Of a DNA stretch of 64,000 nucleotides, positions 1 to 64,000 are shown piece by piece. Below the pieces are notes generated by a model. The model was not told the origin of the DNA and ran no database searches. It saw nothing but the letters and a program-made list of their open reading frames with translations. A program made the translations under genes and the position numbers. The DNA is from Alphaproteobacteria bacterium (GTDB lineage Bacteria; Pseudomonadota; Alphaproteobacteria; Micropepsales; Micropepsaceae), in NCBI GenBank assembly GCA_025350465.1, contig JANXXU010000015.1, forward strand, positions 1 through 64,000. The letters are read 5' to 3'. Position 1 is the first letter of the stretch. Every line of letters starts with the position of its first letter.

Positions 1-1
1 G

Positions 2-77
<76 letters not shown>

Positions 78-93
78 GAGCCGTCTCGGGCGA

Positions 94-347
94 TTGGGCA
101 AAAACGGCGGAGGTCCGCCGCTTAAGGCCCGCGGTTATAGGGAAGGGGTGCGCGCCTGTCCAGACACAGGCGCGGCGCATTGGCTCTCTTTCGCGACGCC
201 GAAGGGGGGAAGTGTGCGCGCTCGCCGCTTCCCCCCTCCGCCCTCGGCTTCGCCTCGTGCACCTCCCCCGCGAAGTGCAGGGGAGGAAAAACGCGACGCG
301 TGCTAAGAAGCTGGCAACGTCATCACGCAGTTTTCGGAGCCAAACTC
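94..347. repeat. Intergenic spacer with a dispersed GC-rich palindromic repeat
   Basis: No credible gene lies between tRNA-Phe and the crotonase. Positions about 229-295 carry a repeat of the form CTTCCCCCCTCCGCCCTCGG...CACCTCCCCCGC...GGGGAGG. It recurs almost identically at 16991-17047, so it is a dispersed intergenic element. Short open frames across it are explained by the GC-rich repeat and have no recognisable protein features. Confidence 0.7.
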
Positions 348-1202
348 ATGAGCCCATATACCTGCTTCAACGTCGAGACGAAGAACAAGGTCGCGCATAT
401 TCAGCTTAGGCGCGCCGAGGCGCTCAACACCATGACGCGCGCGTTCTGGAACGAGCTGCCGGCGATCGTGAGCGCGATCAACGAAGAGGCCTCGGCGCGG
501 GCGATCGTGATTTCGTCGACCGGCAAACATTTCTCTGCCGGCATGGATCTCTCCGTCTTCACCGACGGGCAGGGGGCGGCGGGCGAGGGTGCACGCAAGG
601 CCGAGATGGGGCGCGTTCGCTCGAACCTCAGGCTCGAGGTTCACCGGATACAAAAGACGTTCTCGTGCCTCGACGAAGCGCGCATGCCGGTGTTGATGGC
701 GGTGCAGGGCGGGTGCGTCGGTGGCGCCGTCGACATGAGCACCTGCGCCGACATGCGCTATGCGACGAAGGACGCGTTCTTCGTCATCCAGGAAATCAAT
801 CTGGCGATGACGGCCGACGTCGGCACGTTCCCGCGGCTCTGCCACTTGCTGCCGCAAGGCCTGGTGCGCGAGCTTGCCTATTCCGGGCGGCGCTTGAGCG
901 CGGCGCGGGCGCACGCGCTGGGCTTCGTCAACGAATTGTTCGATACGCAGGATCAGATGCTGGCGCATGTGACGGCGTTGGCGGAGGAGATCGCGGCGAA
1001 GTCGCCGCTGGCGGTGCACGGCTCGAAGGTGATGATCAACTACGCGCGCGATCATTCGATCGCCGACGGGCTCGACTATATCGCGACATGGCAGGCGGGC
1101 ATGTACAACCCGGCCGCCGACATGATGGAAAGTTTCGCGGCGAAGAACGAGAAGCGCGTGCCGGTCTATGAGGACCTGTTGCCGCTGAGGAAAGCGATGT
1201 GA
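348..1202 (+). CDS. Crotonase, delta(3,5)-delta(2,4)-dienoyl-CoA isomerase type
   Basis: A 284-residue enoyl-CoA hydratase/isomerase superfamily protein. It resembles the ECH1 branch, which shifts double bonds in dienoyl-CoAs during beta-oxidation of unsaturated fatty acids. Visible motifs are the oxyanion-hole segment HFSAGMDL, GGCVGGAVD, and IQEINLAMTADVGT. The Asp of GGAVD, the Glu of QEIN and the Asp of TADVG match the catalytic Asp/Glu/Asp of the mammalian isomerase. The ATG at 348 is preceded by GGAG at proper spacing; the frame is open upstream but runs through a repeat. Exact substrate is inferred; a generic enoyl-CoA hydratase role remains possible. Confidence 0.9.
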   Translation: MSPYTCFNVETKNKVAHIQLRRAEALNTMTRAFWNELPAIVSAINEEASARAIVISSTGKHFSAGMDLSVFTDGQGAAGEGARKAEMGRVRSNLRLEVHRIQKTFSCLDEARMPVLMAVQGGCVGGAVDMSTCADMRYATKDAFFVIQEINLAMTADVGTFPRLCHLLPQGLVRELAYSGRRLSAARAHALGFVNELFDTQDQMLAHVTALAEEIAAKSPLAVHGSKVMINYARDHSIADGLDYIATWQAGMYNPAADMMESFAAKNEKRVPVYEDLLPLRKAM

Positions 1203-1810
1203 TGCGGGTGCGGTTGCATTGGGCTTCGCCTGAACAACAATCCAAGATTCTCCCTCGCCCTTCCCAATTCGGGAAGGGAGAGGGCCGGGGTGAGGGATGG
1301 GCGTCGCACAAGGGCAACCCCGATCAAGTCACGCGGGCGCCGAAGCAACCGGCGCTCGTCCGTACACGGTACAACGGCCATCCCTCACCCCCATCCCCTC
1401 TCCCTTCCGAAGGCGGAAGGGAGAGGGGTGCGTTCATCGCTGCGTGCGTTCTTGTCGCGAGCGTCGGCGTCGTGCGCGCCGAGGGTGACACCGTCGGCCT
1501 GTGGGTCAAGAACACCTCGCCTGCCGCCGTCGTCGTCACCGTCGACGGCGCGCCGGCGTGCACGCTCGAGGCGCCGCTCTATCGGCCGTGTCACGACAAG
1601 ATCTCGCAGCTTACGCCCAACAAGAAAACCTGCACGACCAACAATCTCAAGATCAGCTGCATCACGGACGTGAAGGCGTCGGGCGTCGCCGTCCGGCTCA
1701 AGCGCGCCGACGGCATCGAATACAACGTGCGCGCCGGCAAGGACGCCAATCTCTATCTCTGCATCGAACCGGCAGGATTGACCGATTGCTTCGGCACCAA
1801 GCTCCATTAG
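1199..1810 (+). CDS. Small secreted protein of unknown function, start region disrupted by a repeat
   Basis: The frame opens with GTG at 1199, overlapping the crotonase stop. Codons from about 1245 to 1430 are an intergenic palindromic repeat read in frame. Only the part after about 1427 looks like protein: a hydrophobic segment (AACVLVASVGVV, then RAEG) resembling a signal peptide, followed by a Cys-containing mature domain with CTLEAPLYRPCHD, KKTCTTNNLKISC and LYLCIEPAGLTDCF. The even cysteines suggest disulfide bonding in the periplasm. No ATG or GTG sits just before the hydrophobic segment, so the repeat may have replaced the native start. Family not recognised. Confidence 0.5.
   Translation: MMRVRLHWASPEQQSKILPRPSQFGKGEGRGEGWASHKGNPDQVTRAPKQPALVRTRYNGHPSPPSPLPSEGGRERGAFIAACVLVASVGVVRAEGDTVGLWVKNTSPAAVVVTVDGAPACTLEAPLYRPCHDKISQLTPNKKTCTTNNLKISCITDVKASGVAVRLKRADGIEYNVRAGKDANLYLCIEPAGLTDCFGTKLH
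1245..1430. repeat. Inverted GC-rich repeat pair inside the 1199-1810 frame
   Basis: Two arms of the CCCTCxCCCTTCC...GGAAGGGAGAGGG type lie at about 1247-1305 and 1380-1429. Each has its own small hairpin (CCCTTCCCAATTCGGGAAGGG and CTCCCTTCCGAAGGCGGAAGGGAG), and the two are inverted relative to each other. Such elements are normally intergenic, so their presence within an open frame marks an insertion or a mis-called start. Confidence 0.75.
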
Positions 1811-1846
1811 ACTGGCGTCATCGGAACCATTGATTTAGCGAACAAT

Positions 1847-2257
1847 ATGACCAGTCATCCGCCCGCGCCCGCGGGATATTCACCTGTGTTCGCGGAGGCC
1901 GGCTTCAACGCCTATGTCGGCCCCATCTATCGCGCCGACGACGGCAGCCATTTCCTCTTCACCGTGCGCGACGTGCATATGAACGGCGGCGGCGCGCTGC
2001 ACGGCGGCATGATGATGGCGCTCGCCGACATTGCGATGGGCAAGACCGTGCATGCGGTGCTCGAGGGTGGCCGCGCGATGACGATCTCGCTCAACTGCGA
2101 TTTCATCGGGCCGGTGAAGCTCGGCGAGACAATCACGAGCCGCGTCTCGATCACGCGGCGCACGCGCTCGATCGTCTTCGTCAGCGCGACGCTCGACGTC
2201 GAGGGGCGTGCGATCCTGACGGCGACGGGCTTGTGGAAGATTCTCGGCGATGGTTGA
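1847..2257 (+). CDS. PaaI-family hotdog thioesterase (first of a tandem pair)
   Basis: A 136-residue single hotdog-fold protein of the PaaI/YbgC-like acyl-CoA thioesterase group. The helix motif GALHGGMMMALADIAMG is the family HGG...D catalytic region, and the strand ISLNCDFIGPVKLGETI is typical. It probably hydrolyses acyl- or aryl-CoA thioesters in the cytoplasm. It follows the secreted-protein frame and overlaps the next hotdog gene by 8 bases, so the two are translated together. The true substrate cannot be read from sequence. Confidence 0.9.
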   Translation: MTSHPPAPAGYSPVFAEAGFNAYVGPIYRADDGSHFLFTVRDVHMNGGGALHGGMMMALADIAMGKTVHAVLEGGRAMTISLNCDFIGPVKLGETITSRVSITRRTRSIVFVSATLDVEGRAILTATGLWKILGDG

Positions 2258-2696
2258 GCATAACCGGACGCCGCTCAAGCCGGCGCGCCATGTCGAGGCG
2301 CCCGCCGGTTGGTCGCATGCCGACCAGTTCGATCCGTTCGAAGCCTATCTCGGACCCTTCTTCGAACGCTGGGTGGGGGAGGCGCACGAATTCGCATTCA
2401 TCCTCGACGACCGGCATCTGAACGCGAAGGGCGTGGCCCATGGCGGCGCGCTGATGACGTTCGCCGACGCGGTGCTGGGCTATTGCGTGTGGGACGCGAC
2501 AGAGCGCGCGCCTTGCGTGACCGTGAGCCAGCAGACGAATTTCTTGAGCGCGGCGGTCGTGGGTGAACTCATCGACTGCCGCCCCGTCGTCATCCGCAAG
2601 ACGCGCGAAATCATCTTCGCACGCGGCGATTTTAAGGTGGCCGAGCGCGCGATCTTCACGGCGACGAGCATTTGGAAGGTGTTCGCGAAGGCTTAG
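2250..2696 (+). CDS. PaaI-family hotdog thioesterase (second of a tandem pair)
   Basis: A 148-residue hotdog thioesterase related to the gene before it, with the matching helix motif GVAHGGALMTFADAVLG. The ATG lies within the 3' end of the upstream gene, implying translational coupling. The two sequences have diverged and carry different N-terminal extensions. A heteromeric enzyme or two enzymes of different chain-length preference are both possible. The crotonase upstream suggests a role in acyl-CoA turnover. Confidence 0.9.
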   Translation: MVEHNRTPLKPARHVEAPAGWSHADQFDPFEAYLGPFFERWVGEAHEFAFILDDRHLNAKGVAHGGALMTFADAVLGYCVWDATERAPCVTVSQQTNFLSAAVVGELIDCRPVVIRKTREIIFARGDFKVAERAIFTATSIWKVFAKA

Positions 2697-2699
2697 GGC

Positions 2700-2785
2700 T
2701 GCCTCCTTTTGTCTTCCCCCCTTGAGGGGGAAGACAGAATCCGACCGTCGCCCGGGGCCCCCGCACGGGGGGAAGAGAGAGGATG
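2700..2785. repeat. GC-rich intergenic palindrome
   Basis: After the thioesterase stop lies CTTCCCCCCTTGAGGGGGAAG, an almost perfect hairpin, followed by a second GC block with CCCCCGCACGGGGGG. It may act as a transcription stop after the thioesterases. It belongs to the same kind of dispersed element as 56107-56304. Confidence 0.6.
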
Positions 2786-2874
2786 CCGCGTTTAAGGATT
2801 TGTTAGCGATCTGGTTCGCTAAAGCGCTCGAAGGTTAATTATCCGTCCACGGATGAGTGCGAAGCTCGCCTCCC

Positions 2875-3810
2875 ATGGGCAGCCAGCAGACAGCGGAATT
2901 GGTTCTCGGCACGGCGCAGCTCGGGCTTGCTTACGGCGCCGCCAATTCGCGGGGCCAGCCGGAAGACGCGCAGGCGCGGTTGATCGTGCGCGCGGCGGCC
3001 AACGGCGGCGTGCGCTGGATCGACACGGCTGCGGCCTACGGTTCGTCGGAAGCGCGCGTCGGCGCGCATCTGCCGCGCCATTCCGGGTGCCGCGTGGTGA
3101 CCAAGCTCGCGCCGCTCGACGAGTTCACAGATGAAACGCCGCTCTCGGCCGTGCTGCGGGCTGTCGAAGAGTCGGTACACCGCTCGTGCAACCGCTTGCG
3201 CACCGATCGCCTCGACGTGTTGCTGCTGCATCGCGCGCATCATTTGACGTGGCGCGGCGGGATCATTTGGAAGCGGCTGAAGAGTTTGCGCGACGAGGGC
3301 GCGATCTTCGATCTGGGCGTCTCCGTTTATACGCCGGACGAAGCGTTGGCCGCATTGGCCGTGCCTTGCGTGCGCCATCTGCAGCTGCCGTTCAATCTGC
3401 TCGATTGGCGCTGGCGGGATTCAGGTGTCGTCGAAGCCTTGGCCAAACGAAGCGATGTGACCGTGCACGCGCGCAGCGCTTATCTGCAAGGGTTGTTGGC
3501 GGCAGGCGCGGAAGCTCGTTGGCCGGCGATCAACGGCGTCGATGCGGTCGTGCTCAACGCAACGCTTCATCGGGTCGCCTGCGAGCTCTCGCGCGACAGC
3601 GTCGCCGACCTTTGTCTGGCCTATGTGCGGGCGCAGGCGTGGATCGACGGTGTCGTCGTCGGTATGGAACACACCTCGCAGCTCGCGCTCAACCTCGCGC
3701 TCTTCAAGCGTCCGGCGCTTACGCACGACGAATTACAAATCGTCGAGCAGGCGCTGCCGCACGCGCCTGAGCAGCTGCTCGATCCTGCGCAATGGCCGAA
3801 GGCGGCGTGA
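2875..3810 (+). CDS. Aldo/keto reductase family protein
   Basis: A 311-residue TIM-barrel oxidoreductase. The tetrad is visible as Asp50 and Tyr55 (WIDTAAAYG), Lys77 (VVTKL) and His119 (DVLLLHRAH). The subgroup resembles reductases found in surface-sugar and glycan clusters rather than the classical NADPH aldose reductases. The ATG at 2875 is preferred because homologues start shortly before the LVLGTAQLG strand; a GTG at 2857 is in frame. It is followed directly by an SDR and a patatin gene with overlapping starts. The substrate is unknown. Confidence 0.85.
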   Translation: MGSQQTAELVLGTAQLGLAYGAANSRGQPEDAQARLIVRAAANGGVRWIDTAAAYGSSEARVGAHLPRHSGCRVVTKLAPLDEFTDETPLSAVLRAVEESVHRSCNRLRTDRLDVLLLHRAHHLTWRGGIIWKRLKSLRDEGAIFDLGVSVYTPDEALAALAVPCVRHLQLPFNLLDWRWRDSGVVEALAKRSDVTVHARSAYLQGLLAAGAEARWPAINGVDAVVLNATLHRVACELSRDSVADLCLAYVRAQAWIDGVVVGMEHTSQLALNLALFKRPALTHDELQIVEQALPHAPEQLLDPAQWPKAA

Positions 3811-4589
3811 TGAGCGAGCGCATGTTCCGGCTCGACGGACGGGTCGCCTTCGTTTCGGGTGCCGCGGGGCATTTGGGTCAAGCGATAACGCGGGCGCTGC
3901 TCGGCGCGGGCGCGCACGTAATCCTCAACGGGCGCAACGCGGAGCGTCTCAGCGCGTTTCGATCGTCACTCGCCGACGAAGGCTTCGCCAAGACATCGAT
4001 CGCGTGCTTCGACATGAGCGACACGCCGGCGGTCGTTTCGTTCGTCTCAGGCACGCACCAGCTCGACGTGCTCGTCAACAATGCGATCACCGTCGCCATG
4101 GGCACGATCGCGACTTCGACCGGCGATGATTTCGCCAAGGCTTACGACACGGGCGTGCGCGCGGCATTCGAAGCGATGCGCGCGGCCGAACCCTTGCTGC
4201 GCAAATCGGCGGGTGCCAGCGTCATCAACATTGCGTCGATGTACGGGACGGTCAGTCCAGATCCGTCGGTCTACGGCGACAGCGGCCTTGACAGCCCGCC
4301 GTCTTACGGACCGGCGAAGGCGGCGCTCATTCAACTGACGCGTTACATGGCGTGTCACTGGGGGCCGCTCGGCATTCGCGTCAACGCGATCGCGCCGGGG
4401 CCGTTTCCGCACGAGACGTTTCAGCGCGCGCATCCGGCGTTCGTCGAACGCCTCGCGGCGAAGACGCCGCTGAAGCGCATCGGGCGTGCATCGGAGATCG
4501 GCGGCGTCGTGACGTTTCTGGCGAGCGAGGCCGCGTCCTATATCACTGGCGCCGTGCTTCCGGTCGACGGCGGCTGGACCGCATGGTGA
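3810..4589 (+). CDS. Short-chain dehydrogenase/reductase
   Basis: A 259-residue classical SDR. The cofactor motif is SGAAGHLG, near the N-terminus, followed by NN at 90-91. The catalytic residues are Ser143, Tyr166 and Lys170 (SYGPAKAAL). The C-terminus VLPVDGGWTAW is typical of the FabG/gluconate-dehydrogenase-like branch. The ATG overlaps the TGA of the aldo/keto reductase (TGATG), with GAAGG about 10 bases upstream. The insert around YGDSGLDSPPSYG resembles sugar-nucleotide-type SDRs. It probably works with the upstream reductase on one small molecule, possibly a sugar; that is inference. Confidence 0.9.
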   Translation: MSERMFRLDGRVAFVSGAAGHLGQAITRALLGAGAHVILNGRNAERLSAFRSSLADEGFAKTSIACFDMSDTPAVVSFVSGTHQLDVLVNNAITVAMGTIATSTGDDFAKAYDTGVRAAFEAMRAAEPLLRKSAGASVINIASMYGTVSPDPSVYGDSGLDSPPSYGPAKAALIQLTRYMACHWGPLGIRVNAIAPGPFPHETFQRAHPAFVERLAAKTPLKRIGRASEIGGVVTFLASEAASYITGAVLPVDGGWTAW

Positions 4590-6484
4590 AGCCCGTGAAA
4601 GGCATCGGCTATCTCGCGGGTTGGGTGAAGGGCGCGCAGCGGCCGGCAGCCGACGTGCTGGCGTTACTGGGGCCCGCCGGCGCTAGGCACACATTCTATC
4701 CGCCAGAATTGCGTTTGCGGCTCAGCGAATTTCCGCTCATGCGGGACGTCGGCGCCAAGGCGCTCGGCGCGCTGCTCGATGCCGCGCAATGGTTCAGCCT
4801 GCCTGGCGGAACGGTGCTCGAGCGCGCCGGCGAGAACGATCAGGCCGTGTTCCTTGTCGTCGCCGGATGTCTGGGCGTCTATGCGGCCGACGAGGAAGGC
4901 CAGGATCATTTTGTGGCGAACGTGCCGGCCGGCGAGACGGTCGGCGAGATGGCGGTCATTTCCGGCGAAGCCCATTCGGCAAAGCTCGTCGCGCTGCGCG
5001 ACAGCGAGTTGCTGCGCCTGGGCAAAGCCGAATTCAAGCACCTCATCGCACGTCATCCGCGCCTGTCGCTCAATCTGATGCAGCTTCTGGTGCAGCGCTT
5101 GCGGCAAACGACGCGCCGCGCGGTGACGGTGCAACGGGTGCGTACGATCGCGTTGATCCCGCTGCATGAGGGCATCGACTGCCGCGCGCTCGGACGGACG
5201 CTGACGCATGCCTTTGCGGAGATGTCGCTGGCGACCGGCGCACTCGGCTCGGAAGCGACCGGCCAGGCCAGCGATTGGTTCGCACGCTACGAAGCGGGCC
5301 ACGACATCGTCCTCTATCAAGGCGACGCCGCGGACAGCCTCTGGACGCAACAATGTTTGCGGCAAGCCGATCGCGTCGTCTTGGTCGCGCGGCTTGGCGA
5401 GACCGTCGCGTCGCACCCCTTGGCGAACGAGCCGCTCGGCCGCCTGAAGCGGCAAATGCCGGAGCTCATTCTGCTGCGCGGTGCAAGCGGCGGCTTGTCG
5501 TCGATGCCGCGCGGGCTGATCGGCCCTTACGGGCTGCATCACTATGTTCGTGATGGCGACGTGCAAGATATCAAGCGCCTGGCACGGTTGCTGACGGGGC
5601 GCGCCGTCGGTCTGGTTCTCGCGGGCGGCGGGGCGCGCGGTTTCGCGCATATCGGTGTCGTCAAGGCGCTGCGCGAGGCGGGCGTGCCGTTCGATCTGAT
5701 CGGCGGTTCGAGCATGGGCGCGATCGTCGCCGCGGGCGTCGCGATGGGCTGGGATCACGACGAGCTGTCGCGGCGTATGCGCCGTGCCTTCGTCGAGACC
5801 AATCCGCTCTCGGACTTCACGTTGCCTTTGCTCGCGGTCTTTCGCGGCAAGAAGGTAACGAAGATGTTGTACGATAACTTCGGCGACATGCTGATCGAAG
5901 ACATTCATCCGACCTATTTCTGCGTCGCGTCCAACCTGACGAGCGGGCGGGCGGAGGTGCTCACCGAAGGGCCGTTGTGGCGCGCGCTTCGGGCGAGCGT
6001 CGCGATTCCCGGACTGTTGCCGCCGATCATTTACGAGAAACATCTCTTGGTCGACGGCGGGCTGATGAACAATTTTCCCGTCGACATCATGGCGTCTTAC
6101 GCGCGGGGCCCCATCGTCGGTGTCGATGTCGCCGGCGACGAGGCGCCGATCGCGGAGGCCGAAAACTTCAGCGAGCAATCGTGGTGGCCGTTGTTTCGCC
6201 AGCAACTGAAAGGCGCGCCGTCGATCGTCTCGATCTTGATGCGCTCGGGCACGGTCGGCAACGAGGCGCAGCGGCGACTGGCACGCGAGCAAGCCGACAT
6301 GCTGTTCGATCCGCCGCTCGTCGGCGTGGGCCTGCGCTCGTGGCAAGCGTTCGACCGCGCGGTCGCCGAAGGTTATTCCCACGCCGCCGAACTGATCGAC
6401 AAGCATGGCATCGACGCCCTGATGTCGCGCCAGGGCGACGCGCAAGCGCTTCTACCGCAGTGGCGCCGCGATCTGTCGCGCTGA
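4583..6484 (+). CDS. Patatin-like phospholipase with N-terminal cyclic-nucleotide-binding domain
   Basis: A 633-residue protein of the neuropathy-target-esterase type. Residues about 50-165 form a cNMP-binding fold (GGTVLERAGENDQAVFLVV, GETVGEMAVISGEAHSAKL). A linker domain follows, then a patatin domain from about 340. The patatin part shows the oxyanion loop GGGARGFAHIG, the nucleophile GGSSMG (Ser377) and the DGG motif (Asp491), so the Ser-Asp dyad is intact. It probably deacylates phospholipids or lysophospholipids at the membrane. The ATG overlaps the end of the SDR gene by 7 bases, placing it in the same operon. A much longer frame upstream is just the SDR in another frame. Confidence 0.93.
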   Translation: MVKPVKGIGYLAGWVKGAQRPAADVLALLGPAGARHTFYPPELRLRLSEFPLMRDVGAKALGALLDAAQWFSLPGGTVLERAGENDQAVFLVVAGCLGVYAADEEGQDHFVANVPAGETVGEMAVISGEAHSAKLVALRDSELLRLGKAEFKHLIARHPRLSLNLMQLLVQRLRQTTRRAVTVQRVRTIALIPLHEGIDCRALGRTLTHAFAEMSLATGALGSEATGQASDWFARYEAGHDIVLYQGDAADSLWTQQCLRQADRVVLVARLGETVASHPLANEPLGRLKRQMPELILLRGASGGLSSMPRGLIGPYGLHHYVRDGDVQDIKRLARLLTGRAVGLVLAGGGARGFAHIGVVKALREAGVPFDLIGGSSMGAIVAAGVAMGWDHDELSRRMRRAFVETNPLSDFTLPLLAVFRGKKVTKMLYDNFGDMLIEDIHPTYFCVASNLTSGRAEVLTEGPLWRALRASVAIPGLLPPIIYEKHLLVDGGLMNNFPVDIMASYARGPIVGVDVAGDEAPIAEAENFSEQSWWPLFRQQLKGAPSIVSILMRSGTVGNEAQRRLAREQADMLFDPPLVGVGLRSWQAFDRAVAEGYSHAAELIDKHGIDALMSRQGDAQALLPQWRRDLSR

Positions 6485-6494
6485 AATACCTGTT

Positions 6495-6609
6495 TGTCAT
6501 GCCCGCGGAGGCGGGCATCTAGCAACGAAATTTGCTTGGCCCTTTGATGGCTGCAAAGAAAAGAGAGTCTCACTAAGACGACTGGATTCCCGCCTCCGCG
6601 GGAATGACA
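6495..6609. repeat. Inverted repeat pair between convergent genes
   Basis: Arms of about 25 bases, TGTCATGCCCGCGGAGGCGG at 6495-6519 and its near-complement at 6585-6609, lie between the patatin and dehalogenase stops. Each arm itself has CCCGC...GCGGG symmetry. This matches a palindromic element common in proteobacterial intergenic DNA. It may double as a bidirectional terminator. Confidence 0.8.
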
Positions 6610-6631
6610 GCGGAGATCTTCGCCACCCACC

Positions 6632-7546
6632 TCAAGCAGCAAACGCCCGCACAGCGGCCTTGGCGATTTCTTCGCCCCATTCTTGGACGAAGTGGCCGCC
6701 GTCGGCGATTTCGAGCGGCGGCGGGCAGCCGCGAATCTGTTTGCGCAACGCCGACATCACGGCGGGACCGAGGACAGGGTCCTGCATGCCCACGGCCATG
6801 AAGCTTTCGCCGCTCCACGATGTCGACAGCCACTGCGCGGCCTTGCGCGATATGCCGGCGCCGTCCATTTCGGGCGCGACCATGACGAGTTCGGGAAAGC
6901 GCCGAACGCCCGCCTTGTAGCGAATATCGGGAAACGGTGCACCATAGGCAGCGGCTTCGCCGTCGCTCAACAGCGGATTTCCACGCTTCATCAAGGCGCC
7001 GACGTCGATGTCGGGTTTCGATTTGACGAATGCTTTCCAGGCGTCGAAGCCGGGACCGGGACTGGCGCCGACAGCGAGCGCCGTGTTCATCACGAGCAGG
7101 CGTTTGATGCGCTGCGGGAATTCCATCGGCAGGGTGAGACCCAACAGTCCGCCCCAATCTTGCACGACGAGCGTGATGTCGGTGAGGTCAAGCTTCTCGA
7201 TGAAGCGCCGCAGCATGTCGCGGTGAAAGGTGAACGTGTAGGCGGCATCGTCGATGGGCTTGTCCGATTTGCCGAAGCCGAAAAAGTCCGGCGCTACAAC
7301 ACGATGTCCCGCAGCGACGAAGACCGGCAACATCTTGCGATAGAGATAGCTCCAGGTCGGCTCGCCGTGCAGGCAGAGAAAGGTCTGCGCATTGGCGGCG
7401 GCCTTGGCCGGGCGCTCGTCGAGGTAGTGCGCGCGCAAGCCCTCATAGCCCGCGAGATCGTCGACATAGTGCGGCGCAAACGGAAAGGCGGGAAGGCGCT
7501 CGAAGCGGGCGTCGGGCGTGCGCAGGGCTTCGATGCGGCGTTGCAT
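6632..7546 (-). CDS. Haloalkane dehalogenase-like alpha/beta hydrolase (DhlA/DhmA type)
   Basis: A 304-residue alpha/beta hydrolase close in length and motif order to DhlA/DhmA. The oxyanion motif is LHGEPTWSYLYRKM (about residues 59-72). The nucleophile is Asp130 followed by halide-binding Trp131 (VVQDWGG). A second cap-domain Trp is at 170 (FDAWKAF), the acid at Asp256 (GMQDPVLG) and the base at His285 (ADGGHF). All residues needed for hydrolytic dehalogenation of subfamily I enzymes appear present, unlike plain esterases with Ser nucleophiles. It would convert haloalkanes to alcohols and halide. It sits alone, with no haloacid dehalogenase visible nearby. Confidence 0.88.
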   Translation of the reverse strand: MQRRIEALRTPDARFERLPAFPFAPHYVDDLAGYEGLRAHYLDERPAKAAANAQTFLCLHGEPTWSYLYRKMLPVFVAAGHRVVAPDFFGFGKSDKPIDDAAYTFTFHRDMLRRFIEKLDLTDITLVVQDWGGLLGLTLPMEFPQRIKRLLVMNTALAVGASPGPGFDAWKAFVKSKPDIDVGALMKRGNPLLSDGEAAAYGAPFPDIRYKAGVRRFPELVMVAPEMDGAGISRKAAQWLSTSWSGESFMAVGMQDPVLGPAVMSALRKQIRGCPPPLEIADGGHFVQEWGEEIAKAAVRAFAA

Positions 7547-7705
7547 GTCGGCTGCTCCATTCGGCCCCCCGCGGAACTTTTAGTCTCGCGTGGATGGCCT
7601 CATCGCCGCAAGTCACATCTGAGTGCAAGACCCCTCGCCAAGCGTCAAGCGGGCGCGGTAACGTAGCCTCACGATAAAATACTCGAGACGTTGGAGGAAT
7701 GCCTC

Positions 7706-8889
<1,184 letters not shown>

Positions 8890-8890
<1 letters not shown>

Positions 8891-9381
8891 TGAAAACAGC
8901 GCTCAAGATTATTTCAGCAGCGGCTCTTCTGGGCATTGGTGCGTGCGCGCCGCATATGCACGAGGGACCACCCGGACCGCCGCCGGCGGCCTATGGACCG
9001 GCGACCGAAAATCAGATCGAGCAGGCGAAGGATCGCTACGCCGCTTATTTGCTTGCGGTGGACGCGGATGGCGTGGCGTCGATGTATGCGCCGGACGGCG
9101 TGATGGAGCGCCAAAGCGGCGGCCCGCTGCACGGGCGCGATGAAATTCGCGCGTTCCTCTCCTCGTTCGCCAATGTAAAGGTCTTGTCGGTTCAGATGAC
9201 GACGATCTCGTTTTCTTATGAAGGCCCCGCCGTCGTGCAAACGGGCGAGTTTCGCCAAACGGCGCGCGCCAACGGCAAGATCGTCAATGCCGCAGGCCGC
9301 TTCGAGGCGACATGGATTCGCGGGCCCCATGGCGATTGGTTCGTCCGTCATATGGTGACGCGGCCCAACGCCAGCTCATAG
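8890..9381 (+). CDS. SnoaL-like (NTF2-fold) lipoprotein
   Basis: A 163-residue protein. It has a lipoprotein signal peptide ending in IGAC, a Pro-rich linker (PPGPPPAAYGP), then a SnoaL/DUF4440-type cone fold (DRYAAYLLAVDADGVASMYA, GRDEIRAFL). The start ATG is inside the thiolase stop (TGATG), so the genes are coupled. The fold serves as a small-ligand pocket in both enzymes and non-enzymes. No specific reaction can be assigned, and an envelope location is inferred from the lipobox. Confidence 0.78.
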
Positions 9382-9437
9382 GCTTCACGAATGCCCACGG
9401 ACGGCCTGCGCCCACGGGCAATTAAGCGTTCGCGCCT

Positions 9438-9462
9438 ACTATAAAGTGTGTGTCTTTGTAGT
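9438..9462. promoter_or_regulatory. Imperfect inverted repeat upstream of the beta-barrel gene
   Basis: ACTATAAAG and CTTTGTAGT face each other across a 7-base spacer, in an AT-rich patch about 85 bases before the 9546 gene. The layout suits an operator or a short hairpin in a leader. No regulator can be named. Confidence 0.35.
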
Positions 9463-9545
9463 ACCAAAATCGCTCTGTATAGAGTGAAGCGGCGTTTGCC
9501 GTTCAACACAATCAATACCCATGCTAGTTCGTATCCAACAAAGAA

Positions 9546-10199
9546 ATGTTGGGGACCGTCGTGTTGAGAAAGTTCGCAATTGCCGTCTGCATGACAGCGG
9601 CATTGCCGGTGGCGGCGCAAGCCGCGAACCACGGCTTCTATGCCAGCATTGATGCGGGCGCGGTCGCGCAAAAATTGTCGGGGCCATTCACCGCCTTGCC
9701 GCTCGGCGGTCTGCTCGCACTCGATTCTGTACCGCCCTCGGTCGATCAATCGCCGGATTTGGGTTGGGCGGTGTTCGGCGCGGCCGGCATGCGCTTCGAA
9801 GGACCGTTTCGGGCCGAGGCGGAGATCGGATATCGCGCTTCGACATTGTCGGCGGCAAGCGACGTCGATCATCTGACCGTGATGGCCAATCTTTTGTATG
9901 ATTTCCCACTCGGCAAAGGCTTCGCCTTGTCGATCGGCGGCGGGATCGGGATGGACCGGATATCTTGGACCGGCCAGGGGTCGGACAATGCGTGGCGCTT
10001 TGCGGTTCAGGGACTTGTCGGGGCGAGTTACAAAGTGTCGGACCACCTGGCGATCGATTTGAAGTATCGCTACATGGTTCCGACGGGCGCCAACCTCCCC
10101 GGCCTTCTGGCGATAAGGAATGGCGTTGGCTATGAATTCACCGCCACCGACGTCCAGACACACACGGTTTCCCTGGGTCTGACGTTCGATCTTGATTGA
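9546..10199 (+). CDS. OmpA-like outer-membrane beta-barrel protein
   Basis: A 217-residue protein with a signal peptide (cleavage after AAQAAN) and an eight-stranded porin-like barrel pattern. Strands alternate hydrophobic residues, for example FRAEAEIGYRAS, LAIDLKYRYM and a terminal strand HTVSLGLTFDL. It resembles the small OmpA/OmpW-like surface antigens of alphaproteobacteria. The extension after the start ATG (MLGTVV) is short, and a later GTG or TTG could be the true start. Function unknown beyond surface location. Confidence 0.8.
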   Translation: MLGTVVLRKFAIAVCMTAALPVAAQAANHGFYASIDAGAVAQKLSGPFTALPLGGLLALDSVPPSVDQSPDLGWAVFGAAGMRFEGPFRAEAEIGYRASTLSAASDVDHLTVMANLLYDFPLGKGFALSIGGGIGMDRISWTGQGSDNAWRFAVQGLVGASYKVSDHLAIDLKYRYMVPTGANLPGLLAIRNGVGYEFTATDVQTHTVSLGLTFDLD

Positions 10200-10252
10200 T
10201 CTAACGCGTCGAACCATTGTCACGGCTCGCAGCCGCTTGAGGTGCGCAGCCG

Positions 10253-10579
10253 ATGACGCGCGTGTTCGTGTTTGCAGCACTATTCTTTGCAACCGTATTC
10301 GGCTCTGTTGCGCTCGCCGCGCCGACCTACTCGATCACGCTTTTCGAGCATAAGGATTTCCAAGGGCGCTCGCTGACCACAAGCGAGGCCGTCGTGGACC
10401 TGGGCGGTACGGGGCTCAACGACGCCGTGTCGAGCGTGAAAGTCGTACCCGGCCAGCGATGGCTCTTGTGCAAGAACAAGAAATTTCGCGGCGGCTGCAT
10501 CGTCGTCGACCGCGATATCTCCGACTTGGCGCCACTCGATTTTAACGACCGGATTTCGTCATTGCGGCCGGTGGATTGA
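10253..10579 (+). CDS. Secreted beta/gamma-crystallin domain protein
   Basis: A 108-residue protein with a Sec signal peptide (cleavage after ALA). It carries a single beta/gamma-crystallin domain of two Greek-key motifs (ITLFEHKDFQGRSLTTS and WLLCKNKKFRGGCIVV). Each ends in the typical N/D-D-x-(I/V)-S-S corner (LNDAVSSVKV, FNDRISSLRPV). That corner forms the calcium site in microbial members, so calcium binding is likely. It is a stand-alone secreted domain. Two cysteines may form a disulfide. Confidence 0.85.
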   Translation: MTRVFVFAALFFATVFGSVALAAPTYSITLFEHKDFQGRSLTTSEAVVDLGGTGLNDAVSSVKVVPGQRWLLCKNKKFRGGCIVVDRDISDLAPLDFNDRISSLRPVD

Positions 10580-10630
10580 GTGCGCGGCTTGCGGCAACGC
10601 CGCCGCCTGCACCCCGGCTCTCAGAAAGAG

Positions 10631-10779
10631 GATTGAACCACGAAGCACACGAAGGACACGAAGACTCCCGGCCCCGCTTCGTGCCCGCAGGCTGATCTTC
10701 CAAGTTCTTCTTGGGCGCAATGCGCCCAATCACATTCTTCCTTTCTCTTCGTGTCCTTCGTGTGCTTCGTGGTTCAATC
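10631..10779. repeat. Long inverted repeat (GAACCACGAAGCACACGAAG family)
   Basis: A 33-base arm at 10631-10663 is repeated in reverse complement at about 10747-10779. The intervening 80 bases are GC-rich. The same core (GAACCACGAAG...) recurs at 12281-12307 inside another palindrome. It belongs to a dispersed non-coding repeat family, with no open frame of its own. Confidence 0.8.
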
Positions 10780-10808
10780 TTTCTTGCTTCGCAACGTGGA
10801 GATCGGTC

Positions 10809-10837
10809 TTGACTTTATTTCGTTAGTTCCCTAAATA
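10809..10837 (+). promoter_or_regulatory. Sigma-70-type promoter for sdpR-sdpI
   Basis: TTGACT at 10809-10814 and TAAATA at 10832-10837 are separated by exactly 17 bases. The start codon at 10847 is only about ten bases beyond the -10 box, so the transcript would be nearly leaderless. The symmetric TTAGTTCCCTAA at 10823-10834 overlaps the -10 box and is a natural operator for the autorepressor encoded next. Confidence 0.6.
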
Positions 10838-10846
10838 GCAAAATTG

Positions 10847-11119
10847 ATGAATGAGGTGTTCGGGGCGCTGGCCCACCCGGTGCGGCGCGAGATTTTGAAG
10901 CTGCTGAGAAAGCGGCCGATGTCGGCCGGCGAGTTGGCGGAGCATTTCACGATCGCCAAGCCGACGCTCTCCGGGCATTTCGCGGTCCTGAAGAACGCCG
11001 ATCTGGTGACGACCGAGCGTCAAGGCACGACGATCATCTATCAACTCAACATGTCGGTCATGGAGGATGCGCTGGCGGCGTTCATGGCGCTCGCCGGTAT
11101 GAAGGGGAAGGAGCGTTAG
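10847..11119 (+). CDS. SdpR-type ArsR-family autorepressor
   Basis: A 90-residue winged-helix repressor of the ArsR superfamily. The helix-turn-helix is visible (LAHPVRREILKLLRKRPMSA, then KPTLSGHFAVLK) and the wing is TTERQGTTIIYQL. Metal-binding cysteines are absent, as in SdpR. It is followed three bases later by an SdpI-like membrane protein. This matches the Bacillus sdpRI pair, in which SdpI sequesters the repressor at the membrane; operation here is inferred. ATG 10847 is chosen over TTG 10844. Confidence 0.88.
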   Translation: MNEVFGALAHPVRREILKLLRKRPMSAGELAEHFTIAKPTLSGHFAVLKNADLVTTERQGTTIIYQLNMSVMEDALAAFMALAGMKGKER

Positions 11120-11122
11120 CCG

Positions 11123-11794
11123 ATGAATATCAAACCGCTGCTCATCACCAACACGGTTCTGATCGCCGCGATGGCGGGGGTCAGTGCTTGGGTGTGGCAA
11201 TCGATTCCGGACGGCGCGCAGCTTCCCATGCATTGGAATATCGAAGGGCACGCCGATCGCTTCGGCTCCAAACACGAAGCGCTGCTGTTCCTGCCCGCGC
11301 TCGCGGTCGCCCTGACGCTGATCTTCTGGCTCTTGCCCTTCATCGATCCGCGGCGAAGGAATCTGGAGAGCAGCAGCAAATTGTGGATCGCAGCCGGCAT
11401 CGGCGTCGTCGCGCTTCTCGCCTATGTCCACATGTTCATGGTGGCGAGCGCGATGGGACGCGGCGTCGATATGGTCGATTACCTCATTCCGGCGATGTCG
11501 ATACTCTTCATCGTGATCGGCAATTATTTGCCCAAGACGCGGTCGAATTGGTTCGCGGGCGTGCGCACGCCGTGGACGATGTCGAGCGAGTATTCGTGGG
11601 GCAAGACGCATCGCCTGGCGAGCCGGTTGTTCATGGGAAGCGGCGTAGCCTCGGTGCTTGCATGGCTCGCGGTTGGCGCGAAGATTGCGATCTTCGTTCT
11701 CGTGATCAGCCTCGTCGCGACCAGCGTGATCTCGATCGTTGCCTCGTATTTCTTCTGGAAGAACGATCCGGCCCGCGCGAACGGCGAGGCGTAA
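11123..11794 (+). CDS. SdpI-family membrane protein
   Basis: A 223-residue integral membrane protein. It has an N-terminal DUF1648-type segment (LPMHWNIEGHADRFGSK) and the SdpI signature GNYLPKTRSNWFAGVRTPWTMSS with about six membrane segments. In Bacillus, SdpI gives immunity to the SdpC toxin and senses it. In other bacteria these pairs lack SdpC, and none is visible here. Co-transcribed with the repressor gene. Confidence 0.88.
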   Translation: MNIKPLLITNTVLIAAMAGVSAWVWQSIPDGAQLPMHWNIEGHADRFGSKHEALLFLPALAVALTLIFWLLPFIDPRRRNLESSSKLWIAAGIGVVALLAYVHMFMVASAMGRGVDMVDYLIPAMSILFIVIGNYLPKTRSNWFAGVRTPWTMSSEYSWGKTHRLASRLFMGSGVASVLAWLAVGAKIAIFVLVISLVATSVISIVASYFFWKNDPARANGEA

Positions 11795-11864
11795 GAGGCG
11801 AGACTTGCGCTCTTCATCCTGTCGCGGCTCAATGCCATGAGGCCGGCGACAGGAGAGTGGATAG

Positions 11865-12170
11865 ATGGCAAAGGGATACTGGATCGCTCGCGTCGACGTT
11901 CATGACGCCGAGGGCTACAAGGCCTATGTCGCCGCCAACGCCGTGGCGCTGAAGAAATACGGCGGGCGCTTCCTGGTGCGGGGCGGCAAGTTCGACAATC
12001 CCGAAGGCGCGGCACGAGCGCGCAATGTGGTCGTCGAGTTTCCGAGCTACCAAGCCGCGCTCGATTGCTGGTATTCGCCGGAATACCAAGCGGCGATCCC
12101 ACATCGCACGCCGTTCTCGGTGGGCGACTTTCTGATCATCGAAGGCTATGACGGCCCGCAACCGTCGTGA
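11865..12170 (+). CDS. DUF1330 protein
   Basis: A 101-residue dimeric alpha/beta-barrel (ferredoxin-like) domain. The hallmark is AKGYWIARVDVHDAEGYKAY, with the central GGRFLVRGG and VEFPSYQAALDCWYSPEYQ. The biochemical role of DUF1330 is not established. GGAGAG lies about 8 bases before the ATG. It stands alone between sdpI and a large non-coding palindrome. Confidence 0.9.
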   Translation: MAKGYWIARVDVHDAEGYKAYVAANAVALKKYGGRFLVRGGKFDNPEGAARARNVVVEFPSYQAALDCWYSPEYQAAIPHRTPFSVGDFLIIEGYDGPQPS

Positions 12171-12183
12171 TGCGGCCACAAGC

Positions 12184-12429
12184 GCTGTTACCGCCCCCGC
12201 TGCGGGGCGGTCGATACGCGTAAGCCGCGAGAGGCGTGCGGATCGGGTGGGGGCGCGGTTGCGCTCTAAGAAAAATATTGAACCACGAAGGTCACAAAGA
12301 TCACGAAGAGGCGGAGCGGCCTGGTGTCTTTTGTGTTTCAAACTGTCTCGGCCGTCCCCCCCACCCGATCCGTTCTCCGGCTGCTGCCTGCGAACGTATC
12401 GACCGCCCCACAGTGAGGGCGGTAACAGC
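12184..12429. repeat. 246-bp composite palindrome (MITE-like)
   Basis: Outer arms of 35 bases (GCTGTTACCGCCCCCGCTGC... at 12184-12218 and its near-complement at 12395-12429) enclose a second inverted pair (GCGGATCGGGTGGG at about 12238 and CCACCCGATCCG at about 12361). Between them sits GAACCACGAAGGTCACAAAG, kin to the 10631-10779 repeat. No open frame has recognisable protein features. A further fragment of the outer motif (GGCGGTAACACC) lies near 12504. Confidence 0.8.
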
Positions 12430-12581
12430 GAGAGTTCGGACCCGTGATCGTCCTGATCTGTGCTGCCGTCAGAATCACTTGTGTGAATGCCACAGCCCCG
12501 GGGGGCGGTAACACCAACGTCATAGGCGTGGAGTAAAGGCCCGAAGTGTTTGCAAAGCTCAATCGCCAACGCAGGCGCGCA
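12430..12581. other. Intergenic stretch after the palindrome
   Basis: Apart from the GGCGGTAACACC fragment near 12504, nothing recognisable is seen here. The region separates the palindrome from the convergent GNAT gene. Confidence 0.5.
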
Positions 12582-13007
12582 TCACAACGTCTTCGTCATG
12601 TAGTGGCGCTGGAAGTCGGTGCCGGGGTAATCGAGCGTGCCGAAGACGCGGTAGCCGAGTTTTTCGTAAAAGCCGCGCGCCTGGAAGCTGAAGGTGTCGA
12701 GGTGCGTCATCTTCGCGCCGCGCCGTTGGCCTTCGGCTTCGGCGTCGCGCATCAGTTTCGTGCCGAGGCCGGTCTTGCGCAGGCTTTCGTCAAGCCACAC
12801 CCATTTCACGAACAAGGCCTGCCAATAGAGATCGCAATAGATGCCGCCTAGAAATTTGCCGTCGGCATCGCGCAAGGTGACGACGAATTCCGCCGCCTCC
12901 GACGAGCCGGTGAAGCGGTCGTTGTAACTCTTCAAGCCGGCACCGAGGTCGTCGAGTGTCGCCTTCTCGGGCGGCGCCTCAATGGCGGTGAGGAAACCGC
13001 GCTTCAT
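12582..13007 (-). CDS. GNAT-family N-acetyltransferase
   Basis: A 141-residue Gcn5-related acetyltransferase. The acetyl-CoA-binding motif A reads LDESLRKTGLGTKLM, and motif B is THLDTFSFQARGFYEKLGY. A beta-bulge strand (FVKWVWLDE) precedes motif A. The start overlaps the stop of the upstream MDR reductase by 4 bases (ATGA), so the two form an operon. Acceptor substrate unknown. Confidence 0.88.
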   Translation of the reverse strand: MKRGFLTAIEAPPEKATLDDLGAGLKSYNDRFTGSSEAAEFVVTLRDADGKFLGGIYCDLYWQALFVKWVWLDESLRKTGLGTKLMRDAEAEGQRRGAKMTHLDTFSFQARGFYEKLGYRVFGTLDYPGTDFQRHYMTKTL

Positions 13008-14014
13008 GGTTCGGGCCCGATGCGCACGAGCAGCTTGCCCGTGTTGCCGCCGGTAAAGAGCTTGTCGAGCGCCGTCACCGCGTGCTCAAGCCCGTCCACG
13101 ACGTCGACGTGCCACTTGATCTTGCCTTGGCTCAACCAGGCCGACATGTCGGCGATGAATTCACCGATGCGCGGCAGATAGTCGATGATGATGAAGCCCT
13201 CGACGCGGGCGCGCTTCATCAAGATGTTGCGAAACATATATGGCCCAGGCACGGGTTCGTCGGCGTTGTAGCTTGAGATCAGGCCGCAGAGCGCGACGCG
13301 CGCATTCATGTTGATGAGCGTCAGCACGGCGTCGAGAATCTCGCCGCCGACATTCTCGAAATCGACATCGATGCCCTTGGGACAATGTTTCTTCAAGGCC
13401 TGTAGAACGTCTTCGCGCTTGTAGTTGATGCAGGCATCGAAGCCGTAGTCCTTGGTCACGAGCTTGCACTTGGCGTCGGAGCCGGCGATGCCGACGACAC
13501 GGCAGCCCTTGATCTTCGCGATCTGACCGGCGATCGAACCGACGGCGCCGGCGGCCGCCGAAACGACGACGGTCTCGCCCGCCTTCGGTTTGCCGACATC
13601 GAGCAGACCGAAATAGGCGGTCGCGCCGGTCATGCCAAGGACGCTCATATAGGCGGTGAGGGGCAGCGGCCCTTTTTCGATCTTCTGCGCGAAGGCGGAG
13701 ACGGTGTAGTCCTGCCAACCGCCGAGCCCCGGCAGCACGATGTCGCCGACCTTGAAGCCGGGATTGTTCGATTGCTCGACCACGCCGAGCGTGCCGCCGC
13801 GCATGACGTCGCCGACCTCGACGGGCGGCATGTACTGATCCATGTCGCTCATCCAAATGCGATTGGTGGGATCGAGCGACAGGTAGACATTGCGGATGAG
13901 GATTTCATTTGGTCCAGGCACCGGCTTCGGCGCTTCGGCAAAGTGCAAATCGCCCTGTTTGATGTCGCCCGCCGGCCGCCGCTTCAGCCGCCATTGCCGG
14001 TTCGAATTGCGCAT
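13004..14014 (-). CDS. NADP-dependent MDR oxidoreductase (PTGR/CurA type)
   Basis: A 336-residue zinc-free medium-chain reductase of the prostaglandin-reductase/leukotriene 12-hydroxydehydrogenase branch. The Rossmann motif is AAAGAVGSIAGQIAK and the family signatures include YLSLDPTNRIWM and GLISSYNADEPVPGPYMF. It probably reduces enones or 2-alkenals with NADPH. The ATG at 14014 has an AAGGAGAG site upstream. The frame is open for about 96 more codons, but they show no homology-like pattern. Confidence 0.92.
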   Translation of the reverse strand: MRNSNRQWRLKRRPAGDIKQGDLHFAEAPKPVPGPNEILIRNVYLSLDPTNRIWMSDMDQYMPPVEVGDVMRGGTLGVVEQSNNPGFKVGDIVLPGLGGWQDYTVSAFAQKIEKGPLPLTAYMSVLGMTGATAYFGLLDVGKPKAGETVVVSAAAGAVGSIAGQIAKIKGCRVVGIAGSDAKCKLVTKDYGFDACINYKREDVLQALKKHCPKGIDVDFENVGGEILDAVLTLINMNARVALCGLISSYNADEPVPGPYMFRNILMKRARVEGFIIIDYLPRIGEFIADMSAWLSQGKIKWHVDVVDGLEHAVTALDKLFTGGNTGKLLVRIGPEP

Positions 14015-14147
14015 TGGTCTCTCCTTAACATTGACGGGATCACACTCGCGCGAGGCGAGGCGACGGTGCTCGAGTCTGTGCTCGCGATAGACGCGTTCCC
14101 CGGCTATATAGCGCGAAACCCGTAAGCGCGGGCGAGAGGCTTTCGCA

Positions 14148-16304
14148 TTGTCGACCTGGCGATTCTTATTGTTGCTTGCAAGCGTGCTGTGGCTCGCGCC
14201 GACCGGCCGCGCTCTCGCCGCCGACAACGCCTCGACGTCACATGTCGTGGTGCAGTTGGTTGCCGAGCAGCAAGGCGTGCCGGCTGGCGGCGGCACCATC
14301 ACGATTGCCTTGCGTCAGAAGATCAAGCCGACCTGGCATACCTATTGGCGAAACCCGGGCGACTCCGGCGAGCCGACGGCGATCGACTGGGCGCTGCCGC
14401 CGGGATTTGGCGCCGGCGATATCAAGTGGCCCTATCCGCAGAGATTGCCGGTCGGGCCGTTGCTCAATTTCGGTTACGCGGACGAAGTCTTTCTCCTGAC
14501 CGATATCGTCGTGCCGAGCGGTCAGAAGGTCGGCGAGACCGTGACGTTCAAGGCAAAGGTCACGTGGCTCGTCTGCCAGGAAATCTGCGTACCCGAAGAC
14601 GCGGCGCTGGACCTTGCGCTCCCTGTCGTCGAGAGCGGCCCGTTTCCAAACAGCCAATGGCGCTCGAAATTCGAAGAGGCGCGCCGGCATTTGCCGCTGA
14701 CGCATGCGCCGTTCGAAGCGCGCTTCGCGGCGACCGACAAATCGGTGACGCTATTTTTCTTTCCGACACTCGACCGGATCGAGCGCGGCGTCGGGGCGCA
14801 GTTTTTCCCCTATGCGCAAGGCTTGATCAAGAGCGCAGCGCCGCAGGTTGCGGTGCCGACGTCCGGCGGCTTTGCGTTCGTCGTGCCTGCCGGGACTCAA
14901 CTGCGCGATCCGGCCCGCGCGGCAGCGTTGAACAAGATCGACGGTGTGATCGTTCTGGGCACTCGACGCGATGGCGTGGCGCAATCGTTCGAGGTCTCCC
15001 TCGCACGCGGCGCCGTGCCCGCTTTGCCGCCGGCGTCGACTTCCGCAACGCCGGCGACGAACGAGGCACCGCTCGGGCTCCTGACCGCGATCGGCTTTGC
15101 GCTATTGGGCGGTCTCATCTTGAATTTGATGCCGTGCGTCTTTCCGATTCTGTCGATGAAAGCGATCGCGCTGGTGCGCTCGAAGCATGCGGAGCGTCCG
15201 TGGACGGACGGTGTGGCCTATACGCTCGGCGTGCTCGCGACCTTCAGTGCGCTCGCCGGCGGTTTGATGGCGTTGCGCGCGGCGGGCGAGGACGTCGGCT
15301 GGGGCTTTCAGCTGCAGTCGCCGCCGGCGGTCGCAGTCCTCGCCTATGTTTTGTTCTTGGTCGGCCTCAATCTCTCCGGCGTGTTCGAGATCGGCGGTTC
15401 GATCCAAGGCACCGGACAGGGCTTGTCGTCGCGCAGCGGTTTGGTCGGCGCGTTCTTCACGGGCGTTCTGGCCGTCATCGTCGCCGCACCTTGCACGGCG
15501 CCCTTCATGGGCGCGGCGATGGGGTTCGCCTTCACGCAAAGCGCGCCGGTGATTTTCGCAATCTTCCTGGCGCTCGGATTTGGTCTCGCCTTGCCGTGGC
15601 TGCTCATCAGCCTCAGCCCGCATGCGGTGGCGCTGTTGCCGAAGCCAGGACCATGGATGATGCGCTTCAAACAGCTGCTGGCGTTCCCGATGTACGGCGC
15701 GGCGGCGTGGCTCGTGTGGGTGCTGAGCCAGCAGGTCACGCCTGAAGGTTTGTTCCGCGTGCTGATCGGCCTCGTCGCACTCGCTCTGGCGGGCTGGGGC
15801 TGGGGTGTCGCACAATCGCGCGCGGCTGAAGGGCGATCGCGAATTTGGAGTTTGGCCGCGACGGCAATCGGACTTGCGATCGCCGCAGGCCTCGTCGCGT
15901 CGCCGTTCGTGCAAGCGACAGCGTCGGCGACCGCGGTGTCGCCGGCGAGCGAAGTGCTGGCGGGCGAGGCCTATAGCGAAGCGCGCTTGGCCGAGCTGCG
16001 CGGACAAAACCGTGCCGTGCTCGTCAATCTCACGGCGGCGTGGTGCATCACCTGCCTCTACAACGAACGCGTGGCTCTGTCGTCGAAGGCCGTTGCCGAC
16101 GCCTTCAAGGCGACGAACACCGCTTATCTCGTGGGCGATTGGACCAATCGCAACGCGGAGATCACGCGCTTGTTACGGGCGCATGGGCGTGAAGGCGTGC
16201 CTCTATATCTCTACTTTCCGGCGGGCGCGGCGGAGGCCGAGGTTTTGCCGCAAATCCTGACCGAGACGTTGATCGTTTCGACATTGAAGGGTGAGAACAA
16301 ATGA
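14148..16304 (+). CDS. ScsB/DsbD-like protein-disulfide reductase
   Basis: A 718-residue inner-membrane electron carrier. It has a signal peptide, a large periplasmic N-domain with Cys143 and Cys147 (LVCQEICVPE), eight or so membrane segments with Cys330 (NLMPCVFPI) and Cys449 (AAPCTAPF), and a C-terminal thioredoxin domain with Cys633-Ile-Thr-Cys636 (AAWCITC). This is the ScsB layout, which passes reducing power from cytoplasmic thioredoxin to periplasmic partners. A TTG start is used, preceded by a GAGAGG site. The 4-base overlap with the next redoxin gene suggests that protein is its partner. Confidence 0.93.
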   Translation: MSTWRFLLLLASVLWLAPTGRALAADNASTSHVVVQLVAEQQGVPAGGGTITIALRQKIKPTWHTYWRNPGDSGEPTAIDWALPPGFGAGDIKWPYPQRLPVGPLLNFGYADEVFLLTDIVVPSGQKVGETVTFKAKVTWLVCQEICVPEDAALDLALPVVESGPFPNSQWRSKFEEARRHLPLTHAPFEARFAATDKSVTLFFFPTLDRIERGVGAQFFPYAQGLIKSAAPQVAVPTSGGFAFVVPAGTQLRDPARAAALNKIDGVIVLGTRRDGVAQSFEVSLARGAVPALPPASTSATPATNEAPLGLLTAIGFALLGGLILNLMPCVFPILSMKAIALVRSKHAERPWTDGVAYTLGVLATFSALAGGLMALRAAGEDVGWGFQLQSPPAVAVLAYVLFLVGLNLSGVFEIGGSIQGTGQGLSSRSGLVGAFFTGVLAVIVAAPCTAPFMGAAMGFAFTQSAPVIFAIFLALGFGLALPWLLISLSPHAVALLPKPGPWMMRFKQLLAFPMYGAAAWLVWVLSQQVTPEGLFRVLIGLVALALAGWGWGVAQSRAAEGRSRIWSLAATAIGLAIAAGLVASPFVQATASATAVSPASEVLAGEAYSEARLAELRGQNRAVLVNLTAAWCITCLYNERVALSSKAVADAFKATNTAYLVGDWTNRNAEITRLLRAHGREGVPLYLYFPAGAAEAEVLPQILTETLIVSTLKGENK

Positions 16305-16903
16305 GCCGGTTCCTGTTTGCCGCAGCGGCGTTGCTTATTCTTTCTGCGTCGAGCGCATTCGCGGCACCGGCCATCGGACAGCCGGCACCCGCCTTCACCG
16401 CCGTCGATTCAAACGGCGCGTCGCGCAGCTTGGCCGAGTTCAAGGGCCGGACCGTCGTCCTCGAGTGGACGAACAACGAGTGTCCGTATACGCGCAAGCA
16501 CTACGATTCCGGCAACATGCAAAAGCTGCAGCAAGAGGCGACGGCTTCGGGCGTCGTATGGCTTTCGGTGATTTCCTCGGCACCCGGCAAGGAGGGCTAT
16601 GTGAGCGGCGCGGAGGCGAACGCGCTGACGGCTTCGCACGGCGCCCATCCGTCCGCAGTCTTGCTTGATTCTTCCGGTACCGTGGGCCAGGCCTACGAGG
16701 CGCAGACGACGCCGCATATGTTCGTCATCGATAAGGTGGGCGTGCTGCGCTACATGGGCGCGATCGACGACAAGCCGACGGTCTCGCCGGCAAGCCTCGC
16801 CGGCGCGCGCAACTATGTGCGCCAGGCGCTGGCGGCCGTGGCGTCCGGCCATGCGGTGCAAGTCACAACGAGCGAGCCCTACGGCTGCAGCGTGAAGTAT
16901 TGA
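16301..16903 (+). CDS. Periplasmic thioredoxin-like/redoxin protein
   Basis: A 200-residue exported redoxin. A signal peptide (cleavage after FAA) is followed by an AhpC/TSA-like fold (IGQPAPAFTAVDSNG). The single active-site cysteine is Cys61 in NNECPYTRKHY. A second cysteine, Cys196, lies in the C-terminal tail PYGCSVKY and could resolve it. The start overlaps the ScsB-like gene by 4 bases. Probably a peroxidase- or reductase-like acceptor of electrons from ScsB. Confidence 0.88.
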   Translation: MSRFLFAAAALLILSASSAFAAPAIGQPAPAFTAVDSNGASRSLAEFKGRTVVLEWTNNECPYTRKHYDSGNMQKLQQEATASGVVWLSVISSAPGKEGYVSGAEANALTASHGAHPSAVLLDSSGTVGQAYEAQTTPHMFVIDKVGVLRYMGAIDDKPTVSPASLAGARNYVRQALAAVASGHAVQVTTSEPYGCSVKY

Positions 16904-16904
16904 A

Positions 16905-17060
16905 ACGGACTCTACCTTTCCTCCCCCGCTCTTCGCGGGGGAGGTGGCGGAGCGCAGCGACGACGGAGGGGGGAAGTCTGGTGCGCGCCACTTCCCCCTC
17001 CGCCCTCGGCTTCGCCTCGTGCACCTCCCCCGCAACCGCGGGGGAGGAAAGGAGGATTCT
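16905..17060. repeat. Dispersed GC-rich intergenic repeat upstream of groES
   Basis: Contains CTCCCCCGCTCTTCGCGGGGGAG followed by a copy of the CTTCCCCCTCCGCCCTCGG...CACCTCCCCCGC...GGGGGAGG element, also seen at 229-295. The whole block forms a large palindrome and could terminate transcription from the redoxin gene before the groES promoter. Confidence 0.75.
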
Positions 17061-17121
17061 AACTAACCTATTGTTTTTCCTTCTATATTCTTCCACAACG
17101 AAATTATGTTGCGCGGCCCTC

Positions 17122-17150
17122 TTGACCGCATAAGACCAAAACCTTATGTC
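17122..17150 (+). promoter_or_regulatory. groES-groEL promoter
   Basis: TTGACC at 17122-17127 and TATGTC at 17145-17150 are separated by 17 bases. The predicted start point falls just before the CIRCE operator at 17162, the usual position for HrcA control. Confidence 0.55.
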
Positions 17151-17161
17151 CACGCCGCGCT

Positions 17162-17188
17162 TTGGCACTCAGCCCGTCTGAGTGCCAA
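17162..17188 (+). promoter_or_regulatory. CIRCE operator (HrcA site)
   Basis: TTGGCACTC, nine bases, then GAGTGCCAA form a perfect inverted repeat. The consensus is TTAGCACTC-N9-GAGTGCTAA, so each arm differs at one compensated position. It lies 46 bases before the groES ATG. HrcA binding here would repress the operon until heat shock; hrcA itself is outside the window. Confidence 0.95.
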
Positions 17189-17234
17189 CAGCTCCGATTC
17201 CACACCCAGACGCAAACATCTGAAGGAGAGTCTC

Positions 17235-17552
17235 ATGAAGTTTCGCCCGCTCGGCGACCGCGTGGTCGTGAAGCGCGTTCAAGAGGAAACCAAGTCCGCT
17301 GGCGGCATCATTATTCCCGATACCGCTCAGGAAAAGCCGCAAGAAGGTGAAGTCGTCGCCGTCGGCCCCGGTGGCCGCGACGAAAAAGGCGATCGCATCA
17401 CGCCAGAGGTCAAGGTCGGCGACCGCATCCTCTTCGGCAAGTGGTCCGGCACGGAAGTGAAGGTCGACGGCGCCGAGCTGTTGATCATGAAAGAATCCGA
17501 CATCATGGGCGTGCTCGAGGGCAAGCCGACGGCAACGCGCAAGGCGGCGTAA
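17235..17552 (+). CDS. groES: Co-chaperonin GroES (Cpn10)
   Basis: A 105-residue GroES, starting [15 protein letters not shown] after an AAGGAG site. The mobile loop ([19 protein letters not shown]) that docks on GroEL and the roof strand ([10 protein letters not shown]) are present. It forms the heptameric lid of the GroEL chamber in the cytoplasm. The C-terminus ([11 protein letters not shown]) extends slightly beyond the usual end. Followed after 62 bases by groEL. Confidence 0.98.
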
Positions 17553-17568
17553 TAGGTCGCCTTTTTTG
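17541..17568 (+). terminator. Weak hairpin-plus-T-run between groES and groEL
   Basis: AAGGCG at 17541-17546 pairs with CGCCTT at 17558-17563 and is followed by a run of T. The groES stop codon lies in the loop. It could act as an attenuator or processing site that adjusts groEL to groES output. The stem is only six pairs. Confidence 0.4.
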
Positions 17569-17608
17569 TTGCCCGGAATTTGCTCTTACATCCCAATCAA
17601 AAGGTTGA

Positions 17609-19264
<1,656 letters not shown>

Positions 19265-19346
19265 GAAGCTTGCAGAGTGCGCCGAGAGGCGCGAACTCTG
19301 CATTGTTTCCAGGCTGCGCAAGCGGCTCATCGTTAAGACGAAATCC

Positions 19347-19378
19347 AAAAGGCCCCGGTGCGAACCGGGGCCTTTTTT
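19347..19378 (+). terminator. Rho-independent terminator after groEL
   Basis: GGCCCCGGT pairs with ACCGGGGCC across a short loop (GCGA), followed by six T. AAAA precedes the stem, so it could also act on the opposite strand. Confidence 0.92.
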
Positions 19379-19412
19379 GATTACAAACAAGCGAAAGCGC
19401 GGTACCTTTGGG

Positions 19413-19427
19413 TTAAGACTAGGTTAA
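19413..19427 (+). promoter_or_regulatory. Perfect CtrA-type box before the desaturase gene
   Basis: TTAA at 19413-19416 and TTAA at 19424-19427 are separated by seven bases (GACTAGG), which is the full-length CtrA consensus. It ends 18 bases before the ATG at 19446. In a promoter this close it would either overlap the start site or repress. Confidence 0.6.
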
Positions 19428-19445
19428 CAGTATTGGGACCGCCGA

Positions 19446-20456
19446 ATGCCCGACATGAACATGGACAAGCCACAGCGCTCTACACCGCCGGCGAGCGAGA
19501 TGAGTGACGCGGTGGCGTTGCAGATCGCCATGCAAGAAGCGGCGACGCCGGCGTGGGGAACGGTCGCATTGTTCGTCGTCGAGATTTCGATGTGGGCGAC
19601 TTCAGGTTATGCGGCGATCACTCACATTTGGCCGATATGGCTTTGCTTCATCGTTTCGACTGTCGCCATCTACATGAATTACACGCCACATCATGAGGCG
19701 GTGCACGGCAGCATCGCCGGCAACCGGCGCGATCTTGTTTGGCTCAACGAGACGATCGGCTGGATCACCGGCATCGTTTTCTATCACGGCTTCACGATGC
19801 AACGGATCACGCATCTGACGCATCATGCGACCACGAACAATCCGGAAGAGGATCCCGACTATTGGGCGCACGGCAAATCGCCGCTGATGATCGCCATCCG
19901 CTGCCTCTCGATCCTGGTGCCGTACGAGATGTTCGGCTGGAAGATCATGATGCGGGCCAAGGAAGGACGCTGGCCGATGGTGCGCTCTGTGATCGAAAAG
20001 ACAATCGCGTGGGGTGCTGTGGTGGTGCTCGTCGCCACTGGTCATTGGGATGCGGCGGTCTTCGCCTTCGTTCTGCCGGCGATGATCGCGTCGGGAATGC
20101 TCGCCTTCATGTTCGACTGGCTGGTGCATCATCCGCACCACGTGCCGGTGAACGACCGCTATCGCACCAGCAACGTCTATCTCTTTCCCAAGCCCTTGCA
20201 TTGGCCGATGACGGTGCTCTGGGTCTTCCAGAACTATCACATCATCCATCACCTCTATCCGCGGCTGGCGTTCTATCGCTACGCCCGCGTCTTCGACATG
20301 ATCCGGCCGCTGCTCGAAGCGCGCGGCACCTGCATCACCGTCTTTCAGTGGGAGCCCGGCCTTATTCCGGCGCTCAGCTATGCACCGGCACAGGTCGCGG
20401 CAGCTGCTGCTTCGACTCGCGCCGCACAGAGCGCCAAGCGCCGGGACGCGGCCTAA
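19446..20456 (+). CDS. Fatty-acid-desaturase superfamily protein, CrtR (carotenoid hydroxylase)-like
   Basis: A 336-residue di-iron membrane oxygenase. The histidine clusters are HHEAVHG, HLTHH and, near the C-terminus, NYHIIHHLYP, plus FDWLVHHPHH. The order and the FDW...NVYLFP...QNYH spacing resemble CrtR-type beta-carotene hydroxylases as well as acyl-lipid desaturases. Four membrane segments are visible. No other carotenoid gene is in the window, so the substrate (carotenoid ring or fatty acyl chain) is open. An Ala-rich tail closes the protein and a terminator follows. Confidence 0.85.
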   Translation: MPDMNMDKPQRSTPPASEMSDAVALQIAMQEAATPAWGTVALFVVEISMWATSGYAAITHIWPIWLCFIVSTVAIYMNYTPHHEAVHGSIAGNRRDLVWLNETIGWITGIVFYHGFTMQRITHLTHHATTNNPEEDPDYWAHGKSPLMIAIRCLSILVPYEMFGWKIMMRAKEGRWPMVRSVIEKTIAWGAVVVLVATGHWDAAVFAFVLPAMIASGMLAFMFDWLVHHPHHVPVNDRYRTSNVYLFPKPLHWPMTVLWVFQNYHIIHHLYPRLAFYRYARVFDMIRPLLEARGTCITVFQWEPGLIPALSYAPAQVAAAAASTRAAQSAKRRDAA

Positions 20457-20484
20457 GGCGCGGCGTACAAATCGCGATAAGTTC

Positions 20485-20516
20485 AAAGCCCCGGCGCGAT
20501 CCGGGGCTTTTCTTTT
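20485..20516 (+). terminator. Rho-independent terminator after the desaturase
   Basis: AAAGCCCCGG and CCGGGGCTTTT form a strong stem around CGCGAT, followed by T-rich sequence. Confidence 0.9.
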
Positions 20517-20561
20517 GCCGGCCGATGCAGATCAATGCTGGCCGGAATGGGGAGACGCCGC

Positions 20562-21722
20562 ATGCGAATTCAACCGTGGGAGCAACAGAGCCTGCTGGTC
20601 TTGGCGTTGGCATTTGCGTCGCTAACGCCGGCCCACGCGGATGAAAACCTTCAGACCGTCCTCGACGCGTCGTTGAAAACGACGCGAGAGGCGCACCACT
20701 TGCCGGCGCTCGCGGCGCTCGTTCAGGTACAAGGCCATGTCGCCGCGCAAGGCGCCTTCGGCTTGCGGGCGCTGGGTCACGCGGAAGTCGTGACGACGGA
20801 CGATCTCTGGCATATCGGTTCGGACACCAAAGCCTTCACGTCGACCATGATCGCGCGGCTCGTCGATCGCGGCGTAATGAAATTCGAAGATACGCTCGCC
20901 GTTTGTTTTCCTGACGACGCAGCGACCATGAACGAAGCCTATCGCAGCGTCACGGTCGCGCAGCTGCTGAGCCACATGGCGGGCTTACCGGGCCTTACCG
21001 ACGGCAAGGAGCTGGCTGCTTACTTTGCGGTTATCAAAGGCATCAAGGACCTCAAGGCGCAGCGCGCGGCTCTTGTTCGTTCCTATCTTTCTCGACCGCC
21101 GGCGTTGAAGCCCGGTACTCAGTTTCAATATTCCAATCTCGGTTTCATCATCGCGGGGGCCGCCGCGGAACGGCGCACTGGAAAGGCATGGGAGGAATTG
21201 GTCCGCACGGAAGTCTTTGCGCTGCTCGGGATCACGCACGCCGGTTTCGGCGCGCCTGGCTCCTCGGCGGTTTTCGACCAGCCGCGCGGACACGAGGAGC
21301 GCGACGGCAAGCTCGTCGCGCTCGATCCGGCTTCGTCCGACGCGGACAACCCGCCGTCGCTGGGTCCGGCAGGTACCATCCACATTTCCCTTCACGACTG
21401 GATGTTGTTTGCCCAAGACCAACTCGACGGCGTGCACGGCCACGGCAAATTGTTGAAGCCGGAGACCTATCGCAGACTCCACACACCGATCTCATCCAAC
21501 GGGCAGTATGCGATGGGTTGGGGCGCGAAGCTCGGGGCGGACGGCGTGCCGCTGTTGCTCACACATACGGGCAGCAACGGCTTTTGGATGGTCGATGTGC
21601 GCATCATGCCGAAACACGACATCATCATTTTGACCGCGACCAATGCCGGAACGGACGACGCCGACAAGGCGCTCAAAGATCTGCGCGCCGCCTTGAATGC
21701 GCAACTGCATCCGTTCGATTGA
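20562..21722 (+). CDS. Secreted serine hydrolase, class C beta-lactamase/DD-peptidase family
   Basis: A 386-residue exported protein with a signal peptide ending near AHAD. The nucleophile motif is Ser87-Asp-Thr-Lys90 (HIGSDTK), the second motif YSN lies in FQYSNLGF, and the third is HTGSN in place of KTG. That pattern suits esterase or aminopeptidase-like members rather than true beta-lactamases. The ATG at 20562 has GGGGAGA upstream; another ATG at 20535 lacks a site. Substrate unknown. Confidence 0.88.
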   Translation: MRIQPWEQQSLLVLALAFASLTPAHADENLQTVLDASLKTTREAHHLPALAALVQVQGHVAAQGAFGLRALGHAEVVTTDDLWHIGSDTKAFTSTMIARLVDRGVMKFEDTLAVCFPDDAATMNEAYRSVTVAQLLSHMAGLPGLTDGKELAAYFAVIKGIKDLKAQRAALVRSYLSRPPALKPGTQFQYSNLGFIIAGAAAERRTGKAWEELVRTEVFALLGITHAGFGAPGSSAVFDQPRGHEERDGKLVALDPASSDADNPPSLGPAGTIHISLHDWMLFAQDQLDGVHGHGKLLKPETYRRLHTPISSNGQYAMGWGAKLGADGVPLLLTHTGSNGFWMVDVRIMPKHDIIILTATNAGTDDADKALKDLRAALNAQLHPFD

Positions 21723-21747
21723 ACGCGACGTCATCGAAAGCATCTTG

Positions 21748-22956
21748 TCAGCGCGATCTTCGTTTTGCCGGCCGGAAACGGACCGGGAGATGCTTCGGCC
21801 CGGAGATGAAATTGGACGGCAGCCATTCGGGCGCGCCGGCGAGTGCCAAGCCCTCAAGTCGCTCGAGTACCTCGCGAAGCAGGGCATCGATCTCGATGCG
21901 GGCGATGTGCTGACCCAGGCAGACATGCGGGCCGTTGCCGAAGGCGATGTGTTCGTTCGGCGCGCGCGATAGGCGCAAGCAATCGGGCTCGGCGAACTTG
22001 TCGGCATCGCGATTGGCGGCGCCGAAATACATGACCACCTTCTGTCCTTGCTTTATCGGCTGGCCAGCGATCTCGGTATCGTGGCGCGCGGTGCGGCGCA
22101 TATAGACGACCGGCGTGCACCAACGCAGCAGCTCCTCGCGCGCCGGCGCCAGCCGTTGCGGCATGTCCGCCTTGAGCCAGGCGAGCTCCGACGGATTTTC
22201 GAGCAACGCGATCAACCCGCCGGACAAGAGATTGCGCGTCGTGTCCCCACCGGCGTCGACCAGCAGCAGAAAGAACAACAGAAACTCGATGTCGTCGAGG
22301 CGCTTGCCGTCGACTTCCGCCTCAAGGAGTTTGGTCGCGAGATCGTTCGCCGGCCGCGCGCGCTTTTCCTTGATCACGCCTTGGCCGTACTCGAACATCT
22401 TTGCGACCGCCGACAGCCCGGCACCTTCGGGCAAGGCCTCGGGTGAGGTGTGGATGATCTCGGTCAGCTTGTAGAGTTCGCGCCCGTCGTCGCGCGGCAG
22501 GCCCATCAGTTCCGCGATGACGAATGACGGCATCTCGCCGGCGACGTCTTGAACGAAGTCGCACGCGCCACGTTCGATGACTCGGTCGACGATCTCGGTG
22601 GCGAGCTCCCTCAATCGCGGGGCGAGCGCGTCGGCCGGACCGTGAGCAAACTCCGCGCGAATGAGCTTGCGATACGCCGTGTGCTGAGGCGGGTCCATCA
22701 TCAGCATCATCTTGTAGTTGCCGAACTGAGCCTCCTGACCCGCAAGCGGATCTTGAATCATGATCGTCGGCTCGGACGAAAATGCACCGTGATCGCGGTC
22801 GACCGCGTGGACGTCACGATGGCGGGTGACCGCCCAGAAGCCCGGGCCGTCAAGCTCGGCATGCCAGTGGACGGGCGCATTGTCTCGCAACCAGCGGTAT
22901 TGTTCGAAGGGATGGCCGGCGGAAAAGCTGGATGGCGAAAGCAAATCGATTTTCAT
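21748..22956 (-). CDS. Cytochrome P450
   Basis: A 402-residue soluble bacterial P450. The I-helix oxygen motif is LVDAGGDTTRN, the K-helix pair is EELLRW, and the haem loop is FGNGPHVCLG with axial Cys346. The LMMDPPQHTAYRKL segment is typical of CYP124/125/142-like or terpene/sterol-type enzymes, though assignment to a family is not possible by eye. It needs ferredoxin and reductase partners, none of which is adjacent. The divergent neighbour is a secreted esterase gene. Confidence 0.95.
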   Translation of the reverse strand: MKIDLLSPSSFSAGHPFEQYRWLRDNAPVHWHAELDGPGFWAVTRHRDVHAVDRDHGAFSSEPTIMIQDPLAGQEAQFGNYKMMLMMDPPQHTAYRKLIRAEFAHGPADALAPRLRELATEIVDRVIERGACDFVQDVAGEMPSFVIAELMGLPRDDGRELYKLTEIIHTSPEALPEGAGLSAVAKMFEYGQGVIKEKRARPANDLATKLLEAEVDGKRLDDIEFLLFFLLLVDAGGDTTRNLLSGGLIALLENPSELAWLKADMPQRLAPAREELLRWCTPVVYMRRTARHDTEIAGQPIKQGQKVVMYFGAANRDADKFAEPDCLRLSRAPNEHIAFGNGPHVCLGQHIARIEIDALLREVLERLEGLALAGAPEWLPSNFISGPKHLPVRFRPAKRRSR

Positions 22957-23102
22957 TGCATCACCCGGTTCACATTCGGGCAGGGTAGCGCATCAACTCG
23001 GATGGATCGATTCAAATGGTTTTTCGCGCATGCGAAATCTGGCCGTTGTTATTCGGGCGACGGATGTGCACAAAGCGCGGGCCGCTATTCGGGAGCTTCT
23101 GG

Positions 23103-24005
23103 ATGCCTCGCCTTGCCCTTCTGGTTGTCGGGATGATCGTTTGTCTCGTTGTGCCGCAGGCGACGGCTGCGCCGCGGACCTATGAGATTCCGAACACGCA
23201 GGTCTTGGATCTGCACTCCAAAGAAACGGGTGCGGACTATCAACTCTACGTGGCGACGCCGCCCGGATATCCGCAGCCGGGCAAGACCTATCCCGTCGTC
23301 TATATGCTCGATGCGGATTATTCGTTCGCGCTGGTGCGCAACGTCGTCCAGCACTTCGTGGAGCGCGAAGATCTGCCGCCGATGATCTTGGTCGCCATCG
23401 CCTATCCGGGCGCGGCAGAAGATCGCAATCTCTACAAGCTAAGCCGGACCCGCGACTACACGCCGATCTTCGTCCGCGAGGGCGGCTACGGACTCGAATT
23501 TCAGAAGGTATCGGGCGGTGCGCCGAAGTTCAAAGCGTTCATGGCGACCGAGCTTTTTCCCTTCGTCGAACAGCATTTCGCAACCGATCCCAGCGACCGC
23601 ACCATCATCGGCCATTCCTATGGCGGCTTGTTCGCGGCCTATGTGCTGCTAACTCAAACCTCGCTCTTCAAGCGCTATGTGATCGTCAGCCCGTCGCTCT
23701 GGTATTCGGACGGACTTGCGTTTCAGATGGAAGAGTCGGTGGCGGCGACTGGTCAGCCTTCGAATGTGAACGTGTTCTTGTCCGTCGGGGCGCTCGAGGA
23801 GTCGCGGATGTCGAACGATTTGCGCACGCTGTACGACCGGCTGAAGGCCCGCAATCATCCCGGTCTGAAGCTCGATATCCAGATTTTCGACGGCGAGCGG
23901 CACGACAGCGTATTTCCGGGGGCGGTCTCACGCGGGCTGAGAACGGTCTTTGAGGCTTTGGGTCCCAGGCCCAATGCGGGTCCCAGTCCCATTCCCGGTC
24001 CCTGA
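23103..24005 (+). CDS. Secreted alpha/beta hydrolase (esterase, IroE/Fes-like)
   Basis: A 300-residue exported esterase. A signal peptide (LALLVVGMIVCLVVPQATA) precedes the fold (YPVVYMLDADYSF). The nucleophile motif is IIGHSYGGLFA and the catalytic His is near ERHDSVFP. This layout matches the esterase D/IroE group, whose members split carboxylic or siderophore esters; the actual substrate is unknown. The C-terminus is Pro-Gly-rich. The ATG at 23103 best fits a signal peptide; the frame is open upstream. Confidence 0.85.
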   Translation: MPRLALLVVGMIVCLVVPQATAAPRTYEIPNTQVLDLHSKETGADYQLYVATPPGYPQPGKTYPVVYMLDADYSFALVRNVVQHFVEREDLPPMILVAIAYPGAAEDRNLYKLSRTRDYTPIFVREGGYGLEFQKVSGGAPKFKAFMATELFPFVEQHFATDPSDRTIIGHSYGGLFAAYVLLTQTSLFKRYVIVSPSLWYSDGLAFQMEESVAATGQPSNVNVFLSVGALEESRMSNDLRTLYDRLKARNHPGLKLDIQIFDGERHDSVFPGAVSRGLRTVFEALGPRPNAGPSPIPGP

Positions 24006-24088
24006 CAACTCTCTGCATGTAAACTGTCGCGCTTGAAGCACCGAGCGCATAGTCTGCGCAGCACCATCATCGACTCGGCGTCGACCAA

Positions 24089-24739
24089 ATGCTGCTAAAT
24101 CCCGATCTGCTTCTGGCCTACCTCGCTGCGGCGACGCTGCTGGCGCTTAGCCCAGGACCCGACACGATGTTCGTGCTGGCATCGAGCGCATCCGGCGGAC
24201 CGCGTAACGGCATTGCGGCGACGTTGGGCATTGCGTCAGGATCGGTCGTCCATGCGAGCGCCGCCGCGCTTGGCATCTCGGCGTTGATTGCGGCGTCCCC
24301 GGTCGCATTCGAGGTGTTGCGTCTCGGCGGAGCGCTTTATTTGGCATGGATCGGTGCGCAAGCGATCCTCAGGCTGTGGCGCGGTCTGAGCGAAAGCGCT
24401 GGAGCGATGACGAGGGCGCAGGTCTCGACGAGGGTGTCGTTTCGCCGTGGTTTTGTCACCAATGTGCTCAATCCGAAAGTCGCGATTTTCTATGTTGCGT
24501 TTCTTCCGCAATTCGCCGACGTCTCGCTCGGCCACGTGGCGACACAAATTTTCTTACTTGGCTGCATTCACAACGCCATCGGTGTTGTTTGGTTGACGGG
24601 GCTTGCGGTCGCATCCGGACGGATGACGCAAGCGCTCGCGCGCAGTTCGCGCACACGCGCTTGGCTCGACGGCACGGCCGGTGCGGTATACCTCATTCTT
24701 GCCGCGCGGATGATTTTCCTCGAGCGGCGCGCGACATAA
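24089..24739 (+). CDS. LysE/RhtB-family amino-acid exporter
   Basis: A 216-residue membrane exporter with about six membrane segments and the RhtB signature LSPGPDTMFVLASSASGG near the N-terminus. The conserved loop FRRGFVTNVLNPKVAIFY is also present. It lies 11 bases before the tryptophan dioxygenase gene and probably shares its transcript. It may export an intermediate or excess amino acid of the tryptophan route; that is inference. Confidence 0.92.
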   Translation: MLLNPDLLLAYLAAATLLALSPGPDTMFVLASSASGGPRNGIAATLGIASGSVVHASAAALGISALIAASPVAFEVLRLGGALYLAWIGAQAILRLWRGLSESAGAMTRAQVSTRVSFRRGFVTNVLNPKVAIFYVAFLPQFADVSLGHVATQIFLLGCIHNAIGVVWLTGLAVASGRMTQALARSSRTRAWLDGTAGAVYLILAARMIFLERRAT

Positions 24740-24750
24740 AGGCGGTCCAA

Positions 24751-25830
24751 ATGAGCAACCTCGACTACGCGAGTTACCTGAAGCTTCCGCAGCTCTTGTC
24801 CGCTCAAGAATTGGAAAGTGCGAAGAACGGCCGGCCGGCGCATGACGAGATGCTTTTCATCGTCATTCATCAAACCTATGAGCTCTGGTTCAAGCAAATT
24901 CTCTACGAGCTCGATTTGATCCAAGCGATCTTCAGCGGGCCCGTCGTAGACGATGCCGATCTGGGACGCGCGGTGCACGCGGCCGAGCGCATAGTCAGGA
25001 TCGAGCACCTGCTCGTTTCGCAAATCGACATTCTCGAAACGATGACGCCGATGGATTTCCTCGAGTTTCGAAATTTACTGATGCCGGCGTCAGGCTTTCA
25101 AAGCGAACAGTTTCGCTTGATCGAGGTACGACTCGGGCTTAAGCGCGACGCACGGCTCGCCTTCGACGGCGCGAGCTTCGACGCGCGGCTGCCCGAAGGC
25201 GCGCGGGCGCAAATCGCGGCCGCGGAAGCGCGGCCCTCGCTGCGCGACCAGGTCGACGCGTGGTTGTCGCGCACGCCGTTCGTCGACATGGGCGGCTATC
25301 GCTTTCGTGAAGCGTACGAAGCCGCACTCAACGCGATGCTGGCGCAGGATATGGAACTGATCCGCAACCACGCACATCTCTCGGCGGCCGAGAAAGAAGT
25401 GCAACTGAAGTCGTTGCAGCAATCGCGCGCGATGCTCGACGGTCTGCTCGACGAGGAACGATATGTCGAGCTGCGGGCGCAAGGCGTGTGGACCTTGTCG
25501 CGCCGCGCGTTGCAAGCGGCGTTGTTCTTGTTTCTCTATCGCGACGAACCGGCGCCGCATTCGGGCTACCGGATGTTGAACGCGCTGATGGACATGGATG
25601 AGACACTTGCTCTGTGGCGCTTGCGACACGCGTTGATGGTCTCGCGTATGCTTGGGCGCAAGGTCGGCACCGGCGGTTCGTCGGGCTACGATTATCTGCG
25701 GGCGACGGCCGACAAGCACCGGGCCTACAACGATCTCTTTGCCATCGCGACGTTCTTGATCCCTCGCTCGGCGCTGCCGCCGTTGCCGGAGAACGTGCGC
25801 AAATCGATGCGCTATCGCTACGAAGGGTAG
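24751..25830 (+). CDS. kynA: Tryptophan 2,3-dioxygenase
   Basis: A 359-residue haem dioxygenase that opens the indole ring to give N-formylkynurenine. The substrate-pocket motif HDEMLFIVIHQTYELWFKQ, the haem-axial His293 (RHALMV) and the carboxylate/ammonium loop GTGGSSGY with Thr307 all match family residues. The length is longer than many bacterial enzymes because of an insert around residues 130-185. The gene sits between a LysE exporter and a kynureninase-like gene, which starts two bases after this stop. Confidence 0.95.
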   Translation: MSNLDYASYLKLPQLLSAQELESAKNGRPAHDEMLFIVIHQTYELWFKQILYELDLIQAIFSGPVVDDADLGRAVHAAERIVRIEHLLVSQIDILETMTPMDFLEFRNLLMPASGFQSEQFRLIEVRLGLKRDARLAFDGASFDARLPEGARAQIAAAEARPSLRDQVDAWLSRTPFVDMGGYRFREAYEAALNAMLAQDMELIRNHAHLSAAEKEVQLKSLQQSRAMLDGLLDEERYVELRAQGVWTLSRRALQAALFLFLYRDEPAPHSGYRMLNALMDMDETLALWRLRHALMVSRMLGRKVGTGGSSGYDYLRATADKHRAYNDLFAIATFLIPRSALPPLPENVRKSMRYRYEG

Positions 25831-25832
25831 GC

Positions 25833-27005
25833 ATGCTCGACCTCAAGCGGCATTTTTCGCGCTCGATCGGGCGGCCTGGCGCGCCGCTCCATTTCGCAGC
25901 GCACAGCCATCATCCCTGGCCCGACGTTACGTTCGAGGCGCAGCAAGAGGCTTGGCTAGACGCCGCGCATTTGCTCGACCGGAAGTGGGACAAGATTTTC
26001 AGCGAGGTTATTCCCAAAGCGCAACGGCACGTCGCGACGCGCGTGCGTTTGCCGGATAGTTCGTCCGTCGTGTTCGGGCCGAACACGCATGGCTTTCTGA
26101 TGCGCATCTTGTCGTGCATTCCGGCCGTATCCGGAGTGAACGTCATTTCGACCGACGGCGAGTTTCACAGCTTCACGCGTCAAATGGACAGGCTCGTCGA
26201 AGCCGATCTTGTGAATCTAGTCCGCGTGCCGGTCGAACCTTTCGCAACGTTTAAGGATCGCTTCATCGTCGAACTCAAACGGCGCACGGATTGGGACCTC
26301 GTGTGGCTGAGCCACGTGTTCTTCAACTCCGGTTGGGTGCTCTCGCATAACGATCTGATCGAAATCTTGAGCGCGGTGCCGGCGGCCGAAACGATCGCTG
26401 CGATCGACGGCTATCACGCGTTCATGGCGATCCCGTTGGAACTCGCCGGCATCGGATCGCGCGCGTTCTATGTCGCCGGCGGCTACAAATATGCGATGGC
26501 GGGGGAGGGGGCCTGTTTTCTCCATTGCCCGCCAGGCTATGGCGAGCGACCGCGCGACACGGGCTGGTATGCGGAATTCGGCGCGCTTGGCGCCGCGCGA
26601 GCCGACGAAGTTGCCTTTGGACTGGACGGCAGCCGTTTTGCCGGCGCAACCTTCGACCCATCCGGCCTTTACCGATTCAATGCGGTGATGGATTGGCTCG
26701 ACGGGCTTGGGTTGAGCGTCGAGGCGATGGACGCGTATTGCGTCGACTTGCAGAAGCGCTTGATCTCGAAGCTCGACGGCCTGAGCGGCGGCCTCTCATC
26801 GCGCGATCTGATCGTTCGTGACGTCACAGCCTGCGGCAGATTCCTGACGTTTCTGACACCCGACGCCGAGCGCATCGATCGCGAATTGGCGCAAGCGGAG
26901 ATCATTGTCGATCATCGTGGCGACCGACTGCGGATCGGCTTCGGCGTCTATCAGGATCAAAAGGATGTCGACCGGCTGGCCGCGGCCCTGAAGGCGATCG
27001 GCTGA
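25833..27005 (+). CDS. Kynureninase-like PLP enzyme (aminotransferase class V fold)
   Basis: A 390-residue fold-type I PLP protein. Asp192 and His195 (AIDGYHAF) and the Schiff-base Lys219 (GGYKYAMAGEG) are the expected cofactor contacts. The start is two bases after kynA, so tight coupling supports cleavage of kynurenine to anthranilate and alanine. The sequence is less like classical KynU and nearer to the isopenicillin-N-epimerase-like class V group. It might therefore be a divergent kynureninase. No kynurenine formamidase gene is visible in the window. Confidence 0.8.
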   Translation: MLDLKRHFSRSIGRPGAPLHFAAHSHHPWPDVTFEAQQEAWLDAAHLLDRKWDKIFSEVIPKAQRHVATRVRLPDSSSVVFGPNTHGFLMRILSCIPAVSGVNVISTDGEFHSFTRQMDRLVEADLVNLVRVPVEPFATFKDRFIVELKRRTDWDLVWLSHVFFNSGWVLSHNDLIEILSAVPAAETIAAIDGYHAFMAIPLELAGIGSRAFYVAGGYKYAMAGEGACFLHCPPGYGERPRDTGWYAEFGALGAARADEVAFGLDGSRFAGATFDPSGLYRFNAVMDWLDGLGLSVEAMDAYCVDLQKRLISKLDGLSGGLSSRDLIVRDVTACGRFLTFLTPDAERIDRELAQAEIIVDHRGDRLRIGFGVYQDQKDVDRLAAALKAIG

Positions 27006-27010
27006 GCCGT

Positions 27011-27619
27011 TCAGCGCGAGGCGCCGCGGGCACGCCAGCGGCGATACGCCTCGACGTCGTCGATATCTTCAAGCTCGAACGGCAGGATCGCAACGTTGTT
27101 CGGTCCCAGCGCCGAAACGGTGTCGGCTCGCGTGTGGGCGCTCGACCAACGAATGCCGGCCAACGCGTCGCGAGCCATGCGTTCAGGGTGACGCGCGCCG
27201 ATGAGCCAATATCCACCGTCCACCGCCGGTCCAAGCGCGAACGGGGCCCGTCCCAGCGCCTGAAACGCGGCCGAGATGCGTGCGGGGGTGATGTCGGGGA
27301 TGTCACTGCCGATGATGACTGCCGGGCTCGTGCCGGCCTCGCGCAACGCACGAACCATGCGCGCCCCCAGGTCGCCGCCGCCCTGGGCTTTCACATGCAT
27401 GGCGCACGTCAGATGATCTCGCGCGCCGACGGCTGCGTCGGGAGTCACTGCGATCGTCGTCTGCCAACGCGGGTCGGTGCCGATCGTGCGCAAGATCCGC
27501 GCAAGCGTCGTGCGATAGAACCTCAACGTCTCGAGTTCGCCGAGATCGCGCGCCAGACGCGATTTGACGGCGCCATAACGCGCGGCCCGAGCGAAGACGA
27601 CGACGAGTGGCTTACTCAT
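27011..27619 (-). CDS. TIGR04282-type glycosyltransferase (DUF2064)
   Basis: A 202-residue nucleotide-transfer-fold protein. It has VVVFARAARYGAVKSRLA at the N-terminus, GSDIPDITPARI and PAVDGGYWLIGAR, the last two typical of DUF2064. It pairs with the TIGR04283 glycosyltransferase gene that overlaps it upstream by eight bases. The pair is linked in other bacteria to arsenosugar biosynthesis, but no arsenic methylase or radical SAM partner is visible nearby. Confidence 0.85.
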   Translation of the reverse strand: MSKPLVVVFARAARYGAVKSRLARDLGELETLRFYRTTLARILRTIGTDPRWQTTIAVTPDAAVGARDHLTCAMHVKAQGGGDLGARMVRALREAGTSPAVIIGSDIPDITPARISAAFQALGRAPFALGPAVDGGYWLIGARHPERMARDALAGIRWSSAHTRADTVSALGPNNVAILPFELEDIDDVEAYRRWRARGASR

Positions 27620-28310
27620 AGAGCTTGGCAAGGTGGCGCGGCGGTACGCCCATAAAGTAAAGGCAAAGCAAAGAAACATTACGCAACGGCCGGACTGTGT
27701 ACCCGTCGCGTTTGTAGCGTTCGGCCGACGTCGTCGCCGTTGCCGGCAATTCGACCAATTTCTCCCTGCCGATCCGCCGAACGATGTCCACGTCCTCCAT
27801 CAGGGGGATGTCGGAAAAGCCGCCGAGCGAATCATGGAGCGTTCGCGACATCAGCAATCCTTGATCTCCGTACGGCAGGCCCAAATTGCGCGCACGCCAA
27901 TTGGCGAGCCGCTCAACGCGCCGCGCGCCGCGAGCCTTATCGTCAAGGACGAGCCTGAAATATCCGGCCCGCAGCAAATTGGAGCGCACGCGCATGAATG
28001 TGGTTGCAGTGGTACTCCAAAAAGGCTCGAGCACCGTGTCGGCATGCAAGAACAGAAGCCAGCGCCCGCGCGCCGCCTTGGCGCCCGCGCCAAGCTGGCG
28101 CCCGCGACCCTTCGCGCTGGGCAGCACAATCGCGCCGGCTCCCTGGGCGATCGCAATAGTGGAGTCCGTCGAACCGCCGTCGGCGACAACGATCTCCGTG
28201 CTCATCGCGGCTGTCGCCTCGCTCAGTGACGCAAGCGTGGCGCCGATCGTATCGGCGGCATTGAAGCTGGCGATGACGACGCTGAGGTCGCACGGCGGGA
28301 CGTTGCGCAT
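27612..28310 (-). CDS. TIGR04283-type family 2 glycosyltransferase
   Basis: A 232-residue GT2 enzyme. The nucleotide-binding strands and DxD-like motifs are LSVVIASFNAADTI, VVADGGSTDSTI and LFLHADTVL. SNLLRAGYFRLV and GDQGLLMSRTLHDSLGGFSDIPLMEDVD mark the TIGR04283 group. It overlaps the TIGR04282 gene by eight bases. The ATG at 28310 is preferred; the frame extends to a TTG at 28331. Confidence 0.85.
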   Translation of the reverse strand: MRNVPPCDLSVVIASFNAADTIGATLASLSEATAAMSTEIVVADGGSTDSTIAIAQGAGAIVLPSAKGRGRQLGAGAKAARGRWLLFLHADTVLEPFWSTTATTFMRVRSNLLRAGYFRLVLDDKARGARRVERLANWRARNLGLPYGDQGLLMSRTLHDSLGGFSDIPLMEDVDIVRRIGREKLVELPATATTSAERYKRDGYTVRPLRNVSLLCLYFMGVPPRHLAKLYE

Positions 28311-28555
28311 CGCCGCTTCATGCCATGGCAAACGGGGTCGGCCAACTCCGAGCCTCAGCTCCCGATCGTTCCTCGCGCGCGCCGAGCGCTACCAACGGCG
28401 CCGAGTGGGGGGGCGCCAAAACCTGGCGTGTCCAGACGGTGGAACAAGAGAAGGAAATTTCGTCCGCCCTCTTGCAACGTCGGGCAACAAGTAGCATCTA
28501 CTTCACAATAGCGGCGCACAGGGGTTGTGCGGGCCTTGTCGCGAAGGAGAAGCTC

Positions 28556-28783
28556 ATGGGCGATTTGCTTGGTGGCCTCATCGTGTTGGTGGTGGCATTG
28601 GCCATGATCCCGGTCATTCTATTTGTCGTCCTGGTTGGCCTGCTGGCGGCCGGCGTCGGCATCGCAATCGCTTTGATCGCTGCGGTGCTGCACCTCGTTT
28701 TCTGGGCGATGCCATTGTTGATCGTCTTCGGATTGGTTTGGCTCGTCTTCGGCGGCCGGCGGCGTGAGCCGGCGCGCGGTTAG
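28556..28783 (+). CDS. Small membrane protein of unknown function
   Basis: A 75-residue, very hydrophobic protein with two membrane segments (LIVLVVALAMIPVILFVVL and the LVFWAMPLLIVFGLVWLVFG region) and a basic tail (RRREPARG). AAGGAG lies 7 bases upstream of the ATG, supporting translation. No family recognised; the high Val/Leu/Ile content suits a small membrane regulator or stress peptide. Confidence 0.7.
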   Translation: MGDLLGGLIVLVVALAMIPVILFVVLVGLLAAGVGIAIALIAAVLHLVFWAMPLLIVFGLVWLVFGGRRREPARG

Positions 28784-28844
28784 AGCCGACTTTCAATCTT
28801 TGCGTTCGCCACTAGGGTAGGTCCAAACAACCAGGGCCTGTCTC

Positions 28845-29885
28845 ATGGATTTTGAGAGCGACAATACCGCCGGCGCGGCGCCGGAGATCATCGCGGCGAT
28901 CAAGCGGGCCAATGCCGGGACACAGACCAGCTACGGCGAGGACGCCGTCACCGCCCGGATCACGGAAAGGCTCTCAGAATTATTCGAGCGCCGGGTCGCG
29001 GTCTTTCCCGTGGCGACCGGCACAGCTGCGAATTCGCTGACGCTCGCGACGCTGACACCTCACCACGGGGCGATCTTGTGCCATGAGGGCGCCCACATTT
29101 ACGAAGATGAATGCGGTGCGCCGGAGTTCTATTCAGGCGGCGCGAAGCTCGTGCCGATCGCGGGCGCACACGGCAAATTGACTGCCGCAACGCTGCGCCA
29201 GGCACTTTCTCATTTTCCGCGCGGCGATGTTCATCGGGTGCAACCGGCGGCTATCAGCGTCACGCAGGCGACCGAGCGCGGCACGTCCTACTCGATCGAC
29301 GAGATTTGCGCCATCGGCGAGGTCGCCAAAGCAAACAGCCTCGCCCTCCATATGGATGGTGCGCGCTTTGCCAATGCACTCGCATTTCTGAAGTGCAAAG
29401 CCGCGGATGTCACTTGGCGAGCCGGCGTCGATGCGATGTCCCTCGGTCTGACCAAGAACGGCGCGCTTGCGGCGGAGGCCGTCATATTCTTCGATCCGGC
29501 GCGCGCCGCGGACGTGGTTTTCAGGCGAAAGCGCGGCGGGCATCTCTTTTCGAAGATGCGCTTCGTCTCAGCCCAAATCGAGGCGATGCTCGACGGCGGA
29601 TTGTGGATGCGCTTGGCACAGCACGCCAACGCGATGGCGCAGCGTCTTGGAAGCGGTCTAGCAGCGCTTCCCGGAATTGTGCTTGCCGATCCCATCGAGG
29701 CCAATGAGGTCTTTGCGCAGCTGCCAAACAAGCAAACTTTGAAAGCCCTGCAAACGGCCGGAGCGCGATTTTATGTTTGGGGACCGTCAAGCGATCAACC
29801 GTTGATCCGGCTGGTGTGTTCGTTCGCGACGACCGAGGCCGAGATCGAAGCGTTTATTGCCGTGGCGCGTCGGGCCGCCGGTTGA
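28845..29885 (+). CDS. Low-specificity L-threonine aldolase
   Basis: A 346-residue PLP enzyme that splits threonine (and allo-threonine) to glycine and acetaldehyde. N-terminal DFESDNTAGAAPEI, the GEDAVT loop, Asp171 (HMDGAR) and the Schiff-base Lys204 (SLGLTKNGALAAEAV) match the family. Serine hydroxymethyltransferase is excluded by the shorter length and N-terminal pattern. It stands alone in a single transcription unit. Confidence 0.93.
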   Translation: MDFESDNTAGAAPEIIAAIKRANAGTQTSYGEDAVTARITERLSELFERRVAVFPVATGTAANSLTLATLTPHHGAILCHEGAHIYEDECGAPEFYSGGAKLVPIAGAHGKLTAATLRQALSHFPRGDVHRVQPAAISVTQATERGTSYSIDEICAIGEVAKANSLALHMDGARFANALAFLKCKAADVTWRAGVDAMSLGLTKNGALAAEAVIFFDPARAADVVFRRKRGGHLFSKMRFVSAQIEAMLDGGLWMRLAQHANAMAQRLGSGLAALPGIVLADPIEANEVFAQLPNKQTLKALQTAGARFYVWGPSSDQPLIRLVCSFATTEAEIEAFIAVARRAAG

Positions 29886-29939
29886 AGCTGCAACCGGAGA
29901 CGGGCTAGCCGTCCCCGGTGCGCAGTGAGGTCAAGAAGC

Positions 29940-30494
29940 CTATTTCGGCATCAGAACGCGGTCGATCGAATGGATCACGCCATTCGATTGGATCACGTCG
30001 TAGACGCTGATGTTGGCGACGGCGCCGGTTGCGTCCTTGAGCGAGATGCTGACGTCACCATTCATTTCGGCAGTCAGCGTACCACCCGCAACCGTCTTGA
30101 GCGTCGCTTTGCCGTGACCGGCCACGATCATGTGCTTCAGATCGGCGTAGGTGTAGCGGCCCGCAACGACGTGGTAGGTCAGAATTCCGGTCAGCTGCAT
30201 CTTGTTTTCGGGCTTCAGCAGCGTGTCGACCGTTCCCGCAGGTAATGCCGCGAATGCCGCGTTGACGGGCGCGAACACCGTGAACGGGCCTGCGCCTTGG
30301 AGCGTGTCGACGAGGCCGGCCGCTTTGACCGCCGCAACAAGCGTCGTGTGGTCAGCCGAGTTGACGGCGTTTTGGATGATGTTCTTGGCCGGCATCATCG
30401 CTTGACCGCCGACCATCACGTCGGCGAGGGCTGCACCCGAGAAGATGGCGGACGCGACGACGGCGGCCGCCAGAGTTTTACGTGCGAAAGACAT
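29940..30494 (-). CDS. Secreted fasciclin-domain protein
   Basis: A 184-residue exported protein with one fasciclin (FAS1) domain. The signal peptide ends after GAALA. The domain signatures are DHTTLVAAVKAAGLVDTLQGAG, PFTVFAPVNAAFAALP and the C-terminal box VYDVIQSNGVIHSIDRVLMP. Such proteins act in adhesion or in the extracellular matrix. A GGAGAA site precedes the ATG at 30494. Another 66 codons upstream are open but lack features. Confidence 0.93.
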   Translation of the reverse strand: MSFARKTLAAAVVASAIFSGAALADVMVGGQAMMPAKNIIQNAVNSADHTTLVAAVKAAGLVDTLQGAGPFTVFAPVNAAFAALPAGTVDTLLKPENKMQLTGILTYHVVAGRYTYADLKHMIVAGHGKATLKTVAGGTLTAEMNGDVSISLKDATGAVANISVYDVIQSNGVIHSIDRVLMPK

Positions 30495-30770
30495 GCGTGT
30501 TCTCCAATTGGTCATGGGTTGAGCGTTTCCGGAGGGCGCCATCGCGCCGACCAGATCCGAAGACCCGAGCGATTTCGGGAACTGCATCCCCTTCGAGCGG
30601 GTGGCCTCTCGTGCGCGGCGCCGCCTTCGTTCTCCGCAGTCAGCGAGTGATACGGGGGCCAGGGACAAAGCGATTGCCGATTTCACCGTCACGAAAGCGT
30701 GTGGCTCACCCTTGTGATTGGGGCCACGACGAGACGATTAAATGGCGCTGGCGAGTGATCCAAATGAAAG
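30495..30770. other. Intergenic stretch upstream of the fasciclin gene
   Basis: About 275 bases with no credible gene. It should hold the fasciclin promoter on the minus strand, but no convincing -35/-10 pair stands out. The GC-rich part (30536-30620) has small self-complementary pieces only. Confidence 0.5.
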
Positions 30771-30793
30771 AGCCCGCGAACATCTCGCGGGCT
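30771..30793 (-). terminator. Terminator-like hairpin after the HSL-type esterase
   Basis: AGCCCGCGA and TCGCGGGCT flank a five-base loop. On the minus strand the stem is followed by TTTCATT. It lies 24 bases past the esterase stop. Confidence 0.7.
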
Positions 30794-30816
30794 CAAACTT
30801 CTCAGATTTGTCCGGT

Positions 30817-31797
30817 TTACTGGGCGGCCCGACGCAGGGCGACCTCCGGCGTGCGCGCTTTGATGAAAGCGGCTGCCCGGGTCATCGACACTTTGGATTC
30901 ATTGAGGTCGCCCAACCCTTGGAAGAGATGCGGCATGCCCTCATAGACTTCGACGTTGATGTTGACGTTGGCGGAAGCCGCGCGCTCGCCCAACCGGCTC
31001 GCGTCGTCTCTCAATACCTCAAGGCTTCCCGCGTGGATCATCAATGGCGGAAGCCCACGGAAGTCGCCGTAGACCGGGGAGGCAAAGGGCTCTGCCGGCG
31101 AGGCGCCCTTCAAATAGTGCCGGGCGCAGACCGCGAGCAATTCCCAACTCAGTGCATCGTCGGTCTTGGCGTTCTTGATCATCGACCAGCCCGACAGCGT
31201 CATGTCCGACCACGGCGAGAAGCAGACGCCGGCTGCGGGTAACGGCAATCCTGCGTTGCGCAAAGCAAGCAATGTAGCGAGGGCGAGACCGCCGCCCGAA
31301 CCATCGCCGGCAAAAATGATATTGTTCGGCATGATGCCTTGCGTCAGCAACCAACGGTAGGCGTCGGCTGCGTCGCGCAACGCGGCAGGATAGGGAAACT
31401 CAGGCGCCAGCCGATATTGAGGGACCAGTGCCCGCGCGCTTGCCGCATGCGCAAGGCGCGCGACGAAGGGACGATGAGATTCCGGCGATCCGGCGATGAA
31501 GCCGCCGCCATGGAAGTAAAGGATAACGCGTCGACCTGTCGCGCCCTCAGGGACGACCCATTCGCCTCGGATCGAGGAGATCAGGACAGGCTGGACATCG
31601 ACGCCTTTGGGCGCCTGCCCGAACCCGCCCCAGAATTGGGCGATGTGCTCGCGCAAATCCTCAATGCTGGCATTGGGGTCGAAAGTCGTTTGACGCCGGA
31701 CCAAGGTTGGTCGGCGGATCAGCGTACGCGGCCAATTCATCATACTACAGGCTGTCCCGAACAGCGTTACGACGACGGCCCCCCATGCGAAACCCAT
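30817..31797 (-). CDS. HSL-family alpha/beta hydrolase (carboxylesterase)
   Basis: A 326-residue lipase/esterase of the hormone-sensitive-lipase group. The oxyanion motif is YFHGGGF (about 94-100), the nucleophile Ser167 in FAGDGSGGG, and the catalytic His lies in GMPHLFQ. The usual Asp of the D-x-L-R-D motif is Glu in SLEVLRDD, a tolerable change. The N-terminus (WGAVVVTLFGTACS) looks like a membrane or lipoprotein anchor. A GTG eight codons upstream (31821) is an alternative start. Substrate is unknown. Confidence 0.88.
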   Translation of the reverse strand: MGFAWGAVVVTLFGTACSMMNWPRTLIRRPTLVRRQTTFDPNASIEDLREHIAQFWGGFGQAPKGVDVQPVLISSIRGEWVVPEGATGRRVILYFHGGGFIAGSPESHRPFVARLAHAASARALVPQYRLAPEFPYPAALRDAADAYRWLLTQGIMPNNIIFAGDGSGGGLALATLLALRNAGLPLPAAGVCFSPWSDMTLSGWSMIKNAKTDDALSWELLAVCARHYLKGASPAEPFASPVYGDFRGLPPLMIHAGSLEVLRDDASRLGERAASANVNINVEVYEGMPHLFQGLGDLNESKVSMTRAAAFIKARTPEVALRRAAQ

Positions 31798-31982
31798 GCC
31801 CCCAAAGCACGAACCTCGCACTCACGTGATGTTACAGGAGGGAAATTATTTTAGCACTAGGTTTTCAACAACACGGGGAAAAAAATTGAAGGGGAGCCCC
31901 GAATTACGAGAGTGAGCGGTTCGAAATGTCGATGGCGCGCAAGTTTCCCTGCACGCCATCGGTTAAGCAGTCGAGATCGAGT

Positions 31983-32456
31983 TTAGGCCGCGTTGGCGAC
32001 GCTGGAGTCGACGATTTTCGGCTCCCTCGTCTTGGTGCTCGTAATGCTAATGCGACGGGCCTTTTTCTCCTCGGGGATCACCCGGGCGAGGTCAACATGA
32101 AGCAAACCGTTCTCAAGGCGCGCCCCTTTTACTTCGACGTGGTCGGCCAGCTGGAACCGACGCTCAAAGGTGCGCCCCGCGATGCCTTGAAACAGGAAGC
32201 GGCCTTTGGGTTCTTCCAATTGCGCACGCTTGCCGTTGATGGTTAGCACGCCCTCCTTGACGTCGACGCCCAAATCGCTCTCGCCGAAGCCTGCAACCGC
32301 CATGGTTATGCGGTAGTCGTTCTCGGCCAGCTGCTCGATGTTGTAGGGGGGGTAGGTTGGCGCCGTTGGATCGAATTGGGTGACGGTCTCGAGCAAATTG
32401 GCGAGACGGTCGAAGCCGATCGTTGAGCGGTAAAGCGGAGTAAAGTCGACACGCAT
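31983..32456 (-). CDS. Small heat-shock protein, Hsp20/IbpA type
   Basis: A 157-residue alpha-crystallin chaperone. It has an aromatic N-terminus (TPLYRSTIGFDRLANLLE), an alpha-crystallin domain (YRITMAVAGFGESDLGVDV, GRTFERRFQLADHVEVKGA) and the C-terminal I-x-I anchor (RRISI). It holds unfolding proteins in the cytoplasm. The upstream region carries a sigma-32-like promoter and a ROSE-type RNA thermometer that masks the ribosome site, so output should rise at high temperature. Confidence 0.95.
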   Translation of the reverse strand: MRVDFTPLYRSTIGFDRLANLLETVTQFDPTAPTYPPYNIEQLAENDYRITMAVAGFGESDLGVDVKEGVLTINGKRAQLEEPKGRFLFQGIAGRTFERRFQLADHVEVKGARLENGLLHVDLARVIPEEKKARRISITSTKTREPKIVDSSVANAA

Positions 32457-32461
32457 GGTTC

Positions 32462-32512
32462 ACATCCTTTTCGTTAGCGATGTCCAGGAAACCCGCCGGT
32501 TTGGCCGGGTTT
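32462..32512 (-). promoter_or_regulatory. ROSE-type RNA thermometer in the hsp20 leader
   Basis: On the minus strand, ACATCGCT lies opposite AGGATGT of the ribosome-binding site (32462-32483). The core TCGCT/AGGA with an unpaired G is the ROSE UYGCU signature. The loop is AACGAAA. A second stable hairpin, AAACCCG/CGGGTTT (32489-32512), stands upstream, as in ROSE leaders. The start codon follows eight bases beyond AGGA. Melting of the last hairpin would free translation. Confidence 0.8.
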
Positions 32513-32555
32513 CGATGCAGTTTGCCGGGTCCTAAAATGGCACCTGGCAAAGCGC

Positions 32556-32585
32556 TAAGTGGTGACAAAACCGGACCTCTTCAAG
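32556..32585 (-). promoter_or_regulatory. Sigma-32-like heat-shock promoter for hsp20
   Basis: On the minus strand CTTGAAG is followed after 14 bases by CACCACTTA. The consensus is CTTGAAA, about 11-16 bases, then CCCCATNT. The transcript start would give a leader of about 90 bases holding the ROSE hairpins. Confidence 0.6.
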
Positions 32586-32676
32586 AGGTTGGCGGGGACC
32601 AAACGGCCCCCTCCGTGCTAGCGTTACCGCCGATTCCATCGACCATCGAATTTGAGCCAAAAGGGCTATTGCGTTC

Positions 32677-34338
32677 ATGACTCAACAGATTCCAAAGCCG
32701 CCCCAAGCCCGGCTGCCCGGCCTGGGTGTTCCGATGCGCCCGACCCAAGGTGGCGGTGGGGCGTGGAACTACCCGGTCAACCCTTTCGAGCTGCAAAAGG
32801 AGCTCGAGGGCGGTATCGAGCACCACAAAGCGGGGCGAGCGGAGGAAGCCGAGCGGGTCTATCGCAACGTGCTGCAAAAGGTGCCCAACCAACCCGACGC
32901 GCTCAATCTGCTCGGCGTGCTCGCGATGGAGGCCGGCAACCACGAGGCTGCTTTCGACTTTCTGGGGCGCGCCGTCGGAGCCAGACCAAAAGACCCGGCG
33001 ATCTTGAATAATTACGGCAACGCCCTCTCGCTGGTGCGGCGGTTTGAAGAAGCCTCGGAGCATCTGGAACGTGCCGTCGCCATCAATCCGAACATGGCGG
33101 ATTCTTGGCTCAATCTCGGGCGCAACTTGAATTCGTCGGGCCAGCCGCTGCGGGCGATTCAATGCTTCGAGCGGCTCGACAAACTTCGCCCAGAGGGTTC
33201 GGGGGCGCAAGCAGGCATTGCGCGCGCCATGCTCGAACTCGGACGGACAAAAGAAGCAGAAACCGCGGCGCGCGAAATCATCGCGAAGACGCCGAAGGCA
33301 GCCTCGGGATACGTCAATCTCGCAAACACGCGCAAATTCAAACCGAATGAACCGGAAATCGAAGCTGTCGAGGCGCTCATCTCCGACAGCGACACCCCAA
33401 AGAAGGAATTTCGCGGACTCTATTTCGCCGCGGCAAAGATGTGCGACGACATCGGGCGCTACGACGACGCATTCAAATATTACGACGCCGCCAACAAGCT
33501 CGCCGAAGGCCAATACGATGGCGCCGAGATCGAGCGATCGTATGCCGAACTGAAAAAAACCTACACGCGTAAATTCTTCGCCGAACGAAGCAATTTCGGA
33601 ATGACGAGCGAGCGGCCTGTCTTTATCGTCGGCATGCCGAGATCCGGCACGACGCTCCTCGAGACGATCATCGGCGCCCATCCGCAGGCTTTTCCGGCCG
33701 GCGAGCTTGAGACGATCAAACGCCTCGAACGCGAGATGGCGACGCTCGTGTTCAAAGACGAGGGCGTACAGAAGAATGCCCGTAACCTAACGTGGGTCGG
33801 CTCGGAGGTGCTGGCGAACCGCTACCTCGATGTCATCGACCACAAAGCGCGGAGCGATACCGCGCTCCGCGTTACGGACAAGATGCCGCATAACTTTCAG
33901 GCGGTCGGTTTCATCGCCATGCTGTTTCCGAAAGCTCGGATCATCCACTCCAAGCGCAACCCGATGGACACCTCCCTGTCGTGCTGGATGCAGAATTTCA
34001 ACGATTCCCATACCTACAGCCGCGACCTTGCGGATGTCGGGCATCACTACAGGCAATATCTCGATCTCATGGCGCATTGGCACGAGGTTCTGCCGGGGCG
34101 AATCTTGGACGTCGAATACGAGGATCTTGTCGGCAATCAAGAAGCGACGTCGCGCAAGATCATCGACCATGTCGGACTGCCGTGGGATGACGCGTGCTTG
34201 CAATTCCACAAGCTCGAACGCACCGTTTTGACGGCCAGCGTCTGGCAAGTCCGGCAACCGATCTACAAACAGTCGGCGGGCCGCTGGAAGAACTACGAAG
34301 CCCACCTGGGGCCGCTTCGCAAGGGCCTTGGCGCGTAG
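32677..34338 (+). CDS. TPR-repeat sulfotransferase-like protein
   Basis: A 553-residue protein of two parts. Residues about 40-260 hold tetratricopeptide repeats (AERVYRNVLQKVPNQPDALNL and successive helices). From about 310 comes a sulfotransferase domain with the PAPS 5'-phosphosulfate loop FIVGMPRSGTTLLE and the 3'-phosphate motif RIIHSKRNPMDTS. It would transfer sulfate from PAPS to an unidentified acceptor, possibly bound by the TPR part. Divergent to hsp20. Confidence 0.9.
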   Translation: MTQQIPKPPQARLPGLGVPMRPTQGGGGAWNYPVNPFELQKELEGGIEHHKAGRAEEAERVYRNVLQKVPNQPDALNLLGVLAMEAGNHEAAFDFLGRAVGARPKDPAILNNYGNALSLVRRFEEASEHLERAVAINPNMADSWLNLGRNLNSSGQPLRAIQCFERLDKLRPEGSGAQAGIARAMLELGRTKEAETAAREIIAKTPKAASGYVNLANTRKFKPNEPEIEAVEALISDSDTPKKEFRGLYFAAAKMCDDIGRYDDAFKYYDAANKLAEGQYDGAEIERSYAELKKTYTRKFFAERSNFGMTSERPVFIVGMPRSGTTLLETIIGAHPQAFPAGELETIKRLEREMATLVFKDEGVQKNARNLTWVGSEVLANRYLDVIDHKARSDTALRVTDKMPHNFQAVGFIAMLFPKARIIHSKRNPMDTSLSCWMQNFNDSHTYSRDLADVGHHYRQYLDLMAHWHEVLPGRILDVEYEDLVGNQEATSRKIIDHVGLPWDDACLQFHKLERTVLTASVWQVRQPIYKQSAGRWKNYEAHLGPLRKGLGA

Positions 34339-34555
34339 AGTCTCGCCCACTGATTGTTGCCCAAAGGGCACAAGGTGAGCCTATTGCTGAGCATGAACGC
34401 TCAACCGATTGTGCTGGGCCATGCAATTTTGCCTATATTCGGTAGTTAACCGACAAGAGATTCGCACGGTAAACGTGCCGTTAACAAATGGGGTGTCCTT
34501 CTGGGGGTCGACATGGTGCGGGGGGTCCGTGCCGCGGCGAAATCAGGAGGTTCGA

Positions 34556-35389
34556 ATGAATTTGAAGAATTTGGCGTTGATCTCGACGTCGCTCGTGGCG
34601 CTCGGATTCTCGGCGACGGCATCTCAGGCGGCAGCCACGATGGGCCGGATCGATCTCGGCTTCACGCAATGGTTCGATGATGGTGGCGAGGGTAGCTACA
34701 ACTGGCCAAGCGTGACGGGCTGGGGTCGCGTCAACATCCCCTACAACGACCGGGTCAATCTGCAACTCGAGTTCTTTGGCGATGGGTCGCTCTACGGCAG
34801 CGGCGGAGAAGGCTCAATCGGAGTCGGCAATGTCGGCGCAGGCGCGCACATCAACTGGCGTGATTCCAAAGAAGGCCTTCTCGGCATCTTTGGCGCAACG
34901 GGTCGCGTATGGGACACCTACTATTACAGCACGCCCGTCTTCATGGCCGGCCTGGAAGGACAGTATTATTGCGGCCAGTGGACGTTCTACGGGCAAGCCG
35001 GATACATGGATTCCGATACATCTTCCTACAGCCTTCAGAATGCGGGATTCGTTCGCGCGCTCGTCAGCTACTACCCCAGCCCTAAACTAAAGATGAGCGC
35101 GGGCGTGGAGTACATGGCTGGCGACTACGAAAATACGTACAATGCGACGGCGTGGGCGTGGGAAGCGAGCGGCGAATATTGGTTCGGGAAGAGCGTGCCG
35201 ATCGCTGTCACGCTCAAGTATCGCGGCCGTGATTCGACGATCGACTATTCTTCGTCTCCCAGTGAGCTCAATTCAAATGCAGTGACGGGCGGGATCAGCA
35301 TCTTTTTTGGCGGCGGAGACATCGAGGAAGCCGACAGGGAAGGCAACAGTACGGAGATTCAAGATTTCGATAACTTCAGATTGTACTGA
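34556..35389 (+). CDS. Outer-membrane beta-barrel protein
   Basis: A 277-residue exported barrel protein: signal peptide (cleavage near SQAAA), then aromatic amphipathic strands (GRIDLGFTQWFDD, RVNLQLEFFGDGSLYG, GQWTFYGQAGYMDSD, LKMSAGVEYMAGDYEN). An acidic tail ends in DFDNFRLY. CAGGAGG precedes the ATG. A similar but unrelated barrel gene follows. Substrate or ligand unknown. Confidence 0.82.
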   Translation: MNLKNLALISTSLVALGFSATASQAAATMGRIDLGFTQWFDDGGEGSYNWPSVTGWGRVNIPYNDRVNLQLEFFGDGSLYGSGGEGSIGVGNVGAGAHINWRDSKEGLLGIFGATGRVWDTYYYSTPVFMAGLEGQYYCGQWTFYGQAGYMDSDTSSYSLQNAGFVRALVSYYPSPKLKMSAGVEYMAGDYENTYNATAWAWEASGEYWFGKSVPIAVTLKYRGRDSTIDYSSSPSELNSNAVTGGISIFFGGGDIEEADREGNSTEIQDFDNFRLY

Positions 35390-35422
35390 AGCAGGCGCAA
35401 TCTAAGTCGGTTCAAATCAGTC

Positions 35423-35455
35423 ACGGGCCCCGGATGGGGCCCGTTGTCGTTTCTT
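35423..35455 (+). terminator. Terminator between two beta-barrel genes
   Basis: ACGGGCCC and GGGCCCGT form an eight-pair stem around a short loop, followed by a T-rich tract TTGTCGTTTCTTT. Confidence 0.8.
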
Positions 35456-35671
35456 TGCATGCGCCGGTGATGCAGCTTTGACTCAGGTTGCCCTTTGTAT
35501 CTCCCGCAACGCTGGATCGACTGGTTGCCGCGCCGCAGCGCAGGCTAAGCTACCGTCGGCGATTCGCTGCAAGACCGATGCTATTCGGCGGCGCGGACTG
35601 CTTGGGGTGTCGTTCTGAGGATGACAATTCGGGCTCAGGCGTCCGGGTTTTCACCGCGTCAGGAGAGACAC

Positions 35672-36415
35672 ATGGGTCGCAAAGCAATTTTATTGGCATC
35701 GGTGGCAGGCGCGATGATGGCGTCGGCGCCAGCGCACGCCGAAGGCTTTTATTTCAGCGCTTTTGGCGGCGCCAATTTCATCCGCAGCCAAGACGGATCG
35801 TTCGGCTTCGTACGAACCACCGGTCACGAACACTTCGATCCGGACACAGGATTTTTGCTCGGCGCCGCGCTAGGAGTGGGCCTCGATCATTGGTTGCACG
35901 GCTTGAAGGTCGAACTCGAAACCTCCTATCGGCGCAACGATGTCGGGGGCCATTGGGATGCCGGCGCGTGCCTCAACGGCGCCGCGATCGATGCGCAGAT
36001 CATCTGCACCGGAGGAATCGGCGCGAACATGTCGACCTTCGCGCTCATGGCGAACGCTTGGTACGAATTCGACATCGGGACGCGGTTCAAGCCCTATTTC
36101 GGTGGTGGCATCGGCTGGGCTCGGTCGCAAATCGATGGCGCGTTTGAGTTCGGCGGCTTGGGGCTCAGCGCGCTCTCAGTAAACCCGTTCAACGGGTTCA
36201 GCGCGCAGAGCAGCGGCTTTGCCTATCAGGTCGGGTTCGGTGTCACGTCCGAGATTATGCCCGGCGTCAGTCTCGGTCTCGGCTACCGCTTTTTCGACGG
36301 GCCCAACACAGATTTCTTTTTTGGCGGGAAAATCCTGTCGGTGTCTAACGGCAACATCAAGTTCGAAGACCAGAACCATTCCGTCGCGCTTTCGCTCAAC
36401 ATCGATATCAATTGA
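35672..36415 (+). CDS. Outer-membrane beta-barrel protein (surface-antigen type)
   Basis: A 247-residue exported beta-barrel. The signal peptide ends at AHAEG. The strands FYFSAFGGANFI, GLKVELETSYRRND, RFKPYFGGGIGWARS and the final HSVALSLNIDI are typical of the small OmpA/surface-antigen group. It has two Cys (GACLNG, IICTGG). AGGAGA precedes the ATG at 35672. A terminator follows. Confidence 0.85.
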   Translation: MGRKAILLASVAGAMMASAPAHAEGFYFSAFGGANFIRSQDGSFGFVRTTGHEHFDPDTGFLLGAALGVGLDHWLHGLKVELETSYRRNDVGGHWDAGACLNGAAIDAQIICTGGIGANMSTFALMANAWYEFDIGTRFKPYFGGGIGWARSQIDGAFEFGGLGLSALSVNPFNGFSAQSSGFAYQVGFGVTSEIMPGVSLGLGYRFFDGPNTDFFFGGKILSVSNGNIKFEDQNHSVALSLNIDIN

Positions 36416-36432
36416 CGGCCTCTTTTCCGAAT

Positions 36433-36466
36433 TAAAGGCGCGGACCGCAATGGTTCGCGCCTTTTT
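36433..36466 (+). terminator. Terminator after the second beta-barrel gene
   Basis: GGCGCGGACC and GGTTCGCGCC form the stem, followed by five T. AAA precedes the stem. Confidence 0.85.
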
Positions 36467-36586
36467 CGCCGCGCTGGGCTGCCGCGACACCACGTGCAAG
36501 CGGCCTTTGGCACTGCTATAAGGCCCACCGACAGGGATCTTAGGTCCCCGCGAAGGCCACAGAAGCTGAGAGGAAGCGCCACCGAC

Positions 36587-36910
36587 ATGAGCGATGCTGC
36601 CGATATAATCCAAATCACCGAAGGCTTGACCAAAGCTATCGGCGCCAATTCCGGCCTCAATTCGACGCTGAAGTTCGACTTTGAGGGCAAGGGGATCGTC
36701 TTTGTCGACGGCAAAGCAACTCCCAACCACGTCTCGAACGAGGACAAGCCGGCGGATTGCACGATCACGGTGTCAGTCGACACGTTCAAGAAAATGGTCG
36801 CGCGCGAAATCGACGGAACGGCGGCGTTCATGCAAGGCAAGCTCAAGGTTGCCGGCGATATGAGCGTCGCGATGAAGCTCGGGCCGATCCTCGCGAAAGC
36901 CGCAGGCTAA
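36587..36910 (+). CDS. SCP2 sterol-binding-domain protein
   Basis: A 107-residue stand-alone SCP2 domain (lipid-binding cavity). It has FEGKGIVFVDGKATPNHVSN, then the conserved core DCTITVSVDTFKKMVAREIDGTAAFMQGKLKVAGDMSVAMKL. It binds acyl chains or sterol-like lipids. Nine bases upstream of a lipase gene and probably co-transcribed with it. Confidence 0.93.
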   Translation: MSDAADIIQITEGLTKAIGANSGLNSTLKFDFEGKGIVFVDGKATPNHVSNEDKPADCTITVSVDTFKKMVAREIDGTAAFMQGKLKVAGDMSVAMKLGPILAKAAG

Positions 36911-36918
36911 TTTCGCCA

Positions 36919-37920
36919 ATGTCGGCAGCAGAGCCGACGCGCGAATTGGTCTCCTCGCCCGGCAATCCGATGCCGCCCGGCGGCGTCGTCGAATGGCTGA
37001 CGGAGGGCGACGGCGTCCGGCTGCGAACGGCGCGTTGGATCTTGCCGGCGCGAGAGGCCCGCGGCACGGTGGTTCTGATGCAAGGCCGCACGGAGTTCGT
37101 CGAAAAGTATTTCGAAGTCGTCGGCGAATTGATCGCGCGCAAATTCTCGGTCGTGACGTTCGACTGGCGCGGACAGGGTCTTTCGTCGCGTCTGCTGGCC
37201 GACGGTCGCAAGGGTCACATCGGAGATTTTTCGGAATTCGATTGCGATCTGCATGTCGTCATGGAGCGCGTGGTCCATCAGCACGGCGTCAAACCATATT
37301 TCGGTCTGGCGCATTCGATGGGCGGCAACATTCTTTTGCGCTATTTGCACGACAATCCACATGAGTTCGAGCGCGCGGTGCTGACGGCGCCGATGCTGGC
37401 GGTCAAGACGGCGCCGTTTCCGCTGTGGATGGCACGAAGCCTCGCGACGATGTGCACGGCGACCGGTAACAAGGGCGCGTATGTGTTCGGCGGCGCCAGG
37501 CAAGATCCGCTGCAGCAAGCATTCGAGAGCAATGTCGTGACGAGCGACAAAGGCCGCTTTGAGCGAATGACAGCGTGCTTCGGCGCAGATTCAGGCCTAG
37601 CGCTCGGCGCGCCCACATTCGGCTGGCTTGATGCCGCGTTTCGCTCGATGGATTTGGTGCGGACGGACGAATTTGCCGCCGCCATCGAGACGCCGGTGCT
37701 CTTGATCGGCGCGGCCTATGACAAGCTCGTCGATCTTGGCGCCGACATCCGCCTTGTGCGGCGGTTGAAGCGCGGCATGTATGTGCTGCTCAAGGCCGAA
37801 CACGAGATCATGATGGAGCGCGACGACATCCGGCAGGCGTTTTGGAATTGCTTCGATGCCTTTACCGCATCGGCCGCCGGTCAGGTAGAGGTCCGAAGCA
37901 GGTCGACGACAGCCGCGTGA
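36919..37920 (+). CDS. Monoacylglycerol-lipase-like alpha/beta hydrolase
   Basis: A 333-residue cytoplasmic hydrolase of the lysophospholipase/PldB group. The nucleophile motif is GLAHSMGGNI (AHSMGG replaces GHSMGG) and the catalytic His lies near LKAEHEIMMER. It probably acts on monoacylglycerols or lysophospholipids, matching the adjacent SCP2 lipid carrier. The last 40 bases overlap the convergent HisN-like gene in antisense. Confidence 0.88.
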   Translation: MSAAEPTRELVSSPGNPMPPGGVVEWLTEGDGVRLRTARWILPAREARGTVVLMQGRTEFVEKYFEVVGELIARKFSVVTFDWRGQGLSSRLLADGRKGHIGDFSEFDCDLHVVMERVVHQHGVKPYFGLAHSMGGNILLRYLHDNPHEFERAVLTAPMLAVKTAPFPLWMARSLATMCTATGNKGAYVFGGARQDPLQQAFESNVVTSDKGRFERMTACFGADSGLALGAPTFGWLDAAFRSMDLVRTDEFAAAIETPVLLIGAAYDKLVDLGADIRLVRRLKRGMYVLLKAEHEIMMERDDIRQAFWNCFDAFTASAAGQVEVRSRSTTAA

Positions 37921-38699
37921 AGCTTGGGGTCTCCGCAAGCGACAACGCGTCCGCCTTGCGACGCTTCGGTGCCGTCCCAGCGCGTGATGACGCCGCCAGC
38001 GCCTTCGATGATAGGAATGAGCGCCTGCACATCCCAAGGCTTCAATCCGGCTTCAACGGTCAGATCGATCATTCCGAGGGCCAGCAAGCCATAGGCGTAA
38101 CAGTCGCCGCCATAGCGTGTCAGGCGTGCTCGATCCGAGAGCGCCGAGAACGCGGCGCTTTCCTCCTTGGTGAAGTATCCGGTCGGAGATGTCGTGGTCA
38201 GGACCACATCTTCGATCGCGGCGCACGCTCGGGTCTTGATCGTGGACGTGCCGTCGCGCGAACGGAACCGAGCCGTGCCGTCGAAGCCGATCCAACGCTC
38301 CTTCATGAAAGGTTGGTCCAGGACGCCGATCGCCGGCCGATTGCCGTCGTTCAGTGCGATCAGTGTTCCCCATTGCGCCATGCCGCACACGAAGGCGCGA
38401 GTGCCGTCGATCGGATCGACCACCCAAGTCAGCGGAGAGGTGCCAGGCGTAAAGCCTTGTTCCTCGCCCAGAATTCCATGACTGGGATAGCGCGCCTTGA
38501 TGCGCGCACGGATCGCCGTTTCGGCGGCGCGGTCAGCTTCGGTGACCGGATCGAATCCGGCGGCGCCGAGTTTATTGTCGACGGCGAACGGCCGACGAAA
38601 AAACGGCATGATCACCGAACCCGCGATGTCGGCGAGTTCTTCCGCAAACGCCGCTAGTTCGCGTAGTTCGTCGCCACTCAAATTCGCACGCGCCATCAT
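37881..38699 (-). CDS. Inositol-monophosphatase-family phosphatase (HisN-type)
   Basis: A 272-residue Mg-dependent phosphatase. The metal-binding motifs are GEEQG, DPIDGTRAF and LKPWDVQAL, all complete. The DPIDGT...F and short C-terminus resemble the histidinol-phosphatase HisN group more than SuhB. It may complete histidine synthesis, though no his genes are near. The 3' end overlaps the convergent lipase by 40 bases. Confidence 0.88.
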   Translation of the reverse strand: MMARANLSGDELRELAAFAEELADIAGSVIMPFFRRPFAVDNKLGAAGFDPVTEADRAAETAIRARIKARYPSHGILGEEQGFTPGTSPLTWVVDPIDGTRAFVCGMAQWGTLIALNDGNRPAIGVLDQPFMKERWIGFDGTARFRSRDGTSTIKTRACAAIEDVVLTTTSPTGYFTKEESAAFSALSDRARLTRYGGDCYAYGLLALGMIDLTVEAGLKPWDVQALIPIIEGAGGVITRWDGTEASQGGRVVACGDPKLHAAVVDLLRTST

Positions 38700-38742
38700 G
38701 CGTGCAAACTCTTGCGCGCGGACGCTTGTGTCAATGCAAAGC

Positions 38743-39123
38743 CTAAGCGTGCTGCTCGCTGCTGCTCAGGGCTTTGGCCAAATCGAGCAGGCGTCGCCGC
38801 GGCCCCTCGTCGAGGCCATAATAGGCCCGGATAAGGTCCATGGTTTCCTTGTTCTGCAGCACGCCGGCCTCGACATTGCCATTGCCATTCATCTCGGGCC
38901 TGCTGTCGAGCAGGCCTTCGAAGAAAAACGACACAGGAATATCGAGCGCCTGGGCCAAGTCCCATAACCGGGAGGCCGAGACGCGATTTGCTCCGCTTTC
39001 ATACTTCTGAATTTGCTGAAAACGGATGCCGACCGATTGGGCCAGCTGTTGCTGTGTCATGCCTAAGAGCCAACGACGGTGACGCACGCGCTGGCCGATA
39101 TGCAAATCAACAGGGTTCTTCAC
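38743..39123 (-). CDS. XRE-family transcriptional regulator
   Basis: A 126-residue helix-turn-helix regulator. The HTH reads RRWLLGMTQQQLAQSVGIRF with QIQKYESGANRVSASRLWD. The C-terminal region (PVSFFFEGLLD, ETMDLIRAYYGL) is shared by a common alphaproteobacterial family. A GTG start at 39123 follows a strong GGGGAGG site; the open frame extends upstream without features. Target genes unknown. Confidence 0.9.
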   Translation of the reverse strand: MKNPVDLHIGQRVRHRRWLLGMTQQQLAQSVGIRFQQIQKYESGANRVSASRLWDLAQALDIPVSFFFEGLLDSRPEMNGNGNVEAGVLQNKETMDLIRAYYGLDEGPRRRLLDLAKALSSSEQHA

Positions 39124-39376
39124 GTGACCTCCCCACTCGGTACACGATACCCACAGGTAGAAATTCGCTCTTTTGGAGTCTAAGGTGAATCGAGCGGCAA
39201 TCAATCAAAAGTTGCTAAACGCTGTGGCGACAACAACCTGTATTTGAAAGATTCAAAAAATTGAACAGACTATGGCGAAACTTTCATACAAAAATCGCCT
39301 GACGCTTGTGCTGGCGCCGGGAATCACGCCTGGCGTTGCTTAAGGATTACAGGCGCCAACTCGCCTTCGGGGCTGG
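39124..39376. other. Intergenic stretch between XRE and typA
   Basis: About 250 bases with no gene seen. An AT-rich patch (39200-39290) should contain the XRE gene's promoter on the minus strand. The GC-rich part near 39315-39350 may terminate typA, but no clear hairpin with a T-run is present. Confidence 0.45.
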
Positions 39377-41206
39377 TTAAGCAAGCTCTTTCGCGGCCCG
39401 CTTGCGGTCATGGGGGCTGAGGAAGCGTTTACGTAAACGGATCGATTTCGGCGTCACTTCGACGAGTTCGTCTTCGCCGATATAGGCAATAGCCTGCTCG
39501 AGCGTCAGGATCTTGGGCGGCGTCAGACGCACGGCTTCGTCTTTGCCCGATGCGCGGAAGTTCGTCAGCTGTTTGGACTTCAGCGCATTGACGTCGAGGT
39601 CGTTTTCGCGCGCGTGCTCGCCGATGATCATGCCTTCATAGACGCGCGTGCCGGACTCGATGAACATGAAGCCGCGCTCTTCCAGGTACCAAAGCGCATA
39701 GGTCTGCGCCTCGCCTTCGCGGTCGGCGATCAACACGCCGACGCGGCGGCCTTCGATCGGGCCGCGGTGCGCTTCATAGCCGTGAAAGACCCGGTTCATG
39801 ATTCCGGTGCCGCGCGTGTCGGTCAGGAATTGGCCGTGATAGCCGATCAAGCCGCGCGAAGGGGCGTAGAACAGCAACCGCGTCTTGCCGCCGCCGGACG
39901 GGCGCATGTCTTTGAGCTCGGCTTTGCGTTTCGACATCGCCTCGATGACGACACCGGCGTAAGCGTCGTCGACGTCGATCGTCACTTCTTCGATCGGCTC
40001 GAGTCTTTCGCCCTTGGGCCCGTCGCGGAAAAGAACGCGCGGGCGCGAGATCGAAAGCTCGAAGCCCTCGCGGCGCATGGTCTCGATGAGAACGCCGAGT
40101 TGAAGTTCGCCGCGGCCCGCGACTTCGAAGGCGTCGGCGCTTTCGGTTTCGGCGACCTTGATCGCCACGTTGCCTTCGGCCTCGCGGAAAAGGCGCTCGC
40201 GAATGACGCGGCTCTGTACCTTTTGCCCTTCGCGACCGGCCATCGGGGAATCGTTGATTCCAATGGTGATTGCGATGGTCGGCGGATCGATGGGATTGGC
40301 GGGGATCGGCGTTTCGACTTCCGGATCGCATAACGTATCGGCGACGCCGGCCTCCGAAAGGCCGGAAATCGCGACGATATCGCCAGCGCGGGCTTCGTCG
40401 ACGGGTACCCGCTGAAGTCCGCGAAAGGCGAGCACCTTGGTGATGCGTCCGCGTTCGACGATCTCGCCTTCGCGCGACAGCGCCTTGATGGAACGGTTCG
40501 CTTGGACGACACCCGATTCGATGCGGCCCGTCAGAATGCGGCCGAGATAGGGATCGGATTGCATGACGCGCACAAGCATCGCGAAAGGCTGATCGGGCGT
40601 GCCCTTGGCCGCGATCGACGGCGGCGGCACACGGGCGAGGATCGTTTCGAAAAGCGGCGTCAGATCCTTGCGCTCATCTTTCTCAAGATCGCGCACGCAC
40701 CAGCCGGCGCGCCCGCTGGCGTAGAGCGTCATAAAATCCAATTGGGCGTCGTTGGCGTCAAGAACGGCAAAGAGATCGAAGACGTCGGTGTGCACTTCGT
40801 GCGCACGTGCGTCCTGGCGATCGATCTTGTTGACGACGACGATGGGCTTCAGACCAAGCTTCAATGCTTTCGACAATACGAACTTGGTCTGCGGCATCGG
40901 ACCTTCGGCCGCGTCGACGAGCAAAACGACGCCATCGACCATCGACAGGATGCGCTCTACCTCGCCGCCGAAATCGGCGTGGCCGGGCGTGTCGATGATG
41001 TTGATGCGCGTGCCATGCCAATCGACGCTCGTGCACTTGGCCAGGATCGTGATACCGCGCTCGCGCTCCAATTCGTTGGAGTCCATGGCGCGTTCCATTA
41101 CCTGCTGATTTTCGCGAAAGGTTCCGCTTTGCTTCAGCAGCTGGTCGACGAGCGTCGTCTTCCCGTGGTCGACATGGGCGATGATGGCGATATTGCGTAA
41201 AGGCAT
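39377..41206 (-). CDS. typA: Ribosome-associated GTPase TypA/BipA
   Basis: A 609-residue translational GTPase. The G motifs are AHVDHGKTT, DTPGHADFGGEV and NKIDRQDA, and the EF-G-like domain carries RITKVLAFRGLQ. The BipA-specific C-terminal domain is at the end. It binds the 70S ribosome and aids assembly and stress growth. A further 27 codons upstream of the ATG at 41206 are open but not conserved. Confidence 0.97.
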   Translation of the reverse strand: MPLRNIAIIAHVDHGKTTLVDQLLKQSGTFRENQQVMERAMDSNELERERGITILAKCTSVDWHGTRINIIDTPGHADFGGEVERILSMVDGVVLLVDAAEGPMPQTKFVLSKALKLGLKPIVVVNKIDRQDARAHEVHTDVFDLFAVLDANDAQLDFMTLYASGRAGWCVRDLEKDERKDLTPLFETILARVPPPSIAAKGTPDQPFAMLVRVMQSDPYLGRILTGRIESGVVQANRSIKALSREGEIVERGRITKVLAFRGLQRVPVDEARAGDIVAISGLSEAGVADTLCDPEVETPIPANPIDPPTIAITIGINDSPMAGREGQKVQSRVIRERLFREAEGNVAIKVAETESADAFEVAGRGELQLGVLIETMRREGFELSISRPRVLFRDGPKGERLEPIEEVTIDVDDAYAGVVIEAMSKRKAELKDMRPSGGGKTRLLFYAPSRGLIGYHGQFLTDTRGTGIMNRVFHGYEAHRGPIEGRRVGVLIADREGEAQTYALWYLEERGFMFIESGTRVYEGMIIGEHARENDLDVNALKSKQLTNFRASGKDEAVRLTPPKILTLEQAIAYIGEDELVEVTPKSIRLRKRFLSPHDRKRAAKELA

Positions 41207-41293
41207 GAGACTGCGAAGGCTTTCGGCCCGGTTTTTCGCGAGGGCGGCATATAGACGTTTTGTTGCGGCGCAGCAAGGCGCCGTCACTTATCG

Positions 41294-42340
41294 TTAGCGC
41301 GTGACCAACGTAGCCGCGATAGGGCGGCTCTTCACCGGCCGCGCGAGGTTGGTGAGGAATTGGTTGGTGCAAGCCGACCAGGAAAAGTTCAGCGCGAAAT
41401 TGCGGCACGCATCAGGCTTGAGATCGAGCGCTCGGCGGGCGGCTCCGGCAAGATCCTCCGACAGGATGCCAACGGGCGCCTCACCGACGATGTCGATCGG
41501 CCCCTGAACCGGATAGGCGGCAACCGGCAGGCCGCTGGCCAGAGCTTCGAGGATGACCAAACCGAACGTGTCGGTCTTCGACGGGAAGACGAAGACGTCG
41601 CTCGCGGCATAGTAGCGCGCCAACTCTTTGCCGAATTTGGGACCGACAAAGCGCGCCTGCGGGTACTTCGCTCTGAGCTCTGACAACTGCGGTCCGTTGC
41701 CGACGACGAGCTTTGAACCGGGGAGGTCGAGCGCCAAAAACCCCTCGACATTTTTCTCCACGGCAACGCGGCCGACATAGAGATAAACCGGCCGCGGCAG
41801 ATCGAGCCATTCTTTCGGGCCCGGTCGGAACAGGTCGACATCGACGCCCCGCGACCAGAGCCGCAAATTTCCGAAACCGCGATCCTTGAGCTCACGCTCG
41901 AGCGATCGTGTCGCGACCATGACGGCGGACGCCGGCGCGTGGAACCAGCGCAACGCGCGATAGGTCCAGGCAACGGGAACGCCAAAACGGGCGTGAACAT
42001 AATCAGGAAAGCGTGTGTGGAACGAGGTCGTGAACGGGATCTTGCTGCGCTGGCAGTAACGCCGCGCAGCTAAGCCGATCGGTCCTTCCGTGGCGATGTG
42101 AATCGAATCCGGATTGAAGTCGACGATGAGGCGGGCGACGGTTCGCCGCGCGAACACCGCGAGCTTGATTTCTGGATACGTCGGCATCGGCACCGTCGAA
42201 AATGCGTCCGGCGTGATGTAGGCAACCTCGTGTCCGAGGCGCTTCAACTCAGTGCCCAGGGTCTCGAGCGTGCGAACGACACCGTTGACTTGAGGCTGCC
42301 AGGCGTCGGTCACAACCATGATGCGCATCGGGCGCGTCAT
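41294..42340 (-). CDS. Family 4 glycosyltransferase
   Basis: A 348-residue GT-B enzyme. The N-terminal motif is VTDAWQPQVNGVVRTLETL and the donor-binding region is YVGRVAVEKNVEGFL, SKTDTFGLVILEALASGLPV with the E-x7-E pair. These patterns suit mannosyl- or sulfoquinovosyl-type lipid transferases. It follows a metallophosphoesterase gene in the same direction, a known pairing in alphaproteobacteria. ATG 42340 is used; 42364 is an alternative. Confidence 0.88.
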   Translation of the reverse strand: MTRPMRIMVVTDAWQPQVNGVVRTLETLGTELKRLGHEVAYITPDAFSTVPMPTYPEIKLAVFARRTVARLIVDFNPDSIHIATEGPIGLAARRYCQRSKIPFTTSFHTRFPDYVHARFGVPVAWTYRALRWFHAPASAVMVATRSLERELKDRGFGNLRLWSRGVDVDLFRPGPKEWLDLPRPVYLYVGRVAVEKNVEGFLALDLPGSKLVVGNGPQLSELRAKYPQARFVGPKFGKELARYYAASDVFVFPSKTDTFGLVILEALASGLPVAAYPVQGPIDIVGEAPVGILSEDLAGAARRALDLKPDACRNFALNFSWSACTNQFLTNLARPVKSRPIAATLVTR

Positions 42341-42432
42341 GACTTCGCCCAGCGAAAATTCCATGCGGGCGGCTTGGCCGCCGGCAGAGCGATTTGGGCT
42401 CCCGGATTGCCGGGCCGTGTGGAGTTTGGTGC

Positions 42433-43359
42433 TCAGGCTATTGCCTTCGCTGGTGGGGCGCGTCCTGGCGCCGGTTGTGCTTCGGTCCACACGATAATTT
42501 GCAGTTTTCCTGCGTAATCTTCAACCAGCGCGCTGCAGCTTTCGACCCAATCGCCGTCATTACAGTAAAGAATTCCGCCCATCTGACGTATTTCGGCCTT
42601 GTGGATGTGGCCGCAAACGACGCCGTCGAGCCTGCGCCGCTGGGCCTCGCGAACAACAGCGTTCTCGAAGCAATTAATGTATTCGACGGCGTTCTTGACC
42701 TGGTCTTTGAGCCAGCGCGAGAGGGACCAATAAGGCAGGCCAAATCTCCGCCGTGCCGCCGCCACGACATCGTTAAGCTTGAGTGCCGTCGCATAGGCCC
42801 AATCGCCTAGATAAGCGAGCCATTTCGCATACATGACCACGCCGTCGAAGTGATCGCCGTGGATGACCAGCAGGCGCCGTCCGTCTGCTGTCTCGTGGAC
42901 CGCCTCGCCAATGACTTCGACGCCCGCAAAGCTGTGACCCGTGTAAGGGCGCAACGCCTCGTCGTGGTTGCCGGGCACGTAGATCACGCGCGTGCCGGCG
43001 CGTGCCTTACGCAGAATCTCGTCGATGACGGCGTTGTGCGTCGGGCGCCAATACCAAACACGCGTAAGGCGCCAACCGTCGATGATGTCGCCGACCAGGT
43101 ACAGCATATCGCTTTCGTTCGAGCGTAGAAAGTCGAGCAGCAACTCGGCCTTACAACCGCGCGTGCCCAGGTGGATATCGGAGATCCAGATCGTGCGATG
43201 CCGTTGCGGGCGGGGCGGGAGAGGCAGAGGGCGATTGGGGGCCGTGGGCCGCCGAGTGGCGACGAGAGTTGCGCCGAATAAAGGCAGGGTGAAACGCACT
43301 AACGCCGTTTCCAATCTCGTCACGCGACCAACTCCGTCAACGATACAAATCAGCTCCAT
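42433..43359 (-). CDS. Metallophosphoesterase (UDP-2,3-diacylglucosamine diphosphatase-like)
   Basis: A 308-residue calcineurin-like enzyme. The five metal motifs are DIHLGTRGC (Asp61, His63), LVGDIIDGW (Asp91), VPGNHDE, VIHGDHFDG and CGHIHKAE. The GTRGCKAELLLDFL start is typical of LpxH-like bacterial enzymes. It lies upstream of the family 4 glycosyltransferase gene, so a role in glycolipid assembly is likely. ATG 43359 chosen; a TTG at 43434 is in frame. Confidence 0.88.
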   Translation of the reverse strand: MELICIVDGVGRVTRLETALVRFTLPLFGATLVATRRPTAPNRPLPLPPRPQRHRTIWISDIHLGTRGCKAELLLDFLRSNESDMLYLVGDIIDGWRLTRVWYWRPTHNAVIDEILRKARAGTRVIYVPGNHDEALRPYTGHSFAGVEVIGEAVHETADGRRLLVIHGDHFDGVVMYAKWLAYLGDWAYATALKLNDVVAAARRRFGLPYWSLSRWLKDQVKNAVEYINCFENAVVREAQRRRLDGVVCGHIHKAEIRQMGGILYCNDGDWVESCSALVEDYAGKLQIIVWTEAQPAPGRAPPAKAIA

Positions 43360-43453
43360 CCCGGTGCGACTTGAGGTGCCAGTCGCCGGTGAATCTTTGA
43401 TGGCGATTGCGTGATTTATTTGTGGGATCGCCAATTATACTGCGTCTCTAGCG

Positions 43454-43468
43454 TTAACCCTAAAGTAA
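43454..43468 (+). promoter_or_regulatory. Near-consensus CtrA box upstream of the metallophosphoesterase
   Basis: TTAA, seven bases (CCCTAAA), then GTAA; one mismatch to TTAA-N7-TTAA. It lies 95 bases upstream of the minus-strand ATG at 43359. Read on the minus strand the site is TTAC-N7-TTAA. Confidence 0.35.
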
Positions 43469-43690
43469 CCAAGTATTCGCACCGCCCGATATGGAGCATG
43501 AATCAAGGGCGGGGTCGGGAACCGGCGATTCTGACAGGCGCTGCCGATGCTCGGTTTTTGCAGCGCAGCAAGATGCTACGGCACCGCTAGGCCTTCCGAG
43601 TGCGCCCATATTTCCCCATAAAATCAGTGGAATATCTGAGCAAAAACAAGGGAGTGCGGTCGTTTCTCGCAATGGGCGAGTAAACGTTTA
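43469..43690. other. Intergenic stretch before the small RNA
   Basis: Roughly 220 bases with no recognised gene. The TGAGCAAAAACAAGGGAG segment near 43640 has a ribosome-site look, but the frame after it is very short. The stretch separates the metallophosphoesterase from the candidate small RNA. Confidence 0.45.
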
Positions 43691-43694
43691 ACAC

Positions 43695-43723
43695 TTGATT
43701 TATTCCGACAGCGAGTCCATATT
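43695..43723 (+). promoter_or_regulatory. Promoter of the candidate alpha-r8-like small RNA
   Basis: TTGATT at 43695-43700 and CATATT at 43718-43723 are spaced by 17 bases. The predicted start point is about 43730, just before the first hairpin of the small RNA. Confidence 0.55.
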
Positions 43724-43729
43724 TGTGCA

Positions 43730-43827
43730 GCGCGGTAGGACGCTTGCGTTCTGCCCCGCAGCCCTTCCTGGGCGTTTCCTCCCTAAACTTGGGCCGCTTG
43801 GCAACCGCCTCGCGGCCCCTTTCTTTT
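43730..43827 (+). ncRNA. Candidate small RNA of the alpha-r8 (MmgR-like) family
   Basis: The transcript would be about 98 nt. It shows a first hairpin (GGTAGGACGC/GCGTTCTGCC, 43734-43755), a small hairpin GCCC/GGGC (43761-43773), the single-stranded motif TTTCCTCCCT at 43775-43784, and a Rho-independent terminator (GGGCCGC/GCGGCCC, 43791-43818, then CTTTCTTTT). The conserved TTTCCTCCCT loop is recalled as the hallmark of alpha-r8 RNAs such as MmgR. It can pair with Shine-Dalgarno sequences. In Sinorhizobium MmgR acts on polyhydroxybutyrate storage; the targets here are unknown. Confidence 0.65.
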
Positions 43828-43839
43828 CCGAGACGGATT

Positions 43840-44385
43840 CTAGGTCCAGGCGCCTGCCGCAGGCGGCTGCGTTTGCGTGCCGCCGTTGAGTGCGCGCTGC
43901 ATCATGACGATGTCGACCCAGCGGCCCAGCTTGTAGCCGACCCCGCGCACGATGCCGACATGAGCAAACCCGGCTCGAGCATGGGTGGCGATCGAAGCGG
44001 TGTTTTGCGAGTCGCCTATGACCGCCACAATTTGGCGCACGCCCTTCGCCTCGCAGCGCGGGATCAGGGCTGCCAAGAGTTCGAGACCTACGCCGCGACC
44101 GCGCCGGTCGTCGCGCACGTAGACGGAGTCTTCCACGCTATAGCGGTAGCCGCTGCGGGGACGAAAGGGCGACGCATAGACGTAGCCGACGACTTCGCCT
44201 GCCTCTTCGGCCGCAAGCCAAGGCAGGCCGTTTGCAACGATGCCGCGCCATTTTTCTTCGAACGCGCCGATCGCCGGCGGCGTTTCCTCGAAGGTGCCAA
44301 AACCATTTGCGACGTAATGTGCGTAGATGGCGTGAAGGTTGGGAATGTCGTGTTCGACGGCGTTGCGGATTAATCGCACGCTCAC
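43840..44385 (-). CDS. GNAT acetyltransferase (phosphinothricin-acetyltransferase-like)
   Basis: A 181-residue acetyltransferase resembling Pat/YncA. It has IRNAVEHDIPNLHAIYAHYV, TFEETPP and the acetyl-CoA motif VRDDRRGRGVGLELLAALI. YKLGRWVDIVMMQRAL near the C-terminus is typical. The GTG start overlaps the formylglutamate amidohydrolase stop (GTGA). Substrate could be methionine sulfoximine-like or an amino acid; not determinable here. Confidence 0.9.
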   Translation of the reverse strand: MSVRLIRNAVEHDIPNLHAIYAHYVANGFGTFEETPPAIGAFEEKWRGIVANGLPWLAAEEAGEVVGYVYASPFRPRSGYRYSVEDSVYVRDDRRGRGVGLELLAALIPRCEAKGVRQIVAVIGDSQNTASIATHARAGFAHVGIVRGVGYKLGRWVDIVMMQRALNGGTQTQPPAAGAWT

Positions 44386-45311
44386 TGCGCAGCTTGACCC
44401 GTCGCGGCCAGGGGCGGGCGCAAGAAGCGCCAGTCGATCTCACCAAGGGCGCGGACGAGCGTCGTCACGGCCTGCGAAATTCGTTTGAGGCCCGCCATGC
44501 GCTCGATGCGCTCCTCATCCATATAAAGCGCGCGATTTATCTCGATTTGCAGCGCATGGAGACCAAGCGCCGGTCGTCCATAATGCTCGGTCGAGAAGCC
44601 GCCGGCATAAGGATTGTTGCGCACGACCGCAAAGCTCTGCAGCGCCAGCGCTCGCTCGATGATGTCGGTCAAGCGACGCGCGCAAGCAGTCCCGAAGCGA
44701 TCGCCGAGCACGACGTCGGGACGCGTCGATCCGATATCCTGATCGAGCGGACCGCCGACAGAGGGCATCGAGTGGCAATCGACGAGCACCGCGCAGCCGA
44801 ACTGTTTGTGCGTCGCTTCGATCAAGCCGCGCAGTCGCGCGTGATAGGGTTTGTAATAGGTGTCGATGCGCCACTGCGCCTCGCTAAACGAAATCTTCTT
44901 GGCGTAGATCTCGGCGCCGTCGCGCACGACGCGGGCGATCGTGCCGAGACCCGCCGAAACGCGGGGGCTGCGGCTGTTGACGAAGCCGGGCAGCGGTGCG
45001 TCGAACATCGCGGGATCCAATTCGTAAGGCTCGCGATTCGGATCGACATAGGCGCGGGGAAAATGGGCCTTGATCAGCGGTGCGCCGAGGGCCGGTGCGG
45101 CGGCGAAAATCTCGTCGACGAAGCTGTCTTCCGAGCGGCGAATCGAGACGGTGTCGAGCCGCGACGATTGCAGAAAGGCCTTGTTGTAAACGCGGCCGGA
45201 ATGGGGGGAGGCAAAAACGAAAGGGAGGGTCTGATTGGCTGGCGCCAAGACCTCGAACGGCGGATCGATCAGCGACCCGCCACGCCTCTCTACGCCGCCA
45301 ACGAGCCTCAC
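44382..45311 (-). CDS. N-formylglutamate amidohydrolase-like protein
   Basis: A 309-residue FGase-family hydrolase. Conserved motifs are FASPHSGRVY, SEDSFVDEIF, PRAYVDPNREPYELD, VDCHSMPS (metal His/Asp) and RNNPYAGGF. It would cleave N-formylglutamate at the end of the HutG route of histidine degradation. No other hut genes are in the window. The GTG start at 45311 is within a near-CtrA site region. Overlaps the next gene, the GNAT, by 4 bases. Confidence 0.9.
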   Translation of the reverse strand: MRLVGGVERRGGSLIDPPFEVLAPANQTLPFVFASPHSGRVYNKAFLQSSRLDTVSIRRSEDSFVDEIFAAAPALGAPLIKAHFPRAYVDPNREPYELDPAMFDAPLPGFVNSRSPRVSAGLGTIARVVRDGAEIYAKKISFSEAQWRIDTYYKPYHARLRGLIEATHKQFGCAVLVDCHSMPSVGGPLDQDIGSTRPDVVLGDRFGTACARRLTDIIERALALQSFAVVRNNPYAGGFSTEHYGRPALGLHALQIEINRALYMDEERIERMAGLKRISQAVTTLVRALGEIDWRFLRPPLAATGQAAQ

Positions 45312-45315
45312 GCCG

Positions 45316-45330
45316 TTAACCCTTGGTTAG
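45316..45330 (+). promoter_or_regulatory. Near-consensus CtrA box upstream of cpdR
   Basis: TTAA, seven bases (CCCTTGG), then TTAG; one mismatch to TTAA-N7-TTAA. It lies between the divergent formylglutamate gene (start 45311) and cpdR, 168 bases before the cpdR ATG. Confidence 0.4.
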
Positions 45331-45497
45331 ATGGCGCAAGTGGAGCATCGATATGGGACGCAATCAAGGCAAACCGGCGTGACCGCGACAAGATTTTGGT
45401 TAACAGTTGCATGGACTTGGCGCAAAAAGAGCGCGGTCGTAATAGTGGGCGTAGCTCTTGCACGGTTCCGCCGAGAGCTCGAGGGGTATTAAGGACT

Positions 45498-45860
45498 ATG
45501 GCGAAAATTCTGCTCGCCGAAGACGACGATGCAATGCGCCGCTTTCTGTCGAGCGCACTTGAGAAAGCCGGTCACGAAGTCGCTTCGTTCGCGCAAGGCG
45601 ACGAGGCCTTCGACTGCCTGCAAACCGGCGTCGTGTTCGATTTGCTGCTGACGGATATCGTCATGCCGGTCATGGACGGGATCGAGCTGGCACGCCGTGT
45701 TTCGGAATCGACGCCGAAGATGAAAATCATGTTCATCACGGGTTTTGCCGCCGTGGCGCTGAACCCGAAGAGCAACGCACCGAAAGACGCAAAGGTTTTG
45801 TCCAAGCCGTTTCATTTGCGCGAGCTCGTGCAAGAGGTCGAACGGCTGCTCGCCGCCTAG
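45498..45860 (+). CDS. cpdR: Response regulator CpdR
   Basis: A 120-residue single receiver domain. The acidic pocket is EDDDAM, the phospho-acceptor Asp53 (LLTDIVMP), Thr81 (ITGFAAVAL) and Lys103 (LSKPF). The ITGFAAVAL segment and the short length are typical of CpdR, the alphaproteobacterial adaptor that, when unphosphorylated, directs ClpXP to the cell pole to degrade regulators such as PdeA. The AAGGA site is 5 bases before the ATG. A near-CtrA site lies upstream. Confidence 0.93.
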   Translation: MAKILLAEDDDAMRRFLSSALEKAGHEVASFAQGDEAFDCLQTGVVFDLLLTDIVMPVMDGIELARRVSESTPKMKIMFITGFAAVALNPKSNAPKDAKVLSKPFHLRELVQEVERLLAA

Positions 45861-45963
45861 TCCTCGTTCCGGCGGAATGTCTCGACTTGTCTTGGTCTTG
45901 GCGCGCCGTTATAGGGTGCGCCGTCCCGATGCCGGAATTCCGAGATTCCCGGCAACGCAGAGT

Positions 45964-46038
<75 letters not shown>

Positions 46039-46451
46039 TTCCTATCTGATTGATATTTAATGTGTTTCTGTCGTTTTTGATTTCCGTCCACCCTTACGAG
46101 ACCTGCCCTCCGGAAGCAAATAGGAAGCACCAGGATCGGTTTCGCATATAGCACGGGCCGACCGCAGAGACCGATTGCGCTTGCGAGTCACGGCCGGATT
46201 TCTATCCCGACAGGCCTTCTCATAGCGACTGACTCCAGCGCCGTCTTCGTCCACCCAAGGGGGGTGGGGTGCCTCGACTTTCCGTCTGGCCAGGAAGGGA
46301 CCCGTCCGGCCTGACACCGCCGACGCGACGACCACCATGGCGGAAAATGGGTCCGCCAAAATCGCCTCGAAGACATTGGCGCGCCTGACTTCATGCGCAC
46401 CTTCGCAGCCGGTACCCACAACCCTACCCACGACGCGGCGCGCTGGAACCG
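46039..46451. other. Island segment next to tRNA-Val without a confident gene
   Basis: The left island arm holds no gene that can be supported. A minus-strand frame covers 46057-46644, but it overlaps the HGG protein gene and has low-complexity Arg-rich content. The region carries a 20-base copy (46110-46129) of a repeat also found before the integrase gene. Confidence 0.5.
46110..46129 (+). repeat. Arm-type direct repeat, left copy
   Basis: CCGGAAGCAAATAGGAAGCA occurs here and, in the same orientation, at 49786-49805 near the other end of the island. The placement (72 bases from one attachment site, 124 from the other) suggests integrase or excisionase arm sites. Confidence 0.6.
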
Positions 46452-46664
46452 TCAGCACGACGCTTGCCGGAAGCGCTCCAAACGAAATCGAAGCCATCGA
46501 CTGCGTTGTGCGGCGGCGACGCGTTCCCTGCCCGCTGCCGTCGTCGGTCCGGTCGAAAGCCCGCCGTGGAATTTGCAACGCGTCCGACCCGGCAACGCGT
46601 GCGCTTGGCACGGCCGACCGTCGCGTTTGCGGCGAGCAAGGCAAAGTTCGCGGCGACCTTTCAT
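46452..46664 (-). CDS. HGGxSTG-domain small protein
   Basis: A 70-residue protein with the motif CKFHGGLSTGPTTAAGRERV followed by AAAQRSRW. The two cysteines (PCQA and RCKF) before HGG suggest a small zinc site. These HGGxSTG proteins are frequent in alphaproteobacterial mobile elements and prophages; function is unknown. A longer frame on the same strand in another register overlaps it but lacks this signature. Confidence 0.75.
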   Translation of the reverse strand: MKGRRELCLARRKRDGRPCQAHALPGRTRCKFHGGLSTGPTTAAGRERVAAAQRSRWLRFRLERFRQASC

Positions 46665-46719
46665 CCTAATTCCCCATCACGCGCGCGCATACGCCCGCGA
46701 CACCGGCAAGTACCACAGG

Positions 46720-47397
46720 CTAAGCGCGGACACCGTCTCGCCAAAGCAGATAGAAGCGGTCGGACCAATGCACCCATACTTCGCGGAACGCCTCGCGCGC
46801 GACTGACGTCGCGGCAGGCATCACATCCTCGACCTCTTTCGTATCCATGGAGCCGGGTTGCAATAAGATCACGAGGCCACAGTTCGCATCGTACCGCCCA
46901 TCGCATTTGTCGACGGCGGCGCGATGAAGCAGGTCGGATGCATCATCTGCCGTCATCGCAAATAAGTCGGGCGCGTACTCGACCTTCTCCGTGCCCGCAC
47001 GGCGCTCTGGGATGATCTTCTCCTTGTATTCGCGGCTTCGTTGGCGGTGAGGCCAATCGGCCTCCGTCGCCTCGTATAGCAAGGTCTGCCCTTGCAACAA
47101 TACGCCGAAGTCAGGCCGCTGGGCAGCGACAAGCCAAACTTCGTCCGCACCCTGGAACTCCGCAAAGCGATAGGCGACATAGGCATCGCGCATGAACTCG
47201 ACGCCCGCCTGCACTAGCATCTCCTCTCCAATGTCATCATGAAAGGCGTGCCAACGTCGCTTCATTTCGGCAGGCGTCTGGCGTTGCTCCAGCCCCATCT
47301 TCCACGCCATTCGCTCTTTCGCAGTGATCTTGCGCATCTCGTTTCCAATGCGATGGCATATCGTCCACACATTCGGCAGCGAAGATGAGGTCCGCAT
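46720..47397 (-). CDS. Island protein of unknown function with a PDF...EATEAD motif
   Basis: A 225-residue cytoplasmic protein. Residues 95-113 hold RPDFGVLLQGQTLLYEATE (Asp96, Glu109, Thr111), followed by AD and then a basic stretch with SREYKEKIIPERR. The layout is similar to the catalytic core of the PD-(D/E)xK nuclease fold with Thr in place of Lys, but this is only a visual likeness. The start at 47397 has AAGG 6 bases upstream; an inner ATG at 47337 is possible. A 2 x 23 base tandem repeat lies just before the gene. Likely an accessory cargo gene. Confidence 0.6.
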   Translation of the reverse strand: MRTSSSLPNVWTICHRIGNEMRKITAKERMAWKMGLEQRQTPAEMKRRWHAFHDDIGEEMLVQAGVEFMRDAYVAYRFAEFQGADEVWLVAAQRPDFGVLLQGQTLLYEATEADWPHRQRSREYKEKIIPERRAGTEKVEYAPDLFAMTADDASDLLHRAAVDKCDGRYDANCGLVILLQPGSMDTKEVEDVMPAATSVAREAFREVWVHWSDRFYLLWRDGVRA

Positions 47398-47402
47398 GAC
47401 AC

Positions 47403-47448
47403 CTTATCAATGTCGAGATTGTGATCTTATCAATGTCGAGATTGTGAT
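47403..47448 (+). repeat. Tandem 23-bp repeat before the island cargo gene
   Basis: CTTATCAATGTCGAGATTGT followed by GAT is present twice in perfect tandem (47403-47425 and 47426-47448). It occupies the promoter region of the minus-strand gene that starts at 47397 and might be a protein-binding iteron or a simple duplication. Confidence 0.75.
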
Positions 47449-47514
47449 CGAGAGACGGCAAAGCAAATGCTTCGGTCGCGCTGCGGCGGCGCTAAGGCGA
47501 CAATTGCCGCCGCG

Positions 47515-47973
47515 TTAGCGAATTTGAAGATCGTAATTTCCGCCCGCATTGTCTTGGCATTCGCCGCGACCGTTCTGGCCCGCTTCGCTGAACTCAAAGG
47601 CGCAGCGCAGCGTCGAGCCATCGGACGCCGTCGCGAGGATTGAGCCCGGCCCGCCGGATGGACGTACGACCGTGGTCGAGAGTCCTGCGACGGCTTGCCC
47701 GTTGCTGTCGAAGGCAGTGCCGAAGTTGCGGACTCTGCTGCCCCCTTGCGGCGAGTAAACCCACGAGCCGATGTAAGTCTTACCGTTCAGCGCGATATCC
47801 ATCTGCCCGCTCGTCTGATGCGCGACGGTGGTGAAGTTCGACGTACCGACTGCGCCGGTCCTGTGGTCGACGAGATAAAGGCTGCGTGCGTCCGTTTGCG
47901 CGGCGCAGCCGGAAATCGCAATCGATGCACCCACGAGCAGCGTTCCCAAGTGTACCCGCACCATCGCTTTCAT
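47515..47973 (-). CDS. Island lipoprotein
   Basis: A 152-residue predicted lipoprotein. The signal peptide (LGTLLVGASIAISGCA) ends with an ISGC lipobox. The mature part is Gly/Ser/Thr-rich with beta-type pattern (MDIALNGKTYIGSWVY, CAFEFSEAGQNGRGECQ) and two cysteines that could pair. GGGGAGG stands before the ATG. It is divergent to the XRE regulator gene, with the palindromic site between them. Family not recognised. Confidence 0.72.
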   Translation of the reverse strand: MKAMVRVHLGTLLVGASIAISGCAAQTDARSLYLVDHRTGAVGTSNFTTVAHQTSGQMDIALNGKTYIGSWVYSPQGGSRVRNFGTAFDSNGQAVAGLSTTVVRPSGGPGSILATASDGSTLRCAFEFSEAGQNGRGECQDNAGGNYDLQIR

Positions 47974-48014
47974 CTGAACCCTCCCCCGCGAGCGATTGTG
48001 AACTATAGATCATA

Positions 48015-48028
48015 GTACCAACAGGTAC
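48015..48028. promoter_or_regulatory. Palindromic operator candidate between lipoprotein and XRE genes
   Basis: GTACC-AACA-GGTAC is a perfect inverted repeat in an AT-rich spacer between the two divergent genes, 20 bases before the XRE ATG. It suits self-regulation by the XRE protein. Confidence 0.55.
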
Positions 48029-48047
48029 AAATTTGTCCTCTCGCGGA

Positions 48048-48278
48048 ATGAGATTGCGAGAGGTTTTGGCCAGGAATTTGCGCCGTCTGCGGCAATCGCA
48101 TGGCTTTTCGCAAGAGGCGGTCGCCGCCGAAGCGGAGATAAGCCGTGAATACCTGTCCAAGCTGGAAAAGGGTGACGTGTACAGTGCGAGCGTCGATGTC
48201 ATCGAGCGTCTAGCTCGCGCGCTGAGAGTGGAACCGCACGTGCTCTTGATGCGGACACAACGGGCGGATCGAACCTAA
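48048..48278 (+). CDS. Small XRE-type HTH regulator (island)
   Basis: A 76-residue lambda-Cro/CI-type helix-turn-helix protein. The HTH is LRQSHGFSQEAVAAEAEISR followed by EYLSKLEKGDVYSASVDVIE. The rest is too short for a ligand or multimerisation domain. The ATG 48048 is chosen over a TTG at 48033. It probably controls the lipoprotein gene and itself through the GTACC palindrome upstream. Confidence 0.85.
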   Translation: MRLREVLARNLRRLRQSHGFSQEAVAAEAEISREYLSKLEKGDVYSASVDVIERLARALRVEPHVLLMRTQRADRT

Positions 48279-48355
48279 TGCGCGCCGTTGGCAAACGCCG
48301 ACCGACGTGCTGAATTTACCGCGACGTGCGGCCGTCCCACACGAGGTGCGCTTCA

Positions 48356-48721
48356 ATGGCGTATCGCTATCTCGACTCCACGGTCCCCGAACTGATCGCG
48401 GCCGACTACGACATCCATTTCTATTGCGCATGCGGGCGTCACGTGACGCTGCGCCCGGAAGACTTCGCGCGTTGGCCCGGCTCGACGCTGCATCGCATCG
48501 CGGCCAGGCTTAGGTGCTCCGGTTGCGGCGCGCGCGGCGAAATCCCGGAGGTGCGTTTGACGTCGGCAAGAGCACGAGGCGGCATGAGTGGGGCGCACAT
48601 GGGATCGACGGTGCCTCGTGGCATTGTTTCGACGACACATCCGCGCAGGAGCAGACGCAAGGCAAAGGCGCGCGTCCTGCCGCCGTGTTGCCCTGTCGGA
48701 GCGATGAACGGCCATGCCTAG
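48356..48721 (+). CDS. Small zinc-ribbon-like protein (island)
   Basis: A 121-residue protein with two metal-binding pairs, CACGRH and LRCSGCGARG, which form a ribbon. The N-terminus MAYRYLDSTVPELIAADYDI and about 75 residues form the conserved part. The Arg-rich tail (residues 76-121) lies antisense to the broken end of the integrase gene and may be a fusion product of a deletion. Function unknown; possibly an RNA- or DNA-binding adaptor. Confidence 0.6.
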   Translation: MAYRYLDSTVPELIAADYDIHFYCACGRHVTLRPEDFARWPGSTLHRIAARLRCSGCGARGEIPEVRLTSARARGGMSGAHMGSTVPRGIVSTTHPRRSRRKAKARVLPPCCPVGAMNGHA

Positions 48722-49757
48722 CGAGGCCATCCGCCAATCCGGCATCGTCAAAGATGGCGGCGATACGCTTATCCAGGTCGGCGCTGCCTTTTCCTGTACG
48801 GTTCGGAAAGCAAAACTCGTCCGACAGTCGCGGCAGGCTCTTGAGTAATTCAAATGCGCGCGCGCCGGTCGGTCTCGTTGATCGGCCGGTCTTGGTCACT
48901 GGCAGCCGTAAGAAACGGCCCTCTTCGTCGATTTCGCGCCACTTCAAGCCGCACGCTTCCGAGCAGCGCAGGCCCGTGAGCGCAATCAAGGTAAGCGCGG
49001 ACGCCGCCATGGGACTCGTCACTCTGGCGCGCTCTATCGCTTCGCCCAAAGATTTCAACTCGTCCTGGCTGAGGGTTCGGTTCTTTGCCTCGCCACGCGC
49101 CGTCACCACGCGCCGGACGGCGTTTGGTCCAGGAACCATCCCGCGATCTTCCGCCCAGGACAGTATTCCTCCCAACAATTCCTTGACCCTGGCCGCCGTT
49201 CCTACCCCGCCTAGCACGACGGCCTTGCCGCGCAGCTTGCGCCCCTTGAACGTGCCTGCGGTCTTGCCGCTGCCGATTTGGTCTACCATACGCTGAACGT
49301 CGCCCCGCGTGAGGTCACGGGCGCGCGTGGTCCCGATGAGAGGGACGATGTGCCTCGCGATGCGACCATGGTCGATTGCCAGTGTGGACGCCCGCTTGGG
49401 CCTCTTGAACCGGGTTATAACTAGACCGGCGTCAGCGGCCTCCAAGTACGCCGTGCAAATTTTCTCGACGGTTGGCGCGTCACGTGCCGTTTTCCGTTCG
49501 AGCTGAGGGTCCACGCCTTTTGACGCTAGTCGGACGACCTCATTCGCGCGCTCTCTCGCTTGTTCGACGGTCAGTGGCCCAAAGGGCCCCAAGGTGACGC
49601 GCCGTGTGCGCCCGTTAACGCGCGTTTGAACGACGAATATGCGTCGGCCGTTTGGGTACACCCTGACGCCAAATCCCGGCGTCGCCGAGCACCATTTGAA
49701 GTAATCCTTCAGCGCCGGTCGGAACGCCTGGACGTCCCGCATGGTCAGCTTCGGCAT
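48510..49757 (-). pseudogene. Tyrosine integrase lacking its catalytic C-terminus
   Basis: A 415-residue remnant. Residues 1-340 are a phage-type integrase: arm-binding region (MPKLTMRDVQAFRPALKDYF), core-binding domain, the first catalytic Arg (LTGLRCSEACGLKW) and the Lys (PVTKTGRSTR). After about residue 343 (DDAGLADG) the normal second Arg block (H-x-x-R), GHA and Tyr motifs are absent. The remaining 70 residues (LARHGRSSLRQGN...) read antisense through the zinc-ribbon gene. A deletion near 48725 probably joined unrelated DNA. The ATG at 49757 is preceded by the 20-base repeat. Confidence 0.85.
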
Positions 49758-49785
49758 GGCGTTGCTCCAAGTGTGCGGGCGGGTC

Positions 49786-49805
49786 CCGGAAGCAAATAGG
49801 AAGCA
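49786..49805 (+). repeat. Arm-type direct repeat, right copy
   Basis: CCGGAAGCAAATAGGAAGCA, identical to 46110-46129, lies just upstream of the integrase start. In other elements such sites are arm binding sites and also autoregulate int. Confidence 0.6.
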
Positions 49806-49871
49806 GTCGGCGATAAGTCGGAGCAATTCGGATCAAACATCAACAACGATCTATCCAAAAAACACGATGTA

Positions 49872-49884
49872 AATCAACATATTG
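49872..49884 (+). promoter_or_regulatory. IHF-type site near the right attachment repeat
   Basis: AATCAACATATTG matches WATCAANNNNTTR exactly. It lies 46 bases left of the attachment repeat in an AT-rich arm, as expected for an excision or integration complex. Confidence 0.5.
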
Positions 49885-49929
49885 GATCGAACCGGTCGAT
49901 TGCAAGTAATTCGCGAAAAAGCTACTCTG

Positions 49930-49979
<50 letters not shown>

Positions 49980-50050
49980 CCCTTCGCCTTCGGCTTCGGG
50001 TGGCTTACGCCACTTGGCGTAAGGCGCGCGAAGGCTATTCGAGGCCCCGC

Positions 50051-50926
50051 ATGAGCACAGTGATCGTCACCGCAGCCGATGAGGGCTATGCGCCGCTGCT
50101 GCGCGATCTCCTCGATTCGCTGACAGAACATCGCGGCGCGCTCGGCTTCAGCATCATCGTCCTGGATTTGGGACTGGCCCCCTCGACGCGCGGCGAGATC
50201 GAATCGCGCGTCGATCGTGTGATCGCACCCTCCTGGATGTTCAAGCCGCACGCGAAATTCGACTCGAACCCCAAGTACTTGTCGCGGGCAGCGCGGCCGT
50301 TCCTCCCCGACCTTGCGCCCGGCCATTCGATCTACATCTGGCTCGACGCCGACACCTGGGTCCAGCAGCGCCAAGGCTTGGAGGGGCTGATCGACGCCGC
50401 CCGCGACGTCGACATTGCCGCGGTGCCGACTGTGCATCGGGCCTATGCACTCGGCGCCAAGGAGATGTCCTGGCTGCATGAACGCTATAGAATGGCGCTC
50501 GGCGCGGGCCAGGCCATCGAACTTCTTCAGCAGCCCTACTTCAATGCAGGCGTGATGGCGATCCGCGCCGGTTCGCAGCTATGGAGAACCTTCACTGAGC
50601 GCTTCCAAGCGGCGCTGGACCGTTGGCAAGGGGACTTTCTCTCCGATCAGGCGATTATCAACGCCGCAATCGTGCTCGATCGTCTGACAGTGAACCGGCT
50701 TCCGGCAGCGGCGAATTGGCTTTGCCATTTGGCGCTGCCGCTTTGGAATGCGGAAACGAGGCTGTTGGTCGAGCCGGTTCCGGCGTTCGATCCGTTGCTT
50801 GTCGTGCACAATACGTTCAACAAGAAGGAGCGTGAGCGTGTGCTGACGGACTTATCGGGCCGGCGGTTTCGAACGCAGCTAACCCGCACCGCTATTGCGT
50901 CATTCGCTTGCCACGACAACCAGTAG
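50051..50926 (+). CDS. Glycosyltransferase family 8-like protein
   Basis: A 291-residue protein. The DxD donor motif is YIWLDADTWVQ, with FNAGVMAIRAG and the terminal region WNAETRLLVEP, typical of GT8 enzymes. The N-terminus (STVIVTAADEGYAPLLRDLL) forms the Rossmann-like start. Acceptor unknown, perhaps a surface glycan. It is the first gene past the island border, in the same orientation as the A2M gene. Confidence 0.8.
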   Translation: MSTVIVTAADEGYAPLLRDLLDSLTEHRGALGFSIIVLDLGLAPSTRGEIESRVDRVIAPSWMFKPHAKFDSNPKYLSRAARPFLPDLAPGHSIYIWLDADTWVQQRQGLEGLIDAARDVDIAAVPTVHRAYALGAKEMSWLHERYRMALGAGQAIELLQQPYFNAGVMAIRAGSQLWRTFTERFQAALDRWQGDFLSDQAIINAAIVLDRLTVNRLPAAANWLCHLALPLWNAETRLLVEPVPAFDPLLVVHNTFNKKERERVLTDLSGRRFRTQLTRTAIASFACHDNQ

Positions 50927-51144
50927 GGCGTCTCGCCGCCTCCTGCCGGGGTCCGCGTCGAGGGGCGCTTCAAGCCCAGCACGCGAAATCGGACGCCACG
51001 CTGCATCGCTGCGGCGAATTCCGCCGCCAAACCGATGCACTGTGACCATTGCCGCTGTCGCCTGAACAATCTCTAATGTTGTCTTAATACGGCCGGATTC
51101 GCGGTATGCGATCCGCGCGTCAGTTCTTTTCTCGAGGACCCTCC

Positions 51145-54100
51145 ATGCAGCGCGTGTTGATTGCTCTTGCCGCCGTCGTATTGCTCACGGCGGCGATCGT
51201 TCTTGGTGTGAAGTATTTCACCAAGCAGGGTCCGGAAACGCCCGGAACGACAACCACCGCGACCACGGGCACGACCGGCACGACGGGGATTCCAATTCCC
51301 GGAACCGGTGCAGTCACGGCGACGCCCGAGCCTCCGGCGCCCTATTTCGCCTTTCGCCGACTCGAAATCGAAACAACGGGTTCGCAACCCGAAGCGTGTC
51401 TCGTGTTCACGCGCAAGCTCGATAGCAGCGGCACGGTCAAATACGAAGATTATTTGAAATTCGAACCGGAAACGAAAATCGCGGTGCGTGCCACCGAGCA
51501 GCGTTTGTGCATCGCGGGCCTTGCGTTCGGACAAGACTACAAGCTCGAGCTGAAGGAAGGTTTGCCGGCGGCGGGCGGTCAAGAAAAACTCAAGAAGTCG
51601 GAGACTATTCCGGTCGAGTTGCGCGACAAGCCCGCTCTCGTGCGCTTCGGCAACGGCTTCGTCCTGCCGCGCGAGAACGCAGACGGCGTCCCGATCACGA
51701 CGGTCAATGTCGGCAAGCTCGACATTAAGATCGTGCGCGTCGGCGACCGATTGTTGTCGCAGCTGCAAACCGGCGTCGTCGACCAACGCGAGTTTTACGA
51801 CTACGAGCGCACGACGATCGAGAACGAGCAAGGCCAAGTCGTTTGGACGGGCCAGATGACGGTGCGCGACAACCGCCGCAACGCCGAAGCGATGACGCTG
51901 TTCCCGTTGCGTCAGGCGCTGAGCGGACTGAAAGATAAGCCTGGCCCGGGCGCTTTCCTCGTCGTGGCGCAGGACGCAGCTGACAAGGCATCGACGGACG
52001 AGACCGCCGAATACAAACCCCACGCGGCGCAATTCGTCGTCGACACGGATTTGGCGCTGACCACATTCACCGGCAAAGACGGCATCAACGTCTTCGTGCG
52101 CTCGCTGCGCAGTGCCGGTGCCGCGTCGGGCGTGACGCTTGCGCTCGTTGCGCGCAACAACGAGGAATTGCTCCGTGTACGGACGGATAGCGACGGACAC
52201 GCGACGTTCCCCTCATCGATCGCGCGCGGTACCGGCGGCATGGAGCCGGTGGTCATCATGGCCTATGGCTCGGGCGGCGACTTCACGTTCCTCGACCTGC
52301 GCCGCCCCGCGTTCGATCTGACCGACCGCGGCGTCGAAGGGCGCGCCGCGCCTGGCGACCTCGACGCCTATATGTACACCGACCGCGGAGTCTATCGGCC
52401 GGGCGAGACCGTCAATTTCACGACGCTGGTGCGCGATCAGAACGCGAAAGCAATGGGCGACACGCCGCTCACCTTCGTGCTGTCACGTCCGGACGGGCTG
52501 GAATCGAAGCGCTTTACCTCGACGCACCAAGACGCGGGCGGCATTGTCTCGCCGGTGACCCTGACAAACACGGCGCCGCGCGGGCGCTGGCAGCTTGCCG
52601 TCTACGTCGATCCAAAGGCCACTCCAATCGGGCGCGTCGCCTTTGATGTGCAGGATTTCGTTCCGCAAAAACTGAAAGTCGAGCTGAAGCCGACGCAAGC
52701 GGTGCTGAAGCCGGGGATGACGGTTGCAATCGACGTCAATGGGCGCTTCCTCTACGGCGCGCCGGCTGCCGGATTGGGCGGCGAAGGCACGATGCAGATC
52801 GGCGCCGACAGCGATCCCTTCGCCGGTGTCGCCGCGCTCAAGGGTTACGTCTTCGGCAAGGTCGACGAGACGTTCGAAGGCACGCAAGTGACGATGAACG
52901 TGGCGCAAACGGACGCCGAAGGTAAGACACAGGCGACGGCCGCGCTCGACAAACTCGCCGATACGACATTGCCGTTGAAGGCGGACTTCACGATTGCGCT
53001 TTACGAGCCGGGTGGCCGCACGACGTCGAAGAAGGTGAGCCTGCCGCTGCGGACGCGCGATGTGCTTGTCGGCATTCGGCCTGCGTTCGAGTTCGGCTCG
53101 ATCCAGGAAAACTTGCCGGCGAATTTCGAAGTCATCACGGTCAATGCGGACGGCAAGGCGATCGCCAAGCAAGGCCTGACGTGGGAATTGGTCAACGAAG
53201 AAACCGACTATCGCTGGTATCAAGTCGACAATGCCTGGAAGTACGAGCGCGTCGTCAATGACCGCATCGTGGAAGGCGGCAAGCTCGATCTCGACGGAAC
53301 GACGCCCGGCAAGCTCGGGAAGGCGCTGCCTTGGGGCCAGTACCGATTGACCGTGGTCGATCCGGCGTCGGGCGCGACGACGGCCTATCGCTTCTGGTCG
53401 GGCTGGGGCGGCGGCGCGGCGGGCGACAGGCCCGACCGCGTCAACGTTTCGACCGATAAGCAACTCTATGCGTCGGGCGACAGCGCAAAGCTCAGAATCA
53501 ATCCGCCGACCGACGGCAAGGCGCTGATCGTCGTCGCCTCCAACAAGATCCATTGGATGCGCGAAGTCGATGTTTCGGCCTCAGGCACGGAAGTCTCCAT
53601 TCCCGTGTCGAGCGATTGGGGTTCGGGCGCCTATGCGATGGTGACGCATTACCGGCCGCTGTCGTCCGCGCAATCGCGCGCGCCGGTGCGCGCGATCGGC
53701 GTTGCCTGGATTGGCGTCGATCCGGCGCCGCGCACGCTGCAGGTGACGCTCAAGGCGCCGCAAAAAGTCGCGCCGCGGCAGAAGGTGACGATTCCGGTCG
53801 AGGTGAAGAACGCCGGCAGCGATGCGGTCTACGTAACGCTCGCCGCCGTCGACGAAGGCATCTTGCAACTCACCGAGTTCAAGTCGCCCGATCCGGCAAA
53901 ATACTTCTTGGGTAAACGCCGCCTCGGTCTCGACATGCGCGACGATTACGGCCGATTGATCGCGGCCGAACACGCCGCCGTAGGTGAGATCAGGACGGGC
54001 GGCGATGGATTGGGCGGACGCTCGCTCGCGGTCGTGCCGCAGAAGACCGTCTCGTTGTTCGCAGGGCTTGTGAAGCTCGACGATTCCGGCAAGGGCAACA

Positions 54101-56082
54101 TCGTGCTCGACGTGCCTGACTTCAACGGCGAGCTGCGCTTGATGGCGGTCGCTTATTCCGACGCGCATGTCGGTCATGCCGAGCAGCCGATGACGGTGCG
54201 CGATCCGGTGGTCGCGGAGATCGTGTTGCCTCGGTTCTTGGCTCCCGGCGACAAAGTGCAGGCTGCACTCAACATGCATAATGTCGAGGGTCAACCCGGC
54301 CTATACATCGCGACAGTCAAAGCGACGGGCACGACCGAAAGCCCAGGCGGACAGACGCGTCTGTCGGTCAATTTGGGCGCGGGCGAACGCAAGCTCGTCA
54401 GCGTGCCGATCGACGGGTCGCAACTCGGCATCGGGCAGATCGCACTGCAAGTGACGGGACCGGGCGGCTTCAAAGTCGATCGCTCCTATCCGATCGAAGT
54501 GCGCGCGCCTCAACTTCCCGAGAGTTCGAACGACATCGCGCTCGTCGCAGCCGGTCAGGAGAACAAGTTCGGACACGAGATGCTGGCGCCCTATGCGCCG
54601 GGCACGACGAAAGTGGCGGTGACGGTGAAAGGCTCGCGCGGCTTCGACGACGTGCCCGGCCTGTTGCGCTGGCTCGATCGCTATCCATACGGCTGCATCG
54701 AGCAAACGACCAGCCGCGCCTATCCGCTCGTCTACTATAACGACATGGCCCTGCTCTCCGGCGTGAAGCAGGACAAGACGATCAGGGATCGCGTTCAAGA
54801 AGCATCCGAGCGCGTTCTCGACATGCAGACCTATGGCGGCAGCTTCGGTATGTGGAGTTCGATTTCGGGTGAGGCCAATCCTTATATCGGCATGTTCGCA
54901 ACCGACTTCCTGATGGAGGCGAAAGCGCACGGTTATGTCGTGCCGCAGGAGGGGATCGAGCGTGCGCTCGGTTGGGCGCGCAAGGCCACGGGCGCTGAAG
55001 CCTCCGGCGATCTTGCACGCGCCTACGGCTTCTATCTCTTGGCGCGGTCGGGGACGGTCAATCCGAGCGAGCTTCGCTACTTCGCCGACACGCGCGTCGA
55101 GGGCATGACGAACGCCTTCGCACTCGGTCTCATGGGAACGGCGCTGACCAATATCGGCGATCGTTCGCGTGCGGCACCGGCCTTCGCCAAAGCGCGCGAC
55201 ATCGCGATCAACGCCAACCCGGTCAAATATGGCTGGGACGGCTATGGATCGCTGTTGCGCGACGTGGCGGGCTTGACGGCGGTTTCCGCGGAAGCCCAGC
55301 AGGTCGCTGTGATCCCGGCGTTGGTCAAGCGGGCGACCAGCTTCGATCCGCGTCTCAATTACACGACGACGCAGGAAAAAGCCTGGATGCTGCTCGCCGC
55401 GCACGCGATCGAGGCGACAACGCCGCCGATCAACGTTGCGGTCACGGGCGCCAACACCTCTGCGGCGAACGCCAAAGTGCTGCGCTTCAATCCCGAAGCG
55501 ACACAAGTCGATGCCGGCATCGCCATCCGCAACAACGGTCAGCGGGAAGTCTGGCGCATCGTGTCGGTGGAAGGCGTTCCCGCGTCGCCCTTACCGGCGG
55601 CACAGAATGGGGTGACCCTGTCGAAGGCGATCCTGACGATGGACGGCAAGCCCGCGAACCTCGCGACCGTGAAACAGAACGATCGCTTCATCGTCGCCTT
55701 GTCGGGCGAGATGGCGGACACGCGGGCGCGGTTGATGGCCTTGCTCGATCTTTTGCCGGCGGGCTTTGAGATCGAAGGCGCGGTCCAGCGCAACGACGAT
55801 GGCTCGACGATCTACCCGTTCTTGCCGGTGCAAGCCGCGTCGAACATCGTCGAAGCGCGCGACGATCGCTTCATCACGACCTTCGACGTCGGCTCGTCCT
55901 ATCAGCCGACCGACGCGAAGGAAGCGGCGAAGGTGCCGAAGCCGACGTTCCATTTCGCCTATATCGTGCGCGCCACGATCCCGGGTTCCTATGTGGTGCC
56001 GGCGGCGGTGGTCGAAGACATGTACGGCCCCGACGTCCGTGCACGGACGAATATGGGTACAATGACGGTTGCGCCGCAGTGA
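51145..56082 (+). CDS. Bacterial alpha-2-macroglobulin (thioester type, YfhM-like)
   Basis: A 1645-residue periplasmic or inner-membrane-anchored protein. It has an N-terminal membrane anchor (LIALAAVVLLTAAIVLGV), MG domains, a bait region and the thioester motif YGCIEQTTS with Cys1184 and Gln1187. The rest matches the TED and C-terminal domains. It traps attacking proteases by conformational change and covalent capture. The pbpC gene follows after a palindromic spacer, as in many Gram-negatives. The ATG at 51145 has a GAGGAC site; another ATG at 51106 is in frame but gives a poor signal. Confidence 0.95.
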   Translation: MQRVLIALAAVVLLTAAIVLGVKYFTKQGPETPGTTTTATTGTTGTTGIPIPGTGAVTATPEPPAPYFAFRRLEIETTGSQPEACLVFTRKLDSSGTVKYEDYLKFEPETKIAVRATEQRLCIAGLAFGQDYKLELKEGLPAAGGQEKLKKSETIPVELRDKPALVRFGNGFVLPRENADGVPITTVNVGKLDIKIVRVGDRLLSQLQTGVVDQREFYDYERTTIENEQGQVVWTGQMTVRDNRRNAEAMTLFPLRQALSGLKDKPGPGAFLVVAQDAADKASTDETAEYKPHAAQFVVDTDLALTTFTGKDGINVFVRSLRSAGAASGVTLALVARNNEELLRVRTDSDGHATFPSSIARGTGGMEPVVIMAYGSGGDFTFLDLRRPAFDLTDRGVEGRAAPGDLDAYMYTDRGVYRPGETVNFTTLVRDQNAKAMGDTPLTFVLSRPDGLESKRFTSTHQDAGGIVSPVTLTNTAPRGRWQLAVYVDPKATPIGRVAFDVQDFVPQKLKVELKPTQAVLKPGMTVAIDVNGRFLYGAPAAGLGGEGTMQIGADSDPFAGVAALKGYVFGKVDETFEGTQVTMNVAQTDAEGKTQATAALDKLADTTLPLKADFTIALYEPGGRTTSKKVSLPLRTRDVLVGIRPAFEFGSIQENLPANFEVITVNADGKAIAKQGLTWELVNEETDYRWYQVDNAWKYERVVNDRIVEGGKLDLDGTTPGKLGKALPWGQYRLTVVDPASGATTAYRFWSGWGGGAAGDRPDRVNVSTDKQLYASGDSAKLRINPPTDGKALIVVASNKIHWMREVDVSASGTEVSIPVSSDWGSGAYAMVTHYRPLSSAQSRAPVRAIGVAWIGVDPAPRTLQVTLKAPQKVAPRQKVTIPVEVKNAGSDAVYVTLAAVDEGILQLTEFKSPDPAKYFLGKRRLGLDMRDDYGRLIAAEHAAVGEIRTGGDGLGGRSLAVVPQKTVSLFAGLVKLDDSGKGNIVLDVPDFNGELRLMAVAYSDAHVGHAEQPMTVRDPVVAEIVLPRFLAPGDKVQAALNMHNVEGQPGLYIATVKATGTTESPGGQTRLSVNLGAGERKLVSVPIDGSQLGIGQIALQVTGPGGFKVDRSYPIEVRAPQLPESSNDIALVAAGQENKFGHEMLAPYAPGTTKVAVTVKGSRGFDDVPGLLRWLDRYPYGCIEQTTSRAYPLVYYNDMALLSGVKQDKTIRDRVQEASERVLDMQTYGGSFGMWSSISGEANPYIGMFATDFLMEAKAHGYVVPQEGIERALGWARKATGAEASGDLARAYGFYLLARSGTVNPSELRYFADTRVEGMTNAFALGLMGTALTNIGDRSRAAPAFAKARDIAINANPVKYGWDGYGSLLRDVAGLTAVSAEAQQVAVIPALVKRATSFDPRLNYTTTQEKAWMLLAAHAIEATTPPINVAVTGANTSAANAKVLRFNPEATQVDAGIAIRNNGQREVWRIVSVEGVPASPLPAAQNGVTLSKAILTMDGKPANLATVKQNDRFIVALSGEMADTRARLMALLDLLPAGFEIEGAVQRNDDGSTIYPFLPVQAASNIVEARDDRFITTFDVGSSYQPTDAKEAAKVPKPTFHFAYIVRATIPGSYVVPAAVVEDMYGPDVRARTNMGTMTVAPQ

Positions 56083-56106
56083 CAGCGTTTGGTCAGCGTC
56101 GTTCTC

Positions 56107-56304
56107 ATCTTCCCCCCTTGCGGGGGAAGGTGGATCGACGCGCGCTATTGCGCGCGGCGAGACGGAAGGGGGGACAGCACATCAGGATGTGCTCAACCTC
56201 TGCGCCTCGCCGATTCTTCACGGTTGCTGGCGGCGCTGCCCCCCCTTCCGTCTTCCCCCGCCTGAGGGCGGCGGCATCCACCTTCCCCCGCAAGGGGGGA
56301 AGAT
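56107..56304. repeat. Perfect 29-bp inverted repeat between A2M and pbpC
   Basis: ATCTTCCCCCCTTGCGGGGG...TGGAT at 56107-56135 is repeated exactly in reverse complement at 56276-56304. Inside are further inverted bits (GAGACGGAAGGGGGG with CCCCCCTTCCGTCTTC) and a small hairpin AGCACAT/ATGTGCT. No gene is seen in the roughly 235-base spacer. It is a member of the same GC-rich dispersed family as 2700-2785 and may attenuate transcription between the two genes. Confidence 0.88.
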
Positions 56305-56316
56305 AAGGCGGGCGGC

Positions 56317-58422
56317 GTGCGCCGAGTACTCACACGTTGGCGTAGCGCGTTCGTTATCAGCGGCTTTGCGCTTGTCGGCGCGGCCTTCGCGCTCGCCGTC
56401 ACCGACCGTCTGAACCCGCTCGGCCGCACGCGCGCCGACGACCGCTCGGTTATCGTCACGGCCGCCGACGGCACGTTGCTCAGAGCCTTCATCGCGCGCG
56501 ACGGGGCGTGGCGATTGCCGGTCAAGTCCGCGCAAGTCGACAAACGTTATCTGCAGCTGTTGTTGGCATGGGAAGACCAACGCTTCGAGGTGCATCCGGG
56601 CGTCGATCCGGTGGCGATCGCGCGCGCGATGTATCAGATGGCGTTGCGCGCACGCGTCGTCTCCGGCGCTTCGACGATCACGATGCAGGTTGCGCGTCTG
56701 CTCGAACCGCGGCCGCGCACGCTTGGCGCCAAGGTTCTGCAGATGGCGCGCGCATTGCAGCTCGACTGGCACCTGACAAAGGAACAAACGCTCGAGCTTT
56801 ATCTGACGCTCGCACCCTACGGCGGCAATCTGGAAGGTGTGCGCGCAGCGAGCCTTGCATGGTTCGGCAAGGAGCCGCAGCGCTTGACGTGGGGCGAGGC
56901 GGCGCTGCTCGTGGCATTGCCGCAATCGCCGGAACGACGGCGCCCCGACCGCCACCCTGATGCGGCCAAGCTTGCGCGCGACCGCGTGATCACGACGCTG
57001 GCCGAGCGCGGCGTCATCCCGGCACGCGAAGCGAAAGAGGCGATGGAAGAGCCGATCCCGGCGCATCGCCAGCCCTTCCCGTTCCATGCACCGCATTTGG
57101 CGCAGGATCTCTTTGCCGACAATCGCGCAGGGGCCGCCGTCATCACCTCGACGGTCGACGCCAATGTTCAGATCAAGCTCGAGGATTTGGCCAAGCGCGA
57201 GCGCGTATACTACGACGACGGCGCCAACATGGCGGTCATCGTCGTCGACAATTCGGCGCGCAGCGTTGCGGCGTATTTGGGCGGCGCGGAATTCTGGTCG
57301 GCGGCCGGCCAAGTCGACCTGGCCAATGCCGCGCGCTCTCCAGGCTCGACGCTGAAACCCTTTATCTACGGTCTGGCGTTCGACGATTCGATCGTCCATC
57401 CGCAGACGTTGATCGACGACAAGCCGACCATGTTCGGCGACTACGAGCCCAAGAATTTCGATCGCGCCTTTCAAGGCACGGTGACGATCGCGCAGGCGTT
57501 GCAAATGTCGCTGAATGTGCCGGCCGTGGCGCTTCTCGACCGCATCGGGCCGGTGCGGCTGGCGGCGACCCTGCGCAATGCCGGCGCCGAGCTCGTCTTT
57601 CCGGTCAAGGGCGCGATCCCGACGTTGCCGTTGGCGCTTGGCGGCGTCGGCATCAGTCTGCGCGATCTGACGATGCTTTACGTCGCGATTCCGACTGCGG
57701 GCGAGGTTACGCCGTTGCGCTACCGCGTCGCGGATGCGCGGGGCGAACGCTTCCGCATCTTTGGCGCGCCGGCAGCTTGGTATCTCTGCAACATCATGAG
57801 GGGCGCGAACCTGCCCGATGGCTGGTCGATGGGGCAGGGAATCGTGCGCGCGCGCGACATCGGCTTTAAGACCGGCACGTCCTATGGCTTTCGCGATGCT
57901 TGGGCGATGGGTTTCTCGCGCCACTACACAGTGGGCGTTTGGGTTGGGCGCGCCGACGGCTCGACGCGGCCCGGGCACTTCGGGCGCAACGAAGCAGCAC
58001 CGCTGCTGCTCAAGGTGTTCGAGCTTTTGCCGAGCGAAGGGCTGGCGCCCAGCATTGCGCCGGAGGGCGCCTACACCGCGCAGAACGCAGAAGCATTGCC
58101 GCTGGCGCTGCAGCGCTTTCGTCCGCGCATCGGTCTGGCCGCCGGCCTGAAGCGTGAGTTGCCGCCGAAGATTTCTTTTCCGCCAAACGGCGCTACGGTC
58201 TCGGTGCAAGCCAACGGGCTTCAGCAAAAGCTGCCGCTCAAGGCCGCCGGCGGCAAGGGCACGCTGCGATGGGTGATCAACGGCGTGCCGCTCGCGGCCG
58301 ATGTCGGCTCTGGCCCGCAAGCGTGGTGGACGCCCGAAGGCGAGGGGTTCGCGCGCATCACCGTGGTCGACGCAGACGGCCGCAGCGATACCTCCCAAAT
58401 CCGGCTCAAGGCGGAAAAATGA
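56317..58422 (+). CDS. pbpC: Penicillin-binding protein 1C
   Basis: A 701-residue bifunctional class A PBP. The membrane anchor (RSAFVISGFALVGAAFALAV) leads to a GT51 glycosyltransferase domain (LAWEDQRFEVHPGVDPVAIA with Glu86) and a transpeptidase domain with Ser344-Thr-Leu-Lys347 (SPGSTLKP) and the Lys518-Thr-Gly motif (FKTGTSYGFRDAW). The C-terminus (about 600-701) is the BiPBP_C beta-domain. Pairing with the A2M gene is a standard arrangement. GTG start used. Confidence 0.96.
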   Translation: MRRVLTRWRSAFVISGFALVGAAFALAVTDRLNPLGRTRADDRSVIVTAADGTLLRAFIARDGAWRLPVKSAQVDKRYLQLLLAWEDQRFEVHPGVDPVAIARAMYQMALRARVVSGASTITMQVARLLEPRPRTLGAKVLQMARALQLDWHLTKEQTLELYLTLAPYGGNLEGVRAASLAWFGKEPQRLTWGEAALLVALPQSPERRRPDRHPDAAKLARDRVITTLAERGVIPAREAKEAMEEPIPAHRQPFPFHAPHLAQDLFADNRAGAAVITSTVDANVQIKLEDLAKRERVYYDDGANMAVIVVDNSARSVAAYLGGAEFWSAAGQVDLANAARSPGSTLKPFIYGLAFDDSIVHPQTLIDDKPTMFGDYEPKNFDRAFQGTVTIAQALQMSLNVPAVALLDRIGPVRLAATLRNAGAELVFPVKGAIPTLPLALGGVGISLRDLTMLYVAIPTAGEVTPLRYRVADARGERFRIFGAPAAWYLCNIMRGANLPDGWSMGQGIVRARDIGFKTGTSYGFRDAWAMGFSRHYTVGVWVGRADGSTRPGHFGRNEAAPLLLKVFELLPSEGLAPSIAPEGAYTAQNAEALPLALQRFRPRIGLAAGLKRELPPKISFPPNGATVSVQANGLQQKLPLKAAGGKGTLRWVINGVPLAADVGSGPQAWWTPEGEGFARITVVDADGRSDTSQIRLKAEK

Positions 58423-58432
58423 GGAGAGCAAT

Positions 58433-58849
58433 ATGCGCTTGATTTTGGCGATGACGCTGTGTCTCGCGCTGTCGAGTGCCGATGCCGTAGCGGCCCCGAT
58501 GGCGAATTGCGCCGATCCGCAATCGAATCTCGAGATGAAGATTTGCGCTTCGGAGAATCTCACCAAAGCGGAAGGCGAGCTGAACGCAGCGTTCGAGCGG
58601 GCGATGCAGGCCGCCAAGGCTCAATATGAATCTGTTCGCCGCGATCCGGGCTTTGAGTCGATGCCGAATATGCCGGAGGAATTGCGAAGGGCGCAGCACG
58701 CATGGGAAAGCTTCCGCGACGCCAACTGCGCCTATCAGAATTTGATCTACTATGGAGGTTCTATGGCGAGCCTGGCGGTGATCGGGTGCCGGCTCGATAT
58801 GACGAAGGCGCGCGTCAAAGAGCTCAAGGATCTTGTCGATCAAAAGTGA
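58433..58849 (+). CDS. LprI/DUF1311-type lysozyme-inhibitor-like protein
   Basis: A 138-residue secreted protein. A signal peptide ends near VAAPM. The mature part has four cysteines in the DUF1311 arrangement (NCADPQSNLEMKICASENL, DANCAYQ, IGCRLDMT) and amphipathic helices. Members of this group include lysozyme inhibitors of Mycobacterium and pathogens. The gene lies 10 bases after pbpC with GAGGAGA before it, so a shared role in murein protection is plausible. Confidence 0.8.
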   Translation: MRLILAMTLCLALSSADAVAAPMANCADPQSNLEMKICASENLTKAEGELNAAFERAMQAAKAQYESVRRDPGFESMPNMPEELRRAQHAWESFRDANCAYQNLIYYGGSMASLAVIGCRLDMTKARVKELKDLVDQK

Positions 58850-58928
58850 CGATCCGAGCTACGAAACGGGCTTGCGCGGATTTGTCGCCGCGAAGTCGCC
58901 TGTGTAAGCAGGGCACAACGCTCCTCCA

Positions 58929-60260
58929 ATGCTCGAACCCCACGCAAAATCGTCGCTCAATTTTGGCTGGCTTTCCCGCGCGCGGGCCGCGTTTGCACCC
59001 GTTGAGGACGGCGGTAGCGTCACCAGCCTAGAGGGGCGACGGCGCGCGTTCTTTCTTTTGTTCTGCTGTCTGATCGCAAACGGCATCGGGCAGACGCTGA
59101 TGTTCGCAATTTTGCCGCCGCTGGCGCGCGATCTGGGCCTGAGCGAATTCCAAGTCGGTTCGATCTTTGCGATCTCGGCGACGATCTGGGTGCTCAGTTC
59201 GCCGTTTTGGGGCCGGCGCAGCGATCTGTGGGGCCGCAGGCCGATCATCCTGATCGGTTTGCTGTCGTTCGGAGTGTCGACGGTCGGGTTTGCGAGCGCG
59301 CTTTCGGTCGGACTGATGCATTGGTTCACGCCGATGACGGTCTTCGCCTTGCTCGTGCTGACCCGTTGCATCTATGGATTGTTCGGCTCGGGCTCCTATC
59401 CGGCGGCGCAGGCTTACATCGCCGATCGCACGACCTTCAGCGAACGTACGCAAGCGATCGCCGGATTGAACGCCGCTTTCGGTCTGGGCCAAGCGGTCGG
59501 ACCCGGCATCGGTGCGGCTTTGATCGTTCTGGGCGCGACTGCGCCGCTCTACTTCGTCGGCGTGCTCGGTTTCGTTTCGGCCGCGGTCATTTGGCTGCTG
59601 TTGCCCGAGCGGTCGCGTCCGCAGGAACGGCGCGTGTTGCCGAAGCTGAAATGGGATGACCCGCGCGTGCTGCCGTTCATCATCTTCGGCGTGATGATGG
59701 GAACGGCAGGCGCCATTCCGATCCAGACGATCGGATTTCTCCTCGGCGATACGCTCAAGACGTCGGTCGGCGATACGACGCAGCTGGCTGGGGTCGCACT
59801 GATGGCATCTTCGATCGCTTCGCTCTTCGCGCAGTTCGTGCTGGTCCAGCGTTTCAAACTGACAACGCGATTTCTCATACGCGCCGGCACGGTCGTTGCG
59901 CTCGTATCAAATCTGATTCTGCTGGTCGCGCCGAATTACGGGCTCATCGTGTTCGCGCTGGTGCTCTCGGGGCTTGGCTTCGGCATGGTGCGTCCCGGCT
60001 ATGCGGCGGCAGCTTCTCTGTCGGTACCGCACGACGAGCAAGGGGCCGTCGCGGGACTCACCGGGGCTGCGGGTGCCTCCGGCTTTATCTTTGCGCCGCT
60101 GATCGGCAACGCGCTCTATGCGGTCAACCCGCACGCCCCCTATATGCTGGGTGCCGTGTTGATGGCGATTTTGGCGGGCTATGCGCTCTTCAGCCGCCGG
60201 TTTCACGATTCCGTGAGCATGCCGACCGAGGACGTCGAGTCGGCCTTGCCGCCCAGCTGA
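58929..60260 (+). CDS. MFS transporter (TetA-like 12-TM drug efflux type)
   Basis: A 443-residue major-facilitator protein with a cytoplasmic N-terminal extension. It has GIGQTLMFAILPPLARDLGL, the loop 2-3 motif SPFWGRRSDLWGRRPII and motif RCIYGLFGSGSYPAAQAYIADRT. Twelve membrane segments and the Gly-rich C-domain segments are visible. It probably exports drug-like or small organic molecules; tetracycline-type specificity cannot be told from sequence alone. Closes with a short acidic tail. Confidence 0.9.
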   Translation: MLEPHAKSSLNFGWLSRARAAFAPVEDGGSVTSLEGRRRAFFLLFCCLIANGIGQTLMFAILPPLARDLGLSEFQVGSIFAISATIWVLSSPFWGRRSDLWGRRPIILIGLLSFGVSTVGFASALSVGLMHWFTPMTVFALLVLTRCIYGLFGSGSYPAAQAYIADRTTFSERTQAIAGLNAAFGLGQAVGPGIGAALIVLGATAPLYFVGVLGFVSAAVIWLLLPERSRPQERRVLPKLKWDDPRVLPFIIFGVMMGTAGAIPIQTIGFLLGDTLKTSVGDTTQLAGVALMASSIASLFAQFVLVQRFKLTTRFLIRAGTVVALVSNLILLVAPNYGLIVFALVLSGLGFGMVRPGYAAAASLSVPHDEQGAVAGLTGAAGASGFIFAPLIGNALYAVNPHAPYMLGAVLMAILAGYALFSRRFHDSVSMPTEDVESALPPS

Positions 60261-60463
60261 CGGCGCCTAATTCACCTTTTGACTGCGCCCAATCCACTCA
60301 CCTGGCACAAGTGACGTGGCGGAACCGCCACAATTTAGACTATTTCTAATGGTGCAGTGCAAAACGAAAGGCTCCCAGGGCGAGACGCACAGCCTTCGTG
60401 AAGTTCGTCAGGCGAGAGACGCGCTCTCTCGGTACCGGCGACTAATTGCGGAGACGTGGGAGC

Positions 60464-61189
60464 ATGACTGTCCTTCCGGACGTTGTTGAGATTTCGGCCC
60501 AGTTTGGACGAGCGACCTCGCCAGCCGATATTTGGCGCGCCGTCAAAGCCGCGGTTGCACCGCTCGGCTATGAGCATATTTGCGTGCTCGCACATCAGGC
60601 CGACTTGCGCGAACGCATCACGCCCGCAGTGCTTTATTTCGACGCGCCGCAAGGTTTTGCCGACGCGCTGGACCGCGCGGGGCACGGGCCGAACAACCCG
60701 CTGGTGCAGCGCGCGCTGACGCGGCTCGAACCGCTGGCGATCAACGAGATTTGGGCGGCGCCCCTAAGCGATCGTCAAAAGCGCGTGCTCGCGTTCATCA
60801 GCATGTCGCTGAACGTGCGCGACGGCTTCACCATTCCGATCCGGTTGGACGAGACGCTGGACGGCATCGTGATGTTCGGCGGCCTCAAGCCGGATACGTC
60901 GGCGCTGGTGCGCTCGCTTCTCCATCTCCTCGCGCATTGCGCTTTCAAGCGCGCGCGTGAGCTGGCAGAGGCGCCGGTGCGCAAGAAGAAGGGCGCTTTG
61001 ACGACACGCGAACTCGAGTGTCTGCAGTGGACGGCGATGGGCAAAACCGACGCCGAAATCGGCACGATCCTGACGATCAGCGCCCGCACCGCGCGATTTC
61101 ATATCGAGAACGCTAAACGAAAATTCGGGGTCTCAACCAGAATACAGGCCGTGGCCGAGGCTCTGAAGCAAAGAGCGATCGCCGCCTGA
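60464..61189 (+). CDS. LuxR-type regulator (autoinducer-domain solo), copy 1
   Basis: A 241-residue regulator with an N-terminal autoinducer-binding domain and a C-terminal LuxR helix-turn-helix (LTTRELECLQWTAMGKTDAE, then [20 protein letters not shown]). In the ligand domain the usual Asp-Pro is Asn-Pro (NNPLVQRA) and the second Trp is lacking, although VRDGFTIPI keeps the conserved Gly. A standard acyl-homoserine-lactone ligand is thus doubtful. No luxI gene is visible in the window. A homologue follows 73 bases downstream. Confidence 0.9.
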   Translation: MTVLPDVVEISAQFGRATSPADIWRAVKAAVAPLGYEHICVLAHQADLRERITPAVLYFDAPQGFADALDRAGHGPNNPLVQRALTRLEPLAINEIWAAPLSDRQKRVLAFISMSLNVRDGFTIPIRLDETLDGIVMFGGLKPDTSALVRSLLHLLAHCAFKRARELAEAPVRKKKGALTTRELECLQWTAMGKTDAEIGTILTISARTARFHIENAKRKFGVSTRIQAVAEALKQRAIAA

Positions 61190-61262
61190 TTTTGAACCCG
61201 CGTGAACCGGATCGTGCCGGTACCCATCTGGACCGGACGCCCTGTTCCGCTTGCTTAGAGAA

Positions 61263-62015
61263 ATGACAGAACACGCGACGTCAAAGCCCATGAGTGAAAT
61301 CCTGCAAGCCGTTCAGGTTGCCGAGTCGATCAGGCACACGCGGTCGACGGGTGAAATCTGGCGTGCGCTCAAATCGTTCGTCGGGCCCCTGGGCTTCACG
61401 CAGCTGAGCGTGTTATCGACGTTGGACGCGAGCGCCGACAAGCTCGCCCCGCATGTGATGTATATCGACGCGCCGGCAAAGTTCGTCGATGCATTCGACC
61501 AACGCGCTTTGTTGCACCACTACCCCTTGATTCAACACGCGCTGACGACGAGCGACCCCTTTACGGTGCGCCAAGTCCAGGCGCGCGGGCTCACGGCCGA
61601 GCAGCGCAACGCGCTCGAGTTTGTCGGTTCGGAACTCAATCTGACGTCAGGCTTCGTCGTGCCGGTGCGGCGCGCCGGCAAAATGCTGGGCGTGGTCATG
61701 TTCGGCGGCGTCAGATGCCGTTTGGGCCCGATCGAGCGATCGACCCTGCATCTGCTGGCGCATTCCGCGGTCGTGCGCGCGATCGATCTCAAGGATGCCC
61801 CGAAGGAAGCGGCGACAAGCGAGCTTAGTCCGCGCGAACGTCAATGCTTGCAATGGGCGTCGAAGGGCAAGACGGACGCCGAAATCGGCGTGATTTTAGG
61901 GATCAGCGCACGAACGGCTCGGTTCCACATCGAGAACGCGAAACGTAAGTTGGGCGCCGCGACGCGCGTGCAAGCCGTCGCCGAGGCTATGCGACGCCAC
62001 GCGATCGCCGCCTGA
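61263..62015 (+). CDS. LuxR-type regulator (autoinducer-domain solo), copy 2
   Basis: A 250-residue homologue of the gene before, with an almost identical HTH ([20 protein letters not shown], then [20 protein letters not shown]). Its ligand domain has Tyr-Pro (HHYPLIQHA) in place of Asp-Pro, and Gly is retained in LTSGFVVPV. The two DNA-binding domains are so alike that the same sites are probably recognised, while the diverged sensor parts suggest different inputs. ATG 61263 is used; a TTG at 61251 is in frame. Confidence 0.9.
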
Positions 62016-62144
62016 CGGATACTGCAGGTTTTCGGCCTCTAATCTCTGATTCGCCCGAAACATCCTGACGCAGGTTCCAGCAGAACCGCTGATCGATTTT
62101 GCTTACTGCCAGCGATCCGCCATTAACCGCTGGACTGCACAAGC

Positions 62145-62333
62145 ATGACAGATTCGAAGAAGACATCAGACGAAACGAATGAGAGCGAGACTTTGATCGA
62201 CGCGCTCGACGATCCCCAAACGTTGGCGTTCTTAAAGGACTATCTAGCGATTTCAGACGATGATCTGCGCGCACATGTCCGCCGTCTCGTCGAGGAGATA
62301 CGCCTCAACCCAAAGAAGAAGTCCGCGCCCTAG
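62145..62333 (+). CDS. Small acidic protein of unknown function
   Basis: A 62-residue charged protein. It starts MTDSKKTSDETNESETLIDA, has a helical stretch DDPQTLAFLKDYLAISDDDLRAHVRRLVEEI and a basic end NPKKKSAP. It resembles no family that can be named. It ends in a 4-base convergent overlap with the lytic transglycosylase gene. Confidence 0.6.
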   Translation: MTDSKKTSDETNESETLIDALDDPQTLAFLKDYLAISDDDLRAHVRRLVEEIRLNPKKKSAP

Positions 62334-63631
62334 GGGACTGCCGCAACGGCGTGGCGCAAACGCAGCAACAGAGTCGTCGTCGCGTAGCCATCTTGGATCA
62401 GGCCTTCGGCCTTTTGGAAATCGCGGATCGCGCGGCGCGTGCGTTGACCGATCACGCCGTCCGGATCGCCGACGTCGAAGTTGCGCTTGGCCAAGAGAGA
62501 CTGCATTTCCATGCGGTCGGCGCGCGAGACGAGGGGATCTTCATCGCGCGGCCACGGCCTCTTGATCGGCGGGCCGCCGTCGAAGCGCTTGGCCAGCTGG
62601 CAGACGGCGAGCGCATATGACACAGCGTTGTTATAGGCGAGCACCGCCTTGAAGTTCGGATAGGCGATGAAAGCGGGCCCGCGATGTCCGGCGGGCGCGA
62701 CCAACGCCGCAGACGCTTCGGCAACGCTCTTGGGAAGCTTGTGTCCGTCGATGCGGAGGACGCCTTCGTCCTTCCATTCCTTCACCGGCTTTTCGATCGA
62801 GATGTCGGCTTCGGCGAAATTGAAGCCATCCGGGAGGCGCACTTCATCGAAGCAGGGCTGGCCGGTCTCCCAACCCTTTTGCTGAAGATAGTTGGCGGTC
62901 GAGGCAAAAACGTCGGCGAGCGTGTCCCACAGATTTCGTTTGCCGTCGCCATTACCGTCGCGCGCGTATTGCAAAAAGACGGTGGGAATGAATTGGGTTT
63001 GGCCCATGGCGCCGGCCCACGAACCCGTCATCCGATCGGGAGCGATGTCGCCTTCCTCGATGATCTTGAGCGCGGCCAACAATTGCTCGCGGCCGAAAGC
63101 GCTGCGGCGACCTTGGTAGCCGAGTGTCGCGAGCGCCTCGATGACGTTGAAGCCGCCGAGATCCCTTCCGAAATTGCTTTCCAACCCCCATATCCCGGCG
63201 ATGATGCTGGAGGGAACGCCGTATTCGCGCTGAGCGGCGCGGAAGGTCTTGCGATGCTGGCGCAGAAGCTCTCGACCGCGTTTCACACGCCCGTCGGAGA
63301 CGGCGCTGTCCATGTAGTCCCAAATTGCGCGATTGAATTCGGGCTGATTCTCATTGAGCTCGATGACACGCTGATTGAGCTTCACATTGCGGAACGCTTC
63401 GTCGAACGTCTTGGCCGAGATGCCTTGTGCCAGCGCCTCGACGCGAAACGCCGCGATCCACGCCTCGAACTCGGGCGGTCGAGCGGGGGTGTCGGAAACG
63501 GGTTGTGCCGTTCGTGTGCCGGCCGGCGGGGGATCGGCAAGCGCGACGCCGACGCAGAGCACGCAACTGGCCAGCACCAAAGCCATGGCGCGGGCTCCCA
63601 AAGCGAGAGCGGTAAGGTACTGACGGATCAT
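62330..63631 (-). CDS. MltB-family lytic murein transglycosylase with peptidoglycan-binding domain
   Basis: A 433-residue exported enzyme. The signal peptide ends near ALAD. The SLT/MltB domain has the catalytic Glu151 in IWGLESNFGRDLGG and the conserved GSWAGAMGQTQFIPTVF. A C-terminal peptidoglycan_binding_1 domain (AKRNFDVGDPDGVIGQRTRR, then AIRDFQKAEGL) follows. It cuts murein between MurNAc and GlcNAc to form 1,6-anhydro ends. The ATG at 63631 fits the signal peptide; the open frame extends upstream by 25 codons. Confidence 0.94.
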   Translation of the reverse strand: MIRQYLTALALGARAMALVLASCVLCVGVALADPPPAGTRTAQPVSDTPARPPEFEAWIAAFRVEALAQGISAKTFDEAFRNVKLNQRVIELNENQPEFNRAIWDYMDSAVSDGRVKRGRELLRQHRKTFRAAQREYGVPSSIIAGIWGLESNFGRDLGGFNVIEALATLGYQGRRSAFGREQLLAALKIIEEGDIAPDRMTGSWAGAMGQTQFIPTVFLQYARDGNGDGKRNLWDTLADVFASTANYLQQKGWETGQPCFDEVRLPDGFNFAEADISIEKPVKEWKDEGVLRIDGHKLPKSVAEASAALVAPAGHRGPAFIAYPNFKAVLAYNNAVSYALAVCQLAKRFDGGPPIKRPWPRDEDPLVSRADRMEMQSLLAKRNFDVGDPDGVIGQRTRRAIRDFQKAEGLIQDGYATTTLLLRLRHAVAAVP

Positions 63632-63780
63632 GTGTTCTCGGATCGCACGCGGGGAAGGGCAAAGGCAAGGGATGAGCATCACAACTGTGGTGCTCGGCGT
63701 TGACAAGCGGTAAAGGCCGCCCCTATGGTCCGCCCCTTATTTTTCCCGGCCTTTTTGGGACAGTCTGTCACGAGATCGAA

Positions 63781-63906
63781 ATGAAAATCCGCAATTCCCT
63801 GAAGTCGCTCAAAGCCCGTGACAAGGACTGCCGCGTCGTTCGCCGCAAGGGCCGGGTCTACGTCATCAACAAGAAGAACCCCCGCTTCAAAGCGCGCCAG
63901 GGCTAA
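63781..63906 (+). CDS. rpmJ: Ribosomal protein L36 (bL36), 41 residues
   Basis: A 41-residue protein [20 protein letters not shown]...NPRFKARQG. This is the zinc-free longer form of bL36 typical of alphaproteobacteria; only one of the four ribbon cysteines is present (Cys17). It is part of the large ribosomal subunit. Transcribed away from the lytic transglycosylase. Confidence 0.96.
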
Positions 63907-64000
63907 CCGGAGCGCTTTGCCGATCCGGCTGGCACTCGCCAGGCCATCTGCCCGATACTCGGGCGGGTGAGCGCAAGCGGGTGATTTGCCGTGCACATGC
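63907..64000. other. Window end, no feature seen
   Basis: The 94 bases after rpmJ contain no clear terminator or gene start. Confidence 0.4.

Follow-up and report, generated by a model that had tools for sequence, protein, structure and literature searches.

The region between a metallophosphoesterase gene and a GNAT acetyltransferase gene in the window (the whole 64,000-nucleotide stretch of DNA that was analysed) very probably encodes a trans-acting small RNA of the alpha-r8/MmgR family (RF00519) that acts by seed pairing. It is well supported that this RNA is a further member of an already known family, from an uncultured lineage. The only fresh point of our analysis is a PhaR-type operator that is found family-wide at alpha-r8 promoters. 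The features of the locus are collected in Table 1.

Table 1. Features of the alpha-r8 locus and its neighbours, with positions in the window
Feature	Position	Strand	Evidence and remarks
Metallophosphoesterase gene, divergent, start uncertain	42433–43434	−	Pfam PF00149; upstream neighbour in much of the alpha-r8 family
Distal PhaR-type box GGTTTTTGCAGCGCAGCAAGA, core TGCAGCGCAGCA	43553–43573	+	20/21 S. meliloti consensus positions
Conserved block AACGTTTAACACTTGATTTATTCC (AACGTTTAACRCTTGATTTATT) holding the −35 hexamer	43683–43706	+	Nearly invariant in nine genus members
−35 hexamer TTGATT	43695–43700	+	Sequence; conserved in genus
−10 hexamer CATATT	43718–43723	+	Sequence; kept in 8/9 genus members, CATTAT in the ninth
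Proximal PhaR-type box TATTTGTGCAGCGCGGTAGGA over −10 and start site	43720–43740	+	20/21 consensus positions
Predicted alpha-r8 small RNA, ~98 nt	43730–43827	+	Promoter spacing, fold (z = −5.0), Rfam match; start ~43729–43731
5′ hairpin SL1	43730–43759	+	Outside Rfam model; compensatory changes in genus at 6 of 11 pairs
RF00519 (suhB/mmgR) match	43754–43833	+	59.3 bits
Small hairpin SL2, GCCC-UUCCU-GGGC	43761–43773	+	Rfam match and fold; pairs invariant in genus
Unpaired seed UUUCCUCCCU (DNA TTTCCTCCCT), anti-Shine-Dalgarno type	43775–43784	+	Fold; invariant in genus
Terminator hairpin GGGCCGC-UU-GGC-AACC-GCC-UC-GCGGCCC, then CUUUCUUUU to 43827	43791–43818	+	Rfam match, fold, conservation
GNAT acetyltransferase gene, oriented towards the RNA gene (convergent)	43840–44385	−	Pfam PF13420 and PF00583
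N-formylglutamate amidohydrolase (FGase) gene, alpha-r8 syntenic marker	44382–45311	−	Pfam PF05013, 257.6 bits; conserved order
cpdR, cell-cycle response regulator	45498–45860	+	NF046022, 190.5 bits (cut-off 180); conserved order

A cmscan search of the whole window returned a match to RF00519, described in Rfam as 'Makes More Granules Regulator RNA', that covers the full model (1–77) with E = 1.1e-9. The score lies well above the gathering cut-off of 41 bits, which confirms the family membership proposed in an earlier note on this DNA. The elements named in that note lie where it had placed them, but the family match reaches about 6 nt beyond the end of the region it had delimited. RF00519 occurs once in the 4.06 Mb genome and was matched in 91 of 120 relatives, in 87 of them above the cut-off. 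The published features of alpha-r8 RNAs are a 10-mer, a weak hairpin that precedes it, a terminator and a neighbouring FGase gene (PMC12559287). Sequence, fold and profile matches reveal all of these at the locus. The 10-mer UUUCCUCCCU, which had been named as the family hallmark, is identical to the published alpha-r8 motif (PMC12559287). The genus members are recorded as Alphaproteobacteria MAGs, consistent with a family range of Alphaproteobacteria outside Rickettsiales. The gene is presumably transcribed.

RNAfold assigns the predicted RNA a free energy of −48.6 kcal/mol, compared with −32.5 ± 3.2 kcal/mol for shuffled sequences (z = −5.0). It forms the three hairpins listed in Table 1 and leaves the seed single-stranded between SL2 and the terminator. 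The earlier note had counted two hairpins; these and the unpaired seed were recovered, but the count omits the terminator hairpin as a third. The strong terminator that it had described is present and conserved in the nine genus members, and the hairpin together with the following CUUUCUUUU qualifies as Rho-independent by folding and conservation. An alignment of the nine genus members shows hardly any change in the seed, the ACTT linker and the terminator. Pairing in SL1 is kept at 97% in the genus, with compensatory changes at 6 of the 11 pairs. For the whole structure, covariation amounts to 0.201 compared with 0.134 in shuffles, a value that none of 500 shuffles reached, and the signal is lost when the pairing partners are slid. 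In the majority of 90 loci, the 5′ leader folds better than shuffled sequences do (median z −2.6).

The synteny with FGase and then cpdR is the arrangement published for the alpha-r8 family. Going rightwards from the RNA, a single GNAT gene precedes FGase. According to tblastn searches of fetched loci, the order in the genus is metallophosphoesterase–RNA–GNAT–FGase–cpdR, except that the metallophosphoesterase gene was not seen in all members and GNAT is missing from one. Zavarzinia loci carry RNA–GNAT–FGase, and in many other relatives, which have no GNAT gene, FGase directly adjoins the RNA (tblastn). The genus, Zavarzinia and a few other lineages carry the GNAT gene as an insertion that separates the RNA from FGase; the copy in the window resembles ArsN1/phosphinothricin acetyltransferases, with scores below the curated cut-offs.

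The promoter proposed in the earlier note, TTGATT and CATATT with a spacer of 17 nt, was found at the given positions and is conserved in the nine genus members. A generic scan of the window reported no promoter, because only 8 of the 12 consensus bases match. It also reported no terminator, because an internal loop breaks the stem, a feature that the scan disallows. Both elements are backed by genus conservation instead. Within the genus, the block that holds the −35 hexamer is conserved well past the normal extent of a promoter. It contains TTAA-N7-TTTA, which we take to be close to a CtrA site, and a further regulator possibly acts at this block.

The occurrence of PhaR-type boxes was assessed with the consensus WNWD2NYGCRNYGCRNH2WNW, which was determined in S. 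meliloti. The predicted box in the promoter is conserved in the genus. Among 89 alpha-r8 loci of the family, 72 carry a box in their promoter/start region; shuffles gave means of 5.4–7.3, and a distant control region had a box in 7 loci. A non-redundant set gave a similar picture (56 of 66). Seven of eight control regions hold a box in 5–17 of the 89 loci. In the eighth, which spans −202 to −120 relative to the seed, an unexpected 45 of 89 loci had a box, and this enrichment uncovered the second, distal box. Eight of the nine genus members carry it, about 165 bp upstream and between −199 and −228 relative to the seed. Its consensus among genus members, TGCGNTGCAGCA, stands out amid poorly conserved DNA and agrees with the PhaR footprint consensus TGCRNYGCASMA of Bradyrhizobium (PMC6201568). 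Where a divergent metallophosphoesterase gene is the neighbour, 29 of 32 loci have the distal box; where this gene is absent, 27 of 53 do. Because it is present in both situations, it may serve the RNA gene, the metallophosphoesterase gene, or both. A single box match is not rare by itself, as the window holds 14 matches at ≤1 mismatch compared with 8.9 expected, and it is therefore conservation that carries the PhaR argument. For the proximal box, which in part coincides with the 5′ stem of SL1, constraint on the RNA accounts for some of this conservation; the distal box is clear of the stem.

In S. meliloti, AniA/PhaR is a repressor of mmgR that binds its promoter (PMC12542648, PMC7143759), and binding by PhaR was efficient in gel shifts (PMC12542648). 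This is the only alpha-r8 gene for which PhaR control is shown in accessible papers. In the accessible literature we found no mention of PhaR boxes as a general feature of alpha-r8 promoters, though earlier notice is possible. The genome analysed here carries genes for PhaR (157 bits) and Hfq (108 bits) as well as five phasin-domain genes, the best of which has two PhaR boxes (21/21 and 20/21 positions), as do phasin genes of S. meliloti. With one genome taken per family, alpha-r8 and PhaR occur together in 21 families, alpha-r8 only in 3, PhaR only in 5 and neither in 20 (Fisher p = 2e-6); shared genome reduction may contribute to this co-occurrence. Judging from the sequence, it seems fairly likely that PhaR controls the predicted alpha-r8 promoter. 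The boxes strengthen the connection to polyhydroxybutyrate (PHB) control that had been suggested earlier, but the link stays indirect, via MmgR of S. meliloti.

In the proposed mechanism, RNA polymerase would start at about 43730 and stop past the hairpin that ends at 43818. The resulting RNA of about 98 nt would present UUUCCUCCCU in single-stranded form between SL2 and the terminator. Together with Hfq, it would pair with GGGAGGA-type ribosome-binding sites and prevent a set of mRNAs from being translated, probably those for uptake and catabolism and possibly those for phasins (storage-granule proteins). PhaR most likely represses the promoter via the start-site box, perhaps with the help of the second box about 165 bp upstream, and polymer granules would titrate PhaR away, releasing the alpha-r8 promoter. 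Masking of ribosome sites by the seed is supported by analogy with a relative for which experiments have established this mode: SisA of Caulobacter represses by pairing of its seed with ribosome-binding sites, proven by compensatory mutation (PMC12559287). A wider proposal is that PhaR control is ancestral and near-universal for alpha-r8, that both boxes let PhaR clamp or loop the promoter, and that granule formation releases the RNA across many alphaproteobacterial orders. We regard this proposal as quite possible, though with slightly more doubt than belief. If it is true, alpha-r8 would be the RNA output arm of a PHB-sensing system and no rhizobial peculiarity. Boxes at most of the alpha-r8 promoters examined are a useful addition, as they connect PHB control in rhizobia with feast-famine control in Caulobacter, formerly separate lines. 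They also raise the question of PhaR gating of alpha-r8 RNAs outside rhizobia.

GGGAGGA followed by an ATG after 3–9 nt occurs 42 times, compared with 7 occurrences for the reversed pattern. With repeat copies and short frames removed, the predicted candidate targets comprise a family-5 solute-binding protein, a PQQ dehydrogenase, an AMP-binding enzyme, LemA, Yip1, an AurF-like protein and Flp pilin, which we treat as leads only. Results for phasin and TonB starts were mixed. At one phasin start (L177), a duplex of −23.7 kcal/mol with the seed region is predicted, stronger than at all 70 background starts from the window. Only this one of the five phasin starts pairs unusually well; the others are ordinary. 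Since the seed resembles an anti-Shine-Dalgarno sequence, complementarity to ribosome sites is partly generic.

It is conceivable, if rather unlikely, that the RNA is a real alpha-r8 member with no wiring to PHB or PhaR, namely a nearly constitutive repressor of nutrient uptake similar to SisA, and that the boxes reflect 5′ stem sequence and chance. SisA does repress TonB receptors and is nearly constitutive (PMC12559287). Matches to the PhaR-type box are also common in the G+C-rich DNA of the window, and the complements found before the genes for the solute-binding protein, the quinoprotein dehydrogenase, the AMP-binding enzyme and Flp pilin would suit such a repressor. However, the distal box is not part of the RNA, and 8 of 9 genus members have one at a comparable position amid DNA that is not conserved. 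PhaR control is further favoured by the co-occurrence of PhaR and alpha-r8 across families and by the binding of S. meliloti PhaR to the mmgR promoter in vitro (PMC12542648).

The existence of the RNA gene itself leaves less room for other readings. The hairpin at 43791–43818 might be a mere shared terminator of the convergent GNAT gene, with the upstream similarity being a decaying relic. The stop codon of this gene (43840) is just past the hairpin, which places the stem just downstream of the gene on the minus strand. Nevertheless, across nine species promoter and seed hardly vary and compensatory changes preserve SL1, and the RNA is intact in relatives without the GNAT gene. This explanation is thus highly improbable. 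A short protein encoded by the plus-strand frame 43695–43889 or 43723–44373 is more improbable still. Although these frames are open over 64 and 216 amino acids, the 64-aa frame has no Pfam match. Across the genus, the loops of SL1 and SL2 vary in length by one to four bases, which breaks any frame and thereby excludes a conserved one.

The RNA shares with MmgR (SmelC689) of Sinorhizobium meliloti the family RF00519, the single copy and the seed motif. MmgR is reported to be 77 nt long, whereas the RNA described here is predicted to measure about 98 nt and to have a long hairpin at its 5′ end. The PhaR/AniA box of the mmgR promoter was proven by gel shift (PMC12542648), while ours is predicted by sequence; on the other hand, a second, distal box is seen here. 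An arrangement like ours, with the PhaR box between −10 and start, is found at the SMa1961 promoter of S. meliloti (PMC12542648), which in contrast drives a protein gene (PHB depolymerase). In Caulobacter crescentus, the family is represented by four copies, SisA-D, compared with one here. They carry the identical 10-mer, and sisA too is a neighbour of an FGase gene (PMC12559287). Upstream regions of SisA-D are reported to lack a common motif, whereas a PhaR-type box is present in our case. Cuckoo RNAs (CCUCCUCCC loop RNAs) also carry a motif of the anti-Shine-Dalgarno type, but in hairpin loops (PMC3927594), whereas the seed here lies in a linker and the Rfam scan gave RF00519.

The search for mRNAs pairing through GGGAGG that had been recommended earlier delivered the leads named above, but most exact complements of the seed lie in a repeat. 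The complement AGGGAGGAAA occurs at 28 genome sites, compared with 2 for the reversed pattern and with 1–6 such 10-mers in genus and family mates. We rejected the 28 sites as a large regulon and did not count them as targets, because most are located in an interspersed palindromic repeat, away from start codons. The repeat family, approximately CCTCCCCCGC-N5-GCGAGGGAGGAAAG, is found on other contigs (e.g. L119, L126, L130, L136), and many copies have one arm that is complementary to all 10 nt of the alpha-r8 seed. If transcribed, these copies could soak up the RNA, but coincidence is more likely than a sponge role. No obvious small-RNA gene was seen at four non-repeat seed-complement sites inspected individually, and thus no counterpart of the CrfA-like sponge of Caulobacter was identified at these sites. 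Related palindromes that lack the exact 10-mer are present at 263–286 and 16920–17047 of the window and in some genus mates.

Two observations concern the relatives. In relative G103, three tandem alpha-r8 copies are found within about 520 bp (L061, 2829–3347, minus strand). The entries CP051228.1 ('Mesoflavibacter sp.', L072) and JANQQD010000274.1 ('Anaerolineae bacterium', L088) both carry typical alphaproteobacterial alpha-r8 loci, and their public names therefore look wrong.
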